From Diplonema papillatum (lineage: Eukaryota > Euglenozoa > Diplonemea > Diplonemida > Diplonemidae), in NCBI GenBank assembly GCA_030068145.1, contig JAPJBO010000374.1, forward strand, positions 124,001 to 188,000: a stretch of 64,000 bases of DNA. The letters run 5' to 3'. A program made the translations under genes and the position numbers. A model generated the notes under the pieces. The model made no database searches. It saw only the letters and a program-made list of their open reading frames with translations, and had not been told where the DNA came from. Every line of letters starts with the position of its first letter. The stretch's first letter is position 1. This document shows positions 1 through 64,000 of the stretch, piece after piece.

Positions 1-255
1 CGATGATGCACCTTCCTGTCCAGGTCAACGGCTCCTCCGGATTTCGCCTGCAACTGCGATGCTCACTCGGTGCAGCTCCGGAACGTGGCGCCGACTCCGT
101 CCCACCTGGCACGGGCGACCTCGAAGGCTGAGTAGCTTCGCAATGAAGCGACAACCTCAACGGCCCCGGAACCATGAGTCGAACCAAAAAGAGTTTCTTC
201 GCCACCCTTCAACCATGTGAGCCAGTAACTACAGTAGTAATGATGTCGATTCACA
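1..255. other. no recognisable feature
   Basis: Only short open frames without coding character. No repeat shared with the rest of the window was noticed. Confidence 0.5.
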
Positions 256-1165
256 ATCTTCTTGACACCCAAGCCTACTTAGTATGCACGTCGGCCCAGT
301 GGGGCAAAATCAGTGCAAGCCGTTCTCTTTGAAACGGTGCAGACCTACAATACACTGTAAGGGCCTTACTAAGGTTGGCCGCGCACAAAGGCTCGCGACA
401 AGGATGGTGGCTAACGCCTGGTGTGGTGGAAGACTCGTCTGCCAGCTGTCAAATTTCTCGAAAGACTTTCAAATTCACTCACGGGGCAAAGCTGAGACCA
501 AAATGTGACGGGAAAGTCTCGAAAAAGGTTCCGAAAGCGATTTCGAGTCCCAATACACTGTGAAATCCTTTGTGTAATTTTTGTGTACTTTTGTGTTATG
601 CTTTGTGTAATTTTGTGTAATTTTTTGTGTAATTTTGTGTAATGCTTTGTGTAATGCTTTGTGTAATTTTGTGTAATGGGCTGGAGTCGTCCATCATTGA
701 TGTCGATTCACACTCTCACTCTTCTTGACACCCGAACCTACTCAGTACGCACATAGGCTACCGCGGCCAGTGAGGCAAATTCAGTGCAAGCCATTCTCCT
801 TGAAACGATGCCTCGATAAGGACCTTATTAAGGTTGGCCGTGCAGGAAAGTTCGTGACAAGGAGGTGGCTAAAGTCTGATGTGGTGGTGGTGGTGGTGGG
901 GAAGACTCGTCTGCCAGCTGTGAATTTCTCGAAAGACATCCAAATTCACTCACGGGGCAAAGCTGAGGCCAAAATGTGACGGGAATGTCGCGAAAAAGGT
1001 TCCGAAAGCGATTTCGAACCCAAATACACTGTGAAATCCTTTGTGTAATTCTTGTGTAATTCTTGTGTAATGCTTTGTGTAATTTTGTGTATTTTTTTGT
1101 GTAATTTTGTGTAATGCTTTGTGTAATTTTGTGTACACAATGTGTAATTTTGTGTACACAAAAGC
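256..1165 (+). repeat. tandem pair of ~450-bp units ending in TTTGTGTAAT arrays
   Basis: Two diverged copies of one unit (about 256-690 and 718-1165). Both begin with CTTCTTGACACCC, share GTGCAAGCC..TTCTC.TTGAAACG and AAGGTTGGCCG, and end in a short array built from TTTGTGTAAT. The second array continues into a GTGTACACAA palindromic stretch. No coding signal is seen; overlapping short frames are composition artefacts. Confidence 0.75.
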
Positions 1166-1379
1166 CACACCGCCTTTCACTTCCGCAGGGCAGCTGGAGC
1201 GCGATTGGACAGCCCAGACATTGTCAAATGGGAACCGATAGTTTTTCCACTTTTGGGCCATTCGCCCGTCCATTTTTTTCGAAAAAGCACAATTTTCTGT
1301 GCGTTTTTTTGCTGTTTTCCGCAATTTTCGGTCGTCCCGCGAGGTGAAGTCCTAAATATGACGTTTGAAACTTTTTTTG

Positions 1380-1515
1380 CCCATTCTATTACTATTTCAA
1401 ACTTTTATACCATTCTATTACTACCCCCAAACTTTTATACCATTCTATTACGACCCCCAAACTTTTATACCATTCTATTACTACCCCCAAACTTTTATTC
1501 CATTCTATTACTATT
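1380..1515 (+). repeat. 30-bp tandem repeat
   Basis: About 4.5 copies of a 30-bp pyrimidine-rich unit with core ATACCATTCTATTACTACCC and CCCAAACTTTT between cores. The copies are nearly identical, so the array is probably young. Confidence 0.9.
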
Positions 1516-1594
1516 GCAACTCTGGAGACTTGTCACAAAAGCCTTGTGCGAGTCTGCCCATTTTGGTCGCCACGCGAGCTGATTGCTTGCCCAT

Positions 1595-1665
1595 AGTCGC
1601 CAGGGATAGCTCTTTCCATCCCAAAAAAAAGTTTCCCAAAAATTCCAAAATTTTGACCCAAGACG
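1595..1665 (+). repeat. tail fragment of the tRNA-like SINE family
   Basis: Shares GGGATAGCTCTTTCC and a following CCCAAAA..GTTTCCCAAA segment with the region downstream of the tRNA-like head at 14,787. It lacks the head, so it looks like a 5'-truncated relative. Confidence 0.4.
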
Positions 1666-1669
1666 GGCT

Positions 1670-3335
1670 GCTTTTCAGACGGAAAATCTGTGACACTTTT
1701 TCGTGGAATGAGTGATACACTCGAGTCGAAGTCCTTGTAGTTTTTGACAAAAGCCTGAAGCGCTGGTGATTTTCACACCGGTGCTCTGCAACTTGTGGAC
1801 CCACTAACCACGCACATAGTACATGTCGTACACGGTGTCGAGGAACGCGACCCCTTCTTCACAAGTTGATCTGATCGTTTTTTTTGGCGGCAGTGCTGCT
1901 GCCGGTGCGTACCGTTATCCGTCTGCCGCAGTGTCCGCCACGATCCCTGCTGTATTCCAGTCCGTCGAACTTCCACGTTCATGTTGTGGCTAAACTGCAC
2001 AGCTGTTGCGTTGTTGAAGGCAAAATACAGACTAAAACCTAGACATAAGCTTCCTCCCCCTCTCACAGGCGAAAACCGTGTTGCAGAAGGACTGTTACCA
2101 AAACAAGCTTGGCGTGACTGGCAGTGAGCTGCTGATGGATCTTCTAGTATGCTTGTCTTTTTGAGTGAGCTAGACTCGAGCCTGCCTAGAGCTAGTGTAT
2201 GAATACACGCTGAACTGTGAAGATAGTGCCCAAGTCTGAACCAGTGTTCAACGGGTATCCGGTTTGTAGGGCAACCTGCGGAACGGGGTATCTAAGCTTT
2301 CCGCTTCCTACATCGCGGAAAACAGACTGACACCCAGAAGCAAATCACAACAACAACAGGCCGCCGACCCGAGCAAGCGAAAATCGGCCACCGAAGCGCT
2401 TGAGGCAAAGTATATCGCGCACCCTCCATTTGGCGGGCAATAGACTCTCCCATCCTCGCTCCGCCCGTACGCCGGCAGTGGTGTTTTTTGGACGCGCGCT
2501 TCGAATCACGCACCTGATACGTTTCGCGTATCGCGTGTTAGCTGTTCGGGGATGGACGAGAGTGTGCGTAGTCCACAGGAGAAAACAGACGGAACAAGGA
2601 ACCCTGCACGTAGGCGGAGCAGAGTACGTTCTGACGTACCAAAAAACTGTGTCCCCCGGCTCACCATGCGAGATGCAAGAGGGGTGATGCACGGAAACCC
2701 CGTTTCCCCCTTTTCTGAGGACGTGAGCCAAGCGCGGATGAGAGCAGACCTTGGTCGTAGTAGCGGTACTTCATCATTACTCAATGAGGCCGAAGCTAAC
2801 GAGGCCGGAAATTGTTGCGCTTACCGTGTAAAACGTGGGCCGGGTTGAAAGCGGTGCTCACACACGTTCAAAACGAGAGGCTTACCCACCCAACGAATCG
2901 CGCTTGCAAGCCACGAGACAATCCGAACGCGTCGCGTTTCCGAACACATGTCACGACTTAAGTGCATGCTTTACGCACGCGTCAAGGCATCACCGACCGA
3001 AAGGAAGGGTGGAGAAGAGGCTCCTGGTCCGCGCTCCTACCTTTTCGCATTTGAGTTCTTGTGAGTGCATGCGACGCATGGATTCGCACGCGCGTTGTGA
3101 CGGTGGCGACAATCATGCCGGCTAGCAACTCTTCTGAGTCGTTCGTGAGACCGGGGAGGCATCGGGAACCGCACACTCGGTCCATCCCCTCCTGATACAC
3201 CGTAGAGGTTCAGATGGTGTGAGTTTGGTCGGGCCGCGATAGACCATCAAATGCATCTCCACGCAATTCCAGACCTGGTCGAAAGCAAGCACATGTCCCA
3301 GTCACTTTCGTCGAGCGGAAACATTTGGAAACACA
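1670..3335. other. gene-free stretch, nothing recognised
   Basis: Several overlapping open frames occur on both strands, but none shows a motif, a consistent codon bias or a paralogue in the window. Confidence 0.4.
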
Positions 3336-3430
3336 CAGTGAAGTCCAGCCTTCGGAAGCTGGAGTTAAGAAGCGGGTGCAACACCCGCTTTTTTCATCCG
3401 AAGCTTCACCAGCTTCGGCTGACACCATTT
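3336..3430 (+). repeat. stem-loop repeat family C (GTCCAGCC..AAGCTGGAGTTAA)
   Basis: Contains AGTCCAGCCTTCGGAAGCTG followed by GAGTTAAGAAGCGGGTG, then an inverted partner CACCCGCTTTTT and a second arm with CCGAAGCTTCACCAGCTTCGG. The same core recurs at 31,660, 54,909 and 58,812. The whole segment can fold on itself. Confidence 0.7.
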
Positions 3431-3944
3431 GCGCACTTAAAGCATGGTTGAGAGGACGTAAGAAAACCTAGACATCTTCTCAAAGTATATCTGCAGAATA
3501 ACACGAAAAGCCTCTGGGCAAAAACTCGTTTTCACACTTCTTAAGTTTTGTGCCTCGGTCATGCACTTATTTTCTCCTACTGAGACTGGACTCCACTGTG
3601 CGAAGGATGGGAATGAGGACGTGCAGAAACTTTCTTTGTTTTAGCCATACTTCAACGTTCTTCACAGCTACACAGTTCAAAGCCCGCTTTTGGTGGCATG
3701 CAAAGCTTGTATTGGGGTGAGGAAGCTACAAACTCCCGGGTTCCGAAGTTACTCTCAGGGTAGCTGGAACCAAAAGAGGAATGCTTGGAGGATTGCGGAA
3801 ATAGTCTCCTCGGCCTGTCTTCAAATCTTAGCGTGCGCTCGGGGTTACTTGATTGAACCCTGGTAAACGCAAGTGCCAAGCCCGAGTTGGCAGGCTCTCC
3901 TCGGACATGGGCTCGCATGAAACGGGCTACTTCTTGCCTGCCAG

Positions 3945-4425
3945 ATCAGAGCGCTTCCGGAAACAAGGGACTCCCTCTTTAACAGACTGAGGCCGTATTT
4001 CGTCCCCCCCACTCCCCCCTCGTGCATGCGGCTCTTTTTCCTTCGAAGAAGAGTTTGATGCCTGCATCAAACGTGCACGAGAGGCAGTGTCCTGCCTAAA
4101 CCAAGATTTCCCGCCCCCTCGTGAATACAGCTCTTTTTTTTCTCCCCCTGGCTGATACTCTCCAATACTGCTCCCAGCAGGAAGCGTGCGAAGAGCCTCA
4201 AGCACCCAAAACTACCTGGTCATCCCTGGGTTCAGCAACGCTTCCGGAAACAAGGTGCTCCATCAACGTGGCGAACACCACATTCAAACAGGAAGCTGCG
4301 GCCAGGCTGACCCCCGTCGTGGCAGCAGCTCTTTTTCTGGCTGAGACACTCCAATACTGCTGCCGTGGCAGCGTGCGAAGAGCTTCAAGCACCCAAACCA
4401 ACTGAACATCCCTGTGTGCACACAG
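3945..4425 (+). repeat. diverged tandem duplication
   Basis: The segments around 3,950-4,230 and 4,235-4,425 share CGCTTCCGGAAACAAGG, CTCCAATACTGCT, GCGTGCGAAGAGC and TCAAGCACCCAAA in the same order. The first copy contains a family B element. Confidence 0.7.
4041..4115 (+). repeat. double stem-loop repeat family B, copy 1
   Basis: Order of parts: TTCGAAGAA, stem TTGATGC-CT-GCATCAA, stem AGGCAG/CTGCCT, then AAGATTTCCCGCCCC. The two central bases differ from other copies, but both stems are kept. Confidence 0.75.
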
Positions 4426-4461
4426 AACCAACTGCACGGGAGAAAGAAGCCGATGTTAACT

Positions 4462-4690
4462 TATTTTTTTTGTATAAGCACCTGCTTTGTAGGAAATGCT
4501 TGAGGAGACTGCCAGTTGCGATAGATCAAAGGAGGTAAATGTGCTGTAGCCCACACGAAACACAGGTAAATTTGGGTTTAGTGGGTAAGCATTCCAAACA
4601 AAAAAGACACTTTTGTAGTTGTATTGTTTTCTCCCCCTCTAGCCTCCTTCGAAATGAGCACAAGGCAGTCCCTCGAACACTGCACTGACA
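4462..4690 (+). repeat. interspersed repeat family E, copy 1
   Basis: Begins with a T-run, then AAGCACCTGCTTTGTAGGAA, CAAAGGAGGTAAATGTGCTG, AGCCCACACGAAACACAGG, and ends in CTCCCCCTCTAGCCTCC and GAGCACAAGGCAGTCCCTCG. Other copies lie at 52,112 (+), 62,812 (+, partial, in the NASP intron) and 40,205-40,485 (-). Confidence 0.85.
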
Positions 4691-5094
4691 GGAACATTTT
4701 CGGAACAACAGTTGCACATAAAAATAAAAAAAATGACCGCTTACTACAAGAAACAGTCTAAAAAAATGTACGATCGTCGGAAACACAATACGAAGCCGAT
4801 GAAAAAGTGCTCTTACAGGAAACCTCTCAGAGAGGTTATACCCTGCAGTGCGGGCCTGCACGCGAGAAGAACAAAAAAGAGTAGAGCTAGCGACCAGTTC
4901 GAAATCCAGGAATCTTCGCTTTCCCGCTTGCGCATTTTTCCGTTCCCTCATTTCGATCAAGTGGACGTACTTCTATTTCGTCGTCCGACGAGACGTCGTC
5001 TGATTGGCGGACTGCGCATGATTTTGACCTTCTTAGGACACATGCTCTGACGGTACCTGAAAGTGCTACACGGGTTAATCTCAAGACCCAACGT

Positions 5095-6950
5095 ACCAAG
5101 AATACTGCCACCATACTGAGGAGGGCCTCCCGTATGTAAGACATGTATGGGTGATACTGACAAGGGGTTCATCGGACACTCGGACGGCTGCAGGTTTCCC
5201 GCCGCCTTGGAGACACCCTGCGGTTGGTGTGTCCGCGGCGCTTTTCTTGCGTTGGGGGTGAAGTCATTTGCATGCGAATGACTACCACACTGTGCCAGAC
5301 TTCGCTAGGTGACCCCGGAAGGGCCGCTTTGCCGAAGCCACCAACGATCAGCAGCAGCGGTACACCGATACTGTTACCTCATGTACCCACCATTTAGTAC
5401 ACGCAGAGCTTAAAGACATCTTTCCATATCGCCGGTGTTTCAAGCGAACTCTTTACTCTGAAACGCGAAAAGTGGCTTCAGTGCAGGTGCATCCGACTCT
5501 TACCCCCCACCTAAGGTCTCGTCCAAAATGAAAAATCCGGTTTTCAGGCAGTCTTTCGTTTGTTTTTCTTCTCGTTCCCGAAGCCTTCGTAAAGCGTCAA
5601 GCTCACCACCCAAAAAGAAAAGAATTTGAAAAAGCAAGAAAATATGAAACGGTTCGAGTATATTTTTTGGCCGGGACCTCTCCGGACGAGGAAGGAAGGG
5701 TGGCACAAAGTACATGAAAAGAGACGGTCATACGGTTCCAAAAAGACAGACAGTGTTACCTACTACGGCACCACACTGAGGAGGGCCTAACGTAAGTAAT
5801 GGCCGAAACCACCAAGAAATGATCAACAACAAAGGTACACACCGATTCTCTTACCTCGTGTAGCCACCACACTCTTAAGAACACTCAGAGCACAGCAGGG
5901 ATATCTTCCCATAACGACGAAGGTCACCCGGAGACTTCAAACCTCGGAGTTCAAAGCGAACTTTCACTCCAAAAAAAGTTGTGCTCACACTGCAACAGGG
6001 CTCAAAATCCCCGTCCAAAGGCCTCACTGGTGAACTCTAACTTTGGAATGGTCTGCGTTCACGTGCAAAACCCGAGGCGAAGAACGAGGCGCGCACAAAC
6101 ACCGTGGTGGGGAAAAAAGCAGAGGGCCCAATTGTATCGATACAGAGTACTCTACTCGCGCCAAACTACAACAGCATCACCGCGAGTAAATTATACGGTA
6201 CCGAAGTGCGCTAGTTGTGGTTCGTGTACTCATAATAACCCAATCTTGAGAAGAGCCTGCCTCGTGTAAGATCCCGACCTCGGGACCGAATACGCTTGTG
6301 TCTGCGGCCTACGCGCGCGCGCGTAGTATATTTACACAGATCCCAGGACCCCGATATCGACGGTCAGAGGAGGTGGGTACCCCGTTATGGGTAGGTATAT
6401 CACCAGTGTATACATGTTGTGGTTCGTGTACTCATAATAACCCCCAATCTTGAGAAGGGCCTGCCTCGTGTAAGGTATGTGCATACCGACCGAGGCCACC
6501 AACGATCAGCAACAGCGGTATGCTCTTCCCAGGTGAAACCGCCTCGAGATCACGCAGCGTTTAAAGGATATTCCTGTTGCCGACAGTCACCCGGTGACTC
6601 TGAACCCCCGACGTTCAAGCGAAACTTTCTTTCTAAAAGCACAACCTCTACTTAGAGCCATGGTGCGGACAATGGACCGGTACGGTTTACAGGCAACTCC
6701 TGCTCAACTTGTAATACGTGGGAGCCCAAGAACACTCACCTATCCTGGCGAGAACTTGGTGTCGGTCACAAATTGTTTCGAACCTGACTCGCCAAAGCGA
6801 GCAAGTAAAGTACTCGAAAGAAGCCAAGCATGCCCCCCCCAAACCCACCCAGTACGTATTAGCTTTAAAAGAACCCATTCGAAGAAGGTCACCCGGAGAC
6901 TTTAAAATTCCGGATTATCAAGCGAACTATAACTCTAAAAAGGCAAACGT
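5095..6950 (+). repeat. cluster of interspersed repeat family K
   Basis: At least four partial to near-complete copies (about 5,095-5,480, 5,755-5,980, 6,225-6,640, 6,800-6,950). Shared parts are GAGGAGGGCCT, CCACCAACGATCAGCA, GGTCACCCGGAGACTTTAAA and the end module TCAAGCGAACTxTxACTC. The end module recurs at 15,602-15,655 (-), 32,478-32,512 (-, in EB1 intron 1), 36,905, 56,688, 60,716 and in each NASP 5' repeat. Confidence 0.8.
5239..5300 (+). repeat. palindromic repeat shared with 38,966
   Basis: The hairpin AGTCATTTGCATGCGAATGA is followed by CTACCACACTGTGCC. The copy at 38,966-39,005 has AGTCATTTGCAAGCAAATGA followed by GTACCACACTATGCC, so the hairpin shape is largely kept. Confidence 0.65.
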
Positions 6951-8690
6951 AGCCTGGCAGCCTGGTACGACTGAGAGCGATCGCGTTTTACAACGCATGG
7001 AAATGCTTTGGGTAGTCCCCCCGTTTCCCCTCCCCACTTCCTTTATGGCACCTCAAAGTCCAGAATTATTGTCACTAAGGGCACGAGTCTGAAAGTAATA
7101 GAAAATGCCAAGCCTGCACACTTCTTCGCTTGCAAAAAAAAAAAAAAAAAATCAAATTGGTGTGATCCATATGCCCGGTGCAAACCCGGCACGAACCCGG
7201 AAAAACTCAAGGGGGGTCCGATTTTTTATTTTGCACTACCCCTTCAGGTTATGGCAGGTGATCGCTGCAATCAAGCTAAACCGACGGCACCAGGGTCCTG
7301 TCGAGTAAAAACCAACACCAATTAATATGTAGGTCCACCGCAGAAGGTACCTGGAATGCTTTGCCATTGCAGCGCTGAATGCACATCTCTGACAGACAGG
7401 AACCACTATTTTCCAAAGCCTCCAGAGGGCAAGCCCGGTTGTGCTTGACGCAACGGACTACAACCGACCACAAGCCAGCAATTGCCTCAAACTCCCCCGA
7501 TACTACGGGAACCGAGGAGCCTAGTACAAGCAGATTAACCCTCTGCCCTCGCTGTTTCCAAATGAAGCATCAATTCCAAATTCATGTGTCATGCTGGCTC
7601 TTGCCGGATGCTAGCGAGCGAGCTTCGTTACTTCACCACCGCGCCGTAGCCTCCATTGTGCCCTGGGTTCCATGATTGGCTGTTCTCGGCCGGTGTGCCC
7701 GAGTCGGTGTTTCCTCGTCTTTACACTTCTTCTTCGATTGTTTAACCCCAACGTCCGGGTCTGCCACTGGTGCGGCCCCGTTTTTCCGCTCCTCTGTCCC
7801 ATCTGCTTCACCTCATGCTTCCATCCGGGCCTGCCTGCGCTTCCAGTCCGCTGGGTATTGTTCCTGGGGGTGAATTTTCCATTTCGGGTCGCCGTTTTCG
7901 AGCGACCTGCCTGGGGTATGGCACGCTCTCTCGCTTGCCATCTTGCCTGCTCGCAGAAAGCTGCATTTGCGGCATCATCGTCTGCATCGATGTTCTGCAT
8001 CCGCGGTACTTTTCAGTCGACAACTACTGCTCCCGACACATTGAGCTAATGCTAACTCCACTGCAGAACGAGTGGTGACCTGCCTCTGCTAATTGCGTGA
8101 CGCTTGTTTGCATGCAGTTGCGCGTCCACGAACGCCACGCACCCATGCTCGGTAGCCATTCCTCCCAGCTGCCGGGGCTGTTGGTACCCGCATTTTGGAG
8201 TGCATCGAAACCCCTGCAGAGCTCAAACAGCGGCTTGGTCAGCCACAGTTTGAAAGGATGCGGAACCAAAGGTAGCAGTCTGCTCAGGCCATCTTTAGCC
8301 ATCCGACAGCACCTTCTAGGCGAGAGGGAAAACCGGTTGTACTTGATGGGCGGGGAACCCGCCCGTCCGAACCGCTTGTTGCCGACTTCTGTTCCGATGG
8401 CACAGCCGAGCGGGTTGAGCGTGGGAACTTCTGTCCCTCGTTCTGAATCGATGGAGATGCTTGCTTCTCTTTCCGTTTTCCAAGCTACGGAAGGGGCCTC
8501 AAACCGACAAAATATACACGATACCGAAGCCCGTAGGCTGATTATGACAGAAGGGCGAGGGACCGCAAAGTGCGGGACAAACCCCCACGAGCACCAGACG
8601 ATCATGAAACGTGGCAAAATCCACCGCGAAGCCTGAAATCTCCACGACCAAGGGTGCTAGCGGGTGCTGGGGAGAGAAAAATAAAAAACC
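6951..8690. other. mostly unique stretch with overlapping ORFs of no recognised function
   Basis: Frames of 125-197 codons overlap on both strands (for example 8,097-8,636 plus and 8,024-8,617 minus). Their overlap, basic low-complexity composition and lack of motifs argue against confident gene calls. A short A-run lies at 7,135-7,150. Confidence 0.4.
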
Positions 8691-8732
8691 CGGACCCCCC
8701 CCCCCCCGCCCCCCCCCCCCCCCCCCCCCCCG
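8691..8732 (+). repeat. poly(C) tract
   Basis: An almost pure C run of about 40 bases with one G interruption. It is followed by CAAACCCGGCACAAACCCGG, which also occurs near 7,180. Confidence 0.95.
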
Positions 8733-8927
8733 GTACAAACCCGGCACAAACCCGGAAAAACTCCAGAGTGGATCACACCATCAAAGCAAACTTGCACGCT
8801 CTAAAAAAGTTTGATGCGTCGACATCCAGCCCCACCATGAATTAGAGATGGATTCTATTTGGTTCCTTCTGAAAGAAGGAAAAAGTAAGAGCTCGTCACT
8901 CGCACAACCGCGGCAGATGCAAAACTA

Positions 8928-9719
<792 letters not shown>

Positions 9720-9750
9720 GATTAGTGGACACACAACATCTTCCCCCTCT

Positions 9751-9828
9751 TCGAAGAAGGCTTGATGCTAACATCAAGCACTGCATGTGAGGATGTACCA
9801 TTAATTCTAAGATTTCCCCGACCCCCCG
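9751..9828 (+). repeat. double stem-loop repeat family B, copy 2
   Basis: TTCGAAGAA, stem TTGATG-CTAA-CATCAA, a diverged second stem, then TTCTAAGATTTCCCC. Confidence 0.65.
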
Positions 9829-9906
9829 TGCTGGTTTGGACTCTCGTCCTTGCGAGGCCGTGGGGAGCCCAAGAGGAAGACGTAGACACACTGCGGATCT
9901 TCTTTT

Positions 9907-10052
9907 TAGTACTAACAATCTTGTGGGTGGCCCTTCAATGTATTGTGCAGGCTAAAAAGACGTAGGCAGCGTGTTTTGGTGGTTGATCAGAATTCCTTAC
10001 CTGAATACACACAGGGTAGGAACAAGTGGGAAAACGATCAACCGGCGCGCAC
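9907..10052 (+). repeat. interspersed repeat family D, copy 1
   Basis: About 145 bp, nearly identical to 58,912-59,059. Contains CAATCTTGTGGGT, CGTAGGCAGCGTGTTTTGG and an inverted pair GGTTGATC..GATCAACC about 50 bp apart around TTACCTGAATACACACAGGG. The first 40 bp recur at 46,519. Confidence 0.85.
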
Positions 10053-10180
10053 AAACAAAACGAAGCGCCTGTCTTTTTCGTGGTAGCAAGCTAGCTGTCT
10101 ATATCACAAAAGCGTCGGATCGCTGCTGTGTTAAATCACTTAAAACAGGGGTTTCACGCGTACACACAAACATGGCTAGC

Positions 10181-10262
10181 TGTAGTTAAAGTGTATAAGC
10201 ATACCTCACAGCCTCAATGGTCAACCGGAGACCCTAAAACACCGAACCTCTAAACCACAATA
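10181..10262 (+). repeat. interspersed repeat, progenitor-like relative of the 113-bp satellite
   Basis: AGTTAAAGTGTATAAGCATA, then CCTCAATGGTCAACCGGAGA and CACCGAACCTCTAAACC. It is nearly identical to 37,141-37,255. The GTCAACCGGAGACxCxAAA core is also the core of the satellite at 43.8 kb. Confidence 0.75.
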
Positions 10263-10644
10263 AATGCTAAACAAATCGCCGGGGACCGGGGTATGCAGCC
10301 AGTTTCCTCCGAGAAGACTTCCCGCAGAGCCACGGGCCCACAGGTCAAGTGGTCACCGCAAGTTGCCACGCCGAACCTGGGGGGCTCAGCGCTTTGCGCT
10401 AAACCCCGAGCCCAATAGCCTCAGAGACGGAGGGGTTGGAGGCACCGTGCTTCAGGAAGGCAGTAGGTGCTACCGCGTGTGTCCGCACACACTCCCACCG
10501 GCCTGCGAGAGTGCAAAAGCCTGAAGATCCCCGCAGAGAGCGAACACGAAGGGAGGCACCGCGAAACCCGGTTAGGCCGCTGAACGCGGAAGGCCTGCGC
10601 GAGCGGCCAATAAGGCGAGCAACGAGGGACGAACGAGCAAGGGG

Positions 10645-11240
10645 GGGCGCCACGTTAAACCGAGTCCGCAACACTCACCCTGGCCTGTAAACACACTGGA
10701 GCGCCACATTAAAACGAGTCCGCAACACTCACCCTGACCTGTAAACACACTGGTGCGCCACATTAAAACGAGTCCGCAACACTCACCCTGACCTGTAAAC
10801 ACACTGGTGCGCCACATTAAAACGAGTCCGCAACACTCACCCTGGCCTGTAAACACACTGGAGCGCCACATTAAAACGAGTCCGCAACACTCACCCTGAC
10901 CTGTAAACACACTGGTGCGCCACATTAAAACGAGTCCGCAACACTCACCCTGGCCTGTAAACACACTGGTGCGCCACATTAAAACGGGTCCGCAACTCTC
11001 ACCCTGGCCTGTGGATACACTGGAGCGCCACATTAAAACGAGTCCGCAACTCTCACCCTGGCCTGTAAACACACTGGTGCGCCACATTAAAACGAGTCCG
11101 CAACTCTCACCCTGGCCTGTGGATACACTGGAGCGCCACATTAAAACGAGTCCGCAACACTCACACCGGCCTGTGGACACACTCTCGCTAAGGGGGGCGC
11201 CACGTAAGACGAGTCCGCAACACTCACCCTGGCCTGGAGG
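10645..11240 (+). repeat. 54-bp minisatellite
   Basis: About 11 copies with period 54 bp. Each holds GCGCCACATTAAAACGAG, TCCGCAACACTCACCCTG and CCTGTAAACACACTGG. Variant positions (GAC/GGC, GGA/GGT, TAAA/TGGA) are shared by neighbouring copies, which indicates local unequal exchange. Open frames through it exist only because 54 is a multiple of three. Confidence 0.95.
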
Positions 11241-11438
11241 GAGTTTCGGCCGTGTGAATCTGCCTGGTGCTGTCTTGCTGGCTTTGGCGTGTGCGACGAA
11301 GGCAGACCGTCGCCGCAGTTAGTCCCTGCATCCGAACCCCCAAATTTCACGGTCGGCGGTTGACTGCTGGAGTCTGACGGCGGCGTCATAGCATCACCCC
11401 CCGGAAAACATGTTGGAGATGCACCCCCCCCCCCCCCA

Positions 11439-11491
11439 ACCATGCATGAGAGGCAGTGCTCTGCCTAAACATTAAACTAAGGTTTACCCCC
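11439..11491 (+). repeat. double stem-loop repeat family B, copy 3 (3' half)
   Basis: CATGCATGAGAGGCAGTGCT, CTGCCTAAAC and ATTAAACTAAGGTTTACCCC are present. The first stem is missing and is replaced by a C-run. Confidence 0.7.
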
Positions 11492-11831
11492 CCTTTTTAT
11501 TCCAAAACAAGAGGACGCAGCGTTGTGTGAATAACCTTTTCTCCCCCCTCCCCATCCAAAGAAGACCACCCCAACCCCTTCCTTTCCACCCTGCAACCCG
11601 CGAAGAGGTGCTACGGGAGTATCGGGGCCACTGCTTTACAGGCAAAGCATCTGCAGAAGAACACGAAAAGCCTGTACGCGAAACCCCGTGAACATTTCGC
11701 GGCTTTGCGCTGTTGGAAATTGGGGGTTTCACCTGCCACCCGACTTTTTCTGCACTCTCGTTGCTACTTTTTTTGACTGTAGACCTCTTGGATTTTCTAG
11801 TAATTTAAGCTGTTGACCATTTGCCAAGAGA

Positions 11832-12118
11832 ATGAAGGGCAAACGGGATCCTGAAGACGTTTTCAGCTGGGAGAAGCGAAGGGCGCAGCTGCAAGATGAC
11901 ACGCAGAAGTAAGAAAGTGTGCCAGTAACAAAGTAAGAACGTGTGCCATTTGGTACACTGTTTTTCTTTTTCTTGTCAGTTTGCGGTTGTGCCCTTCACC
12001 CACTCCGCAAGGACTCAGGGCGACCGTTCTTCGTGCTTCACATACAGACGATGTCTTCGAGGACTGCAAAGCCCAAGCCCAGACCGAAATTAGCCCAGCA
12101 CCTACCTGGCGCGCCTGA
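11832..12118 (+). CDS. possible small two-exon gene, unknown function
   Basis: I do not recognise the product. Exon 1 (11,832-11,908) starts at ATG and ends in a strong donor, AA/GTAAGA. The 71-bp intron (11,909-11,979) ends in a long pyrimidine tract and TTGTCAG. Exon 2 (11,980-12,118) stays in frame across the junction and stops at TGA. The 71-residue product is hydrophilic: a charged N-terminal third (DPEDVFSWEKRRAQLQDD) and a Pro/Ala/Thr-rich end. The donor lies in a 23-bp tandem duplication, so a second GTAAGA donor sits at about 11,932. Support is the good splice signals and phase; the short length and absent homology keep this tentative. It may be the start of a longer gene. Confidence 0.35.
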
Positions 12119-12157
12119 CCCAGCGAGCTACGAGGGTCGAAAAAATATCACCTACCC

Positions 12158-12690
12158 CCATTTCTTTTTTTTAAACAACCTTTCTCCTTTCCTACTTACT
12201 TTGATCATAGGTGTCACGGCAAGTTTTGGCAGCCGCTAGAATTTGACGTGGGCGGCTTTAGATTTACATCTGAATGACACCTCAACACATAACAAGTTGT
12301 CTACAACTAACAAGTAAAAGAATAAAACGAAACTACGCACTTCTTCTTTTGGCCGGTGCCTGGAGTACGCCGCCGCGACCTGAAGGAAGCTAGGAATCTT
12401 CGTAGTCTGCCTTGGTACTTCTCGAAAGTGCCCGGTTTATTGCAGATGCAAGGGCTTCTGAACATATTTCTTTTTTAGAAACATTTTCTCCCTTCCTCCT
12501 TTACTTTGATCATAGGTGTCACGGCAAGTTTTGGCAGCCGCTGCTTAACAACATAACATGGTTCATGTACTTACAAAAGAACTCAATGCTTAACAAAGTT
12601 TGACGTGGCGGCTTTGGATTTACATCTGAATGACACCTCAATACAAAAAAAGTTGTCGACAACTACCAAGTAAAAGAATAAAACAAAACT
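12158..12690 (+). repeat. direct duplication of a ~200-bp segment
   Basis: 12,165-12,345 and 12,470-12,695 share TTTGATCATAGGTGTCACGG, CAAGTTTTGGCAGCCGCT, ACATCTGAATGACACCTCAA and an element with AGTTGTC(G/T)ACAAC followed by AAGTAAAAGAATAAAAC. The GTTGTCGACAACxAxCAAGTAAxA part also occurs at 18,390 and 19,020 in the Rce1 fragment region. Confidence 0.8.
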
Positions 12691-12699
12691 ACGCATTTC

Positions 12700-14330
12700 T
12701 TCGACTTTGACCTCGCTCTACCTGGTGTCAGCGCAACTCTCGTGCGGGAAAGTCGGGTGGTGCGGCGAAAATCCTATCGTATTCACTCGAAAAATGTGGT
12801 GTTCTACGGCCACTCGTGGCACACTGGAAATACTACTCGTGCTGAAAACTACCCTCTCGAGAATGGATAGCAATTTTGTTGTTCAATTGTCAAAAACACC
12901 GATCCATGGCGGTCCTCACCCCCATTAGAGGAACAAAACAGGTTTGAAGGAAGTGCGCACAAACAAAGGAAGCACCAGATCCGATTGTTTTCTTTTTTAC
13001 ACTGACAGGAAAGGTGTCATGGGGGGGTCTTCACGTGGCGACACTGTTGACCGCACCTTAATTGAGTCGCGGTCGCCGATCCCCCAACCGCCAGCATCAT
13101 GTACTTGATACGACGCGGAACAAGTGCTGACAGCACCGCCCGGCGAATAGAGGGCCACAAAAGTGGCAAATCGACCGGTCGGGGGGTGCTAAGCAGCCAA
13201 TGGCCTGATGGCTAAGCAGGGCTGCATCCTCGTGTTGTAGCCGTGTTGTGCCGTGTGTATAAGGCTTCGTGGGGGCCTGGTCAACCACCTCATTACAATA
13301 GGCGCAACCTTTCTCGATGGTGATTGGACAGTCGGGATGCTGGAGACGGTGAAGAGAAAAGTAGAGCAAGACCTGCCCCCTGCTGTCTTCGGCTGCTTCG
13401 GCAGACGACACATACTACTACTAAAAATTAATTAAGAAGCGACCGAAACATGACACGACGCGTGCAAAGCTTGCGTGCCTGGTTTTCAGCTCGTCACAGC
13501 CAGGACCACCATGCTGCGAGAGGCTACAATTGCTTCCTCTGTGTTGGGATTCTTGTTGCAACAAGAATGTGTGTGTGCGTGCCTTTGTTGCATACTGCCG
13601 ACAAATTCGTCTTACTTAGCGCTATTGTGTCTAGTCATTTCCGAGGGCATTCAGAAGGAAAAGACGCGGGAACTTCCGCCTGATCGATGACCATGGGTTC
13701 GTTCTTCGCTCGGTCATGTGCAACTGCTGTTCCGAAAATGTTCCTGTCAGTGTGGTAGTAGTAGTAGTTTGAAGTTAACATGCAGCAACGATCTGTGACG
13801 ATAGACTGCACAAACCGCTACAGACTACCTGAACGTGAGTGTCTGCAGACACTCACGTTCCTCGCACGATGGGTCCATCCCACTGTGCACATTGGACCAC
13901 TGTCGCGTCGGGCACGTTCAACCCCCTTCCCCACGTTACCCGCCCTCTAGCTTCCTTCGAAAAAAAGTACACTGGTGGCACCGGCACCGAGCACTTCCCA
14001 ACCTCATTTCCCTTCGTTGTTCTTTCTCATGTACTTTGTTACGTCGACCAGAAAAAAAAAAAAAAAAGGTAGAACGAAGGCCGAAGCGAAACCGAATAAT
14101 AAACGCGAATACAAACCCTCACTCCTTCGCTTGTGTCCGCCGCACTCGAATGGTTGGAGAAGGGTGTAACCCAAAGGGCGGCTGATCGAGACAATTTCGA
14201 GAGAGAGAGAGAGGGGAAGAACCCGACCTCTTTTTTCTTTTTTTGAAAGTATGCCAATCCTGCAGGGAATAGTTGACTAGACCTCTTGTAGTTTGTGCGA
14301 ATCGCGATTTGAGGAGTCGGGAAAACCTAA
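12700..14330. other. gene-free stretch
   Basis: No convincing gene. It contains the perfect 30-bp palindrome at 13,831-13,860, an A-run at 14,051, a GA-run at 14,200, and GAAGCGACCGAAACATGACA at 13,437 that recurs near 46,629. Confidence 0.5.
13831..13860. repeat. perfect 30-bp palindrome
   Basis: Arms GAACGTGAGTGTCTG / CAGACACTCACGTTC with no spacer. A diverged half (TCTGCAGACACTCAGGTTCC) occurs at about 59,880. Confidence 0.9.
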
Positions 14331-14333
14331 CAT

Positions 14334-15430
14334 GAGGTCATCCTGAGAGGATACTGGTAGCTACTATACACACCTACGCAGTATGTGGTCATCCTGAGAG
14401 GATACTGGTAGTTAGTGTACACACCAACGCAGTATGTGGTATCTACATACCACCTCTATAGCCCCTAACGGGGGGGCCCAAATACAATAGGTACCCTAAT
14501 ACAATATTATTTCGGAATACAATAGGTACGCTGAAATGGGGGTTTCGCTGAGCATTGTTTCGGAATACAGTATTATTTGTCCCCAGTGGGGTTTTGCAGG
14601 GGGTTCCACGGGCTTCCCCTCGCGAGAGCAGCTTCTTTTTCGCGAGAAGTTCAATGTGGAACACTCCTGAAGCCGAAAGTTCAATCCTACTACTTGATTT
14701 CGCTATCTGTGGCATTTTCCTCAGGTCAGGGATCAATAATTCCTAAGGCCCGCACCCAAACAAAAGTAAATGGCCCGCTTTTTTTTAGCCCGTGGTCCAG
14801 CGGTCACCACACCCACATGTGATGCTGAGGGTGCTGGTTCGATTCCTCGGCGGAGAGGTTTTCCAAAGTCTGAAATGCCATCTGGGAGCCAGATTTTTGG
14901 CCACATCGAGTGTAGAAAAGGTGCCATACATGCCGGGGGGTAGCTCTTTCCACCCCACAAAATGTTTGCCAAATTTCCTCCAAAGTTGGCCTGCAAGTGC
15001 CTGCAGCCAGACTATCAGCACCCAGACTGTTTGAAAACCCTGTGTTCTCTATCCTTCCCCTCCAAATACAATATTATACCTATTGTATTTGGCCCCCCCC
15101 AGTAGAGGGTGCTATGTATGTGAGGCAAAAATTCTTGTCTGTAACATCCTCGTGACGCCTCAGGACACTGGACCTCGAGGTCATCCTGAGAGGATACTGG
15201 TAGCTAGTATACACACCGTGGTATACATACCCTATAGCCCCTAGAGATGTGGGGAAGAATTCTTGTCTGTAACTTCCTCGTGACGCCTCAGGACACTGGA
15301 CCTCGAGGTCATCCTGAGAGGATACTGGTAGCTAGTATACACACCGTGGTATACATACCACCTCTATAGCCCCTAGAGATGTGGGGAAGAATTCTTGTCT
15401 GTAACTTCCTCGTGACGCCTCAGGACACTG
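14334..15430 (+). repeat. repeat cluster with GAGGATACTGGTAGCTAGTA module
   Basis: The module GGTCATCCTGAGAGGATACT occurs at about 14,335, 14,390, 15,179 and 15,308. At 15,120-15,430 it alternates with AATTCTTGTCTGTAAC, CCTCGTGACGCCTCAGGACA and TATAGCCCCTAGAGATG, giving tandem units of about 128 bp. Related pieces occur inverted at 17,050. Confidence 0.85.
14787..14995 (+). repeat. tRNA-derived SINE-like element
   Basis: The head resembles a tRNA: AGCCCGTGGTCCAGCGGTCA fits a D-arm/A-box, and GGTTCGATTCC at 14,836-14,846 is an exact B-box. It does not close into a full cloverleaf with an acceptor stem. A unique tail follows, including GGGGTAGCTCTTTCCACCCC, and is shared with 1,600-1,665. RNA polymerase III elements of this layout are typical SINEs. 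Confidence 0.55.
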
Positions 15431-17092
15431 GACTTGAGGAAAAAACAGGCAAGGGTGGTGAAGCGAGGGGGAATATGCGGTGTTTTTCTCGGGTTAGCGA
15501 CGGGGTAGTAACCTATACACCATGTGTCAGTCCTCGTCGGAATAGTCTGAATCTTCTCAAGGATCTTCGATCTCATACGACGAAACCTTCCTTTTTCTAG
15601 AGTGCAAGTTCGCTTAGGGATTCCGGGGTTTTATAGTCTCCGGGTGACCGTAGTCATAAAGGTTCCTTCAAGGTATAGTATGTTTGTGTGTATATCTTTG
15701 CTGCCTATTGCCGACTATTCGACTTACTTTAGCGCGTGCTCTTTTTTCCTACGTGCTTTGCCAAGTCCATGGCTCTCGTAACCGACTTGTTCTATCTTTT
15801 TTTTTTTTTTTTGGAGCGCGGGACACTGTACAAGCCATGTTGGTACAGCGGGGCTGCCGGTATCCGGTTGCTTCCGGAGCGGGAGCCCAAAAAAATGCTT
15901 CTTCAGCACACAGTGAACGCCAGTCTCACTGCGACCTGGGCTGGCCTGCTAGCGAGCAGGTCCGACCAGGTAAAAAAACCCGCGATGCAGTGACACTACC
16001 CCCTGCAACAGGGTGGACCGCTTCGTCCGGTCGCGCCCCACCAGATGCAATGACTATTCTTGCCACCCCTTGGGCTACCTGAAAGCTCAATTGGTGGAAG
16101 AAGTCCTGGCAGGCGGCCGAAGCGGTCCGGTCTTCACGGAGGGCGCTTTTGCGGGCTATTTGCCGCAACTCCGTGAGTGCTCCAGGACACCACGCTCCGA
16201 AGGTGTCCACGACTAGCGGGACAGCGAGCCATTCCCGAGGGTTTGGCTCGAATTTTTTTTTTTTTTTTTTTTTTTGGCGAAGAGCTGCGACTCAACTATT
16301 CCCCCCGAGGTGGGGAAAAGCGCCCCTGCGCGCACCCACGTTGACGTTTTTTTTTTCTCCCCCTTCTTTTGTGTTTCCTGCTTGCTTTGTCCTTCTTAAC
16401 TCCCGGCCATTTCGCATGTCCCGGTTGTATTACCACCGAGTTCCTTCCTCTCGTCGCAAACACTACACATGCCAAGTGCCATGTCACATCATGACACCGA
16501 CGCCAGGGTACACACGGCGTGGAATCGGACTACAATTTTTATAACGGGGCGAGGGGGACGTCTTGGGGGAGGAATTGCCCGAGATCCCCCCTGTGAAGAA
16601 ACACGGGTCACTCTAGCGCACTTGTCAATCGCACACGTCTCTCGGATGGCTTTGCGGAGGGGGGGAATCCTCACTCCTGCATGCGGAGAGCGGGGTCAAC
16701 TAGCACAAGGAGAAGACGTGGGTTCAAACGCACAATGGGCCCCCAAGATAGCCACCATGTGTGAGCGAACAGGCTGTCCCGGGAGGGCACTACACCAAAC
16801 CCAGCCAGCCCGTGATGATGGATTCGCCTGTGCTCTGGTGCCTCCCCCGTTCGTGAGAAAAACCGAAGGTCAGTTTGACAAAACCACCTTTTTTTTTTTG
16901 TCGTATAAGATCGAAGATCTTAGAAGATTAATACTATTCCGATGAGAACTAACACTTGTACAAAGGTTATTACCCCGTCGCTCTCGAGAAGAACACCGTA
17001 ATTTTGCCCCTCGCTTGCCCACCCACCCTTGCCCATTTTTATCTTCAAGTCCAGTGTCCTGAGGCGTCACGAAGAAGTTCGTGGCATACACA
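15380..17092. mobile_element. putative element bounded by ~210-bp inverted repeats
   Basis: 15,380-15,600 (plus) and 16,880-17,092 (minus) match over about 210 bp. Shared pieces include CGTGACGCCTCAGGACACTG, GGGCAAGGGTGG, CGACGGGGTA(G/A)TAACCT, TCGGAATAGT and ATCTTCGATCT.ATACGAC. The 1.3-kb interior holds a retroelement fragment on the minus strand and two T-runs. It could be a foldback DNA transposon or two inverted insertions of one repeat; no transposase is visible. Confidence 0.5.
15926..16245 (-). pseudogene. fragment of a retroelement protein C-terminus
   Basis: The minus-strand reading frame contains PREWLAVPLVVDTFGAW followed by CPGALTELRQIARKSA, then a degenerate tail ending at TGA. 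This VPLVVDTFGxWxPxAL pattern is common near the C-terminus of retrotransposon-type polyproteins in protist genomes (family recollection, not a search). Only about 105 codons are left and a T-run cuts off the upstream part, so it is a dead fragment. Confidence 0.4.
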
Positions 17093-18110
17093 CGAGAATC
17101 TCTGCATGACCTTTCTACGTTTGTTACGCACCATCAATCTGACATCACGCAGCAGCAAGGACGAGAGGAGCGAGTACGGAGCAGCGAGACGGGCGAGGAG
17201 GAGAGTATTATCTGCAAGAGCTGCGACTCAACTATTCCACATGCAAACCGTGCAGCTCGAAAATTTGTCTCTAGCCCACTAGGGGCTTCACCTCTTATTT
17301 CAGGTCTGATCCGGGTACCAAACCCCCTTCTCCTTTTTCCACACCCGTATCGCGACACCGTTCTTTTTTTTTTTTTAATTTCTATCTTTTCTTGGCTTAT
17401 TATCTCTTTTTCTCCCTTTTTAATACCTTTCTCTCTCTCTCTCTCTCTCACTCTTCTTCCGTTTGTTCTTCCCATGTGAATTTGCACGCCGTACCAACTT
17501 TTTCTATCCTCCTGCTCCCGTTCATTTGCGTTCAATTGGCAACAGCAGCGATGGTTAGACGCGGCGTGCAATGAGGAAACGAAGGACGAGAGCACTGCCG
17601 CAATGCAACCAACGACGAGAAAATGCGGGCGTCGCCTGTCTTTCGCCGGAGAAGGTCGCGTTGGCAGAAACGGCGAAGATACTAACTGTCACAGGGTTTG
17701 ATGAAATGAAAGCGAGAATTTGGGGGCAGACCCTTTTTATTAGGTTCCCGGTTAAACGAAGCTAGCGCACGAGGCCTGCTCGCACCTGCTTTCCGATACC
17801 AAATAGATGCTCTATTCTAACTCGCAAAGCTGGATGCGCTGAAGAGATTACGCCCAAGCAGAGAATGCACCGCATCGGCCGGCTTTCGACACCGTCCCAT
17901 TTTTCAGCCGGAAACGAGGAAAGCTATCGGTTGTAGAGATACGATCGAGGACAGCCCCTTTGAAAACGTGAAGAATGAATGGAATGCGCAATGCATCAAT
18001 CGAGGCTTGCCACAATACAACCTCTGGTACCGCCGAGATCGCATGATTCGTCAGATCTTCCTCGGTCCAGTCTGGTTCGAGTGACGAGAAGCCTGGTTGA
18101 TACAGCCGTG
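17093..18110. other. gene-free stretch with one protein-like minus-strand segment
   Basis: Contains CT and T tracts at 17,360-17,450. From 18,110 down to 17,848 the minus strand is open and reads like ordinary protein (for example EEDLTNHAISAVPEVVLW), but no family is recognised and no splice signals were fixed. It may be an old exon fragment. Confidence 0.3.
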
Positions 18111-18144
18111 GCCTAGAATATGTAGTGCAAGCCACCCGCAAGGG

Positions 18145-19270
18145 GTGGCTGGGCCAGGAGCAAGCTCGCCAAGCAGCCGGCGCAGTTGGCCGCCGCGCCG
18201 AAGAAGCGACTTCTGATGTTCTCGATCGCGTCGCGGTCGCAGCGGGACGTGCTCCTGGCCCAGTCACCCCGTGCAGCCGGGGTGTCCACCCTGCAAAAAG
18301 CTGCACATCTAGGATGTGCAGCCGCCATGAAGGCAGGCGTGCACTGTTCCGAGCGTGCATTGCATGTACATCCCACCGAAAACAGGCTGTCGACAACGAG
18401 CAAGTAAGAAGTTAGCAGCGGAAATGGGAGGAACAACCCCAACTTGCGCATTTCATTACATACCCGTTTTCACATTTCTTTCCGACCGCGCAAAACTGGA
18501 GGCTCCAGACAAAAAAAACCGATCCCATTTGTTAAGCCCTCAAAATTCCTCTGCAAAAGACGCTTTTTCTGAGCTAAAGCCAAGGTTGGGCCCGTAGCGA
18601 AACCAGGAGTGAACTACCCGCGGAAGAGGTTGACGCAGTTGGCCGCCGCGCCGAAGAAGCGGCTTCTGATGTGTTCTGGATCGATGATGGTCGTAGCAGG
18701 ACGTGCGGCTCTCCCTCTTCAGGTACATCATGCAGATGAACCCTGCCGCGCCGACCGCCGACGTGAGGTACGCCCGCCCCGGCGTCAGCACAAACGCTGG
18801 GGCTTGGACCTCCATCTCCGCACACTTCCCCTACCCCCCCGCACAAATCCTGCGAGGGGTCGGGCTGCTTGGCGAGTCCTGCGAGCTCCTGGCCGAGTCA
18901 CCCCTTGCAGCCGGGGTGTCCACCCTGCAAAAAGCTGCACATCTAGGATGTGCAGCCGCCATCAAGGCAGGCGTGCACTGTTCCGAGCGTGCAGTGTATG
19001 CACATCCCACCGAAAACAAGTTGTCGACAACGAGCAAGTAAAAAGTAGCAGCGGAAATGGGAGGAACAACCCCAACTTACGCATTTCATTACATACTCGT
19101 TTTCACATTTTTTTTTTTTCCGACCGCGCAATACTGGTCCCATTTTTTGAGCCCTCAAAATTCCTCTGCAAAAGCCGCTTTTTCTGAGTCAAAGCCAAGG
19201 TTGGGCCCTTAGTAAACTACCCGCGGAAGATTGACCCCTCGCAGGATTTGTGCGGGGGGGTGGTGAGGGG
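18145..19270. pseudogene. rearranged partial copies of the Rce1 gene 5' end
   Basis: Pieces of the intact gene at 19,283 recur scrambled. 18,160-18,240 is a minus-strand copy of codons about 39-66, joined to a plus-strand copy of codons about 67-84 (18,241-18,300). 18,610-18,850 is a minus-strand copy of the start region through codon ~60 (its own ATG reads leftward from 18,815). 18,870-18,935 is again plus-strand. Two direct copies of a linker with GTCGACAACGAGCAAGTAA follow at about 18,390 and 19,020. None encodes a complete domain. Confidence 0.8.
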
Positions 19271-19282
19271 AAGGTTGCGGAG

Positions 19283-20161
19283 ATGGAGGTCCAAGCCCCG
19301 GCGTTTGTGCTGACGCCGGGGCGGGCGTACCTCACGTCGGCGGTCGGCGCGGCAGGGTTCATCTGCATGATGTACCTGAAGAAGGAGAGCCGCACGTCCC
19401 GCTACGACCGCGACGCGATCGAGAACATCAGAAGCCGCTTCTTCGGCGCGGCGGCCAACTGCGCCGGCTGCTTGGCGAGTCTGCTCCTGGCCCAGTCACC
19501 CCTTGCGGCCGAGGCGTCCACCCTGCAAAAGCTTGGGTTGGGCGGCGGCCTCTACGGGCAGGCAGTCGCGACAGCCTCCTGCGCGTCGTTGACCCTCCTG
19601 TTGTTCGCGGGAGTTTTGAGGGAGAGCGTGCACGAGAAGTCGCTGCCGACGGTGTCCGTCCGCGGCCTGTTGCTTCCGGCAACCAGTGCGGAGTACCAGC
19701 AGGCGAGGGCGTACCTGGTGGGGCCCCTGTCCGAAGAAATCGTGTTCCGCGTTTGCACGCACTTTTGGCTGCACGCGGCCGGGGTGCCGCTCGGGCGGAA
19801 CGTCGCGTTTTCCGTCGCCTCGTTTGTGCTGGCCCACGTGCACCACCTGTACCGCTACCTCGCGTCGAAGTCTTTCGCCCGCGCCCTGCTGGTCGTCCTG
19901 GCCAACTGTGTCGTGCACTCCACGTTCTCCCTGTACTCTTCGTACTTCTACATCGTGACCGGTTCCCTGCCCGCCGCCTTGGTCGCGCACTCGCTGTGCA
20001 ACTGGATGGGGCCACCTTCCCTCGGGTACCTTCAGGACGGCTCGATCCCGAACTCGGTGAAGTGGCAGATCACCGCTGCATACGTCGTCGGCATCACGGG
20101 CTTCCTCTACTTCGCTCCGCGGCTTGACCCGAGCTTCTTCGGGTCGTACTTCTACGCGTGA
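19283..20161 (+). CDS. RCE1: CAAX prenyl protease 2 (Rce1-type, type II CAAX endopeptidase)
   Basis: Predicted ER-membrane endopeptidase that removes the last three residues of prenylated CAAX proteins. Single exon, 292 codons, stop TGA. Family signatures appear in order: GPLSEEIVFR with Glu151-Glu152 and Arg156; FVLAHVHH with Phe181 and His185; HSLCNW with His236 and Asn240. These are the catalytic positions of the ABI/CPBP superfamily. Hydrophobic segments near 14-31, 55-72, 95-112, 172-186, 203-217 and 262-277 fit a multipass protein, and the length matches eukaryotic Rce1 (about 290-330). The start is chosen at the ATG giving MEVQAPAF because the upstream in-frame ATG (19,250) adds only a Gly-rich stretch and the inverted 5' copy upstream preserves the same start. 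GC-rich codons. Confidence 0.9.
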   Translation: MEVQAPAFVLTPGRAYLTSAVGAAGFICMMYLKKESRTSRYDRDAIENIRSRFFGAAANCAGCLASLLLAQSPLAAEASTLQKLGLGGGLYGQAVATASCASLTLLLFAGVLRESVHEKSLPTVSVRGLLLPATSAEYQQARAYLVGPLSEEIVFRVCTHFWLHAAGVPLGRNVAFSVASFVLAHVHHLYRYLASKSFARALLVVLANCVVHSTFSLYSSYFYIVTGSLPAALVAHSLCNWMGPPSLGYLQDGSIPNSVKWQITAAYVVGITGFLYFAPRLDPSFFGSYFYA

Positions 20162-20520
20162 CACACGATTGGTTGTGACGGCACCCGTTGTGTTCCCTCG
20201 CAAGCCCGCATCTATGCGTACTCGAAAGCATGCCCGCAGACGGTGAGTGCACACGTGCTCTCACGCCGGTCCATGCACCGGCAGATCGTAGCTATCTGTG
20301 CAACCTGCGCACACGCAGTAGTCGTTTTAACCAACAACCGCTGACGTTGTCGGCTATTGCGGGCTTCCTCTTCTTTCGGCTGGTACTTCTATGTTTGAAA
20401 CGCGATTGGTTGTGACGGCACCCGTTGTGTTTCCTTGCAAGCCCGCTATGACGAACACCGCCGGCGTAGTCGGCTATTGCGGGCATCCTCTACCTGGAAA
20501 CTCACTTCTTAGCCCAAATT
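20162..20520 (+). repeat. decayed duplicates of the Rce1 3' end
   Basis: The gene end and 3' flank recur at about 20,350-20,450 and 20,465-20,500: CGATTGGTTGTGACGGCACC, CCGTTGTGTT, CGCAAGCCCGC, and a diverged TCGGCTATTGCGGGCTTCCT corresponding to codons for VGITGFLYF. Reading frames are broken. Confidence 0.65.
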
Positions 20521-21342
20521 CCACGGTACGGAGAAGCGCTCGAATCGTTCGTGTCCTGTACAGCTGCGTTGTGGTGTCAACGTACTTCGTGCTGATTCGG
20601 GAAATCCTAAGTAGTCTTTGTCATGGTACCTGTGGACTTGAAGTCTGCCGACTGTGATTGTGGCACTGAGCCGGAGATGAAGTGCTTGTCATCACCCCTT
20701 CACCGCGCTTCGCATGCGCTGTGCATGCCTACAGACATGTGGGTGCAGCGTGCACATGTGCTCTGATGCCGGTAAATGTTCCGACAGATCGGTAGTTGTG
20801 GTAGCAACCCTTTTTTCAGATAGCAGCCGCGTGCGCAAGGAGCAATCGTTTGTGGCACTGCCAGCGTATTTGCTCGCGTCGCAGTCCCTTCATTGCGCCT
20901 TCCTGGGGGCCGTCCGCGGTCCAGCTGCGCCGTGCAATCCGCGCGCTCTCACTTTCTGCACTCTTCGTGCTTTACAGTGAGTGGCGGGCGGGGTTGTCCG
21001 CATCTATGCAACGTTGCTTCACTTGGTCAATTTGAGGTGTACATGTAAGATGTCTACACACGGACAGTCCTCTCGCCCCCCAGACGACTGGTACATGGCA
21101 TGGCATTCATACACGTAGTACTCGCAGGCGACACTTCTGGCGTCATTGCGTGCTTTCTCTCTGCACTGCGAACTCCAGCCACAGAGGATCGAGTGGGAAA
21201 AAAACAAGAAGAGGCGGGTGTGCGCCCCACACCGCGCCCCAAAAGTCTGGCGGTACTTGGTGCCTCCTTTTTTTCTCGCCGAAGAACAAGAAAAACCTTC
21301 GTCGCGGGGAAAAAAAAAAAAAAAAAAAAAAACGACCCTGAA
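20521..21342. other. intergenic region upstream of the LINE ORFs, possible LINE 5' UTR
   Basis: No gene seen. Weakly repeated pieces around 20,700-20,800 resemble 20,215-20,310. A run of about 23 A bases (21,310-21,332) sits ten bases before the ORF1 ATG. The true 5' end of the retrotransposon could not be located. Confidence 0.4.
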
Positions 21343-22446
21343 ATGTCGACTGTGTCTGAAAAGCGCATCATCGAGCTGTCGTCCATTAAGGACGACCTCA
21401 AGCGGCTACTTTCCATCTGTGGACCAGCGGAAGGGTTCGGCAACCTTTTCAAAAAAATGGGAGGCGAGGCAGCCATCGAGGACGTACGGAACGCAGCCGG
21501 TTTCTTCCGCTCGAACGCCATTAAGTTGGTACGGGTAAAGGAGAACTGCGACGAGAAGGCCATCTTTCAAGCGGTCCGCGAAGCCGGATATAGTGCGTAC
21601 TACGCAGAGTGGGCACTCCCAGAACCGGGATGGACTGAGCTGAAAACGTTCCAACGCGCAGAAGCACGGAAGGACAGCACGATCCTCCCATTCCACGAGG
21701 TGATGCGGGCCCTCGAGGACACCAGGATGGACGCCCGCGTCCTGCGCACAGGCGCAAACGAATACCTTATAAAGGTGCGCCCCGACACTGAAGGCAAGTG
21801 GACGGACCTGGCAGAGCTGTTAGACCCGTCGGGAATGGCCCTGAAACACGGCGACAGATACATCGTCACCAAAGCCCGACGTGAAGATCAACGACAACAG
21901 TTCGTGGAGAGATCGAAAGGAAAATTCGGCTTGACGGGCTGTGACAGGACTTTCCACACGCTGGAGATCTCCGGGGCGCTAGCCACAGCAGCAATACGCC
22001 CCCAGATTGGTCAACAACTGCGGGTGTATCCGGTGTTCGGACTGCGGCCGGGCTTCGTTGCATATGTCGTGGAGGGTCTCGACCCTGTGGACGAAGCAGA
22101 TCTCGCCAGGATCCCGTTTGCAACCCCTTTCGGGAACGTGCTGCGGTTTGGGCAGATCGGCCACCTCATGAAGCCGGACACCGAGGACGCCCAACCTAAT
22201 TTGGCGGAGGACACCAGTGACGACGAAAGCGGAATTGCAGAAGAAGACGACGGCAACCAACGGCAAGCGACGCACGTAACCAACACAGAGGAGCAGAACA
22301 ATGACGAAGAAGACGACGGTCCGCCGCAGATCGAAGAGGGGGAAGTGTCTCAGGACAAACATGACGAAGAAAGGCGTGGAACAAAACGAGCAGCTCCCGG
22401 CGAAGCCGGATGGACACCACCACCGAGAACCCCACCCAGGCTGTAA
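21343..22446 (+). CDS. LINE ORF1 protein
   Basis: Probable nucleic-acid-binding protein of the retrotransposon, 367 codons from the ATG at MSTVSEK, stop TAA. The frame is open further upstream to 21,100, but that part is encoded by an A-run and low-complexity DNA, so the later ATG is preferred. The N-terminal 300 residues look globular and basic/aromatic with no motif I can name; no CCHC knuckle is visible. The last ~95 residues are very acidic (EEDDGNQ, NNDEEDDG) and end in a basic-proline tail (RTPPRL). The next ORF follows in the same frame immediately after the stop codon. Confidence 0.75.
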   Translation: MSTVSEKRIIELSSIKDDLKRLLSICGPAEGFGNLFKKMGGEAAIEDVRNAAGFFRSNAIKLVRVKENCDEKAIFQAVREAGYSAYYAEWALPEPGWTELKTFQRAEARKDSTILPFHEVMRALEDTRMDARVLRTGANEYLIKVRPDTEGKWTDLAELLDPSGMALKHGDRYIVTKARREDQRQQFVERSKGKFGLTGCDRTFHTLEISGALATAAIRPQIGQQLRVYPVFGLRPGFVAYVVEGLDPVDEADLARIPFATPFGNVLRFGQIGHLMKPDTEDAQPNLAEDTSDDESGIAEEDDGNQRQATHVTNTEEQNNDEEDDGPPQIEEGEVSQDKHDEERRGTKRAAPGEAGWTPPPRTPPRL

Positions 22447-25400
22447 TATCAACCTACCGAAGCAGTGACGACGTCAAGCCCTGTGTCGCAGACGACCAAC
22501 TGCAGCCCTATCGACAATCAACCACAACCACAACCACCGCCAATTCAAGTTAACGCGCCCACGACATCAGCTGGGCCTCCCCTCTTCCCAAACCCAGCCC
22601 TCGCATCATCATCTGTGCCCCTCCTGCCAACACCCATCACTGCACGGAGCGACGCCCGCCTTCCCAACTTGATCATCCCTACCTCAACTTATCATCCACC
22701 GATTCTACCAGATGCACCACTCAGCACCGTGTCGGGGGCACTACACCTGCCTACCACCGAGCCGCGAGTAGCGCTACAGCAGCCCAACTCCTCAACCAAC
22801 CAATCAACAGTTCAGCTCACCATGTTCCCACCTACCTTCCCCCGTGGAGGCACCCAAAACAACCCCGAAAACCATCGTATCATCGCAGACCATCGTCGTA
22901 ACAACGCCGGCCAAAGCAAAGTGCGCATCGCTAGCTGCAACTCCTGCTGCAAGAAAAGCCTGGTAGCCTACTTCGACCTCCTACCCAGAACACACATCCT
23001 CACAGCGAGTGAGATTGGAAGGGATCCCCGCGTATTTGAAGACGTGGCGCTCCTCAAGGGCTGGAACCCGCTAGTCACAGCAACAGAGACGAATGGACAG
23101 AAGCGGATCGCACGCAGCAGCATTCTGATTCGAACTGACTCTACGATGCAAGTACTGCGGACTGGGTCCCACCGCTCGTGCTGCTTTGCCGATCTTAAAA
23201 TCGGGGAACACGTCCTGCGGGTGATCTCAGTGTATGTGGTGAACAACACCCCAAGGGCAGAGGCGGAGGCACTCGGCAGCTGGATCGTCAACACCATGAG
23301 GCGCTGCGTGGGAGAATACGTAGTTACCGGCGACTTCAACGGCAACACCACACCAACAGTCGAGGGAATCGTCAGACGCAACGCAGGGGACGAACTGGTG
23401 CGAGGACGCACTACATACCACAGGAGCAACGCAGATACATCGCTGGACAGAGTCTTTGTTCCCCGCAACACAAGCTGCACCTTCGAATCAGCCCGGTTCA
23501 CCGGAGGCAGTGACCATGCAGCGATCAGCCTTGAATACGACCACACGATCGTAAAGATCATCCCGCCCATGAGATACCCCAAAAACGACCGACCAACCGC
23601 AGACGACTTCGATGGCCTCATGGCAACAATGCTAAGCCCAATCGCATACCGGCCGCCCCGATACCGCACGACGAAGATTGCGCGACTCCAGCGAGCGTTA
23701 AATACGAGGATGTTGAAGCGACGCAATGCCACCGACGAAGCCGACAAGAAGGAGATGAACCGCCAGGTCAGCGACATTCGGAAACGAATCGCCTACGCCA
23801 CCAGGGGCGAAACCAGCAACCACGCCCTCCAACAACGACGACCGTACGAGCCCCCGAGAGTCCTGAATGTCGCCGCCGTAGTTGACCGGTTCCAGAGCAG
23901 ATACGACGCGGTAGCAACGCGAGCCCCTAGACCGATGGAAAAAAAAGAGGAGACCGAGAGACACCACAAACTGTCGCCGGAAGACGTAGAGACAGCGATT
24001 CCATTCGTGAAGAAGAAGGCTAGGACGACCGACCTGTCGGCAACGTTCTTATCCACACTCCGCCCAAAAGAAATTACGACTGTAGCTGACACTTTTAACG
24101 AGTGGCTGGAAGCCGGAATCCCGCACGAACATGCGCTGTCATGGATTTTTCTCATCTCGAAACCCGGCATCCCAAAAACCTCCCCGAACGCCTACCGACC
24201 AATTGCCATCATGCCACTGATGCTAAAATTCCTCCACGTCTGCGTCTACCTCAAGATCCGAGACCTCTGCATTGAGCGGATTAAAGCCAAAGACTTCCAA
24301 TACGGATGCCAGCGGCAGCATGCCACCCTCGAGATCCTCCAGCGGGCGCAAGAATGGATGGACGGCGGCGACGAAGAGGACCCAGCAGTTGTCATCGCTG
24401 ACATCGAAGCAGCCTACGACACAGTACCACACGACAAGCTACTGGAAAAAATACGCAACGACTTCGGAGACGAGTGGGCGAGATCGATCGAGGCAGTGTT
24501 AGAGTCGCAGTGGTATACGCTGACCACTAACGAAGGTTTTACCCCGCCTATGGCGCTGAGGAGAGGACTGCTGCAGGGTTCCCCACTGAGCGTGATACTC
24601 TACCTGTATTACACAGCGGACCCGCCAGACCTCACACAGTGCAAAGCCTACGTTGACGACCTTACATCTCTCGCAGCGGTCAAATCGGTCCCGGTTCAAG
24701 TACAGGTGCTCAACGACTGGATGACAAGCAGGGGCTTTAAGTTGGCCCGAAGAAAGCTAGTGGTGGTCGCTTCGAGGGTCAGCAAGATACCGATTCCCGG
24801 TCTTGGCACGGTGACGACGCGGCTGTCCACTAGACTTCTCGGGGGATGCCTACACGGAGACAACGACCACGCATCCTGTGCACGTAATCGGAAAAGAGTC
24901 GAACGCTTCAGCAGAGTCTGTGCAATGATCTCGCAGTCGTACTACTGCTCCACTCGAGGCAAGAGTGAGCTCTACAGAAGCTATGCGCTGCCAACGCTCG
25001 CCATACAGGCAGTCTCGAAGTGCTTCGACCCGACGCACCCCAAGTTGCAAGCCGCTTACACAAAACTCATCCCAAGACACCATGGAAGCAATGGAATCTC
25101 AGGATATCCGGCCTGCTCCTTTGGATACGGAATGACACCGATAAAGGACTTCTCTGAACAGCAAAAGGTAAGGGCTTACCTGGCCGCCCACCCCGACCTG
25201 ACGGAAGGCAGAATCCCAGCAACCGGATTCGAGCTGCGCCCACCGCGGAGGGTGCGAAAGCCCTACGTCATAACATGGACCGAGAGGGCGCTCAGAGAAG
25301 CTGAAGCAAGCGGCGATGTCGTCAGAGTAGCAACCGACGGGAGCTACCTGGAAAAAGAAGGCAGAGGCGCTGTCGGAATTTGCGTCAACGGCAGGGCCTA

Positions 25401-26268
25401 CGGTGCGAAGATCCATGGGAGGATCAGCTCGAGCACACAAGCAGAATTGTGTGCGATGATGGTTCTAGCGACTGCACTGAAGGAAGTCAAGCCCCACGCG
25501 ATGGCCAAGCCGCGAAGCGACAGCATGAGCGCCATCGCCCGGTTAAGGAACCCCCGCAAAGGGGACCCGGTCGCCATGGTGCTGTGCACTCTCCCAGATG
25601 TGCAGTGGGCCAGGGGACACAGCGACAATGCCGACATCAACGCGGCAGACGTCGCAGCAAACGCCGCTTACCAAAAAAGCAGCACATTCAATGTCGAATG
25701 GTGCTACCGCAAGGCCAACGTTGCCAGGCTGTGCCAACGGTGGCAAGAAGACGATACCGAAGACGACAATGGTGACCTGGTGCAACTCGAAGAAAACGGA
25801 CTCTTCGCGAGGAGAAACCGTACCGACAGTCGCGACACCGCGGTCCGTAATCGACTATCTACCGACGTACCACCTCGCTGCCTCAGCGCACAAGCCCTGC
25901 GGGCGCTGCGGAACCTGCATGGAGCTACGGATCTCCTCCAAGCACTCACCCGTAGAGCCATCATGCCGTTCAAAACCCGCAACGAGTGCGCCGTAGAAGG
26001 CTGCTACCACCGAGGAAGTGCAGATCATGTCCTGACGGCTGGCGATGAACGACATATTCTATGCTACGGACCCGAAGCCAACCTCACGCGCATCTTTGGA
26101 CAGAGTGAGGTAACGTACAGACAAGTATTGGATGAATTTGCAGCCCGCAACACAGCAGTCATACTGTCTGTTTGCGCGCGAGTCCGCTATCAGGAGCCCA
26201 GCGGAAAAGCAACAGAATGGGCCACTTGGCTAATGCACGAGATCAAGTCTAGCTCGAAGATACGATAA
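22447..26268 (+). CDS. LINE ORF2 polyprotein: endonuclease, reverse transcriptase, RNase H
   Basis: Enzymatic polyprotein for target-primed reverse transcription. Residues here are counted from the GTG at 22,465. Residues 1-120 are Pro/Ser/Thr-rich and contain no Met. Endonuclease about 152-360: Asn159, Glu183, GDFN 289-292, SLDR with Asp328, SDH 349-351. Reverse transcriptase about 555-780: ADIEAAYD 645-652, QGSPLS 704-709, YVDD 729-732. RNase H about 952-1072: Asp958, Glu994, Asp1019, Asp1062. A Cys1175/Cys1180/His1188/Cys1200 cluster resembles a zinc knuckle. All catalytic residues are present. The frame begins directly after the ORF1 TAA; the first Met is at residue 120 (22,822, context CACCATG). 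Translation may use readthrough or reinitiation. Confidence 0.93.
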   Translation, partial: YQPTEAVTTSSPVSQTTNCSPIDNQPQPQPPPIQVNAPTTSAGPPLFPNPALASSSVPLLPTPITARSDARLPNLIIPTSTYHPPILPDAPLSTVSGALHLPTTEPRVALQQPNSSTNQSTVQLTMFPPTFPRGGTQNNPENHRIIADHRRNNAGQSKVRIASCNSCCKKSLVAYFDLLPRTHILTASEIGRDPRVFEDVALLKGWNPLVTATETNGQKRIARSSILIRTDSTMQVLRTGSHRSCCFADLKIGEHVLRVISVYVVNNTPRAEAEALGSWIVNTMRRCVGEYVVTGDFNGNTTPTVEGIVRRNAGDELVRGRTTYHRSNADTSLDRVFVPRNTSCTFESARFTGGSDHAAISLEYDHTIVKIIPPMRYPKNDRPTADDFDGLMATMLSPIAYRPPRYRTTKIARLQRALNTRMLKRRNATDEADKKEMNRQVSDIRKRIAYATRGETSNHALQQRRPYEPPRVLNVAAVVDRFQSRYDAVATRAPRPMEKKEETERHHKLSPEDVETAIPFVKKKARTTDLSATFLSTLRPKEITTVADTFNEWLEAGIPHEHALSWIFLISKPGIPKTSPNAYRPIAIMPLMLKFLHVCVYLKIRDLCIERIKAKDFQYGCQRQHATLEILQRAQEWMDGGDEEDPAVVIADIEAAYDTVPHDKLLEKIRNDFGDEWARSIEAVLESQWYTLTTNEGFTPPMALRRGLLQGSPLSVILYLYYTADPPDLTQCKAYVDDLTSLAAVKSVPVQVQVLNDWMTSRGFKLARRKLVVVASRVSKIPIPGLGTVTTRLSTRLLGGCLHGDNDHASCARNRKRVERFSRVCAMISQSYYCSTRGKSELYRSYALPTLAIQAVSKCFDPTHPKLQAAYTKLIPRHHGSNGISGYPACSFGYGMTPIKDFSEQQKVRAYLAAHPDLTEGRIPATGFELRPPRRVRKPYVITWTERALREAEASGDVVRVATDGSYLEKEGRGAVGICVNGRAYGAKIHGRISSSTQAELCAMMVLATALKEVKPHAMAKPRSDSMSAIARLRNPRKGDPVAMVLCTLPDVQWARGHSDNADINAADVAANAAYQKSSTFNVEWCYRKANVARLCQRWQEDDTEDDNGDLVQLEENGLFARRNRTDSRDTAVRNRLSTDVPPRCLSAQALRALRNLHGATDLLQALTRRAIMPFKTRNECAVEGCYHRGSADHVLTAGDERHILCYGPEANLTRIFGQSEVTYRQVLDEFAARNTAVILSVCARVRYQEPSGKATEWATWLMHEIKSSSKIR

Positions 26269-26817
26269 CACGGAACATTTTCTTTTGGGAACCCCACCGA
26301 TCACCACAAGCACGCACTAAGCTGAACTTCACAAGCATCCAAAAGGTCGAAAGACACCAATCTGTACGTCCATTCGGATCGTCGGAAACACAAAAAAAAA
26401 CGCAACTGCCTCCATTTCCGCTGCCCCGTTTATCCTTTACGAGACCCCCCCAACTACACTGACTCCCCCTCGCCCGGCTGGTTTGCAAGAAGACGCTTTG
26501 CTGGCGGCAGAAAAATCCCTGTTGACCGCCTCGATAAATAATACGCGCCTCTTTGAGTTTGACTTTGCGCGTTGCTGGTCGTTCGAGGGGGCAGGCTGAT
26601 AAAAAAAGCGCAATGCGAATATGTCTACCCCTCTTCACTACGACCCAATGGTCAACCGTACACCGGACCCTCAAACCTGAAAGAAACGCATTCCCAAAAT
26701 AGCCTCTCGTCGCTATCAAGTTTTCCCAAAGTTTCATGCCGGATTTTCCGGGACCAAAACATGCGCTTGAAAACAACGAAAACCGAACAGAAAAAGGAGC
26801 AACTATTCACACGAGAG

Positions 26818-27519
26818 ATGAAGGCGTCCCTAGCTGCCTGCCTGCTGGGACTGCTGGCCCGTGGGGTGCTGGGCGGAGCGCCCCCCGGGTACAGGCTGGT
26901 GTGGAGCGACAACTTCAGCGCGCCGCTGAACGTGACGGAGTGGGGGACCGGCCAGAAGCCGTGGGGCACGACGGACAACCCGCCGGCCCTGATCACGCCC
27001 GAGGACACGTACCTCGAGAACGGCACGCTCGTCCTGCGGAGCCGGATGGGCAGCTTCGGGGCGTACAACTACACCACCGGCTGGTCGTACACGAAGACGT
27101 GGAGGCAGTACGGGTACATCGAAATCCGCGCGCAGTACCCGGTGGGCGCTGGGGTCTGGCCGGCGTTCTGGATGCTCAGCACCGGATGGCCGCCCGAGGT
27201 TGACGCCGCTGAGTTCAGGGGGCCCCCGCTGGGCTACATGACGAACGCGTACTACGACGGTTCGTGGTCGACCAAGGTGCTGCCCGGCAGCTACGGCGAC
27301 TGGAACACGTGGGGCCTCCTGTGGGAGCCCGGGGCGCTCACCTACTACCACAACGGGGCCGAGACGTACTCCACCAGCAAGTCGCCCAACCAGACGATGT
27401 ACATCATCCTCTCGAACGGGCTCGACGGGACGAGCTGCGGGCCCCAGACCGGGTTTCCCAACTACTTCACCGTGGACTACGTGCACTGGTACCAGAACTT
27501 CTCCTCCGCCGCAGTGTGA
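26818..27519 (+). CDS. secreted glycoside hydrolase family 16 (beta-glucanase/laminarinase-like)
   Basis: Predicted extracellular or lysosomal beta-glucan hydrolase. 233 codons, single exon, stop TGA. The chosen ATG gives a typical signal peptide (MKASLAACLLGLLARGVLGG, cleavage near residue 19-20); a further in-frame ATG at 26,761 would bury it. The GH16 active-site signature ExDxxE is intact as PPEVDAAE with Glu127, Asp129 and Glu132, preceded by the usual aromatic strand (GVWPAFWML). RQYGYIEIRAQYP before it and NYFTVDYVHWYQ at the end match the family's conserved strands. Length is that of a lone catalytic domain with no carbohydrate-binding module. Very GC-rich, without introns, and only ~420 bp downstream of the LINE; bacterial origin is possible but unproven. 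Exact substrate is not predictable. Confidence 0.88.
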   Translation: MKASLAACLLGLLARGVLGGAPPGYRLVWSDNFSAPLNVTEWGTGQKPWGTTDNPPALITPEDTYLENGTLVLRSRMGSFGAYNYTTGWSYTKTWRQYGYIEIRAQYPVGAGVWPAFWMLSTGWPPEVDAAEFRGPPLGYMTNAYYDGSWSTKVLPGSYGDWNTWGLLWEPGALTYYHNGAETYSTSKSPNQTMYIILSNGLDGTSCGPQTGFPNYFTVDYVHWYQNFSSAAV

Positions 27520-27626
27520 TGAGGCGAACCTGCACATCGCGGTCTTCAGGGGCCACCTTGCTTTATGGGTCCTTTATGGTCCCCGCCAGTTTGACGACAT
27601 GTTTCCCGGGCCTTTTTTGTGTTAGG

Positions 27627-27770
27627 GCTGACTATTTTTTATATAGTGGGGCGACCGGATACTCCTCGGATAGATGGTCCCTGCACTCTAACTCGTCTCT
27701 CTCTCTTTTATTTTTGGCTCGCGCTCGCGCGCGCCGAAACCTCGAAAAAAAAAAAATAGTGGAAAAAAAA
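27627..27770 (+). repeat. repeat with inverted partner at 29,445-29,535
   Basis: GCTGACTATTTTTTAT, then TTTTTGGCTCGCGCTCG and a GCGCGCGC core with A-rich flank. The same parts lie in inverse orientation at 29,445-29,535, so the ~1.7 kb between them is flanked by inverted repeats. Confidence 0.6.
27645..27715 (+). repeat. branch-point/CT-tract repeat family M, copy 1
   Basis: GGGGCGACCGGATACTCCTC, GATGGTCCCTGCACTCTAAC, then TCGTCTCTCTCTCTTTT. Near-identical copies lie at 57,930 and 63,736, partial ones at 39,668 and 55,804. Confidence 0.9.
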
Positions 27771-27791
27771 ATAGTTTGTGCAGGGTCGACG

Positions 27792-28105
27792 TGACACCTC
27801 GGACGATTCCGCCAGGGTCACTCGGAATTTTTGAGTCATCTCGGACGATTCCGCCAGGGTCACTCGGAAATTTTTGAGTCATCTCGGACGATTCCGCCAG
27901 GGTCACTCGGAAATTTTTGAGTCATCTCGGACGATTCCGCCAGGGTCACTCGGAAATTTTTGAGTCATCTCGGACGATTCCGCCAGGGTCACTCGGAAAT
28001 TTTGAGTCATCTCGGACGATTCCGCCAGGGTCACTCGGAATTTTTGAGTCATCTCGGACGATTCCGCCAGGGTCACTCGGAAATTTTTGAGTCATCTCGG
28101 ACGCA
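27792..28105 (+). repeat. 43-bp tandem repeat
   Basis: About 7.5 copies with period 42-43 bp. Core CTCGGACGATTCCGCCAGGG then TCACTCGGAA and TTTTTGAGTCAT. The 1-bp length variation is in the T-run. Confidence 0.95.
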
Positions 28106-28109
28106 AAAG

Positions 28110-29440
28110 TCCCCGCCTGGGAATACTTGCAAACTGCAGACACGACTCCAATGGCGGCCAATACCAGGTGCCGGATCTCAACCATAGTTGGGGCAGCCCC
28201 AGGCAAAACTATGCCTTGAACGATGCACGGTCGTGCAAGAAAATGAGAACCCTTCAGGAAAAGTCACAAGACTTTCAATTCTGTGGTGCAGACGATGCCC
28301 AACACTGCTACATAGGAAGGAAGGTAGGGAAACGAGAACTGCTTGCAGGCGAGTCGGATGAGCCTGTGCTCTGTTTGTGTGGAAAGCCATCTAACTGCGA
28401 TTGACTGAGGCTGAGGGGCGAAGAAGTACCCCTTGTGTTGTGATACTGTACCTGGCCCGGAATCTGGGGTCATGGGACGATAGGCACTACTACTGCTGGC
28501 ACTGGGTTCGTGAGCTTGCCCATCCTTTTGGACACATCTGCCACACTGTGGGCACCTTCTAGGCTGTGGAACTTCTTATTCGCATTGATTCCTTCCAGTT
28601 TCCTGGCATCTGCAATGAACTTCACGAAGCCGGGAGCGTCGACACTCGTTGTACAGATTCATGCCGCAGGGAGTACTCTTCTCCCTCAACAGCGGAAGAT
28701 TTACCGGGGCTCAAACTGGTAACCGAAGCTGCGGATGCGAAGACCTTCGGGTTTAGCATGGTAGGGGAGCGTTCTGTACGCCTGTGAAGGTGAGTTGAGA
28801 AGCTTGCTGGAGGTATCAGAAGTGCGAATGCTGACATGAGTAACGATAATGGGGGTGAAAAACCCCCACGCCGGAAGATCAAGGTTGCGAAAGCAGGATC
28901 CCTACCGACAGCGTAGGAGAGGAATAACCACCGACAGCCACTAGGATGGCAACCACCGGTGGCTGTAGCCACCCATGGTGGTTGCCCAACCATGCTCCGA
29001 CTCTTCTTCAAACCCGAGCACTTCCCCTGGGGATGCATCTGTGCGAGGTCCTTCAGCAATCGAGAGGCCCAAAGCAAGCAGCCAACCTCGAGCATGTGCC
29101 AAAAGACACAAACTGGATCCATCGACGCCAACTTCACATATGATGATCTCTCTCCACGTCCGCTTCTACGTATCTCGTTGGCTTCATCGGAACCACGGGA
29201 ACTCCATGTGGACTCGCTGTTCAGCAAATCCCCAGCAACGGTGTACCATGTGCCTGCTGGTCTTGTCTTTTAGATACTTTGTGAACTCGTGTTGGCGGTG
29301 TCGGTAGGTTTTCGGATTATTTTGAGGGGTTGAACTTAAAATGCATCCGAGAAGGGTGAATGCCAACCCAAAATTGGACTCAGGGCTCGAATGGCACTGC
29401 GGCCAGGTGTCCGTCAAACTTTTTTTTTTTTTTGTAGTTT
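28110..29440. other. mostly unique stretch, nothing identified
   Basis: Long overlapping frames exist (for example 28,622-29,227 minus) but show no motif. A local CACCGGTGGCTGTAGCCACC hairpin is at about 28,952. Confidence 0.4.
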
Positions 29441-29809
29441 TCTGCCCTATTATTTTTTTTTTTAGCGCGCGCGCCCAGATTTTTTTGAGGTGCCCGAGCG
29501 CGAGCCAAAAATAAAAAATAGTCAGCTCGTAAGGGTAGAAAGTTTTTTTTTGTGCCCATGTTCACGCGAACCAACAGCGAAATGATGCGCAAAGTCTCTT
29601 CATGCACACGAACGTCACAGTGTGAGTACTTGTGACCAATTGTGGACTTTTTTTCGTCCGCCAAAAAACACTCAGTGCATGTTAAACCCTGCCTCTAAAC
29701 GTGAAAATTCGGTGTTTTTTGGACTTGTCGGTCTTTTTTGATGCCCCCCCCTGGTCCTCATGAGGACCCGGATATTCGTTTCTCCCCTCCGGGGACGTTG
29801 TGTTTTCCC

Positions 29810-30295
29810 AGCCAGGGCTTACGCTCCACGTGGGGAACGTGTGGATTTCCACACGTTAATTCTTTTTGGATTTTGTTCCCCCACGTGTGGATCCACAGGT
29901 ACCACATGTGGATTTTGATTTATTGGTCCACATGCAGGGGAGTCTAGGCCCACTAGCGGTCAAGGCCGCACAGCCAGGTGTCGCCAAGTCAGTAGCGACA
30001 CTATTTTTTTTTTAGCCACATGCAATGTGTGAGGAAACTGAACCGCTCAAGTAGGACCTTCTGATCATGATCATTTGCCAAATTTGCCACCTGAAACCAC
30101 GTCCAGGATTTGGGCTCAGGGTAGTGCGGTCAACGAAAACTCTAGTTTCCCTTTCTACTTTCTCCTACTCTCGCGGTGTACGGTTTTGCCGTCGCACATG
30201 AGGGGGAAGGTTTTTTTTCCCCTCGAACCTTAAGCGCCCACACGTGGTCGACACGTATTTTCTCTGAGACCGAAAACGGAGCGTAAGCCCTGTTC
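29810..30295. repeat. foldback region with inverted ends and perfect hairpin
   Basis: GGGCTTACGCTCC near 29,815 is inverted as GGAGCGTAAGCCC near 30,279. Inside, AACGTGTGGATTTCCACACG forms a hairpin at about 29,848, and a family H copy lies at 30,014-30,150. Confidence 0.55.
30014..30150 (+). repeat. interspersed repeat family H, copy 1
   Basis: CACATGCAATGTGTGAGGAA, CAAGTAGGACCTTCTGATCA, TGATCATTTGCCA, CGTCCAGGATTTGGGCTCAG. About 93 percent identical by eye to 42,916-43,055. Contains the palindrome TGATCATGATCA. Confidence 0.85.
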
Positions 30296-30352
30296 CCAGC
30301 CAAGAAACGGTTTTTTTTTTCGAAATAGCTATTTACTCAACGAGAGAAAAGT

Positions 30353-30439
30353 CGTTTTCTTGCACGAGGGTTTTCCAGAATGCCACGAGAGCCCGTAGGG
30401 CTCGAGTGGCAATCTGGAAAACCCGAGTGCAAGAAAACG
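30353..30439. repeat. near-perfect 87-bp foldback hairpin
   Basis: Arms of 42 bases (CGTTTTCTTGCAC at the base, GAGCCC/GGGCTC at the tip) with a 3-base loop. The arms are complementary except for two symmetric GA/GA internal mismatches and one A/A. A solo, diverged arm (TTTCTTGCACGAGAGTTTTC) occurs at 63,050 in the NASP intron. Confidence 0.9.
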
Positions 30440-30748
30440 ACGTTCTCGAGTTAGGAAGATGGCTTTACTGCCGCTCCACTGACTTTTCTGCATCACGTGA
30501 AGCTACTACGCACCAGGAGAGGGCGGGGCGGGATGCCAAATTCGAAGAAGGAAAGTATGGCGCAAGCCAACCAGGCAAACGTCCATTGCAAGAGAACCTT
30601 CCGAGTCGGCCTCTTCCGAGTCTGACGGTTAGTGCCCTGGCATGCTCTCGCCACCTTCTTTTATCCTTTAGGCTCATCAAACCATTTCAAGACAGCTCAG
30701 GATGGCTCACATATGTGTTTCCTTGCCCTTCCACCCCCGTTTGCGCAC

Positions 30749-31052
30749 TGAGTACAGAAAACTCAGCCTGTAGTACAGAAAACTCAGCCTGTAGTACAGA
30801 AAACTCAGCCTGTAGTACAGAAAACTCAGCCTGTAGTACAGAAAACTCAGCCTGTAGTACAGAAAACTCAGCCTGTAGTACAGAAAACTCAGCCTGTAGT
30901 ACAGAAAACTCAGCCTGTAGTACAGAAAACTCAGCCTGTAGTACAGAAAACTCAGCCTGTAGTACAGAAAACTCAGCCTGTAGTACAGAAAACTCAGCCT
31001 GTAGTACAGAAAACTCAGCCTGTAGTACAGAAAACTCAGCCTGTAGTACAGA
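30749..31052 (+). repeat. 21-bp tandem repeat (15 copies)
   Basis: Unit TGTAGTACAGAAAACTCAGC plus C, virtually perfect. One frame reads a 7-residue repeat STENSAC within a 221-codon open frame starting at 30,406, but another frame has TAG in each unit. There is no support for translation outside the array. Confidence 0.95.
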
Positions 31053-31154
31053 AAAGTCCGCCGAAAAGTAGCCTTCCAGTGATGCAGAAAAGTCAGTGGA
31101 CCGGCAGTAAATTTTATTTTTGCGCGCGCGCGCGGAAAATTTTGGGGGTCAAAA

Positions 31155-31250
31155 TAACGATGGTCCGCCTTATGTGTCCGTGGCTTAAAGGACCGAAACA
31201 CGGCGCAGACGGGACCAGTGCGATGTTGAGCGCCTATTGATTCCAAGTAC
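31155..31250 (+). repeat. interspersed repeat family I, copy 1
   Basis: GGTCCGCCTTATGTGTCCGT, GGCTTAAAGGACCGAAA, CGGCGCAGACG and TTGAGC..ATTCCAAG. Nearly identical to 59,905-60,008; partial relatives lie near 52,800 and 58,340. Confidence 0.85.
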
Positions 31251-31291
31251 GTATCTTTAGCCATACTTCAACGTTCTTGCAATCCCCCCCC

Positions 31292-31364
31292 TTGACTTGA
31301 TGCTAGCATCGAACATACATGAGAGGCAGGTAGCGCCTGAACACGAAACTAAGATTTTCCCCCC
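31292..31364 (+). repeat. double stem-loop repeat family B, copy 4
   Basis: Stem TTGATGC-TA-GCATCGA (one G-U pair replaces an A-U pair), GAGAGGCAGGTAGCGCCTG and AAACTAAGATTTTCCCCCC. Confidence 0.75.
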
Positions 31365-31604
31365 TGCCGTCTCGTTCGGGATGACAGCACACCGCTACTA
31401 CTATGGCGATAGTGTCCACCGGACGGCAAATTTCACTCTATCCTACCCTTTAGCCAGTCGCTCCCGCGACGCGTGCGTGGGGGAAGAGTCCAATGGGCGT
31501 GCCTCCCGCGCGCGTCTCTGCTTCGCTCTGCTGCTGCCCTTTGATTGCGTTTCCCCCGTTCGTTGTTTGCGCAGCACCCGCTTTGGCCGCCGTCGTGTGA
31601 AAGC

Positions 31605-31795
31605 TGAGGCTGGACTCCGCGTCAGAATACAAGTTCTGGAGAGAAAAGGTCACTACTCGGTGGGAGGAGTCCAGCCTCAGAAGCTGGAGTTAAAAAAGCG
31701 GGTGTCCATAGCCGTGGATTTACACGCGTTTTGGTTGTAGCACACCCGCTTTTCGGGTGCGACTCGTAAGTCCGGCTTCTGAGGCTGGACCTCAC
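31605..31795. repeat. foldback repeat family C, longest copy
   Basis: GAGGCTGGACTCC at 31,608, GGAGTCCAGCCTCAGAAGCT at 31,667, AGCGGGTGT/ACACCCGCTTTT inverted pair, and CTTCTGAGGCTGGACC at the end. Three alternating arms can form nested hairpins. Confidence 0.8.
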
Positions 31796-32090
31796 TGCGT
31801 ACCCCATACTTTGCCGGACTATTTCTGCCCGAATCTCCGGACTTTTCCATACAAAGATCTAGGTCCGAAAATATTAGTATGGCACTTTCTTTTGTTCGTG
31901 CGCGCCAGCGGAACTCACCTGCTTTGGTAAGTTTCTATATGTACGCTTGCCAACTACTAATTCTCAGTGCCAACAATGCACTGTTAGCACACAAAAAAGG
32001 GACCAACCCACAAAGGCCTCTCATCCACAGGTGGAAGGAGAAGGGGTGGGGTGGGCATTGTGGGGGTGACCCCCGCACAGGTGGGGGACC

Positions 32091-32457
32091 ATGGCGCACG
32101 GCGAAAACTTCGGGATGATGGAGGGGGCCTACTTCGTCTCGAGAACGGAGCTGCTCGAATGGCTCAACCGCAGCCTGAGTCTCTCCTACACGAAAGTGGA
32201 GCAATGCTGCACGGGTGTGGCCTACCTGCAGTTGATAGACGCGATGTTTCCCGGAAAGGTGCAGATGCACAAAGCGAATTTCGAGGCGAAGCTCGAGCAC
32301 GAGTACATCACCAACTTCAAGCTGCTGCAGGGGGCCTTCACAGCGGTGGGCATCAAGAAGGCATTGGAGGTCGAAAAAGTGGTTAAGGGCAAGTACCAGG
32401 ACAACCTCGAACTCCTGCAGTGGATGAAGCGATTCGCTGATACACGCATGCCTCAAG
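32091..32457 (+). CDS. EB1: EB1 exon 1: calponin-homology domain
   Basis: Starts at ATG in GGACCATGG context, shortly after a CCCGCACAG that could be a trans-splice acceptor. Residues about 10-120 match the EB1 CH domain: SRTELLEWLN, YTKVEQCCTGVAYLQLID, FPGKVQMHKANFEAKLEHEY, NFKLLQGAF and LVKGKYQDNLELLQWMKRF-type sequence. It ends in phase 1 before GTATCG. Confidence 0.92.
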
Positions 32458-35400
32458 GTATCGGGTTCTTCTTCTTTTTTAGAGTTAAAGTTCGCTTGAA
32501 AATTCCAGTTTTATACGAGCGCCTCATGGTGTATGATGCAGACACACTCGGGACAAACTGGGGAAACTTCTCGGTAATTTGAGTTGGGTGGTCAACGAGG
32601 GTGTCGGTCACCCGTACAATCCCCGTTGCAGCAGATACATTCGGGACAAACTGGGGAAACTTCTCGGTAATTTGAGTTGGGTGGTCAACGAGGGTGTCGG
32701 CCACCCGTTGCAATGTGCACGACTTTTCCCCGCGATGACTACGTTGCTAGGACTCGGTCTTTGTTAGACAGGAATGTAGAGGAAGACATAGAAAGCCCGC
32801 CTTGGCCTTCTTTTCCCCGTGTGCAGATTGCTCGTTTGTGCAGCCGGAAAAAAAGCATACCAGGTTGACGAAGGCTTTTTGTCAGTATCGTTTTCAAAAA
32901 CTTGCCAGCAAACAACGTACTGCACCACCTCCTCGTGCTTCCGCTTGTTGGACGGCGCCGGCTCCGGCTCCTTGTGCTCATCGGCGGCGGGGCAGCTTCA
33001 TGCGCCCTCTCTGGTCGGGCGTCGTCGGGAGGGAGGAGGCGAGGCAGCGCATGACCTCACGTCCGTTCAACGCGTGGTTCGGTAGTTACAGCACTTGGGA
33101 TCCCTTCGGTTCCTTGTCAGGCAGCATCGTCGAGCATTCCCTTCCGAGCTGGCGCTTATGTAAACAAACGGGACAATCTTTACAAACAAACGAGTGACAT
33201 AAGGTGGCCGCTTGAGCGGCGCCAATCCGAGTGCACACAGCAGCAGTGATGCGTCGGCAGTATTTGCACTTCAGGATGGGGCTGCCATCATGAGCGTCGA
33301 CGGCTAGCGAGTGTTGGCAGAGGGTGCAGTGGTCGGAGCAAGCTTGAACGTGGCAGGTCGGTGCTGGTAAGGTCCAGGCGCGTGTCAAATAACTAGTATT
33401 CGACCCCTCCCCCTACCCACGAACCCAAGAAACATTTTCCCCCTAAAACCCTGCTGTGAAGCAAGCAACCAATGGGAGCGGGAGGGAACAAATGATCCTT
33501 CTGCAGGTTCACCTACTGGTTGTCCAGCGCCGGCGTCTGCAGGAGCCGACCGAGGATGAGCAGGCAACAGCACGGACACACGCTGACCGATGGGGGGTGC
33601 CGGCACAACGGCGTTTGAATGCGGCGACTGTCGAAAGACGATGCAGAAAGGCCCGCGTGCAGTGGAAATGCCAGGAGTGCGGCGCCGGCTTAAGTGCGGG
33701 CTACCCCTATACGACAAGTCACACAAACACAACAGGTCAGAGTCCTGAGTGAGAAAACAGCACACGGTGGTGCAAGCGAAGAACAAATGATCTTAGGACG
33801 ACCAATGCTACCTTGCCACTGTTCGACACATCATGCCTCCCGGGGTTTTTTGTCGTGTAAGACGCTGGTCGTAGACGATTAACTGTTTACTCATCAACCT
33901 ACTAATGATATACTGTGAAGACGATTAACTGTTTACTTATTAACCGACTAATGATAATATATGCGCACAGTATATTATACTGTGCGTGAAACAGGGCGTC
34001 TCGCTCCCTCACACAACCGCTCACGCTCTTGCTTACCCACCATCCCGTATAATGACACGCGTGTTATCATTCGACCCGTCCCTTTAGCACACGTATCCAG
34101 TGTTCGTGCTGAGGAAAAAAGCGGCTGATTTCAGGGGATTAGCTTCTATATCCACATTTGGACTGTCAGTCCAAATTTGGAAAGGCCGCCGAAAAAAAAA
34201 AAAAAAAAAGAAAAAAATGGCACTACACCACTACCCAGGCAGAGGTAGCCAATGTGCAATTCGAGGGCCTCTCAGGGACCAGCCTTGTCGTGAAGATACG
34301 TCGCGTCACGCTGTATTGAGTCCTTTCCTGGGCTGCAGGTCTTATCGAAGAATTCGGCGAACACAATGTATCGAATGGGTCGGGGGGGGCGTGAGGCAGC
34401 TTCTGTTCGCACCGTTCCTTCGCGACAGGTGGGAGGAGGGGGCAAGCTAGCTTGGATGTCTGCGCATGATGGACAAACCCGTTTCTTCGGGTCTGCGCGA
34501 CTGTCCCATACCGTTTTTTCCCGGCTCGCTACGCGAGCCAGGAAAATTGCTTATTTGCATTTGAAGAACACTGCGTGAAGTGGGAGATGACCACTAAATT
34601 AGAGGGCCACGCATGATACACCCAATACTTAGAGTGCAGTGTGTAACTCCATTCTTATACTTTACTGAAAGACAAGGTGCCGCGGTACCGGGGATTCCGG
34701 TCGGCAGTCCTGCTAACCCCCAGTGTCGCGGTGGTTGCTTACCACCGCGACACTGGGGGTTGAGGAGACGTGCAACACCGGCCCCCTAAGCGCAGAAAAC
34801 CGCTGAAAAACAGTGGAAACACAAAAAAGCCGTTAGCGGTCCCAATTTGGAAAAATGGACCGGAGACCCAGCCAATGCCCTGGCTGATTTCAGCCGGAAA
34901 AAAAATTCTTGAAAAACTGACCGGCTGATGATCAGCCGGCTGATTTTTGGAAGGTCTGCCGATCAGCAGGGGTTTACGACACCACCTTGCCGGTGCGTCA
35001 AGCTGATTCCGCTCCATGGGCGGCATAGCCAAAGCTTACACTGTTGAAAACCGGTTGATTTTTTGTGCGAGTCTCGAGGATGTCAGTCCGAGTTAGTGCC
35101 ATTTTTGTTTGTACGTGCCGGGGAAGGATTAGCCTGTTAGTGAGTGATAGTGAGTGAATATGATCGGTAGGCTAAACTTCTCCCAAACACGCTGCCAGCG
35201 TTCTCTTTCGTGTTTACAATTAATTGTTATTACGAAAAAAAAGGGCTCGAAATTCAATCAGCCGGCAAGCCGGCTGATCGCGCGCACAATGCACGTGCCC
35301 ACAAACAAATCACCACGGACTGCATGCACATCCCGCAGGCCCCGTCAACTACGACCCGGTGCAAGTCCGGGACGCCGCCATGGCGGCCCAGCGGAGGGCG

Positions 35401-35486
35401 CGCAACGTGCGGCTCAGCAAGCTGCCAAGCAAGAACCGGCACGCGTCCAGCGCGCGCACGCAGTCGACGCTGCCGCCGGCGGCGGC

Positions 35487-35525
<39 letters not shown>

Positions 35526-38500
35526 CGTGAGTCCCCGGGCGGCCCGCACGCAGCAGCACCCGAAGCCGGCGCCGCAGCAGCAGTGGCAGAAGCCGGCGGC
35601 GCACACCCGCGACCACCGGCCGCCCGAAGAGCGCCCGCTCCACGGCGAACCCCAGCAGCAGCAGCAGCAGGCAGCCCCACCTGAGGGTCAGCAGCAGCAG
35701 CAGCAGCAGCAGCAGGCAGCCCCACCTGAGGGTCAGCAGCAGCAGCCGCAGAAGCCGGAGCCGGAGCCCGACCCCCTCGAGCAGCAGCCCTCCCCGCACC
35801 GGCAGCAGCCGCCGCCGCAGCAGCACCGGCCGCCGGCCCGGCCCGTGCCGCCGTTCTCGGCGCTGCCGCCGGCGGCGGGCGTCCTCTCGCCCCGCTCGCC
35901 GCAGGCGCCCAGCACGAGCAGGCTCCCCGGCACCAGCGCGCACGACCCGTCCTCGCCTTCCCGGCTCCGGGTCACCGCCGACGTTCTGCTGGTGTGCTCA
36001 TCTCTTCTAAGACTGCTGTTGAAGGTCTACGCTCTCACTCTCTTTCTCTCGGAATTGTCAGCGCGGTAGCGATGACAGCGAGAACACATATAGGTGGGGG
36101 GGAGAGGCCCTGGGACTGCTAAGGCGTGACAACCCCGCCCCTGTCCCTCCCAGGGAGCCACCCCGAACTAGCCTGCCCACCTGACGGTGGAGGCCCACAC
36201 CCTTTGACTTGTTTTGATGTGTTCTCTCGGTAGCGATGACGACGAGAACACGTATTAGGTGGGTGGGGAGAGGCCCTGGGACTGTTAAGGCGTGACAACC
36301 CCCGCCCCTGTCCCTCCCAGGGAGCCGCCCCCCCGCCCGCCTGACGGTGGAGGCCCGCACCCCACGACTTGTTTTTTTTGTTGAGAGGGAGAAACACGCA
36401 GTCTTTTTCCCTCAGGTTTTATTGTCGCAAACGAATCACCGCGTGCATCGGGCGGCGCCCACAGCACGGAACTAAGCGCCCATGCGGGGCTTCAAGCTCA
36501 TTAGACAATCGACGCATACCACACGAACGTATCAGGTTACCACACAACGTAAGCACACTCTCCCCGGTAGCTCCGGTCAGTTGACCTCCGCCGGGCTCAA
36601 AAAAAGTACCTCTCAAAAATGTTCCCTCTCTCTCTCTCTCTCTCTCTATGATAGCCTTGGCAGTACGAAGAGAAGTGAGGAGACCGGAAACTCCCCAGCA
36701 CTCGAACTCGTCTTCCTCCCTCTCGCTCGTAAGTTGCCCCAAAAGTCTCAGCCCGGCACAAATAGCTTGTTGAAAACGAATGTACACTCGGTGTCGGTTG
36801 CAAGAACTCCGGATATGACTGGCCTCAGTACGAAATGAGGGCTCGCACCGAAAAAAGACATCCACCTACACGACGATGTTCGCAAGAAGACTGGCAAACC
36901 CCCCGGGTTCTTAAGCGAACTTGCCCTCTAAACTTTCCGCTTCTCGTTTCAAGGTACTTTTCTCAGCAGTCTGTCATCAGACTTTCAGAAATTTGCTAGC
37001 AAGCAAAGATTGAAAGAATGAAAGTGTACATACAAAAAGTGTGAGTAAAAATGGCAACATGGCAACCCCTGCTCGCGTGGGGGGCCCACGACCAAATTCA
37101 AAGCGAATTTCTTCTTGGTGTCGGTCGCAACACTTACAAACAGTTAGTTAAAGTGTATAAGCATACCTACTACCCTCATACCACCCGCCTCACAGCCTCA
37201 ATGGTCAACCGGAGACCCTAAAACACCGAACCTCTAAACCACAATAAACGCTAAAAACATAGAAAACCCAGCCGCAAGGACCACCGAACAGACATACCCA
37301 CACCCAAAAGAAAGAACACCGACCCGCCTTGACTGCCGACCGTAGACACAAAACACGGATCCTTAAAACTCGAAACAGTCTAGAAATCAAAGTAGAGTCA
37401 CCTGAGGCTAAGGCCCTGCTGAGCGACTAAAATGAAAAAAAAAAAAATCATCAGGCGGAGCGCAATTTTTATTACGCGAAGCTGCGCGCCGTCGAGCTTT
37501 TGTGCCTGGACGGCGACCCAAGCGGCAGCATCACGAAGCAGACGCTGAAGGTAACACCCACCCCACACCCCCGTTCGTGTTCGGTCGATACAAAAGTATC
37601 TCGTACCAACATGTTGTAGGGATCGATTCTCTCGACTATTTTTTGATGGTCTCTTAACCCGAGAAGGAATAATCAAAACGAAGTTCTTAGCGGTTCTCTT
37701 TTGAGTTTCGTCTAAGGCCTCGTTGCGCGGGAACAATAGGGACTGCCGAGGACCTACGTCAGAGGTGCAATTCTTAGATCGTAGGAAGACGAACTTCTGC
37801 GAAAGCATTCGACAAGAATGTCTTCATTAATCAAGAACGAGAGCGTGGGGATCCAAGATGATCGGATACCGTCGTAGTCCACTTTCAGGATACGCGCGCA
37901 GTCTTTTCCCCTCCAAGGTCTCATTGTCGCAAACGAATCCCCGTGTACAGCGGGCGGCGCCTACTGCACCAGCACCGAGCATCCACGCGGAGCATCAAGC
38001 TCGTGTAGCAGCGCATCAGGCTGCCGCGCAACGCACAGCATCGCAGCAATGCACACACACGAGCATCAAGCTCGTGTAGCAGCGCATCAGGCTGCCGCGC
38101 AACGCACAGCATCGCAACAATGCACACACACCCTTTTCGGTCCGCTGACCTCCGCGGGCTTTGAAAAGCTTACCAGAGAAGCGACATAAAACGTATCCAT
38201 CCCTCCCCGCATTCAGATCTAAGCTGACGTTATGCGCTTGAGTCCACATCCGTGTCTTTCTCTTGCGTATCCGTAACCGAATTCAAGTCGTATCATCCAT
38301 CTGGGGTTCCAGATCTATATCTCTAGATACCTGTCCGCACCCGTGGCTTCGGGTCTCTGCTTGCTTTCATTGTGCACCAGGTCCAAGCCAACCCCCCGAC
38401 GCAGGATCTGCTGTATTCCTTGTCCGAAAGCCCGGACGAATCCCCGCAGCAGCAGCCGGCCGTCCTGAAGCGGGAGGAACGATCCCCGTCCCTTGCGGCC

Positions 38501-38590
38501 AGCCAGGGTCCTGTCGAATACCACAGCCCGCCTGCAGAGGAGACGGCGCCAGCGGACAAAGAATATGACTCTGATTCCAGCACTTTCTAG
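32091..38590 (+). CDS. EB1: EB1-family microtubule plus-end-tracking protein (four-exon gene)
   Basis: Microtubule plus-end binding protein. Joined exons: 32,091-32,457, 35,339-about 36,024, 37,455-37,550 and 38,381-38,590. The first encodes the calponin-homology domain that binds tubulin, the second a long Gln/Pro/Ala-rich linker, and the third and fourth the EB-homology (EBH) dimerisation domain and an acidic tail. Intron phases agree: 1 for intron 1, 0 for introns 2 and 3. Exon-2 donor choice is uncertain (35,970, 35,991 or 36,024). The C-terminus is DSDSSTF rather than the animal EEY/F that recruits CAP-Gly proteins. Introns of 2.9, 1.4 and 0.8 kb are filled with repeats and rRNA fragments. 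I am confident of the family, less so of exon 2's end. Confidence 0.85.
32538..32712 (+). repeat. 93-bp tandem duplication in EB1 intron 1
   Basis: Two copies of a unit with CGGGACAAACTGGGGAAACT, TCTCGGTAATTTGAGTTGGG and GTGGTCAACGAGGGTGTCGG. Confidence 0.9.
33086..33388 (-). CDS. possible Cys-rich (zinc-finger-like) exon, antisense in EB1 intron 1
   Basis: The 100-codon frame has 11 Cys, with pairs CTLC, CKYC, CKDC and PVC and a spacing reminiscent of RING/treble-clef fingers, followed by a basic HKRQLGREC segment. No named family is recognised and no splice sites were established. It may be an old exon, part of an unidentified mobile element or chance. Confidence 0.25.
   Translation of the reverse strand: MTRAWTLPAPTCHVQACSDHCTLCQHSLAVDAHDGSPILKCKYCRRITAAVCTRIGAAQAATLCHSFVCKDCPVCLHKRQLGRECSTMLPDKEPKGSQVL
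33493..33516 (-). rRNA. 24-nt 18S rRNA 3'-terminal fragment
   Basis: The plus strand is TGATCCTTCTGCAGGTTCAC plus CTAC, an exact reverse complement of the conserved last 24 nt of 18S rRNA in many eukaryotes (also the classic reverse PCR primer site). Homology stops on both sides, so this is a short insertion in EB1 intron 1, not a gene. Confidence 0.7.
33868..33990. repeat. 41-bp tandem pair and hairpin in EB1 intron 1
   Basis: GACGATTAACTGTTTACT is repeated twice, followed by the palindrome CGCACAGTATA-T-TATACTGTGCG at 33,965-33,987. Confidence 0.8.
34143..34172. repeat. short perfect hairpin
   Basis: ATTTGGACTG-T-CAGTCCAAAT, in EB1 intron 1, just before an A-run at 34,191. Confidence 0.7.
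34715..34761. repeat. perfect 21-bp stem hairpin with 5-nt loop
   Basis: The left arm starts AACCCCCAGTGTCGCGG and the right arm ends CCGCGACACTGGGGGTT; the loop is TGCTT. No T-run follows. It lies in EB1 intron 1. Confidence 0.95.
35339..36024 (+). CDS. EB1: EB1 exon 2: linker
   Basis: The acceptor is CATCCCGCAG. The first residues, GPVNYDPVQVRDAA, match the conserved YDPV motif just after the CH domain in EB1 proteins and fix the junction. Then come a basic stretch (RRARNVRLSK) and about 150 residues of Gln/Pro/Ala-rich sequence, including three CAG-type poly-Gln runs and a duplicated AAPPEGQQQQ unit. The last residues (ADVLLVCSSLLRLLLK) may begin the EBH coiled coil if the donor at 36,025 is used. 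Confidence 0.8.
36058..36370 (+). repeat. ~137-bp tandem pair, family G (EB1 intron 2)
   Basis: Each unit has CGGTAGCGATGACxxCGAGA, GAGAGGCCCTGGGACTG, AAGGCGTGACAACCCCGCCC and CTGTCCCTCCCAGGGAGCC. A related single copy is at 40,500-40,560. Confidence 0.9.
36396..36606 (+). repeat. family F repeat, copy in EB1 intron 2
   Basis: CGCAGTCTTTTTCCCTC, ATTGTCGCAAACGAATC, GGGCGGCGCC, CGGTCxGxTGACCTCCGC. Homologous to 37,893-38,165 in EB1 intron 3. Confidence 0.75.
36900..37454. other. EB1 intron 2, 3' part, with repeat fragments
   Basis: Holds a family K end module at 36,905 and the 37,141-37,255 copy of the satellite-related repeat. AAACTCGAAACAGTCTAGAA at 37,367 is also shared with the 113-bp satellite. 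Confidence 0.6.
37455..37550 (+). CDS. EB1: EB1 exon 3: EBH domain core
   Basis: 32 codons between CATCAG and GTAACA. AERNFYYAKLRAVELLCL matches the invariant ERDFYFxKLRxIExL signature of the EB-homology domain. Phase 0 on both sides. Confidence 0.9.
37583..37880 (+). rRNA. 18S rRNA fragment inside EB1 intron 3
   Basis: AGGTGCAATTCTTAGATCGT, AGGAAGACGAACTTCTGCGA, TTCATTAATCAAGAACGA and ATACCGTCGTAGTCC are the conserved central segment of 18S rRNA (the universal AGAGGTGAAATTCT to GATACCGTCGTAG region). CCTACG/CGTAGG around the first motif still pair. Homology ends abruptly at about 37,880, where a family F repeat begins. The left limit is approximate because that part is a variable region. 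It is a partial copy, not a functional gene. Confidence 0.85.
37893..38165 (+). repeat. family F repeat with internal 71-bp tandem pair
   Basis: Homologous to 36,396-36,606. Positions 37,975-38,118 repeat AGCATCAAGCTCGTGTAGCA and GCATCAGGCTGCCGCGCAAC twice, with ACGCACAGCATCGCA after each. Confidence 0.85.
38381..38590 (+). CDS. EB1: EB1 exon 4: EBH end and acidic tail
   Basis: Acceptor TTGTGCACCAG. VQANPPTQDLLYSLSE continues the second EBH helix; then an acidic, Pro-rich tail ends DKEYDSDSSTF and TAG. 69 codons, phase 0. Confidence 0.85.
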   Translation, partial: VQANPPTQDLLYSLSESPDESPQQQPAVLKREERSPSLAASQGPVEYHSPPAEETAPADKEYDSDSSTF

Positions 38591-38614
38591 ACCGGGAGAC
38601 GAGCCGGTTCACCC

Positions 38615-38735
38615 TGCTGATAGACTGCTGATAGCCTGCTGACTGCTGATAGCCTGCTGACTGCTGATAGCCTGCTGACTGCTGATAGCCTGCTGACTGC
38701 TGATAGCCTGCTGACTGCTGATAGCCTGCTGATAG
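38615..38735 (+). repeat. 18-bp tandem repeat just after the EB1 stop
   Basis: Unit GCTGATAGCCTGCTGACT, about 6 copies, starting 25 bp after the stop codon, so probably in the 3' UTR. Confidence 0.95.
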
Positions 38736-40200
<1,465 letters not shown>

Positions 40201-40204
40201 AGAA

Positions 40205-40485
40205 CACAAAATACTCGAGGGGCTGCCTTGTGCTTACTTCGAAGGAGGCTAGAGGGGGAGAAACAATACAACTACAAAGTGGGTCATTTTTGTTGACGCT
40301 GACGTCCCCTCGACGTCGCGTGCGACCTTTAGGATCGCCGCTTTTTTGTTGAACGCTTACGCCCGCCACTAAACCCAGATTCACCTGTGTTTCGTGTGGG
40401 CTACAGCACATTTACCTCCTTTGATCTTTTGCAGCTGGCAGCCTCCTCAAGTATTTCCTACAAAGAATGCTTATACAAAAATGAC
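40205..40485 (-). repeat. interspersed repeat family E, minus-strand copy
   Basis: Reverse complement of the 4,462 and 52,112 elements over their full length, including GAGGCTAGAGGGGGAG and CCTGTGTTTCGTGTGGGCT. Confidence 0.85.
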
Positions 40486-40796
40486 AGGAGGGTGGGACCG
40501 GGACTTGGGACTGCTAAGGCGTGACGTACCCCGCCCCTTGTCCCTCCCCAGGAAACCCGGTCCGAGTCTAGCTCCCCCCGACACGAAATCCTTTTCTTCT
40601 ACGTTCTCTCCAGTGCTCCCGCTAACCTCACTTTTAGTGAGGAACCCCAAAAACCTGGGCGAGGCTTTTTTTTTTTTTAAGCCACATGCATGGATTGACA
40701 AACTCCTTTTCAGAAGTTGTTGGATTTGCCCATTTTTTTTCACATCTTGAAGAAAAAAAAAGATCTTGAAATTTTGTGAAAAAACGTCAAGGTAGT

Positions 40797-40820
40797 AGCT
40801 GCAGTTTCTGTGCTTTAATG
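40797..40820 (+). ncRNA. spliced-leader-like sequence
   Basis: AGCTGCAGTTTCTGTGCTTT followed by AATG and then GT. It differs from the conserved 3' part of euglenozoan spliced leaders (CAGTTTCTGTACTTTATTG then GT, as I remember it) at two positions, and also keeps the AGCT that precedes it in diplonemids apart from one base. A T-poor, non-TATA flank and no visible Sm site leave it unclear whether this is a gene, a relic or chance. Confidence 0.4.
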
Positions 40821-41332
40821 GTTGCTCACACGGCCAATAAAGCTGGGTGAGGGCTCGCAGACGCGGTGAGAAGAAGCGGCGGACACCCGCCGACACGGCA
40901 CGACGCCCTTCTGCGGACAACGACGTTCACCCGTGAGCCGCCCCCGCAGCGCGACCCATCTGCTGTTACGTAGACACCGACTGTGTGCACAGTGCGTTGC
41001 TCAGGGTAGTCGAAGGCCTGGCAATCACTCTACTGCAACAAACGCCCACCCTGTGACAGTCACGACGAGCCTGATCATAAGGTGCCTGTAACGAACAGAT
41101 GCCTGTGAGGGACAAATGTCTGGGAAAACGATTGTCTGTAGTCACTACTGAGCGAGGCCTACAGCGAGCTGATTCCTGCAATGAACAGTTGCCTGCTATG
41201 CGCAGATGCCTGTCGACAGATCCTGTAATGAACAGACGGAACGCTCGGATGGAATGATGCAAGTGCGTAAACACCACAGGAGAAAAAGTACATGTGCGCC
41301 GGTAAGGCGAGACTAGAGGCGGCAGTTAAAGT

Positions 41333-41902
41333 TCGGGAAACCAAGGTTCGGGCGATGCTAAGGTCTACCAGAATCTGGTAGGCTGACTCAAATTACCCAA
41401 GGGGACCCAAACGCCACGAGATATTGAGAAACTCGGCAAAAAAAACGCAAATGTCGGGCACATTAGACCCCGAAACCCAAACTGCTGCCTCTACGCGCGA
41501 AGCGCAGCACTTTTTATAGTGTCATTTCAACTTCAAGGGTCTCCATAGGAAGTTATCCCCCTGGAAATGACACCGTGATGGCAGAGTGAACAGCGCAAGG
41601 GCGAGGCACTTTTCCGGGTCGACAGTGCTTTACGGGGTTTGTAAAGTTCGGAAAGCAGCAAAGTTCGGGCGAAACCAAGTTGCTAAGTTGTGGTGATGCA
41701 GAAGCAAAGTTCGGGCGAAGCTAACTTCTGGTGAAGCAAAGTTTGGGCGATGCTCAGTTCTGGTAGACTGACTCACGTTACCCAAGGGACCCAAATACCG
41801 CGAGTTATTGAAACTCTGCAAAAAACGCAAATTTCGGGCATGATAGACCCCGAAAACCAACAACCCCCGAAAATAATTTTCGACCGGAAAAGTGCCTCGC
41901 CC
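41333..41902. repeat. direct repeat pair and small element with 23-bp terminal inverted repeats
   Basis: 41,333-41,480 and 41,740-41,860 share GGGCGATGCT, CTGGTAG.CTGACTCA, TTACCCAAGGG and AGACCCCGAAA. Separately, GGGCGAGGCACTTTTCCGGG at 41,599 is inverted as CCGGAAAAGTGCCTCGCCC ending at 41,902, with one indel, giving a 304-bp MITE-like unit. GGGTTCGAACCC just after it forms a B-box-like palindrome. Confidence 0.7.
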
Positions 41903-42178
41903 GGGTGTCCTCGGCCGGGTTCGAACCCGGGCCTTCAGGCCTGAATTGTGCGGCAAATACCCGGTGCCGAGTCACGGATCGAGAAAAACCCGGAGCGGGG
42001 GAAATGGACTACTAGAAAAACGCGTATGACGGTAGGCTAAAAAGTGCCCCGGGCTTCGCCCCCGACCCCCCTAAAAAGTGGGGTTGGCTACAATATCCTC
42101 GTCTCGGACCAAGTAGACAATGTCCGATTCCACTGATTCCGACTCACTGATTCGAAATCCGCTGGCTCTGTGGCAACA

Positions 42179-42601
42179 ACAGATTTCGTCGCGGACCCGG
42201 AGCCTGATCACGAGCCTGAGGCTCGTGCAGACCCGATGAATCTTGAGGACCGTAACCTCAATGAGATGCCGGAGGCCGCAAAGCTCTTCTATGGCAAAAC
42301 CCATCGCATGTATATGCGAAGGGGTAAGAAGCAGTGTCTGCAGGATGCTCTGACACGTGCTTTAGTCACAAAGAAGTGGAGTGACACTGCATCGGAGGTA
42401 GCAGACAAACTTGCCCGTTTCGAAATGAAGCGGAAACGCGAGCAGGGTGGAGAGAGCAGCGTGTGTGTCGAACCAACCCAAGCTGAGAAGCGTTGTCGGC
42501 TTGTTCAGTCTGTTGCCTTACCTACATGTGAAACTGGACTAGGTTATAGTCTACCAGAACCGAAAAATGATTCCGGGTGCTACGGTGGCCGGCCACCGTA
42601 G
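42179..42601 (+). CDS. hypothetical protein ORF or exon
   Basis: Open from a possible acceptor (CAACAACAG at 42,178) to TAG, about 140 codons. The protein has an acidic start (DPEPDHEPEARADP), a charged, probably helical middle (EAAKLFYGKTHRMYMRRGKK, then ALTRALVTKKWSDTASEVAD) and a basic stretch KRKREQ resembling a nuclear localisation signal. Codon use is less GC-biased at third positions than in the RCE1 or EB1 genes. The stop codon lies inside a 28-bp perfect palindrome. Not recognised; it may be part of a mobile element or an upstream exon of the coiled-coil gene, which is inference only. Confidence 0.35.
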   Translation, partial: TDFVADPEPDHEPEARADPMNLEDRNLNEMPEAAKLFYGKTHRMYMRRGKKQCLQDALTRALVTKKWSDTASEVADKLARFEMKRKREQGGESSVCVEPTQAEKRCRLVQSVALPTCETGLGYSLPEPKNDSGCYGGRPP

Positions 42602-42605
42602 CACG

Positions 42606-42690
42606 TTCTTGGGCGCGTGCCTCGTGTTGGGCGGGTGTTTTGTAACCCGTGAAGTTCTTTTCTGGTGCAATCCGACGAGACTGGCGCCGA
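42606..42690 (+). repeat. family L repeat, copy 1
   Basis: CTTGGGCGCGTGCCTCGTG, GGGCGGGTG, GAAGTTCT and CTGGTGCA.TCCG, shared with 47,585-47,685. Confidence 0.75.
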
Positions 42691-42799
42691 GTTTTGTCTC
42701 ACAGCTGGTTTCCTTGGCTGCAACCTAAAGGGAGAGGCAACGACAGGCGCAATTCACCTCAAAAAGGACCACACACCCCCACTCACAAGGACAACGCAC

Positions 42800-42890
42800 A
42801 GTCACGATTTTTTTACAAAATTTACAAAATTTCAAGATCTTTCTTTTTTCTGTTTTACACAAAGATGTAAAAAAGAAGTAGATAATTTTG
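42800..42890 (+). repeat. A/T-rich repeat with minus-strand partner
   Basis: CAAAATTTCAAGATCTTTCT and GATGTAAAAAA. A related inverse copy lies at 40,725-40,785, directly before the spliced-leader-like sequence. Confidence 0.55.
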
Positions 42891-42915
42891 AAAAACATGT
42901 GGAAAAATGCAAAGA

Positions 42916-43055
42916 TCTTCGTAAATCCATGCACATGCAATGTGTGAGGAAACTGAACCGCCCAAGTAGGACCTTCTGATCATGATCATTTGCCATATTC
43001 GCCACCTGAAAAAACGTCCAGGATTTGGGCTCAGGGTAGAGCGGTCAACGAAAAT
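42916..43055 (+). repeat. interspersed repeat family H, copy 2
   Basis: Near-identical to 30,014-30,150 (same motif order, a few substitutions). Confidence 0.85.
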
Positions 43056-43429
43056 TGGTGCAGCCTATTAGCTTCTGTCGCAGGGGGGCACCCGAGTTTT
43101 CCAAACGGGGGCTCCGGCCCCCCCGGCGAACGGTACCAACGGGAAAAAGGTGAGCAATTCCTCACCCTCTTTTTTTTGAGGAATTCCTCACACTTTTTCG
43201 TTAGCGGGAGCACTGGTTCTCCCTCTCTCCCACTTTCAATCAACTGCTCCAAGTCGCCTCCATGTCCGCACCGGCGTCAACGCTGGTGCTTAGAGAACAA
43301 AGAGAGGCGCGAGAGGTCGTTTCGCCCTTTTTTTCTTCTTCCCGTTCTGCAAACTGACGCTGAGTCCGGGACGAAAGCATCGCATATCTTCTGCTGAGTG
43401 GTGGTGTTCGATCAACTGGCAGTGATCAC

Positions 43430-43774
43430 TGCAACCGCGTTTTACTCGCCCTACAATACCCTTCCCTGCCTCAACGGTCAGCTGGAGACTCAAAAATACC
43501 GGCTTCTCGAGGTATGCGATGGGCGCGGACGAGCATGTCTTCTGCTGAGTGGTGGTGTTCGATCAATGGATGGTGTATTCCCAATAGCGTCCAGTCTCAC
43601 GAGGGTCACACTGCTAAGGCATGGATTGCATTGCTTTCGGAAGTCCCCACCGAACTCAGTTATTGCCAAGAGTGAAACAACTTTGCTGTGACAAAGACCG
43701 TGTCATGCGAGCGGCGCAGACCCAAAAATACCGGCCCCTCGTAAAAACTCGAAACAGCCTAGAATACCGCCACC
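43430..43774 (+). repeat. degenerate satellite monomers
   Basis: CTACAATACCCTTCCCTGCC and CAGCTGGAGACTCAAAAATA at 43,450, and AAACTCGAAACAGCCTAGAA at 43,746, are diverged monomers at the edge of the main array, as expected for an array that homogenises from its centre. Confidence 0.75.
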
Positions 43775-46165
43775 TCCCCTCCAGGCGTGCACTCGCAGCA
43801 CCCTACAACACCCTTCCCTGCCTCAACAGTCAACCGGAGACTCAAAAGCACCGGCTTCCTTGAAACTCGATACCGTCTAGAATACCGCCACCTCCAGGCG
43901 TGCACTCGCAGCACCCTACAACACCCTTCCCTGCCTCAACAGTCAACCGGAGACTCAAAAGCACCGGCTTCCTTGAAACTCGATACCGTCTAGAATACCG
44001 CCACCTCCAGGCGTGCACTCGCAGCACCCTACAACACCCTTCCCTGCCTCAACAGTCAACCGGAGACTCAAAAGCACCGGCTTCCTTGAAACTCGATACC
44101 GTCTAGAATACCGCCACCTCCAGGCGTGCACTCGCAGCACCCTACAACACCCTTCCCTGCCTCAACAGTCAACCGGAGACTCAAAAGCACCGGCTTCCTT
44201 GAAACTCGATACCGTCTAGAATACCGCCACCTCCAGGCGTGCACTCGCAGCACCCTACAACACCCTTCCCTGCCTCAACAGTCAACCGGAGACTCAAAAG
44301 CACCGGCTTCCTTGAAACTCGATACCGTCTAGAATACCGCCACCTCCAGGCGTGCACTCGCAGCACCCTACAACACCCTTCCCTGCCTCAACAGTCAACC
44401 GGAGACTCAAAAGCACCGGCTTCCTTGAAACTCGATACCGTCTAGAATACCGCCACCTCCAGGCGTGCACTCGCAGCACCCTACAACACCCTTCCCTGCC
44501 TCAACAGTCAACCGGAGACTCAAAAGCACCGGCTTCCTTGAAACTCGATACCGTCTAGAATACCGCCACCTCCAGGCGTGCACTCGCAGCACCCTACAAC
44601 ACCCTTCCCTGCCTCAACAGTCAACCGGAGACTCAAAAGCACCGGCTTCCTTGAAACTCGATACCGTCTAGAATACCGCCACCTCCAGGCGTGCACTCGC
44701 AGCACCCTACAACACCCTTCCCTGCCTCAACAGTCAACCGGAGACTCAAAAGCACCGGCTTCCTTGAAACTCGATACCGTCTAGAATACCGCCACCTCCA
44801 GGCGTGCACTCGCAGCACCCTACAACACCCTTCCCTGCCTCAACAGTCAACCGGAGACTCAAAAGCACCGGCTTCCTTGAAACTCGATACCGTCTAGAAT
44901 ACCGCCACCTCCAGGCGTGCACTCGCAGCACCCTACAACACCCTTCCCTGCCTCAACAGTCAACCGGAGACTCAAAAGCACCGGCTTCCTTGAAACTCGA
45001 TACCGTCTAGAATACCGCCACCTCCAGGCGTGCACTCGCAGCACCCTACAACACCCTTCCCTGCCTCAACAGTCAACCGGAGACTCAAAAGCACCGGCTT
45101 CCTTGAAACTCGATACCGTCTAGAATACCGCCACCTCCAGGCGTGCACTCGCAGCACCCTACAACACCCTTCCCTGCCTCAACAGTCAACCGGAGACTCA
45201 AAAGCACCGGCTTCCTTGAAACTCGATACCGTCTAGAATACCGCCACCTCCAGGCGTGCACTCGCAGCACCCTACAACACCCTTCCCTGCCTCAACAGTC
45301 AACCGGAGACTCAAAAGCACCGGCTTCCTTGAAACTCGATACCGTCTAGAATACCGCCACCTCCAGGCGTGCACTCGCAGCACCCTACAACACCCTTCCC
45401 TGCCTCAACAGTCAACCGGAGACTCAAAAGCACCGGCTTCCTTGAAACTCGATACCGTCTAGAATACCGCCACCTCCAGGCGTGCACTCGCAGCACCCTA
45501 CAACACCCTTCCCTGCCTCAACAGTCAACCGGAGACTCAAAAGCACCGGCTTCCTTGAAACTCGATACCGTCTAGAATACCGCCACCTCCAGGCGTGCAC
45601 TCGCAGCACCCTACAACACCCTTCCCTGCCTCAACAGTCAACCGGAGACTCAAAAGCACCGGCTTTCTTGAAACTCGATACCGTCTAGAATACCGCCACC
45701 TCCAGGCGTGCACTCGCAGCACCCTACAACACCCTTCCCTGCCTCAACAGTCAACCGGAGACTCAAAAGCACCGGCTTTCTTGAAACTCGATACCGTCTA
45801 GAATACCGCCACCTCCAGGCGTGCACTCGCAGCACCCTACAACACCCTTCCCTGCCTCAACAGTCAACCGGAGACTCAAAAGCACCGGCTTCCTTGAAAC
45901 TCGATACCGTCTAGAATACCGCCACCTCCAGGCGTGCACTCGCAGCACCCTACAACACCCTTCCCTGCCTCAACAGTCAACCGGAGACTCAAAAGCACCG
46001 GCTTCCTTGAAACTCGATACCGTCTAGAATACCGCCACCTCCCCTCCAGGCGTGCACTCGCAGCACCCTACAACACCCTTCCCTGCCTCAACAGTCAACC
46101 GGAGACTCAAAAGCACCGGCTTTCTTGAAACTCGATACCGTCTAGAATACCGCCACCTCTAGGCG
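43775..46165 (+). repeat. 113-bp satellite array, about 21 monomers
   Basis: Strict 113-bp period. Each monomer has CCTACAACACCCTTCCCTGC, CAACAGTCAACCGGAGACTC, AAAGCACCGGCTTCCTTGAA and TACCGTCTAGAATACCGCCA. Monomers are virtually identical; the edge ones carry a 4-bp CCCT insertion and a C-to-T change shared by adjacent copies. Short open frames on both strands are by-products of the period. Confidence 0.98.
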
Positions 46166-46238
46166 TGCACTCGCAGCAGGTGGCAGGCGGGGGGCAATTT
46201 CTGAAGAAAGGGAACCGCTACACAAAGCATCCGAGCAG

Positions 46239-50244
<4,006 letters not shown>

Positions 50245-50249
50245 TCTGT

Positions 50250-50870
50250 CGCCGCAGTTTGTGGAGACGAAATCGCTCGCTGTGTGCGTACAAGCGATTT
50301 CGTCTCCACACCGGATGAGACGACATGGCTGTCACACGACGATGCCGCCTGAAGTCGGGTGGAAGAGTTACGTCGCAACGGCAGAACCTACAGAAAGGCG
50401 GCATCCCAGTCGACAGATGACAGGGCGGCGACCCACGCCTCGAGACCGCCGACGCGGCGGCAAAGGCCCCAACGACAGGGGAGGAGTGGCGGTGTTGGCG
50501 GCGGCCGGCGGCAACAACAACGCCAGGAGAAACTCGCCGTCGAGAGGAGACGGGCCCCCGTCGGGTTTGGTCCATTTCATTTCATGAACGCCGGAGCTGG
50601 CTGTCTACGTCCTACCCCGCCTTGTCTCAAAACTGATGGTAGTTCGTGCTCATCCTGGCATGCGCTTTGCTCCAGTTCCCGTGGCTAACACTCTTTGGTC
50701 CTGCTGGGTTTGGTCTATTTCATGAACGCCGGAGCTGGCTGTCTACATGAAGCCCGCGGAGGAGGGAAGGCAGCCCCGTGGACAGGCGGCGGTAGTCTTT
50801 CGCCGCAGTGTGAAGACCGCTTGTAGCACACAACGCGAGCGATTTGATCTTCACACCGGATTCGCGATGC
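50250..50870 (+). repeat. duplicated 3'-end segments with compensated hairpins
   Basis: The gene end (AGGCGGCGGTAGTCT) recurs at 50,780, each time followed by a hairpin. Copy 1 (50,270-50,317) has arms TGTGGAGACGAAATCGCT / AGCGATTTCGTCTCCACA. Copy 2 (50,810-50,858) has GTGTGAAGA / TCTTCACAC. Between them, 50,465-50,565 duplicates the Gly/Asn tail coding region in broken form. Confidence 0.8.
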
Positions 50871-51920
50871 CGCCTGAGATGGTAGCAGAGTATGTCGCAA
50901 CGGCAGAAACAGAAGAAGGAAGTTCCACGGGAAGGGGGGCATCCCAACGGACAGACAGCATGCCTCCAGACACCAAATGTTGCAAAGACCGCCCCATGGG
51001 CGACGAGCGCAGAAGGAATTCACTTGAAGAAGGTGAACCTGCCATTCTTTGGTCCTGCTAGGTTTGGTCTTTACAACAGCGCCGGAGCTGGCTGTCTACG
51101 TCCTACCCCGCCTTGTCTCAAACTCTCCTGATGGTAGTTCGTGCTCATCCTGGCATGCGCTTTGCTCCAGTTCCCGTGGCTAACATTCTTTGGTCCTGCT
51201 GGGTTTGGTCTATTTCATGAACGCCGGAGCTGGCTGTCTACATGAAGCCCCGCCTCATCCCAACCTCCTGGTGTGTTCGGGAAGGTGCTCTTCCTGCCAT
51301 GGCTTTGCTCCAGTTCCGTTGCCAACATTCTTTTTCTGGTCCTGCTGGGTTTGGTCTGTCTCAAAGAGACGCCGGAGCTGGCTGTCTACATGAAGCCCCG
51401 CCTCATCCCAACCTCCTGGTGTGTTCGGGAAGGTGCTCTTCCTGCCATGGCTTTGCTCCAGTTCCGTTGCCAACATTCTTTTTCTGGTCCTGCTGGGTTT
51501 GGTCTGTTTCAAAGAGACGCCGGAGCTGGCTGTCTACATGAAGCCCCGCCTCATCCCAACCTCCTGGTGTGTTCGGGAAGGTGCTCTTCCTGCCATGGCT
51601 TTGCTCCAGTTCCCGTGGCTAACATTCTTTGGTCCTGCTGGGTTTGGTCTATTTCATGAACGCCGGAGCTGGCTGTCTACATGAAGCCCCGCCTCATCCC
51701 AACCTCCTGGTGTGTTCGGGAAGGTGCTCTTCCTGCCATGGCTTTGCTCCAGTTCCGTTGCCAACATTCTTTTTCTGGTCCTGCTGGGTTTGGTCTGTTT
51801 CAAAGAGACGCCGGAGCTGGCTGTCTACATCTACATGCAGCCCCGTCTCATCCCAAACTCTCCTGGTGGTGGAAGGTGCTCATTCTGCCGTGCGCTTTGC
51901 TCCAGTTCCAAAGAAGGCTG
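50575..51920 (+). repeat. ~144-148-bp tandem array
   Basis: About eight copies with CTTTGGTCCTGCTGGGTTTG, ACGCCGGAGCTGGCTGTCTA, TGAAGCCCCGCCTCATCCCA and CCTGCCATGGCTTTGCTCCA. The central copies are almost identical; the outer ones diverge. Open frames span it but change frame between units. Confidence 0.92.
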
Positions 51921-52111
51921 ACCGAGAGTCGACGACAGGAACCAGTCAGTCAAAACACAACACAGTTCGTGCATTTCCACGCCGGCGTGTGGCAGCTACT
52001 TTGCTACAGGGAATGCAACGCGTGTTTGGTAATCTCTGCTGCACTCTTGAGCCAACTTCTGGTGATCCACGCGGGTTTGCGGAAAGTGGGGCCGGGTGTC
52101 CCAGGGTGGCT

Positions 52112-52345
52112 TTTTTTTTTGTCTAAGCACCTGCTTTGTAGGAAATGCTTGAGGAGACTGCCAGTTGCAAAAGATCAAAGGAGGTAAATGTGCTGTAGCC
52201 CACACGAAACACAGGTGAATCTGGGTTTAGTGGCGGCGTAAGCGTTCAACAAAAAAGACCCACTTTGTAGTTGTTTTCTCCCCCTCTAGCCTCCTTCGAA
52301 ATGAGCACAAGGCAGTCCCTCGAGTATTTTCGGGGTTTGCGACTT
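52112..52345 (+). repeat. interspersed repeat family E, copy 2
   Basis: Same motif order as 4,462-4,690 with few differences; begins with a T-run. Confidence 0.9.
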
Positions 52346-53465
52346 GGCATACTTCGCAGAATATCACGACCCTGGTGCTTGCCCGCGCCTTGGGGTGCTC
52401 AATACTCAGCTCGACCCCTAGATGCCGCTGTCGTAGGCTGCACAGGTGACTTCCTTCGGGTGTCCCGGTCTGTCCTTTACCCGTTCCAGCTTGAGTCCAG
52501 TTCACCATTATTCCAATTACGGTACTTGGTGGTTTCTGCTGAAAAGCTTAAGCCAACTTCTGATGATCCACGCCTGTTCAACAGCTTGAAAGCAGACGGG
52601 ATTTCCCGGGTGATCTTCTGCCCCTATGTGGGCACACGCCGGCCACCAACGGTTGCTTTCATGCACGGGATGCAGCGTGTACTTGGTAGCTTCTGCTCAA
52701 CGCTCGAGTCAACTCAACTTCTGATGATCCGCGCCTGCTCAACAGCTTGGAAACAGGCGTGTATTGCCCTGGAGATCTTCTGCTCCCATGTACACGCGGT
52801 GCGCGTAAACACGGTGCAGACGACCCAGTGCGGGTTTTGAGCACAACCCATTCCAAGCACGCTGCTGCAAACCCCTCCCGCCTCGCAAAGAAAACACAGC
52901 ACAACAGCAGCAAACAGCGCAGAAAAGCGCACCCTTTTTACCTCGTCGTTGCCCGACGTTAGTCTTAGAAGATTAATGCTGACTGCCGGCCCTAACACAA
53001 CACACCTGCGTGGCTGTCGAGGCTTCTCTTGCCAGCGGCGCCGCCGCCGCACAAAGCGCTCTTTGCTTGTTGCCGATGGGCATGTGGCGGTGCCACACGA
53101 AGATCGGCAGTCGGCAGTTGGTTCGTTTCTGCTCATCCTTTGTTTGCCCCGCGCGCGAGAAGCACGGGGCATATCGCGTCGCAGTTGCGCAACACACAAA
53201 GGAGTAGACTGTTATCAACCCTTATCAACGAGCTGCCGCGAAAAAACTGCTATTTCTTTCGTTCTTTCTTCTTCTTCTTTTTTTTTCTCTTAACCTTTCT
53301 CTCTCTCTCTCTCTCTAGTTTTCTTTTTCATCTCTCCAGCCCCCTTGCCTGATGCTACCCCCGCTTCTCCTTATCGAGGCCAACACGTCGTTCGTCGTCC
53401 TGTTCTTCCCTTCCGCGCCCTTTCTTTCCGCTTCTTGCGTGAGTGGTATGGTCCTTTGACGGAGT
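52346..53465. other. gene-free stretch
   Basis: Two diverged copies of a segment with CCAACTTCTGATGATCC.CGCCTG occur around 52,550 and 52,725. A CT tract lies at 53,300. No gene recognised. Confidence 0.5.
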
Positions 53466-53469
53466 GAAC

Positions 53470-54155
53470 CGATGCTCATCCCACCTTTAAAAACACGGCT
53501 GTGTCACGCATGCTTTCGACAGACGCTAACGTCCGTCGTTGTGCACGTGTGTCATAGTCGTTCGGTGGTATTGAGAAGCTTCTTGCGTAAAGTGGACTTG
53601 TCCTCTGGCCTGCGGGGGCGGGTTCGCGGCTGTACTTACCTCTGGGAACTGGCCTTTACAATATACATGGCTGTGTCACGCATGCTCTTGACGGACGCTA
53701 GCGTCAGTCAATGTGCACGTGTGTTATAGTCGTTCGGTGGTATTGAGAAGCTTTTCGCGTAAAGTGGACTTGTCCTCTGCGGGTTCGCGGCTGACCGTAC
53801 CTCTGGGATTACAACATACATGGCTGTGTCACGCATGCTCTTGACGGACGCTAGCGTCTGTCAATGTGCACGTGTGTTATAGTCGTTCAGTGGTATTGAA
53901 GCTTCTCGCGTAAAGTGGACTTGTCCTCTGGCCTGCGGGCGGGTTCGCGGCTGAACGTACCTCTGGGAACTGGCCTTTACAACATACATGGCTGTGTCAC
54001 GCATGCTCTTGACGGACGCTAGCGTCTGTCAATGTGCACGTGTGTTATAGTCGTTCGGTGGTATTGAGAAGCTTCTCGCGTAAAGTGGACTTGTCCTCTG
54101 GCCTGCGGGCGGGTTCGCGGCTGAACGTACCTCTGGGAACTGGCCCTTCACAGGT
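53470..54155 (+). repeat. ~172-bp tandem array, four copies
   Basis: Units carry CATGGCTGTGTCACGCATGC, TTGACGGACGCTAGCGTCTG, ATAGTCGTTCGGTGGTATTG and CGTAAAGTGGACTTGTCCTC. Each contains the small palindrome ACGCTAGCGT, preserved in three of four copies. Confidence 0.93.
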
Positions 54156-54279
54156 CTCGGAGGTGGAGACTGACCCTTATCTAGAGAAGTTTCTCAGGTG
54201 ACCGGCCTTCAGAGGTCTTGGAGTGGAACCTTTTGGAAACTGTCGTTTAGCAGAACAGAATCTCATCATTCCGCGCAAG

Positions 54280-54515
54280 CGCGTCTTTCGTTGGAAGTCG
54301 AGGCTTGCGGCTACCTTACTTGCATTACCAGCAGTACGCTGTTGCCCAGCAAACTGGGCCACCTTGCAACCTGAGCTCTGGATCCAACTACGAGCTTTAA
54401 CAGCAGCAGCATTTATATACGCTATTGGTGCTGGGATTACCGCGGGCGCTGGCACCAGACTTGTCCACCGATTGTGTTCACTGACAGGTTTAGATATCAT
54501 GCATCGCTTCTAAGG
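54280..54515 (-). rRNA. 18S rRNA fragment (V3-V4 region)
   Basis: On the plus strand: CAACTACGAGCTTTAACAGC, ATATACGCTATTGGTGCTGG, GATTACCGCGGGCGCTGGCA and CCAGACTTG, the reverse complement of the universal 530-loop and V4-start region of 18S rRNA. The minus strand reads GCGCCCGCGG where most eukaryotes have GCAGCCGCGG, a euglenozoan trait. Limits are approximate; it is isolated from any other rDNA. Confidence 0.85.
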
Positions 54516-54908
54516 TACGAAGTACGTGTCGAGGCTATTTCTCTTCGCTGTACGACGTAGAACGGCGAACCGACACACAAACGCATCAGAAGTGGCGGAA
54601 ACCTACCTGATTGGCCTGCACCAGAAGAGCCTCCGCCAGGATCGACCGCCTACCGGGGCAGGGCTGGCGGATTCACCACTCGGCAGGCGCACGAGTCCGC
54701 AAGGCAGGCGTGTTCGACACGGGGTGCGACGGATTGGTCCGTGAGACAGCGAGACAAAGTGCTTGGGATACTAGTAGTAGTAACGCACTGTGAGGCAAGG
54801 CAAAGACTGAGCGGTGGCCAGCCTAGCGCAATGACGGTTGCGGAACGGAACGCGAGAAACGCTTGCAGAGGAATACTGCTGACGAAGTCATTGCTATAGA
54901 ACGGCGGT

Positions 54909-54946
54909 GGAGTCCAGCCTCAGAAGCTGGAGTTAAAAAGCGGGAG
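54909..54946 (+). repeat. family C fragment
   Basis: GGAGTCCAGCCTCAGAAGCT and GGAGTTAAAAAGCGGGAG only. Confidence 0.75.
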
Positions 54947-55194
54947 TACTGAGACGATTACCAAGACTTTCCCCGTGTCGATCGTCGTTCGACGCAACAG
55001 TTCATCCACACCCACACAGGCCAACTTTACTGCCCGCACGAACAAAGGAAAACTCCGACTTGCGGCAACAGTGTAAACACACACCCTTCGATCGTTTGCA
55101 CACGCGCACACACCCACTTTGTACACTCGTGCACCCTCAGCCCCCCAGCTGAAGCGAACCCGAAAGAAGGCCCGACAGAGAAAAAAAAAAAAAA

Positions 55195-55320
55195 AAAAAC
55201 CTACAGTCTGCACGTCCCGCGAGAGTCTTCGTACACACAGAAAAAGTAGAAAAAGGAGGAGTGCAAGAAGCCAACCTGCACGTCCCGCGAGAGTCGTAGT
55301 GTACACACAGAAAAGGGAGA
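55195..55320 (+). repeat. tandem pair
   Basis: CTGCACGTCCCGCGAGAGTC followed by GTACACACAGAAAA, twice, after an A-run at 55,180. Confidence 0.8.
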
Positions 55321-56050
55321 ACAAGCGATACCTGTGTTCGTGCCGCCGGAGGAGATGCCCCAGTGCCCGAACCGCTTCGCGCCCACCAGCTACAGCTACG
55401 CGCTGGCGGACGTGCCGGTGCCGGGCGACTGCGCTGCGGAGGCCAACCTGGTCGAGGCGTTCTGCCCGCGGCGGTCGCACAGAGCCACCTCCAGGGACCC
55501 CCAGGACACGGACCTCGTGTATGTGCCCCACGTGCGCTATGTCGGGTCGCCAGCCACCGCGGGGACTCCTGCGCAGGCGCCTTGTTTCTCGTGAGGAAAC
55601 CGTGTGACACCCTCTCAGGCGCGCACTCCTCCGCACAGTTCTGCCCTCGGAGGTCGACCTGGTGCATCCATGTGCCTCACGTGCGCTATCTGGAACGCCA
55701 GCCAGCCGTTGTTCTTCGTGAGGAAACCACACGCACACCGGATGGCATGCGACTTGTAACCATCGTCGGAGGTACGTGAGGAAGTGAGGAGACCTGCAAC
55801 TCCCTGGTGAGATGGTCCCTGCATTCTGGCTCGTCTCTCTCTCTGTGAGACTGTGTGAACCGTTTTAGGCCGGCCTACTACACCGAGTATCCGGCAGCAG
55901 GGCAGACTAAACCGGGCAGCACATCAAGAGCTGCATCGCCTGGCGCATGCCTCTCACGTGCGCTATCTGGGATCGCCAGCCACCTCAGGGACTCCTGCGC
56001 AGGCGGCTTGTTTTTCGTGAGAAAACACGCACGCCGAACGGCACGAGGCT
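55320..56050 (+). repeat. possible exon with downstream partial duplicates
   Basis: 55,334-55,560 is GC-rich and reads like protein (PPEEMPQCPNRFAPTSYSYA, then DTDLVYVPHVRYVGS), but neither splice sites nor a family could be fixed. The segment CACGTGCGCTAT..GG and GGGACTCCTGCGCAGG with CGTGAGGAAA recurs in three copies (about 55,525, 55,675, 55,955), the last two in decayed frames. Confidence 0.4.
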
Positions 56051-56599
56051 ACATTGGGCATCATCTGGAGCTGCATCGCAATGACCTGCCGCTGGTGCAT
56101 TCGAAAAAAGATAGTCGCCGGGGTGGCTGATGCGTATCCGAAGCAGAGGGGTGCGTAGACAGGAACATTCACAACAAGCATCCAATTCGGCCAGCTTTCA
56201 GGGGCCTGTCTACGTAGACTTTGCCGTCGTTGTTTGGAATCATGCACCTTGCAGTCGTAGTTGTTGCCGCTACAGTCGTAGTCGTGCGCACTTCGTTCGA
56301 AGGTGTGCGTGGCACCACACTCCTGGAGGCACTTCAAACAGATGAATTCCTCTTGTGCCAGTCTCTTTTTGCAGCATCCCTGTTCTTCAGTACCGCCATC
56401 CCAGTTTTGAAGTGCGTTCATAGGGTGACTGGTGAATCACGACCCATCGCCACATATTCTGTGCAGGCGTAGCCTCAAGACACGGTGCATACACGCACCA
56501 AATCTTCTGTCGCTGTGTCTGTGATGATAGAGGACGTGCCCAGTGCCACGTCCGAAAACGAAGGAAATGTGTGCACACCCTTAGCGACCGCGCTTAGAC

Positions 56600-56750
56600 A
56601 AGTAAGTAAAGTGTATACGAAACAAGCCATGCATGCCCCCCTCAAACCCACCCAGTACGTATTAGCTTTAAAGGAACCCATTCGACGAAGGTCACCCGGT
56701 GACTCTAAAACCTCGGATTCTCAAGCGAACTATAACTCTAAAAAACGGGT
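56600..56750 (+). repeat. family K copy
   Basis: CCCACCCAGTACGTATTAGC, GGAACCCATTCGACGAAGGT, CACCCGGTGACT and TCAAGCGAACTATAACTCTA; nearly identical to 6,800-6,950. Confidence 0.88.
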
Positions 56751-56759
56751 GTTCCTACG

Positions 56760-57770
56760 CCCAAAATGCGTACTAACTCGTACACCCGCCCTCCGCGCCA
56801 AATGACACGCGTCAATCCGGCCCTTCCGAACCGCCCAGAAAGTCGCCCCTATTCGATACCCCGCCGGCCCAGTCAGCTCTTGTACCGAAGCACCCTTTTC
56901 CTAGCCCGTTTCCCGCTTTTCGGTAGCCTCCCCCCGCAGCTGGTTACATGCGACACCGTCACCGGCCCTGGTCCACGCCTGATGCCGCAACCCCTTAACC
57001 CGGGCGGCGGCGCTTTGGCATGAGCCAGGAACCTCAAGGGGAGCAGCGCGAGAGGCATCATCCACGCTTCAAAGGCCCACACACTGTCTTCAGTAGTAAT
57101 ACTCGGTGGGAGGGCATGGTCCAGTTGATTCTTCCAGCACAGCTTCATGTTCAAGAGATGAACATGACGGTCTGTATGAACATCGACGGTACAAAATGGA
57201 CGAAGGAGACTTCTTCGAAAAGGGCTGCGAACGCGATATCTCTCTTCGTTGACTGGATATAATCCGATCTACTGAATAGGACCCGGTTGTTTTCTTGGGC
57301 TTCAAAAATTGGGGTCGTCTGACCCGATGAAATAGCCAAGCTCCACCCCTGCTGAAGATCGCGGAAACCCCGAGGGAGGCTGTTCGGAGGGGTCACCACT
57401 TACGACTGAAGACGGTGTGGGCGGGCCACCGTTCTGACGTATCCTGACCCGGATTTTCGGTTTCAAACCCAAAATCCAAACCCCCGCCGCCCCTGATCTG
57501 CACCTTTCAAAAAAAGAGAATACCAAAAAAAAAAAAAAAAAGAAAAAAAGCCTAGCCGTTTCCGCTTTCTTTTCTTCCTCCAGTCGGAGCCCCGGGACTC
57601 CTTTTCTTTTTCTCTCTCCCGAACAGTATTGTACCCTTTGCCTTCATTTTCATCTTGTCTTCTCTTTTGTTTCATATAGGCTTCGGCAAAAAGTGCAAGA
57701 CAGAGCTCGAACATTTGTATGTATCAACGGCGTGTCCTACGTATACACAGCAGTACCGTGTGTACCGTAC
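56760..57770. other. gene-free stretch
   Basis: No gene recognised. Contains an A-run at 57,525-57,548 and a CT-rich block to 57,670. Confidence 0.5.
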
Positions 57771-57776
57771 AACCCT

Positions 57777-57862
57777 CCCACAATGTGGTCAGAACAGCCC
57801 ACAACAATTACCCACAGTGTAATGTGGGTAAAATGTTGTGGCCAATTTGACCACATTGTGGG
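57777..57862. repeat. three-stage foldback hairpin element, copy 1
   Basis: Paired arms from the outside in: CCCACAATGTGGTCA / TGACCACATTGTGGG, CCACAACA / TGTTGTGG, TTACCCACA / TGTGGGTAA, loop GTGTAA. A relative with CACAATGTGGTCAGGATAGC and CCACAACATTTACCC is at about 59,440-59,490. Confidence 0.9.
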
Positions 57863-57929
57863 AAAGTTGTACTGCACACGAAGCTCAAGCACATCGTGTC
57901 GTAGTTTGGTATCTCTTTACGGGATAGTA

Positions 57930-58000
57930 GTGGGGCGACCGGATACTCCTCGGAGAGATGGTCCCTGCACTCTAACTCGTCTCTCTCTCTCTCTCTCTCT
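57930..58000 (+). repeat. branch-point/CT-tract repeat family M, copy 2
   Basis: GGGGCGACCGGATACTCCTC, GATGGTCCCTGCACTCTAAC, then CT dinucleotides. Confidence 0.9.
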
Positions 58001-58658
58001 TTGTGCACACGGAACAACGTGATTTGGTGTCCTGTGTGTACACAGTCCACAGCTCGATCATGTCATCCCATGTCCACAGTGCTCGACCGTTGTGTTTTCC
58101 TGCGTATGCAGCCCACGCAGGGCTCGGGACAACGTCTTTTCGTCGTCCCGAAACCTTCTTCGGGCCGCACGTCTCGCGAACCCTTCTTTTCACGCTGTTG
58201 TTGCCAAGCGTTCAGCTCCGTCGAAATCCGCTTGCCAAGTTAGCTACCTACCCCCCCCCTCCACCACCACTCCCCGCGGTGCACGGCCGCTCGCATTCGC
58301 CTCGCGGGATTCTGGGGTACCCCGGGAGAAACAAATAGACTGGACCCGGCGTTGAGCGCATCTTCATTCCGAGCACACGTTCTTGCAAATCCGTCCACCA
58401 CCGCGCGTCGTGGGGGGGTACTGCCGTCGATCTTTGTTTACCCGCACTGATCGCAGTACCTCGAAAACGGAAAGTTGCACCCGCAAGTGCAATGTGTATA
58501 TTTGTTGCAACTTGGGTGTTGCGCGCTCGCAGTGGTCCGTGTTAGTGCTTCCACGCACCGCACGCGATCAATCCACCAACTTGAATACGTATCGGGGAGG
58601 CCGAGCAAGCTCAGTGGCAGCACTGAGGCGAACAACCGCACCATTGCCGTCATCATCA

Positions 58659-58792
58659 TGGAAACCTTCTCCACTTCGGCATCCAAGGTCGTGTTGCGTC
58701 CTCTGGCGCAATCTGTCGCCGCAGGGCTTGCGTACCACACGCGGCATACAACATCGGTTCTACAGCATCAGAGTGGCTGGGGGAGGGTGGAC
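58659..58792 (+). CDS. possible first exon with mitochondrial-type presequence
   Basis: ATG in ATCATGG context. METFSTSASKVVLRPLAQSV, then AAGLAYHTRHTTSVLQHQSG: Ser/Arg/His-rich, no acidic residue after Glu2, as in mitochondrial targeting peptides. A GTGGAC at 58,785 could be a donor. No downstream exon was identified. Confidence 0.2.
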
Positions 58793-58809
58793 TGACCACC
58801 CGGTACATG

Positions 58810-58870
58810 GTGAAGTCCAGCCACGGAAGCTGAAGTTAAAGAGGGTGTGCTGCGACCAAACACGCGTGCA
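58810..58870 (+). repeat. family C fragment
   Basis: GTGAAGTCCAGCCACGGAAG and CTGAAGTTAAAGAGGGTG. Confidence 0.7.
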
Positions 58871-58911
58871 CACGTACACCCCGGAAAACGGGGTTATTCC
58901 CCTATTATTTT

Positions 58912-59059
58912 AGTACTAGCAATCTTGTGGGTTGCCCTTCAATGTGTAGGGCAGGCTAAAAAAACGTAGGCAGCGTGTTTTGGTGGTTGATCAGAATTCC
59001 TTACCTGAATACACACAGGGTAAATACAAGTGGGAAAACGATCAACCGGCACGCACAAC
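58912..59059 (+). repeat. interspersed repeat family D, copy 2
   Basis: Nearly identical to 9,907-10,052, including the GGTTGATC..GATCAACC inverted pair. Confidence 0.88.
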
Positions 59060-59904
59060 TCCCACCTACAGCTTCTGAGACTGGGACTCGCCGTGTGTAG
59101 CTATTTTATCCTCTTTTTTTTTCCCCACAGACTTATTGTTACGCCCCCCTCACCTCACTCGCCCATCCTCGACAGTTCCGCGTGCACTTGGCAGGGGGGG
59201 GATGTCAAGTGGAGAATGCTTTCTGCGCTTCACTCGTTGACGATCTTGACTGACCAATGAAATGAACGCTTGAACAGTAGCAAACGTTATAATGGTTCAT
59301 CAATCAAACGGCAAATACAAGTTCCCCCGTCCGCAAAGGGTTAATATTCGTACTGACGGGAACATTTTCGGAACAAGCCGACTCAAATGATGAAATTGGC
59401 CTTCGTGGTATGGACAGTACTGTACCCACAACTTCTTTCACAATGTGGTCAGGATAGCCACAACATTTACCCGCATTACATTGTGGCTACGACCTACTAT
59501 GGATAGTGAATTCGCTTTTCATGATGAGCAGATCGGTTTATAGTGTGTCTCTTGCCGCGTCCCCTTTGCCTGCCAGTGCACCGTGCTACGTGTCACCACC
59601 ACCCCCTGCTGCTGCAATTTGCGATACCTCCGTCCGCTCTCTCCCACCTCGCCCACCTGTTTGCCTATGCTTCCTTCACCTGCGGCAACGTGGCATGCGA
59701 CCTTCTCTCGTGCTCCCCGTTCTTTCTGTATTACCATGGATCCGGCGAGGGCTGACCAGGCTGACCCCCACCCTGGACAGGGGCCTTCTCCCCGTGACGG
59801 ATTCGCCTGTGCTCTAGTAGCACGGGTGGTCCTGGCTGTGACGCAGCCGCCTGACAAACCAGACTCACACCGCTGTCCTGTCTGCAGACACTCAGGTTCC
59901 GCGC
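59060..59904. other. gene-free stretch
   Basis: GACGGGAACATTTTCGGAAC at 59,355 matches 4,687. A foldback relative lies at 59,440. No gene recognised. Confidence 0.5.
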
Positions 59905-60008
59905 TGATGGTGGTCCGCCTTATGTGTCCGTGGCTTAAAGGACCGAAATACGGCGCAGACGAGGCGGTGTTGAGCACATACCCATTCCAAGCACGTTCTT
60001 GCAATCCA
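59905..60008 (+). repeat. interspersed repeat family I, copy 2
   Basis: Nearly identical to 31,155-31,250 and preceded by the half-palindrome related to 13,831. Confidence 0.85.
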
Positions 60009-60034
60009 CCCTGGGCACGGTACGATCGAAAGAA

Positions 60035-60420
60035 GTAGTCACCTAGTGGCTAGGCCTTCGACTACACATGTCCTGCGATCTAACCACAAGCCGCCAAGGT
60101 GTGGATTGAGAAAGAGGTAGTCACCTAGTGGCTAGGCCGTCGACTACACATGTTCTGCGATCTAACCACAAGCCGCCAACTTGTGGATTGAGAAAGAGGT
60201 AGTCACCTAGTGGCTAGGCCGTCGACTACACATGTTCTGCGATCTAACCACAAGCCGCCAAGGTGCGGATTGAGAAAGAGGTAGTCACCTAGTGGCTAGG
60301 CCGTCGACTACACATGTTCTTCGATCTAACCACAAGCCGCCAAGGTGTGGCTTGAGAAGGACGGGAATCGATCCCCTGGGTCGTGGCATTTTCCCGCCGG
60401 ACCACGCGGCAGGCCTTTTT
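60035..60420. repeat. 82-bp tandem array with tRNA-like D-arm, plus minus-strand tRNA-like remnant
   Basis: Four copies of GTAGTCACCTAGTGGCTAGG, CCGTCGACTACACATGTT and GATCTAACCACAAGCCGCCA. CCTAGTGGCTAGGCCGTC looks like a tRNA D-arm/A-box. The last copy runs into a minus-strand stretch with GATCGATTCCC (B-box fit) and GCGTGGTCCGGCGGGA (A-box-like), but the spacing is too short for a tRNA. Probably a SINE remnant. Confidence 0.55.
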
Positions 60421-60599
60421 CGACGAATTTTAGCTCGCGATCAATCATTTTAGCTCGCGAGCTGCAATGAAGAGATCCGTGAAAAAATAGACCCGGAAAC
60501 GAAAAAGGTTATGTGCGTGGTTCGTGGGTCCGTGCAAGATGCAGGGGCACCGGGTGTGGAAACTACCAGCCCCCTGGTTGGTAACTTTTTCCCGCTGGT

Positions 60600-60775
60600 C
60601 GTGGAGACACATAGAAATGACCAACGACCAAGGTACCCACCGATCGTCTTACTCGTGTAACCACCACTCTTACGACACTCAGAGCACAAAGAGAATATCT
60701 TCCCTTAACGACGAAGGTCACCCGGAGACTTTAAAACCCCGGAGTTTCAAGCGAACTTTCACTCTAGAAAATGCG
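60600..60775 (+). repeat. family K copy
   Basis: ACTCGTGTAACCACCACTCT, AACGACGAAGGTCACCCGGA and TTTCAAGCGAACTTTCACTC. Confidence 0.85.
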
Positions 60776-60854
60776 AGCGCGCTCTAGGGTAAGTCGAATA
60801 ATCGGCAACAGGCAACAAAGACACACACAAGCACACGTACTGCCACTACCGCAG

Positions 60855-62210
60855 GTACGATACGATGCTTTGAAGGAACTTTTACCGGAGGCCTTAGAAC
60901 CCCGGATCTCTGATCGAAACTTACACTCTACTACATAATTTGCAACACATGACCACCAGTATCAAAAAAGAAGGATCAAACAAAAGAGGGTCTACGATGC
61001 CGGAAGAAGACCGTCAGGCGGCCGCTGCAGAAGAGAGTGAGGAGGCTGCGTCGTCGTCCGACGACGGGTGGACGAGGCGACCGCCCTCGCGGCCATCACG
61101 GCGGCGGAGGGCCACGTGCGGAGCGACTCGTTCGCGGAGGCGATCGCGCTCTACTCGGCGGCTCTGAGCAAGCTCTCCGAGCTTAGACGCCGGCTTCTGG
61201 AAAACGTACCACTCTACAGAGACTGTCAGTGTATACGTACAAGCAAGCGTGTCCGAGAACAACCACACACACACACACACACACAAGCTCACGTACTGCC
61301 ACTACCGCAGGTACGATACGATGCTTAAAGGAACTTTTACCGGAAGGTTTGGAACCCCGGATCTCTGGTCTATTACATAATAAAAAATTTGTAACACATG
61401 ACCACCAGTATCAAAAGAAGGATCAAATAAAAGAGGGTCTACGATGCCGGAAGAAGACCGTCAGGCGGCCGCTGCAGAAGAGAGTGAGGAGGCTGCGTCG
61501 TCGTCCGACGACGGGTGGACGAGGCGACCGCCCTCGCGGCCATCACGGCGGCGGAGGGCCACGTGCGGAGCGACTCGTTCGCGGAGGCGATCGCGCTCTA
61601 CTCGGCGGCTCTGAGCAAGCTCTCCGAGCTTAGACGCCGGCTTCTGGAAAACGTACCACTCTACAGAGACTGTCAGTGTATACGTACAAGCAAGCGTGTC
61701 CGAGAACAACCACACACACACACACAAGCTCACGTACTGCCACTACCGCAGGTACGATACGATGCTTACAGGAACTTTTACCGGAAGGTTTGGAACCCCG
61801 GATCTCTGGTCGAACTTACACTCGATTACATAATAAAAAAATTGCAACACATGACCACCAGTATCAAAAAAGAAGGATCAAACAAAAGAGGGTCTACGAT
61901 GCCGGAAGAAGACCGTCAGGCGGCCGCTGCAGAAGAGAGTGAGGAGGCTGCGTCGTCGTCCGACGACGGGTGGACGAGGCGACCGACCTCGCGGCCATCG
62001 CGGCGGCGGAGGGCCACGTGCGGAACGACTCGTTCGCGGAGGCGATCGCGCTCTACTCGGCGGCTCTGAGCAAGCTCTCCGAGCTTAGACGCCGGCTTCT
62101 GGAAAACGTACCACTCTACAGAGACTGTCAGTGTATACGTACAAGCAAGCGTGTCCGAGAACAACCACACACACACACACACACAAGCTCACGTACTGCC
62201 ACTACCGCAG
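60855..62210 (+). pseudogene. three tandem frameshifted copies of the NASP gene 5' end
   Basis: Units of about 441-459 bp begin at 60,855, 61,311 and 61,752, the intact gene copy at 62,211. Each has a TACTGCCACTACCGCAG acceptor-like sequence, a family K end module, and the start region with ATG at 60,997, 61,444 and 61,899. All three lack the ten bases CTCGGGATCG present at 62,434 in the intact copy, so MPEEDRQAAAAEESEEAASS runs out of frame after about 25 codons and stops after 56. Each ends with a CA run of different length. Confidence 0.88.
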
Positions 62211-62363
62211 GTACGATACGATGCTTAAAGGAACTTTTACCGGAAGGTTTGGAACCCCGGATCTCTCTCTCTGGTCGAACTTACACTCGATTCCATAATA
62301 AAAAAATTGCAACACATGACCACCAGTATCAAAAAAGAAGGATCAAACAAAAGAGGGTCTACG

Positions 62364-63597
62364 ATGCCGGAAGAAGACCGTCAGGCGGCCGCTGCAGAAG
62401 AGAGTGAGGAGGCTGCGTCGTCGTCCGACGACGGGCTCGGGATCGTGGACGAGGCGACCGCCCTCGCGGCCATCACGGCGGCGGAGGGCCACGTGCGGAG
62501 CGACTCGTTCGCGGAGGCGATCGCGCTCTACTCGGCGGCTCTGAGCAAGCTCTCCGAGCTTCATGGGGAGTCTGGCGCGAAGATGGCTCGGCCGTACCTT
62601 TCGTACGCAGTCTGCCTGCTTCGAGAGAGCCAGACCTCGGCACCGGTCATCAACCCGAAGGCAGACATGGTGGCGGCAACTGCCGAGGAAGCCGAGGAGC
62701 ACGCCGACGACGAGGACAACCTCGACTTGGCGGTGAGCGTCCTGCTCAATGCGAAGGCCTGCGCAGAGCGTGACGAGTCGCAAAAAGAGCTTCTGCCCAA
62801 GGTTCCTTTTTTTTTAGTATGAGCACCTGCTTTGTAGGAAATACTTGAGGAGGCCAGTTGCGAAAGATCGTAAATGTGTTGTAGCCCACACGAAACACAG
62901 GTAAATCTGGGTTTAGTGGCGGGCGTAAGCGGTTCAACAAAAGATAGCTTATTTTGCCCGAGAGAAATGACTACTTTTTACCGGACAAAAATATCTGTCA
63001 TTTTGTCCCGAGGGCGGTTTTTGCACAAGGCCACGCCCAAGGGCGTTAGTTTCTTGCACGAGAGTTTTCCGGATTGCCACTCGGCCCCCCCACACCGCGG
63101 TGAAAAAAACACAGGGGGCTAGTCCCTCAAGGGTTCATTCCCCACTTTGGGAGCCGTACACTCCCCTCTTTACAACTTTATATTTTCTATTTTGCATCCC
63201 TTACCTAGACGACATCTTCCTCGAAGAAGACTTGATGCTAGCATCAACCATGCATGAGAGGCAGTGCTCTGCCTAAACATTAAACTAAGATTTTCCCCCC
63301 GAGGGCGGTCTTCTTCTTCTTTAGCCGTACTTCAACCTTCTTCAACCTTCGACCCGTTTTCTTCACGCCCCGGCGCACGCCTGCGTCCTTCCATCTGCAG
63401 GCACACTCTTACCCTTGGGGGAACTCTTGGTCATCAACCCGCACACACGACAGATTCTGAATGCACTCGGAGAGGTGTACCACGAGCAACAAGCGTTTGA
63501 AGAAGCAGCCGCAGAGTACCAAGCAGTTTCGGACCTGCTGAGCGCGACCGACCCGAAATCAGTAGGCGTTGCCATTGCCGAAGGGTGCCGAGCCTTG
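62364..63597 (+). CDS. NASP-like histone chaperone (SHNi-TPR), partial gene
   Basis: Predicted nuclear histone H3/H4-binding chaperone. Exon 1 is 62,364-62,801. It has an acidic start (AEESEEAASSSDD), a first TPR (AEGHVRSDSFAEAIALYS), then GESGAKMARPYLSYAVCLLR, an acidic interruption (EEAEEHADDEDN) and LDLAVSVLLNAKACAE; a TPR split by an acidic loop is the mark of the NASP/SHNi-TPR family. Exon 2 ends at 63,597 before GTATGC and encodes LNALGEVYHEQQAFEEAAAE, another TPR. The exon-2 acceptor is unclear: CATCTGCAG at 63,400 gives the wrong phase, while TTCTTTAG at 63,324 keeps phase 0 but exonises repeat DNA; a small missing exon is possible. Later exons lie near or beyond the window end. Confidence 0.72.
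62812..62945 (+). repeat. family E copy 3, in NASP intron
   Basis: Begins with a T-run ten bases after the donor: GAGCACCTGCTTTGTAGGAA, AGCCCACACGAAACACAGG and GGGTTTAGTGGCGGGCGTAA; lacks the 3' CTCCCCCTCTAGCC part. Confidence 0.85.
63220..63300 (+). repeat. double stem-loop repeat family B, copy 5, in NASP intron
   Basis: The best-preserved copy: TCGAAGAA, perfect palindrome TTGATGCTAGCATCAA, CATGCATG, stem GAGGCAGTGCTCTGCCT, ATTAAACTAAGATTTTCCCC. Confidence 0.88.
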
Positions 63598-63727
63598 GTA
63601 TGCCACTTCACAACTCGTCTCTTTTTGCCCCCGGCTGCGCCACCATCGGTGCGACAATCATCTTTGACTGGGCCACGGCTCGCTCCGCGCCCACGGCGCA
63701 ACGACTTACGCCCGCCGTAGTAGTACG

Positions 63728-63800
63728 GGATAGTAGTGGGGCGACCGGATACTCCTCGGAGAGATGGTCCCTGCACTCTAACTCGTCTCTCTCTCTCTCT
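63728..63800 (+). repeat. branch-point/CT-tract repeat family M, copy 3, in a NASP intron
   Basis: Same as 57,930 and 27,645. It precedes a GTTTCTGTGACAG acceptor-like sequence at 63,863 by about 60 bp. Confidence 0.9.
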
Positions 63801-63863
63801 TTTGTATCTTTACCCCTATTCCGACGGGGCACCTACAGATTGATTCTGGGGTTTCTGTGACAG

Positions 63864-64000
63864 GATCGACATGGACATACCCACTGATGCCTTGGGGTTT
63901 CTAACCGTCAGTCAACTGCGTCGTTTGTGCGTGAGCCCCTTCGAAGAAAGGTCCATCACACTAGTTCCAGGCTACTTAGCCCGGGTCTCTGGGTCGCGTC
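63864..64000 (+). CDS. possible exon cut by the window edge
   Basis: After GTGACAG, one frame is open to the end of the window: MDIPTDALGFLTVSQLRRLC from the ATG at 63,871, then VSPFEERSITLVPGYL. This frame does not continue the NASP phase, so it is either another gene's start or chance. Confidence 0.25.

Follow-up and report, generated by a model that had tools for sequence, protein, structure and literature searches.

Possible AUG-independent initiation of ORF2 after ORF1 termination in a LINE clade of Diplonema papillatum

Results

Structure of the LINE in the window

The window, which is the whole stretch of 64,000 nucleotides analysed here (contig JAPJBO010000374.1, positions 124,001 to 188,000), belongs to the 271-Mb genome of Diplonema papillatum. 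A young, full-length LINE lies on its forward strand at about 21333–26400. An A-run (21310–21332) is located directly upstream and is followed by a leader of about 10 nt, ORF1, the ORF2 frame and a poly-A 3′ end (26392–26400). Two hallmarks of LINEs, the poly-A 3′ end and 5′-truncated copies, were both found. Of the 16 copies whose ORF1 start is intact, 14 begin shortly after such an A-run, the exceptions being L020 and L030. Insertion into A-runs would mask any target-site duplication.

ORF1 (21343–22446, 367 aa) begins with the ATG at 21343, about 10 nt from the 5′ end of the element, and has the C-terminus PPRL followed by TAA (22444–22446). It is predicted to contain ferredoxin-like folds, at low confidence, and then an acidic tail, also of low confidence. 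The ORF2 frame (22447–26268) comprises a linker, an endonuclease-like start, a reverse transcriptase, a weak RNase H match and the stop TAA (26266–26268). The linker (22447–22821) has 125 codons, is rich in proline, serine and threonine and contains no in-frame AUG. The endonuclease-like start, with KVRIASCN at 22918, is presumably an endonuclease of the apurinic type, judging from its position and from known motifs; Exo_endo_phos_2 had no match in the window copy and scored below the cut-off in a related family (family C below, E = 0.0085). The reverse transcriptase is of the LINE type (RVT_1, 24169–24771, 7.5e-15), and the PDB sequence matches include R2 and LINE-1 ORF2 proteins. The RNase H match (25321–25548) was below the Pfam cut-off. 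The Drosophila I factor, with a long inter-ORF spacer and an RNase H-bearing ORF2, may be similar to the window LINE.

The junction between ORF1 and ORF2

As described in an earlier sequence-only reading of this DNA, ORF1 ends with CTG (22441) and TAA, and 1273 open codons follow in the same frame, from 22447 up to the TAA at 26266–26268. The first in-frame ATG after the ORF1 stop is that at 22822 (CAGCTCACCATGTTC). The spacer before it holds a single further ATG, at 22712–22714 and out of frame, where that reading had counted at least one. The reported lack of an NPGP motif near the junction was also confirmed: no NPGP of the 2A StopGo type was found in the window ORF1 or ORF2 frame, or in the examined part of the ORF2 frame at 10 loci. 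Coupling of the UAAUG type was looked for at the window junction; no ORF2 AUG stands at or next to the ORF1 stop, the first in-frame AUG being 375 nt downstream. A 375-nt stretch of this composition would be open by chance in about 8% of cases, so the open frame of the window copy alone is only weakly informative and the relatives carry the weight.

Copies of the window family and its sister family

Copy counts are lower bounds, as the genome searches score the best candidates only. The window family (family A) has at least 13 near-identical copies including that of the window, all with CTG TAA TAT and a 375-nt linker. Among the family A copies compared at the stop, 14 of 15 keep CTG-TAA; the decayed copy L023 was excluded from these counts. 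An older copy, L022, keeps the stop and has a 3-nt insertion in the linker. The sequence-only reading had suggested checking whether the UAA and the frame are kept across copies: stop and linker length are unchanged in all 13 near-identical copies. Frameshifts and loss of the stop were absent from the young copies and were seen only in the diverged copy L021, where deletions have removed 10 nt at the stop and 17 nt of the linker. Identity among young copies is weak evidence of function.

The sister family (family B, L024–L032) has at least nine copies and shares 72% nucleotide identity with the window family. All eight copies shown in the stop comparison, from which L026 was excluded, have TAG followed by an in-frame TAA two codons on. 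After the second stop the frame is open past the Met that is homologous to that at 22822. Eight of the nine linkers have a length divisible by three; the ninth, in L026, carries a 146-nt insertion. The L030 linker is identical in five further copies of the family, which suggests that family B was recently active.

Family C and six further families

In family C (51% amino-acid identity in ORF2), two branches end ORF1 with TAG and another ends it with TAA. ORF2 lies in the −1 frame, opens 8 nt past the ORF1 stop and does not overlap ORF1. The first in-frame Met is at codon 38, 122 nt past the stop. The gaps in the family C linker are all multiples of three and all lie downstream of this Met, and so have no bearing on an AUG-less start. 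The ORF1 comparison of L034 with L038 was ignored because it was distorted by a frameshift in L038.

A search of the genome with ORF1 gave at least 112 matches, with 111 of 191 candidates scored. Twelve further junction loci were taken, of which ten were usable (the junction of L042 could not be read, and L051 is a copy fused by a deletion). Seven more loci brought no new family: L055–L057 and L059 belong to family E, L058 to I and L060 to D, and L054 joins an unrelated flank. This gave nine families: A (window), B, C, D (L043), E (L044 and L045), F (L046), G (L048, L049 and L053), H (L050) and I (L047 and L058).

ORF1 ends with TAA or TAG (UAR) in all nine families, and in each of them the open ORF2 frame begins no more than 8 nt past this stop. 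ORF2 is in the same frame as ORF1 in A, B and D, with one stop between them in A and D and two in B, and in the −1 frame in the other six families. In five of these the ORF2 frame overlaps ORF1, by 85 and 103 nt in E, 40 nt in F, 28 nt in G, 22 nt in H and 10 nt in I. At least one frame change is needed to place the same-frame families A, B and D on an endonuclease/reverse transcriptase tree of ten rows, where a single change had support of 64/51.

An AUG in the ORF2 frame precedes the endonuclease in each of families C, D, E and H, and in D and in L044 no other ATG comes between it and the ORF1 stop. Families F, G and I have their first in-frame Met past the ORF1 stop only within the endonuclease, which leaves ORF2 without an in-frame AUG at which to start. 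For family G, at least 28 of 41 matches span the whole 601-nt junction query at 99–100% identity. For family F, a distant endonuclease query found at least 31 matches of equal score, 25 of them with an open frame of 1179 codons. We read families F and G as recently active.

Nucleotide conservation after the ORF1 stop

Between the window copy and L030, the last 24 codons of ORF1 had a pN/pS of 0.20, with 3, 3 and 16 differences at the three codon positions. The 19 comparable codons after the stop had a pN/pS of 1.34, with 4, 4 and 2 differences and a dS of only 0.15. The rise in pN/pS together with the low dS indicates that constraint shifts at the stop from amino acids to nucleotides. The sequence-only reading had looked to selection on the residues after the stop, and over these 19 codons no amino-acid constraint was found against the sister family.

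A block after the stop (22459–22506), with limits picked post hoc from the alignment, is conserved at the level of nucleotides and not of codons, with 41 of 48 nt identical between window and sister family (P from 8e-9 to 1e-4 for assumed neutral identities of 45% and 60%). Two branches of family C are identical at 40 of 41 post-stop nt (P from 1.5e-7 to 4e-5 for assumed neutral identities of 63% and 73%), while dS in this family is 0.49–0.61 in ORF1 and the endonuclease and 0.34–0.48 in the rest of the linker. The post-stop similarity of the window or its sister to family C was not significant. No stable RNA structure was predicted around the stop (z-scores from −0.92 to 0.86 in six folds).

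An in-frame motif after the stop, (G/T)CA GYG AC(G/A), is present in families A, B, D and G; it was noticed post hoc and is a lead only. The same holds for VPLLPTP (22615–22635) in the window linker, which recurs in frame as VPLLPxP in the linkers of families B and C.

Evidence for translation of the linker

The stretch before 22822, which the sequence-only reading took to be translated, is probably translated in the window family; open frames of relatives, in-frame indels and frame-0 similarity make this probable rather than proven. The probability that the stretch between the ORF1 stop and the first in-frame Met is open by chance was 0.081 in A, 0.163 in B (after the second stop), 0.37 in C, 0.74 in D, 0.31 in E and 0.41 in H. 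The product for these six families, all with an AUG before the endonuclease, is about 5e-4 when they are treated as independent, an assumption that does not wholly hold. In the better-preserved copies, indels before the first in-frame Met keep the frame, the changes in L022 (+3), L029 (+42) and L032 (+33) all being divisible by three. However, the out-of-frame changes in L021 (−10 and −17) and L026 (+146) count against a translated linker.

The window and sister linkers had a protein score of 108 in frame 0 versus 88 and 63 in shifted frames, and the maximum in 1000 shuffles was 102. The scores between the sister family and family C were 76 and 84 (18 and 5 of 1000 shuffles as high). Those between the window and family C, 50 and 55, were not significant (389 and 342 of 1000 shuffles as high), and here the pairing of frame 0 with frame 2 scored higher, at 57. 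Selection on the linker was weak, with frame-0 ratios of 0.34–0.81 and P below 0.05 in two of six pairs only. In family E the ratio upstream of the Met was 0.36 (P 0.027), and frame 2 was nearly equal at 0.44 (P 0.065). The substitution test upstream of the Met gave P 0.048 for L030–L032, and the other four pairs were not significant in frame 0. The case for a translated linker rests on the pattern across families more than on any single test.

Discussion

Proposed initiation of ORF2

In the reading that we favour, with a probability of about 0.47, translation of ORF2 in this LINE clade would start without an AUG and would be coupled to the termination of ORF1. This reading draws on the UAR at the end of ORF1 in every family, the varied frame relation, the AUG-less stretch before the endonuclease in three of the nine families and the post-stop nucleotide constraint in the two comparisons made. 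The ribosome or its 40S subunit would terminate on the UAR of ORF1 and remain on the RNA. Sequence around or just after the stop would aid restart, and ORF2 would begin at most a few tens of nt away, at a codon other than AUG; in-frame GUG or ACG codons near 22465–22485 are candidates in the window. Restart of this kind would have no fixed frame, so the frame relation between ORF1 and ORF2 could drift between families. AUG-less restart near the ORF1 stop would be an explanation covering all nine families. More tentatively, the whole clade may be without an ORF2 start codon, restarting on a non-AUG codon by the stop under a short post-stop RNA signal and in no fixed frame. From sequence comparison we infer the translation of the linker, the dependence on termination and the exact start codon. 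Several observations count against the favoured model. The AUG at 22822 is well placed and conserved between window and sister family, and the nine families do not share any one start codon. L057, a diverged copy of family E, has TTG at the position of the ORF1 stop and a frame that ends four codons later. The weak selection on the linker, the out-of-frame changes in L021 and L026, the non-significant similarity of family C to the window in the linker and to window or sister after the stop, and the lack of a predicted stable structure around the stop also weigh against it.

Alternative explanations

For the window element, the strongest competing explanation is that ribosomes reinitiate in the ordinary way, or enter internally, at the AUG at 22822 after an untranslated spacer of about 375 nt, with other families using AUGs of their own and the AUG-less ones using −1 frameshifting. 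In our judgement this is less probable than the favoured reading. It would fit the 23 nt around this AUG (22810–22832), which are identical in the sister family, the single intervening ATG, and the in-frame AUGs upstream of the endonuclease in C, D, E and H. However, these AUGs lie at non-homologous places, the Met of A and B aligning with Val in C, and families with such an AUG keep the stretch upstream of it open. The protein similarity between window and sister also falls upstream of the AUG, and five of the six overlapping loci have no canonical slippery heptamer for the frameshifting that this rival invokes. Reinitiation at 22822, which had been named as the alternative for the window element, may operate there, but it cannot account for the clade as a whole, given that F, G and I lack an AUG in the ORF2 frame ahead of the endonuclease.

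Readthrough of the single UAA, giving the ORF1–ORF2 fusion that the sequence-only reading had advanced, is improbable even within the window family. The shared frame, the single stop and the intact linker length in 13 of 13 near-identical copies would suit it, as would the same arrangement in family D. However, the sister family has two in-frame stops, both of which readthrough would need to pass, and ORF2 of family C lies in the −1 frame without overlap; together these rule out readthrough as the common mechanism. In the window family, no coding signature follows the stop directly (pN/pS 1.34, as given above). CARYYA-type motifs are a known readthrough context, and the window context, UAA UAU CAA, contains none and has no stable structure predicted.

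Ribosomal −1 frameshifting in the overlapping families, with secondary changes elsewhere, is highly improbable. An overlap with ORF1 in the −1 frame is seen in five of the nine families, and L046 carries a single in-frame heptamer, AAACCCG; this is the one locus of six with a canonical in-frame heptamer within the overlap, the shortest overlap is 10 nt, and frameshifting is impossible for A, B and D, with their single frame, and for C, with no overlap.

We give least credence to splicing, whereby an intron would remove the stop or a trans-spliced leader would supply an AUG at a post-stop CAG: it would account for the independence of frame, and CAG sites occur soon after the stop in several families, but among the listed family G matches none starts at the CAG (the first base after it is query position 401; partial matches start at 25, 25, 149, 338, 358, 379, 384 and 456), three truncated copies have no common leader, the dinoflagellate leader had no match at up to 1 mismatch, and the one fused copy (L051) arose by a deletion that shows 2-nt microhomology and lacks GT-AG ends.

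An altered genetic code with UAR as sense was rejected, since it would not join the frames of family C and the intact copies have no other in-frame stops in ORF1 or ORF2. Ribosome hopping between matching codons, judged by eye, was also rejected, as the next CTG landing leads out of the ORF2 frame.

Comparison with known systems

How the second gene of LINEs is translated is a long-standing question, and the reviews consulted here rest on SART1 and mammalian L1. A clade with an often AUG-less ORF2, compact junctions, varied frames and many near-identical copies offers natural variants for tests of restart. Such variants could show whether eukaryotic ribosomes that have terminated can resume translation with no AUG, and what sequence guides them. 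Among titles and abstract openings, we found no LINE families without an ORF2 AUG, a search that does not establish their absence from print.

The mammalian LINE-1 is likewise a dicistronic LINE. Translation of its ORF2 was reportedly AUG-independent in work by Alisch in 2006. L1 ORF2 has an AUG, whereas some families here have none before the endonuclease and keep the ORF2 frame open to the ORF1 stop. The ORFs of human L1 are 63 bp apart, with two in-frame stops in the spacer (PMC5860796), and termination-reinitiation has been proposed for mammalian LINE-1 ORF2 (PMC5972666). The translation of ORF2 depends on ORF1 in both SART1 and L1 (PMC2881922).

The favoured reading is close to SART1, a silkworm non-LTR element, in which ORF2 is coupled to ORF1 termination by a UAAUG stop-start with a structure downstream of the stop (PMC5902531, PMC5972666); the clade described here would share the coupling and a signal downstream of the stop. 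However, in SART1 the stop and an AUG overlap as UAAUG and a hairpin follows, whereas here no usable AUG stands at the stop and no stable structure is predicted. In calicivirus and influenza B termination-reinitiation (TURBS), post-termination ribosomes restart near the stop (PMC5972666), as they would here. The calicivirus and influenza B signal differs in lying upstream of the stop and pairing with 18S rRNA. Coupled reinitiation on a human mRNA is reported to need an aspartate-rich C-terminus of ORF1 (PMC3923131); the window ORF1 also has an acidic stretch before its C-terminus, which is a parallel only. Compared with these systems, an AUG-less ORF2 start would be a variant on the known theme of termination-reinitiation in LINEs.

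Sequence motifs and altered copies at the ORF1/ORF2 junction

As read by eye over the nine LINE families, an (S/T)PPx(K/R) motif was present near the ORF1 stop in seven (A–G), for example at 22414-22428 in the window, and was absent from this region in families H and I. In families A, B, D and G an in-frame (G/T)CA GYG AC(G/A) followed soon after the ORF1 stop, a motif that was spotted after the fact. It is a possible start region in the four families.

Two copies had an altered junction. In L051 (C798), a copy of family G, ORF1 and ORF2 were joined in one frame that was open for 1556 codons, and this fusion was the product of a deletion with 2-nt microhomology. In L057 (C277), a diverged copy of family E, the ORF1 stop TAG was replaced by TTG.

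5' end of the LINE

The start of ORF1 was intact in 16 copies (window 21310-21345; L011-L031), and in 14 of these an A-run was located shortly upstream of the element start, the exceptions being L020 and L030. The leader after the A-run was at most about 15 nt in these 14 copies, and the 5' UTR of the LINE is therefore nearly absent. Because so many copies start after an A-run, there is an apparent preference, and the LINE seems to favor such runs.

Other features of the window

Open reading frames neighboring the LINE encoded an Rce1-like CAAX protease (19250-20161; 2.4e-9) and a glycosyl hydrolase of family 16 (26572-27519; 7.3e-12). A very long trinucleotide run at 8925-9734 gave poly-Met, poly-His and poly-Ser frames. 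Three partial rRNA-like pieces were scattered at 37484-37887 (+), 46811-47073 (+) and 54414-54591 (-), with scores above the Rfam gathering threshold; two matched SSU_rRNA_eukarya and one matched LSU_rRNA_archaea.

ORF1 protein of the window LINE

A Pfam search with the ORF1 of the window LINE (21343-22443) returned no significant match. Its AF2 model was of low confidence (pLDDT 60.6) and was weakly matched by ferredoxin-fold and ACT-domain structures, with TM-scores of at most 0.35 among the matches listed.
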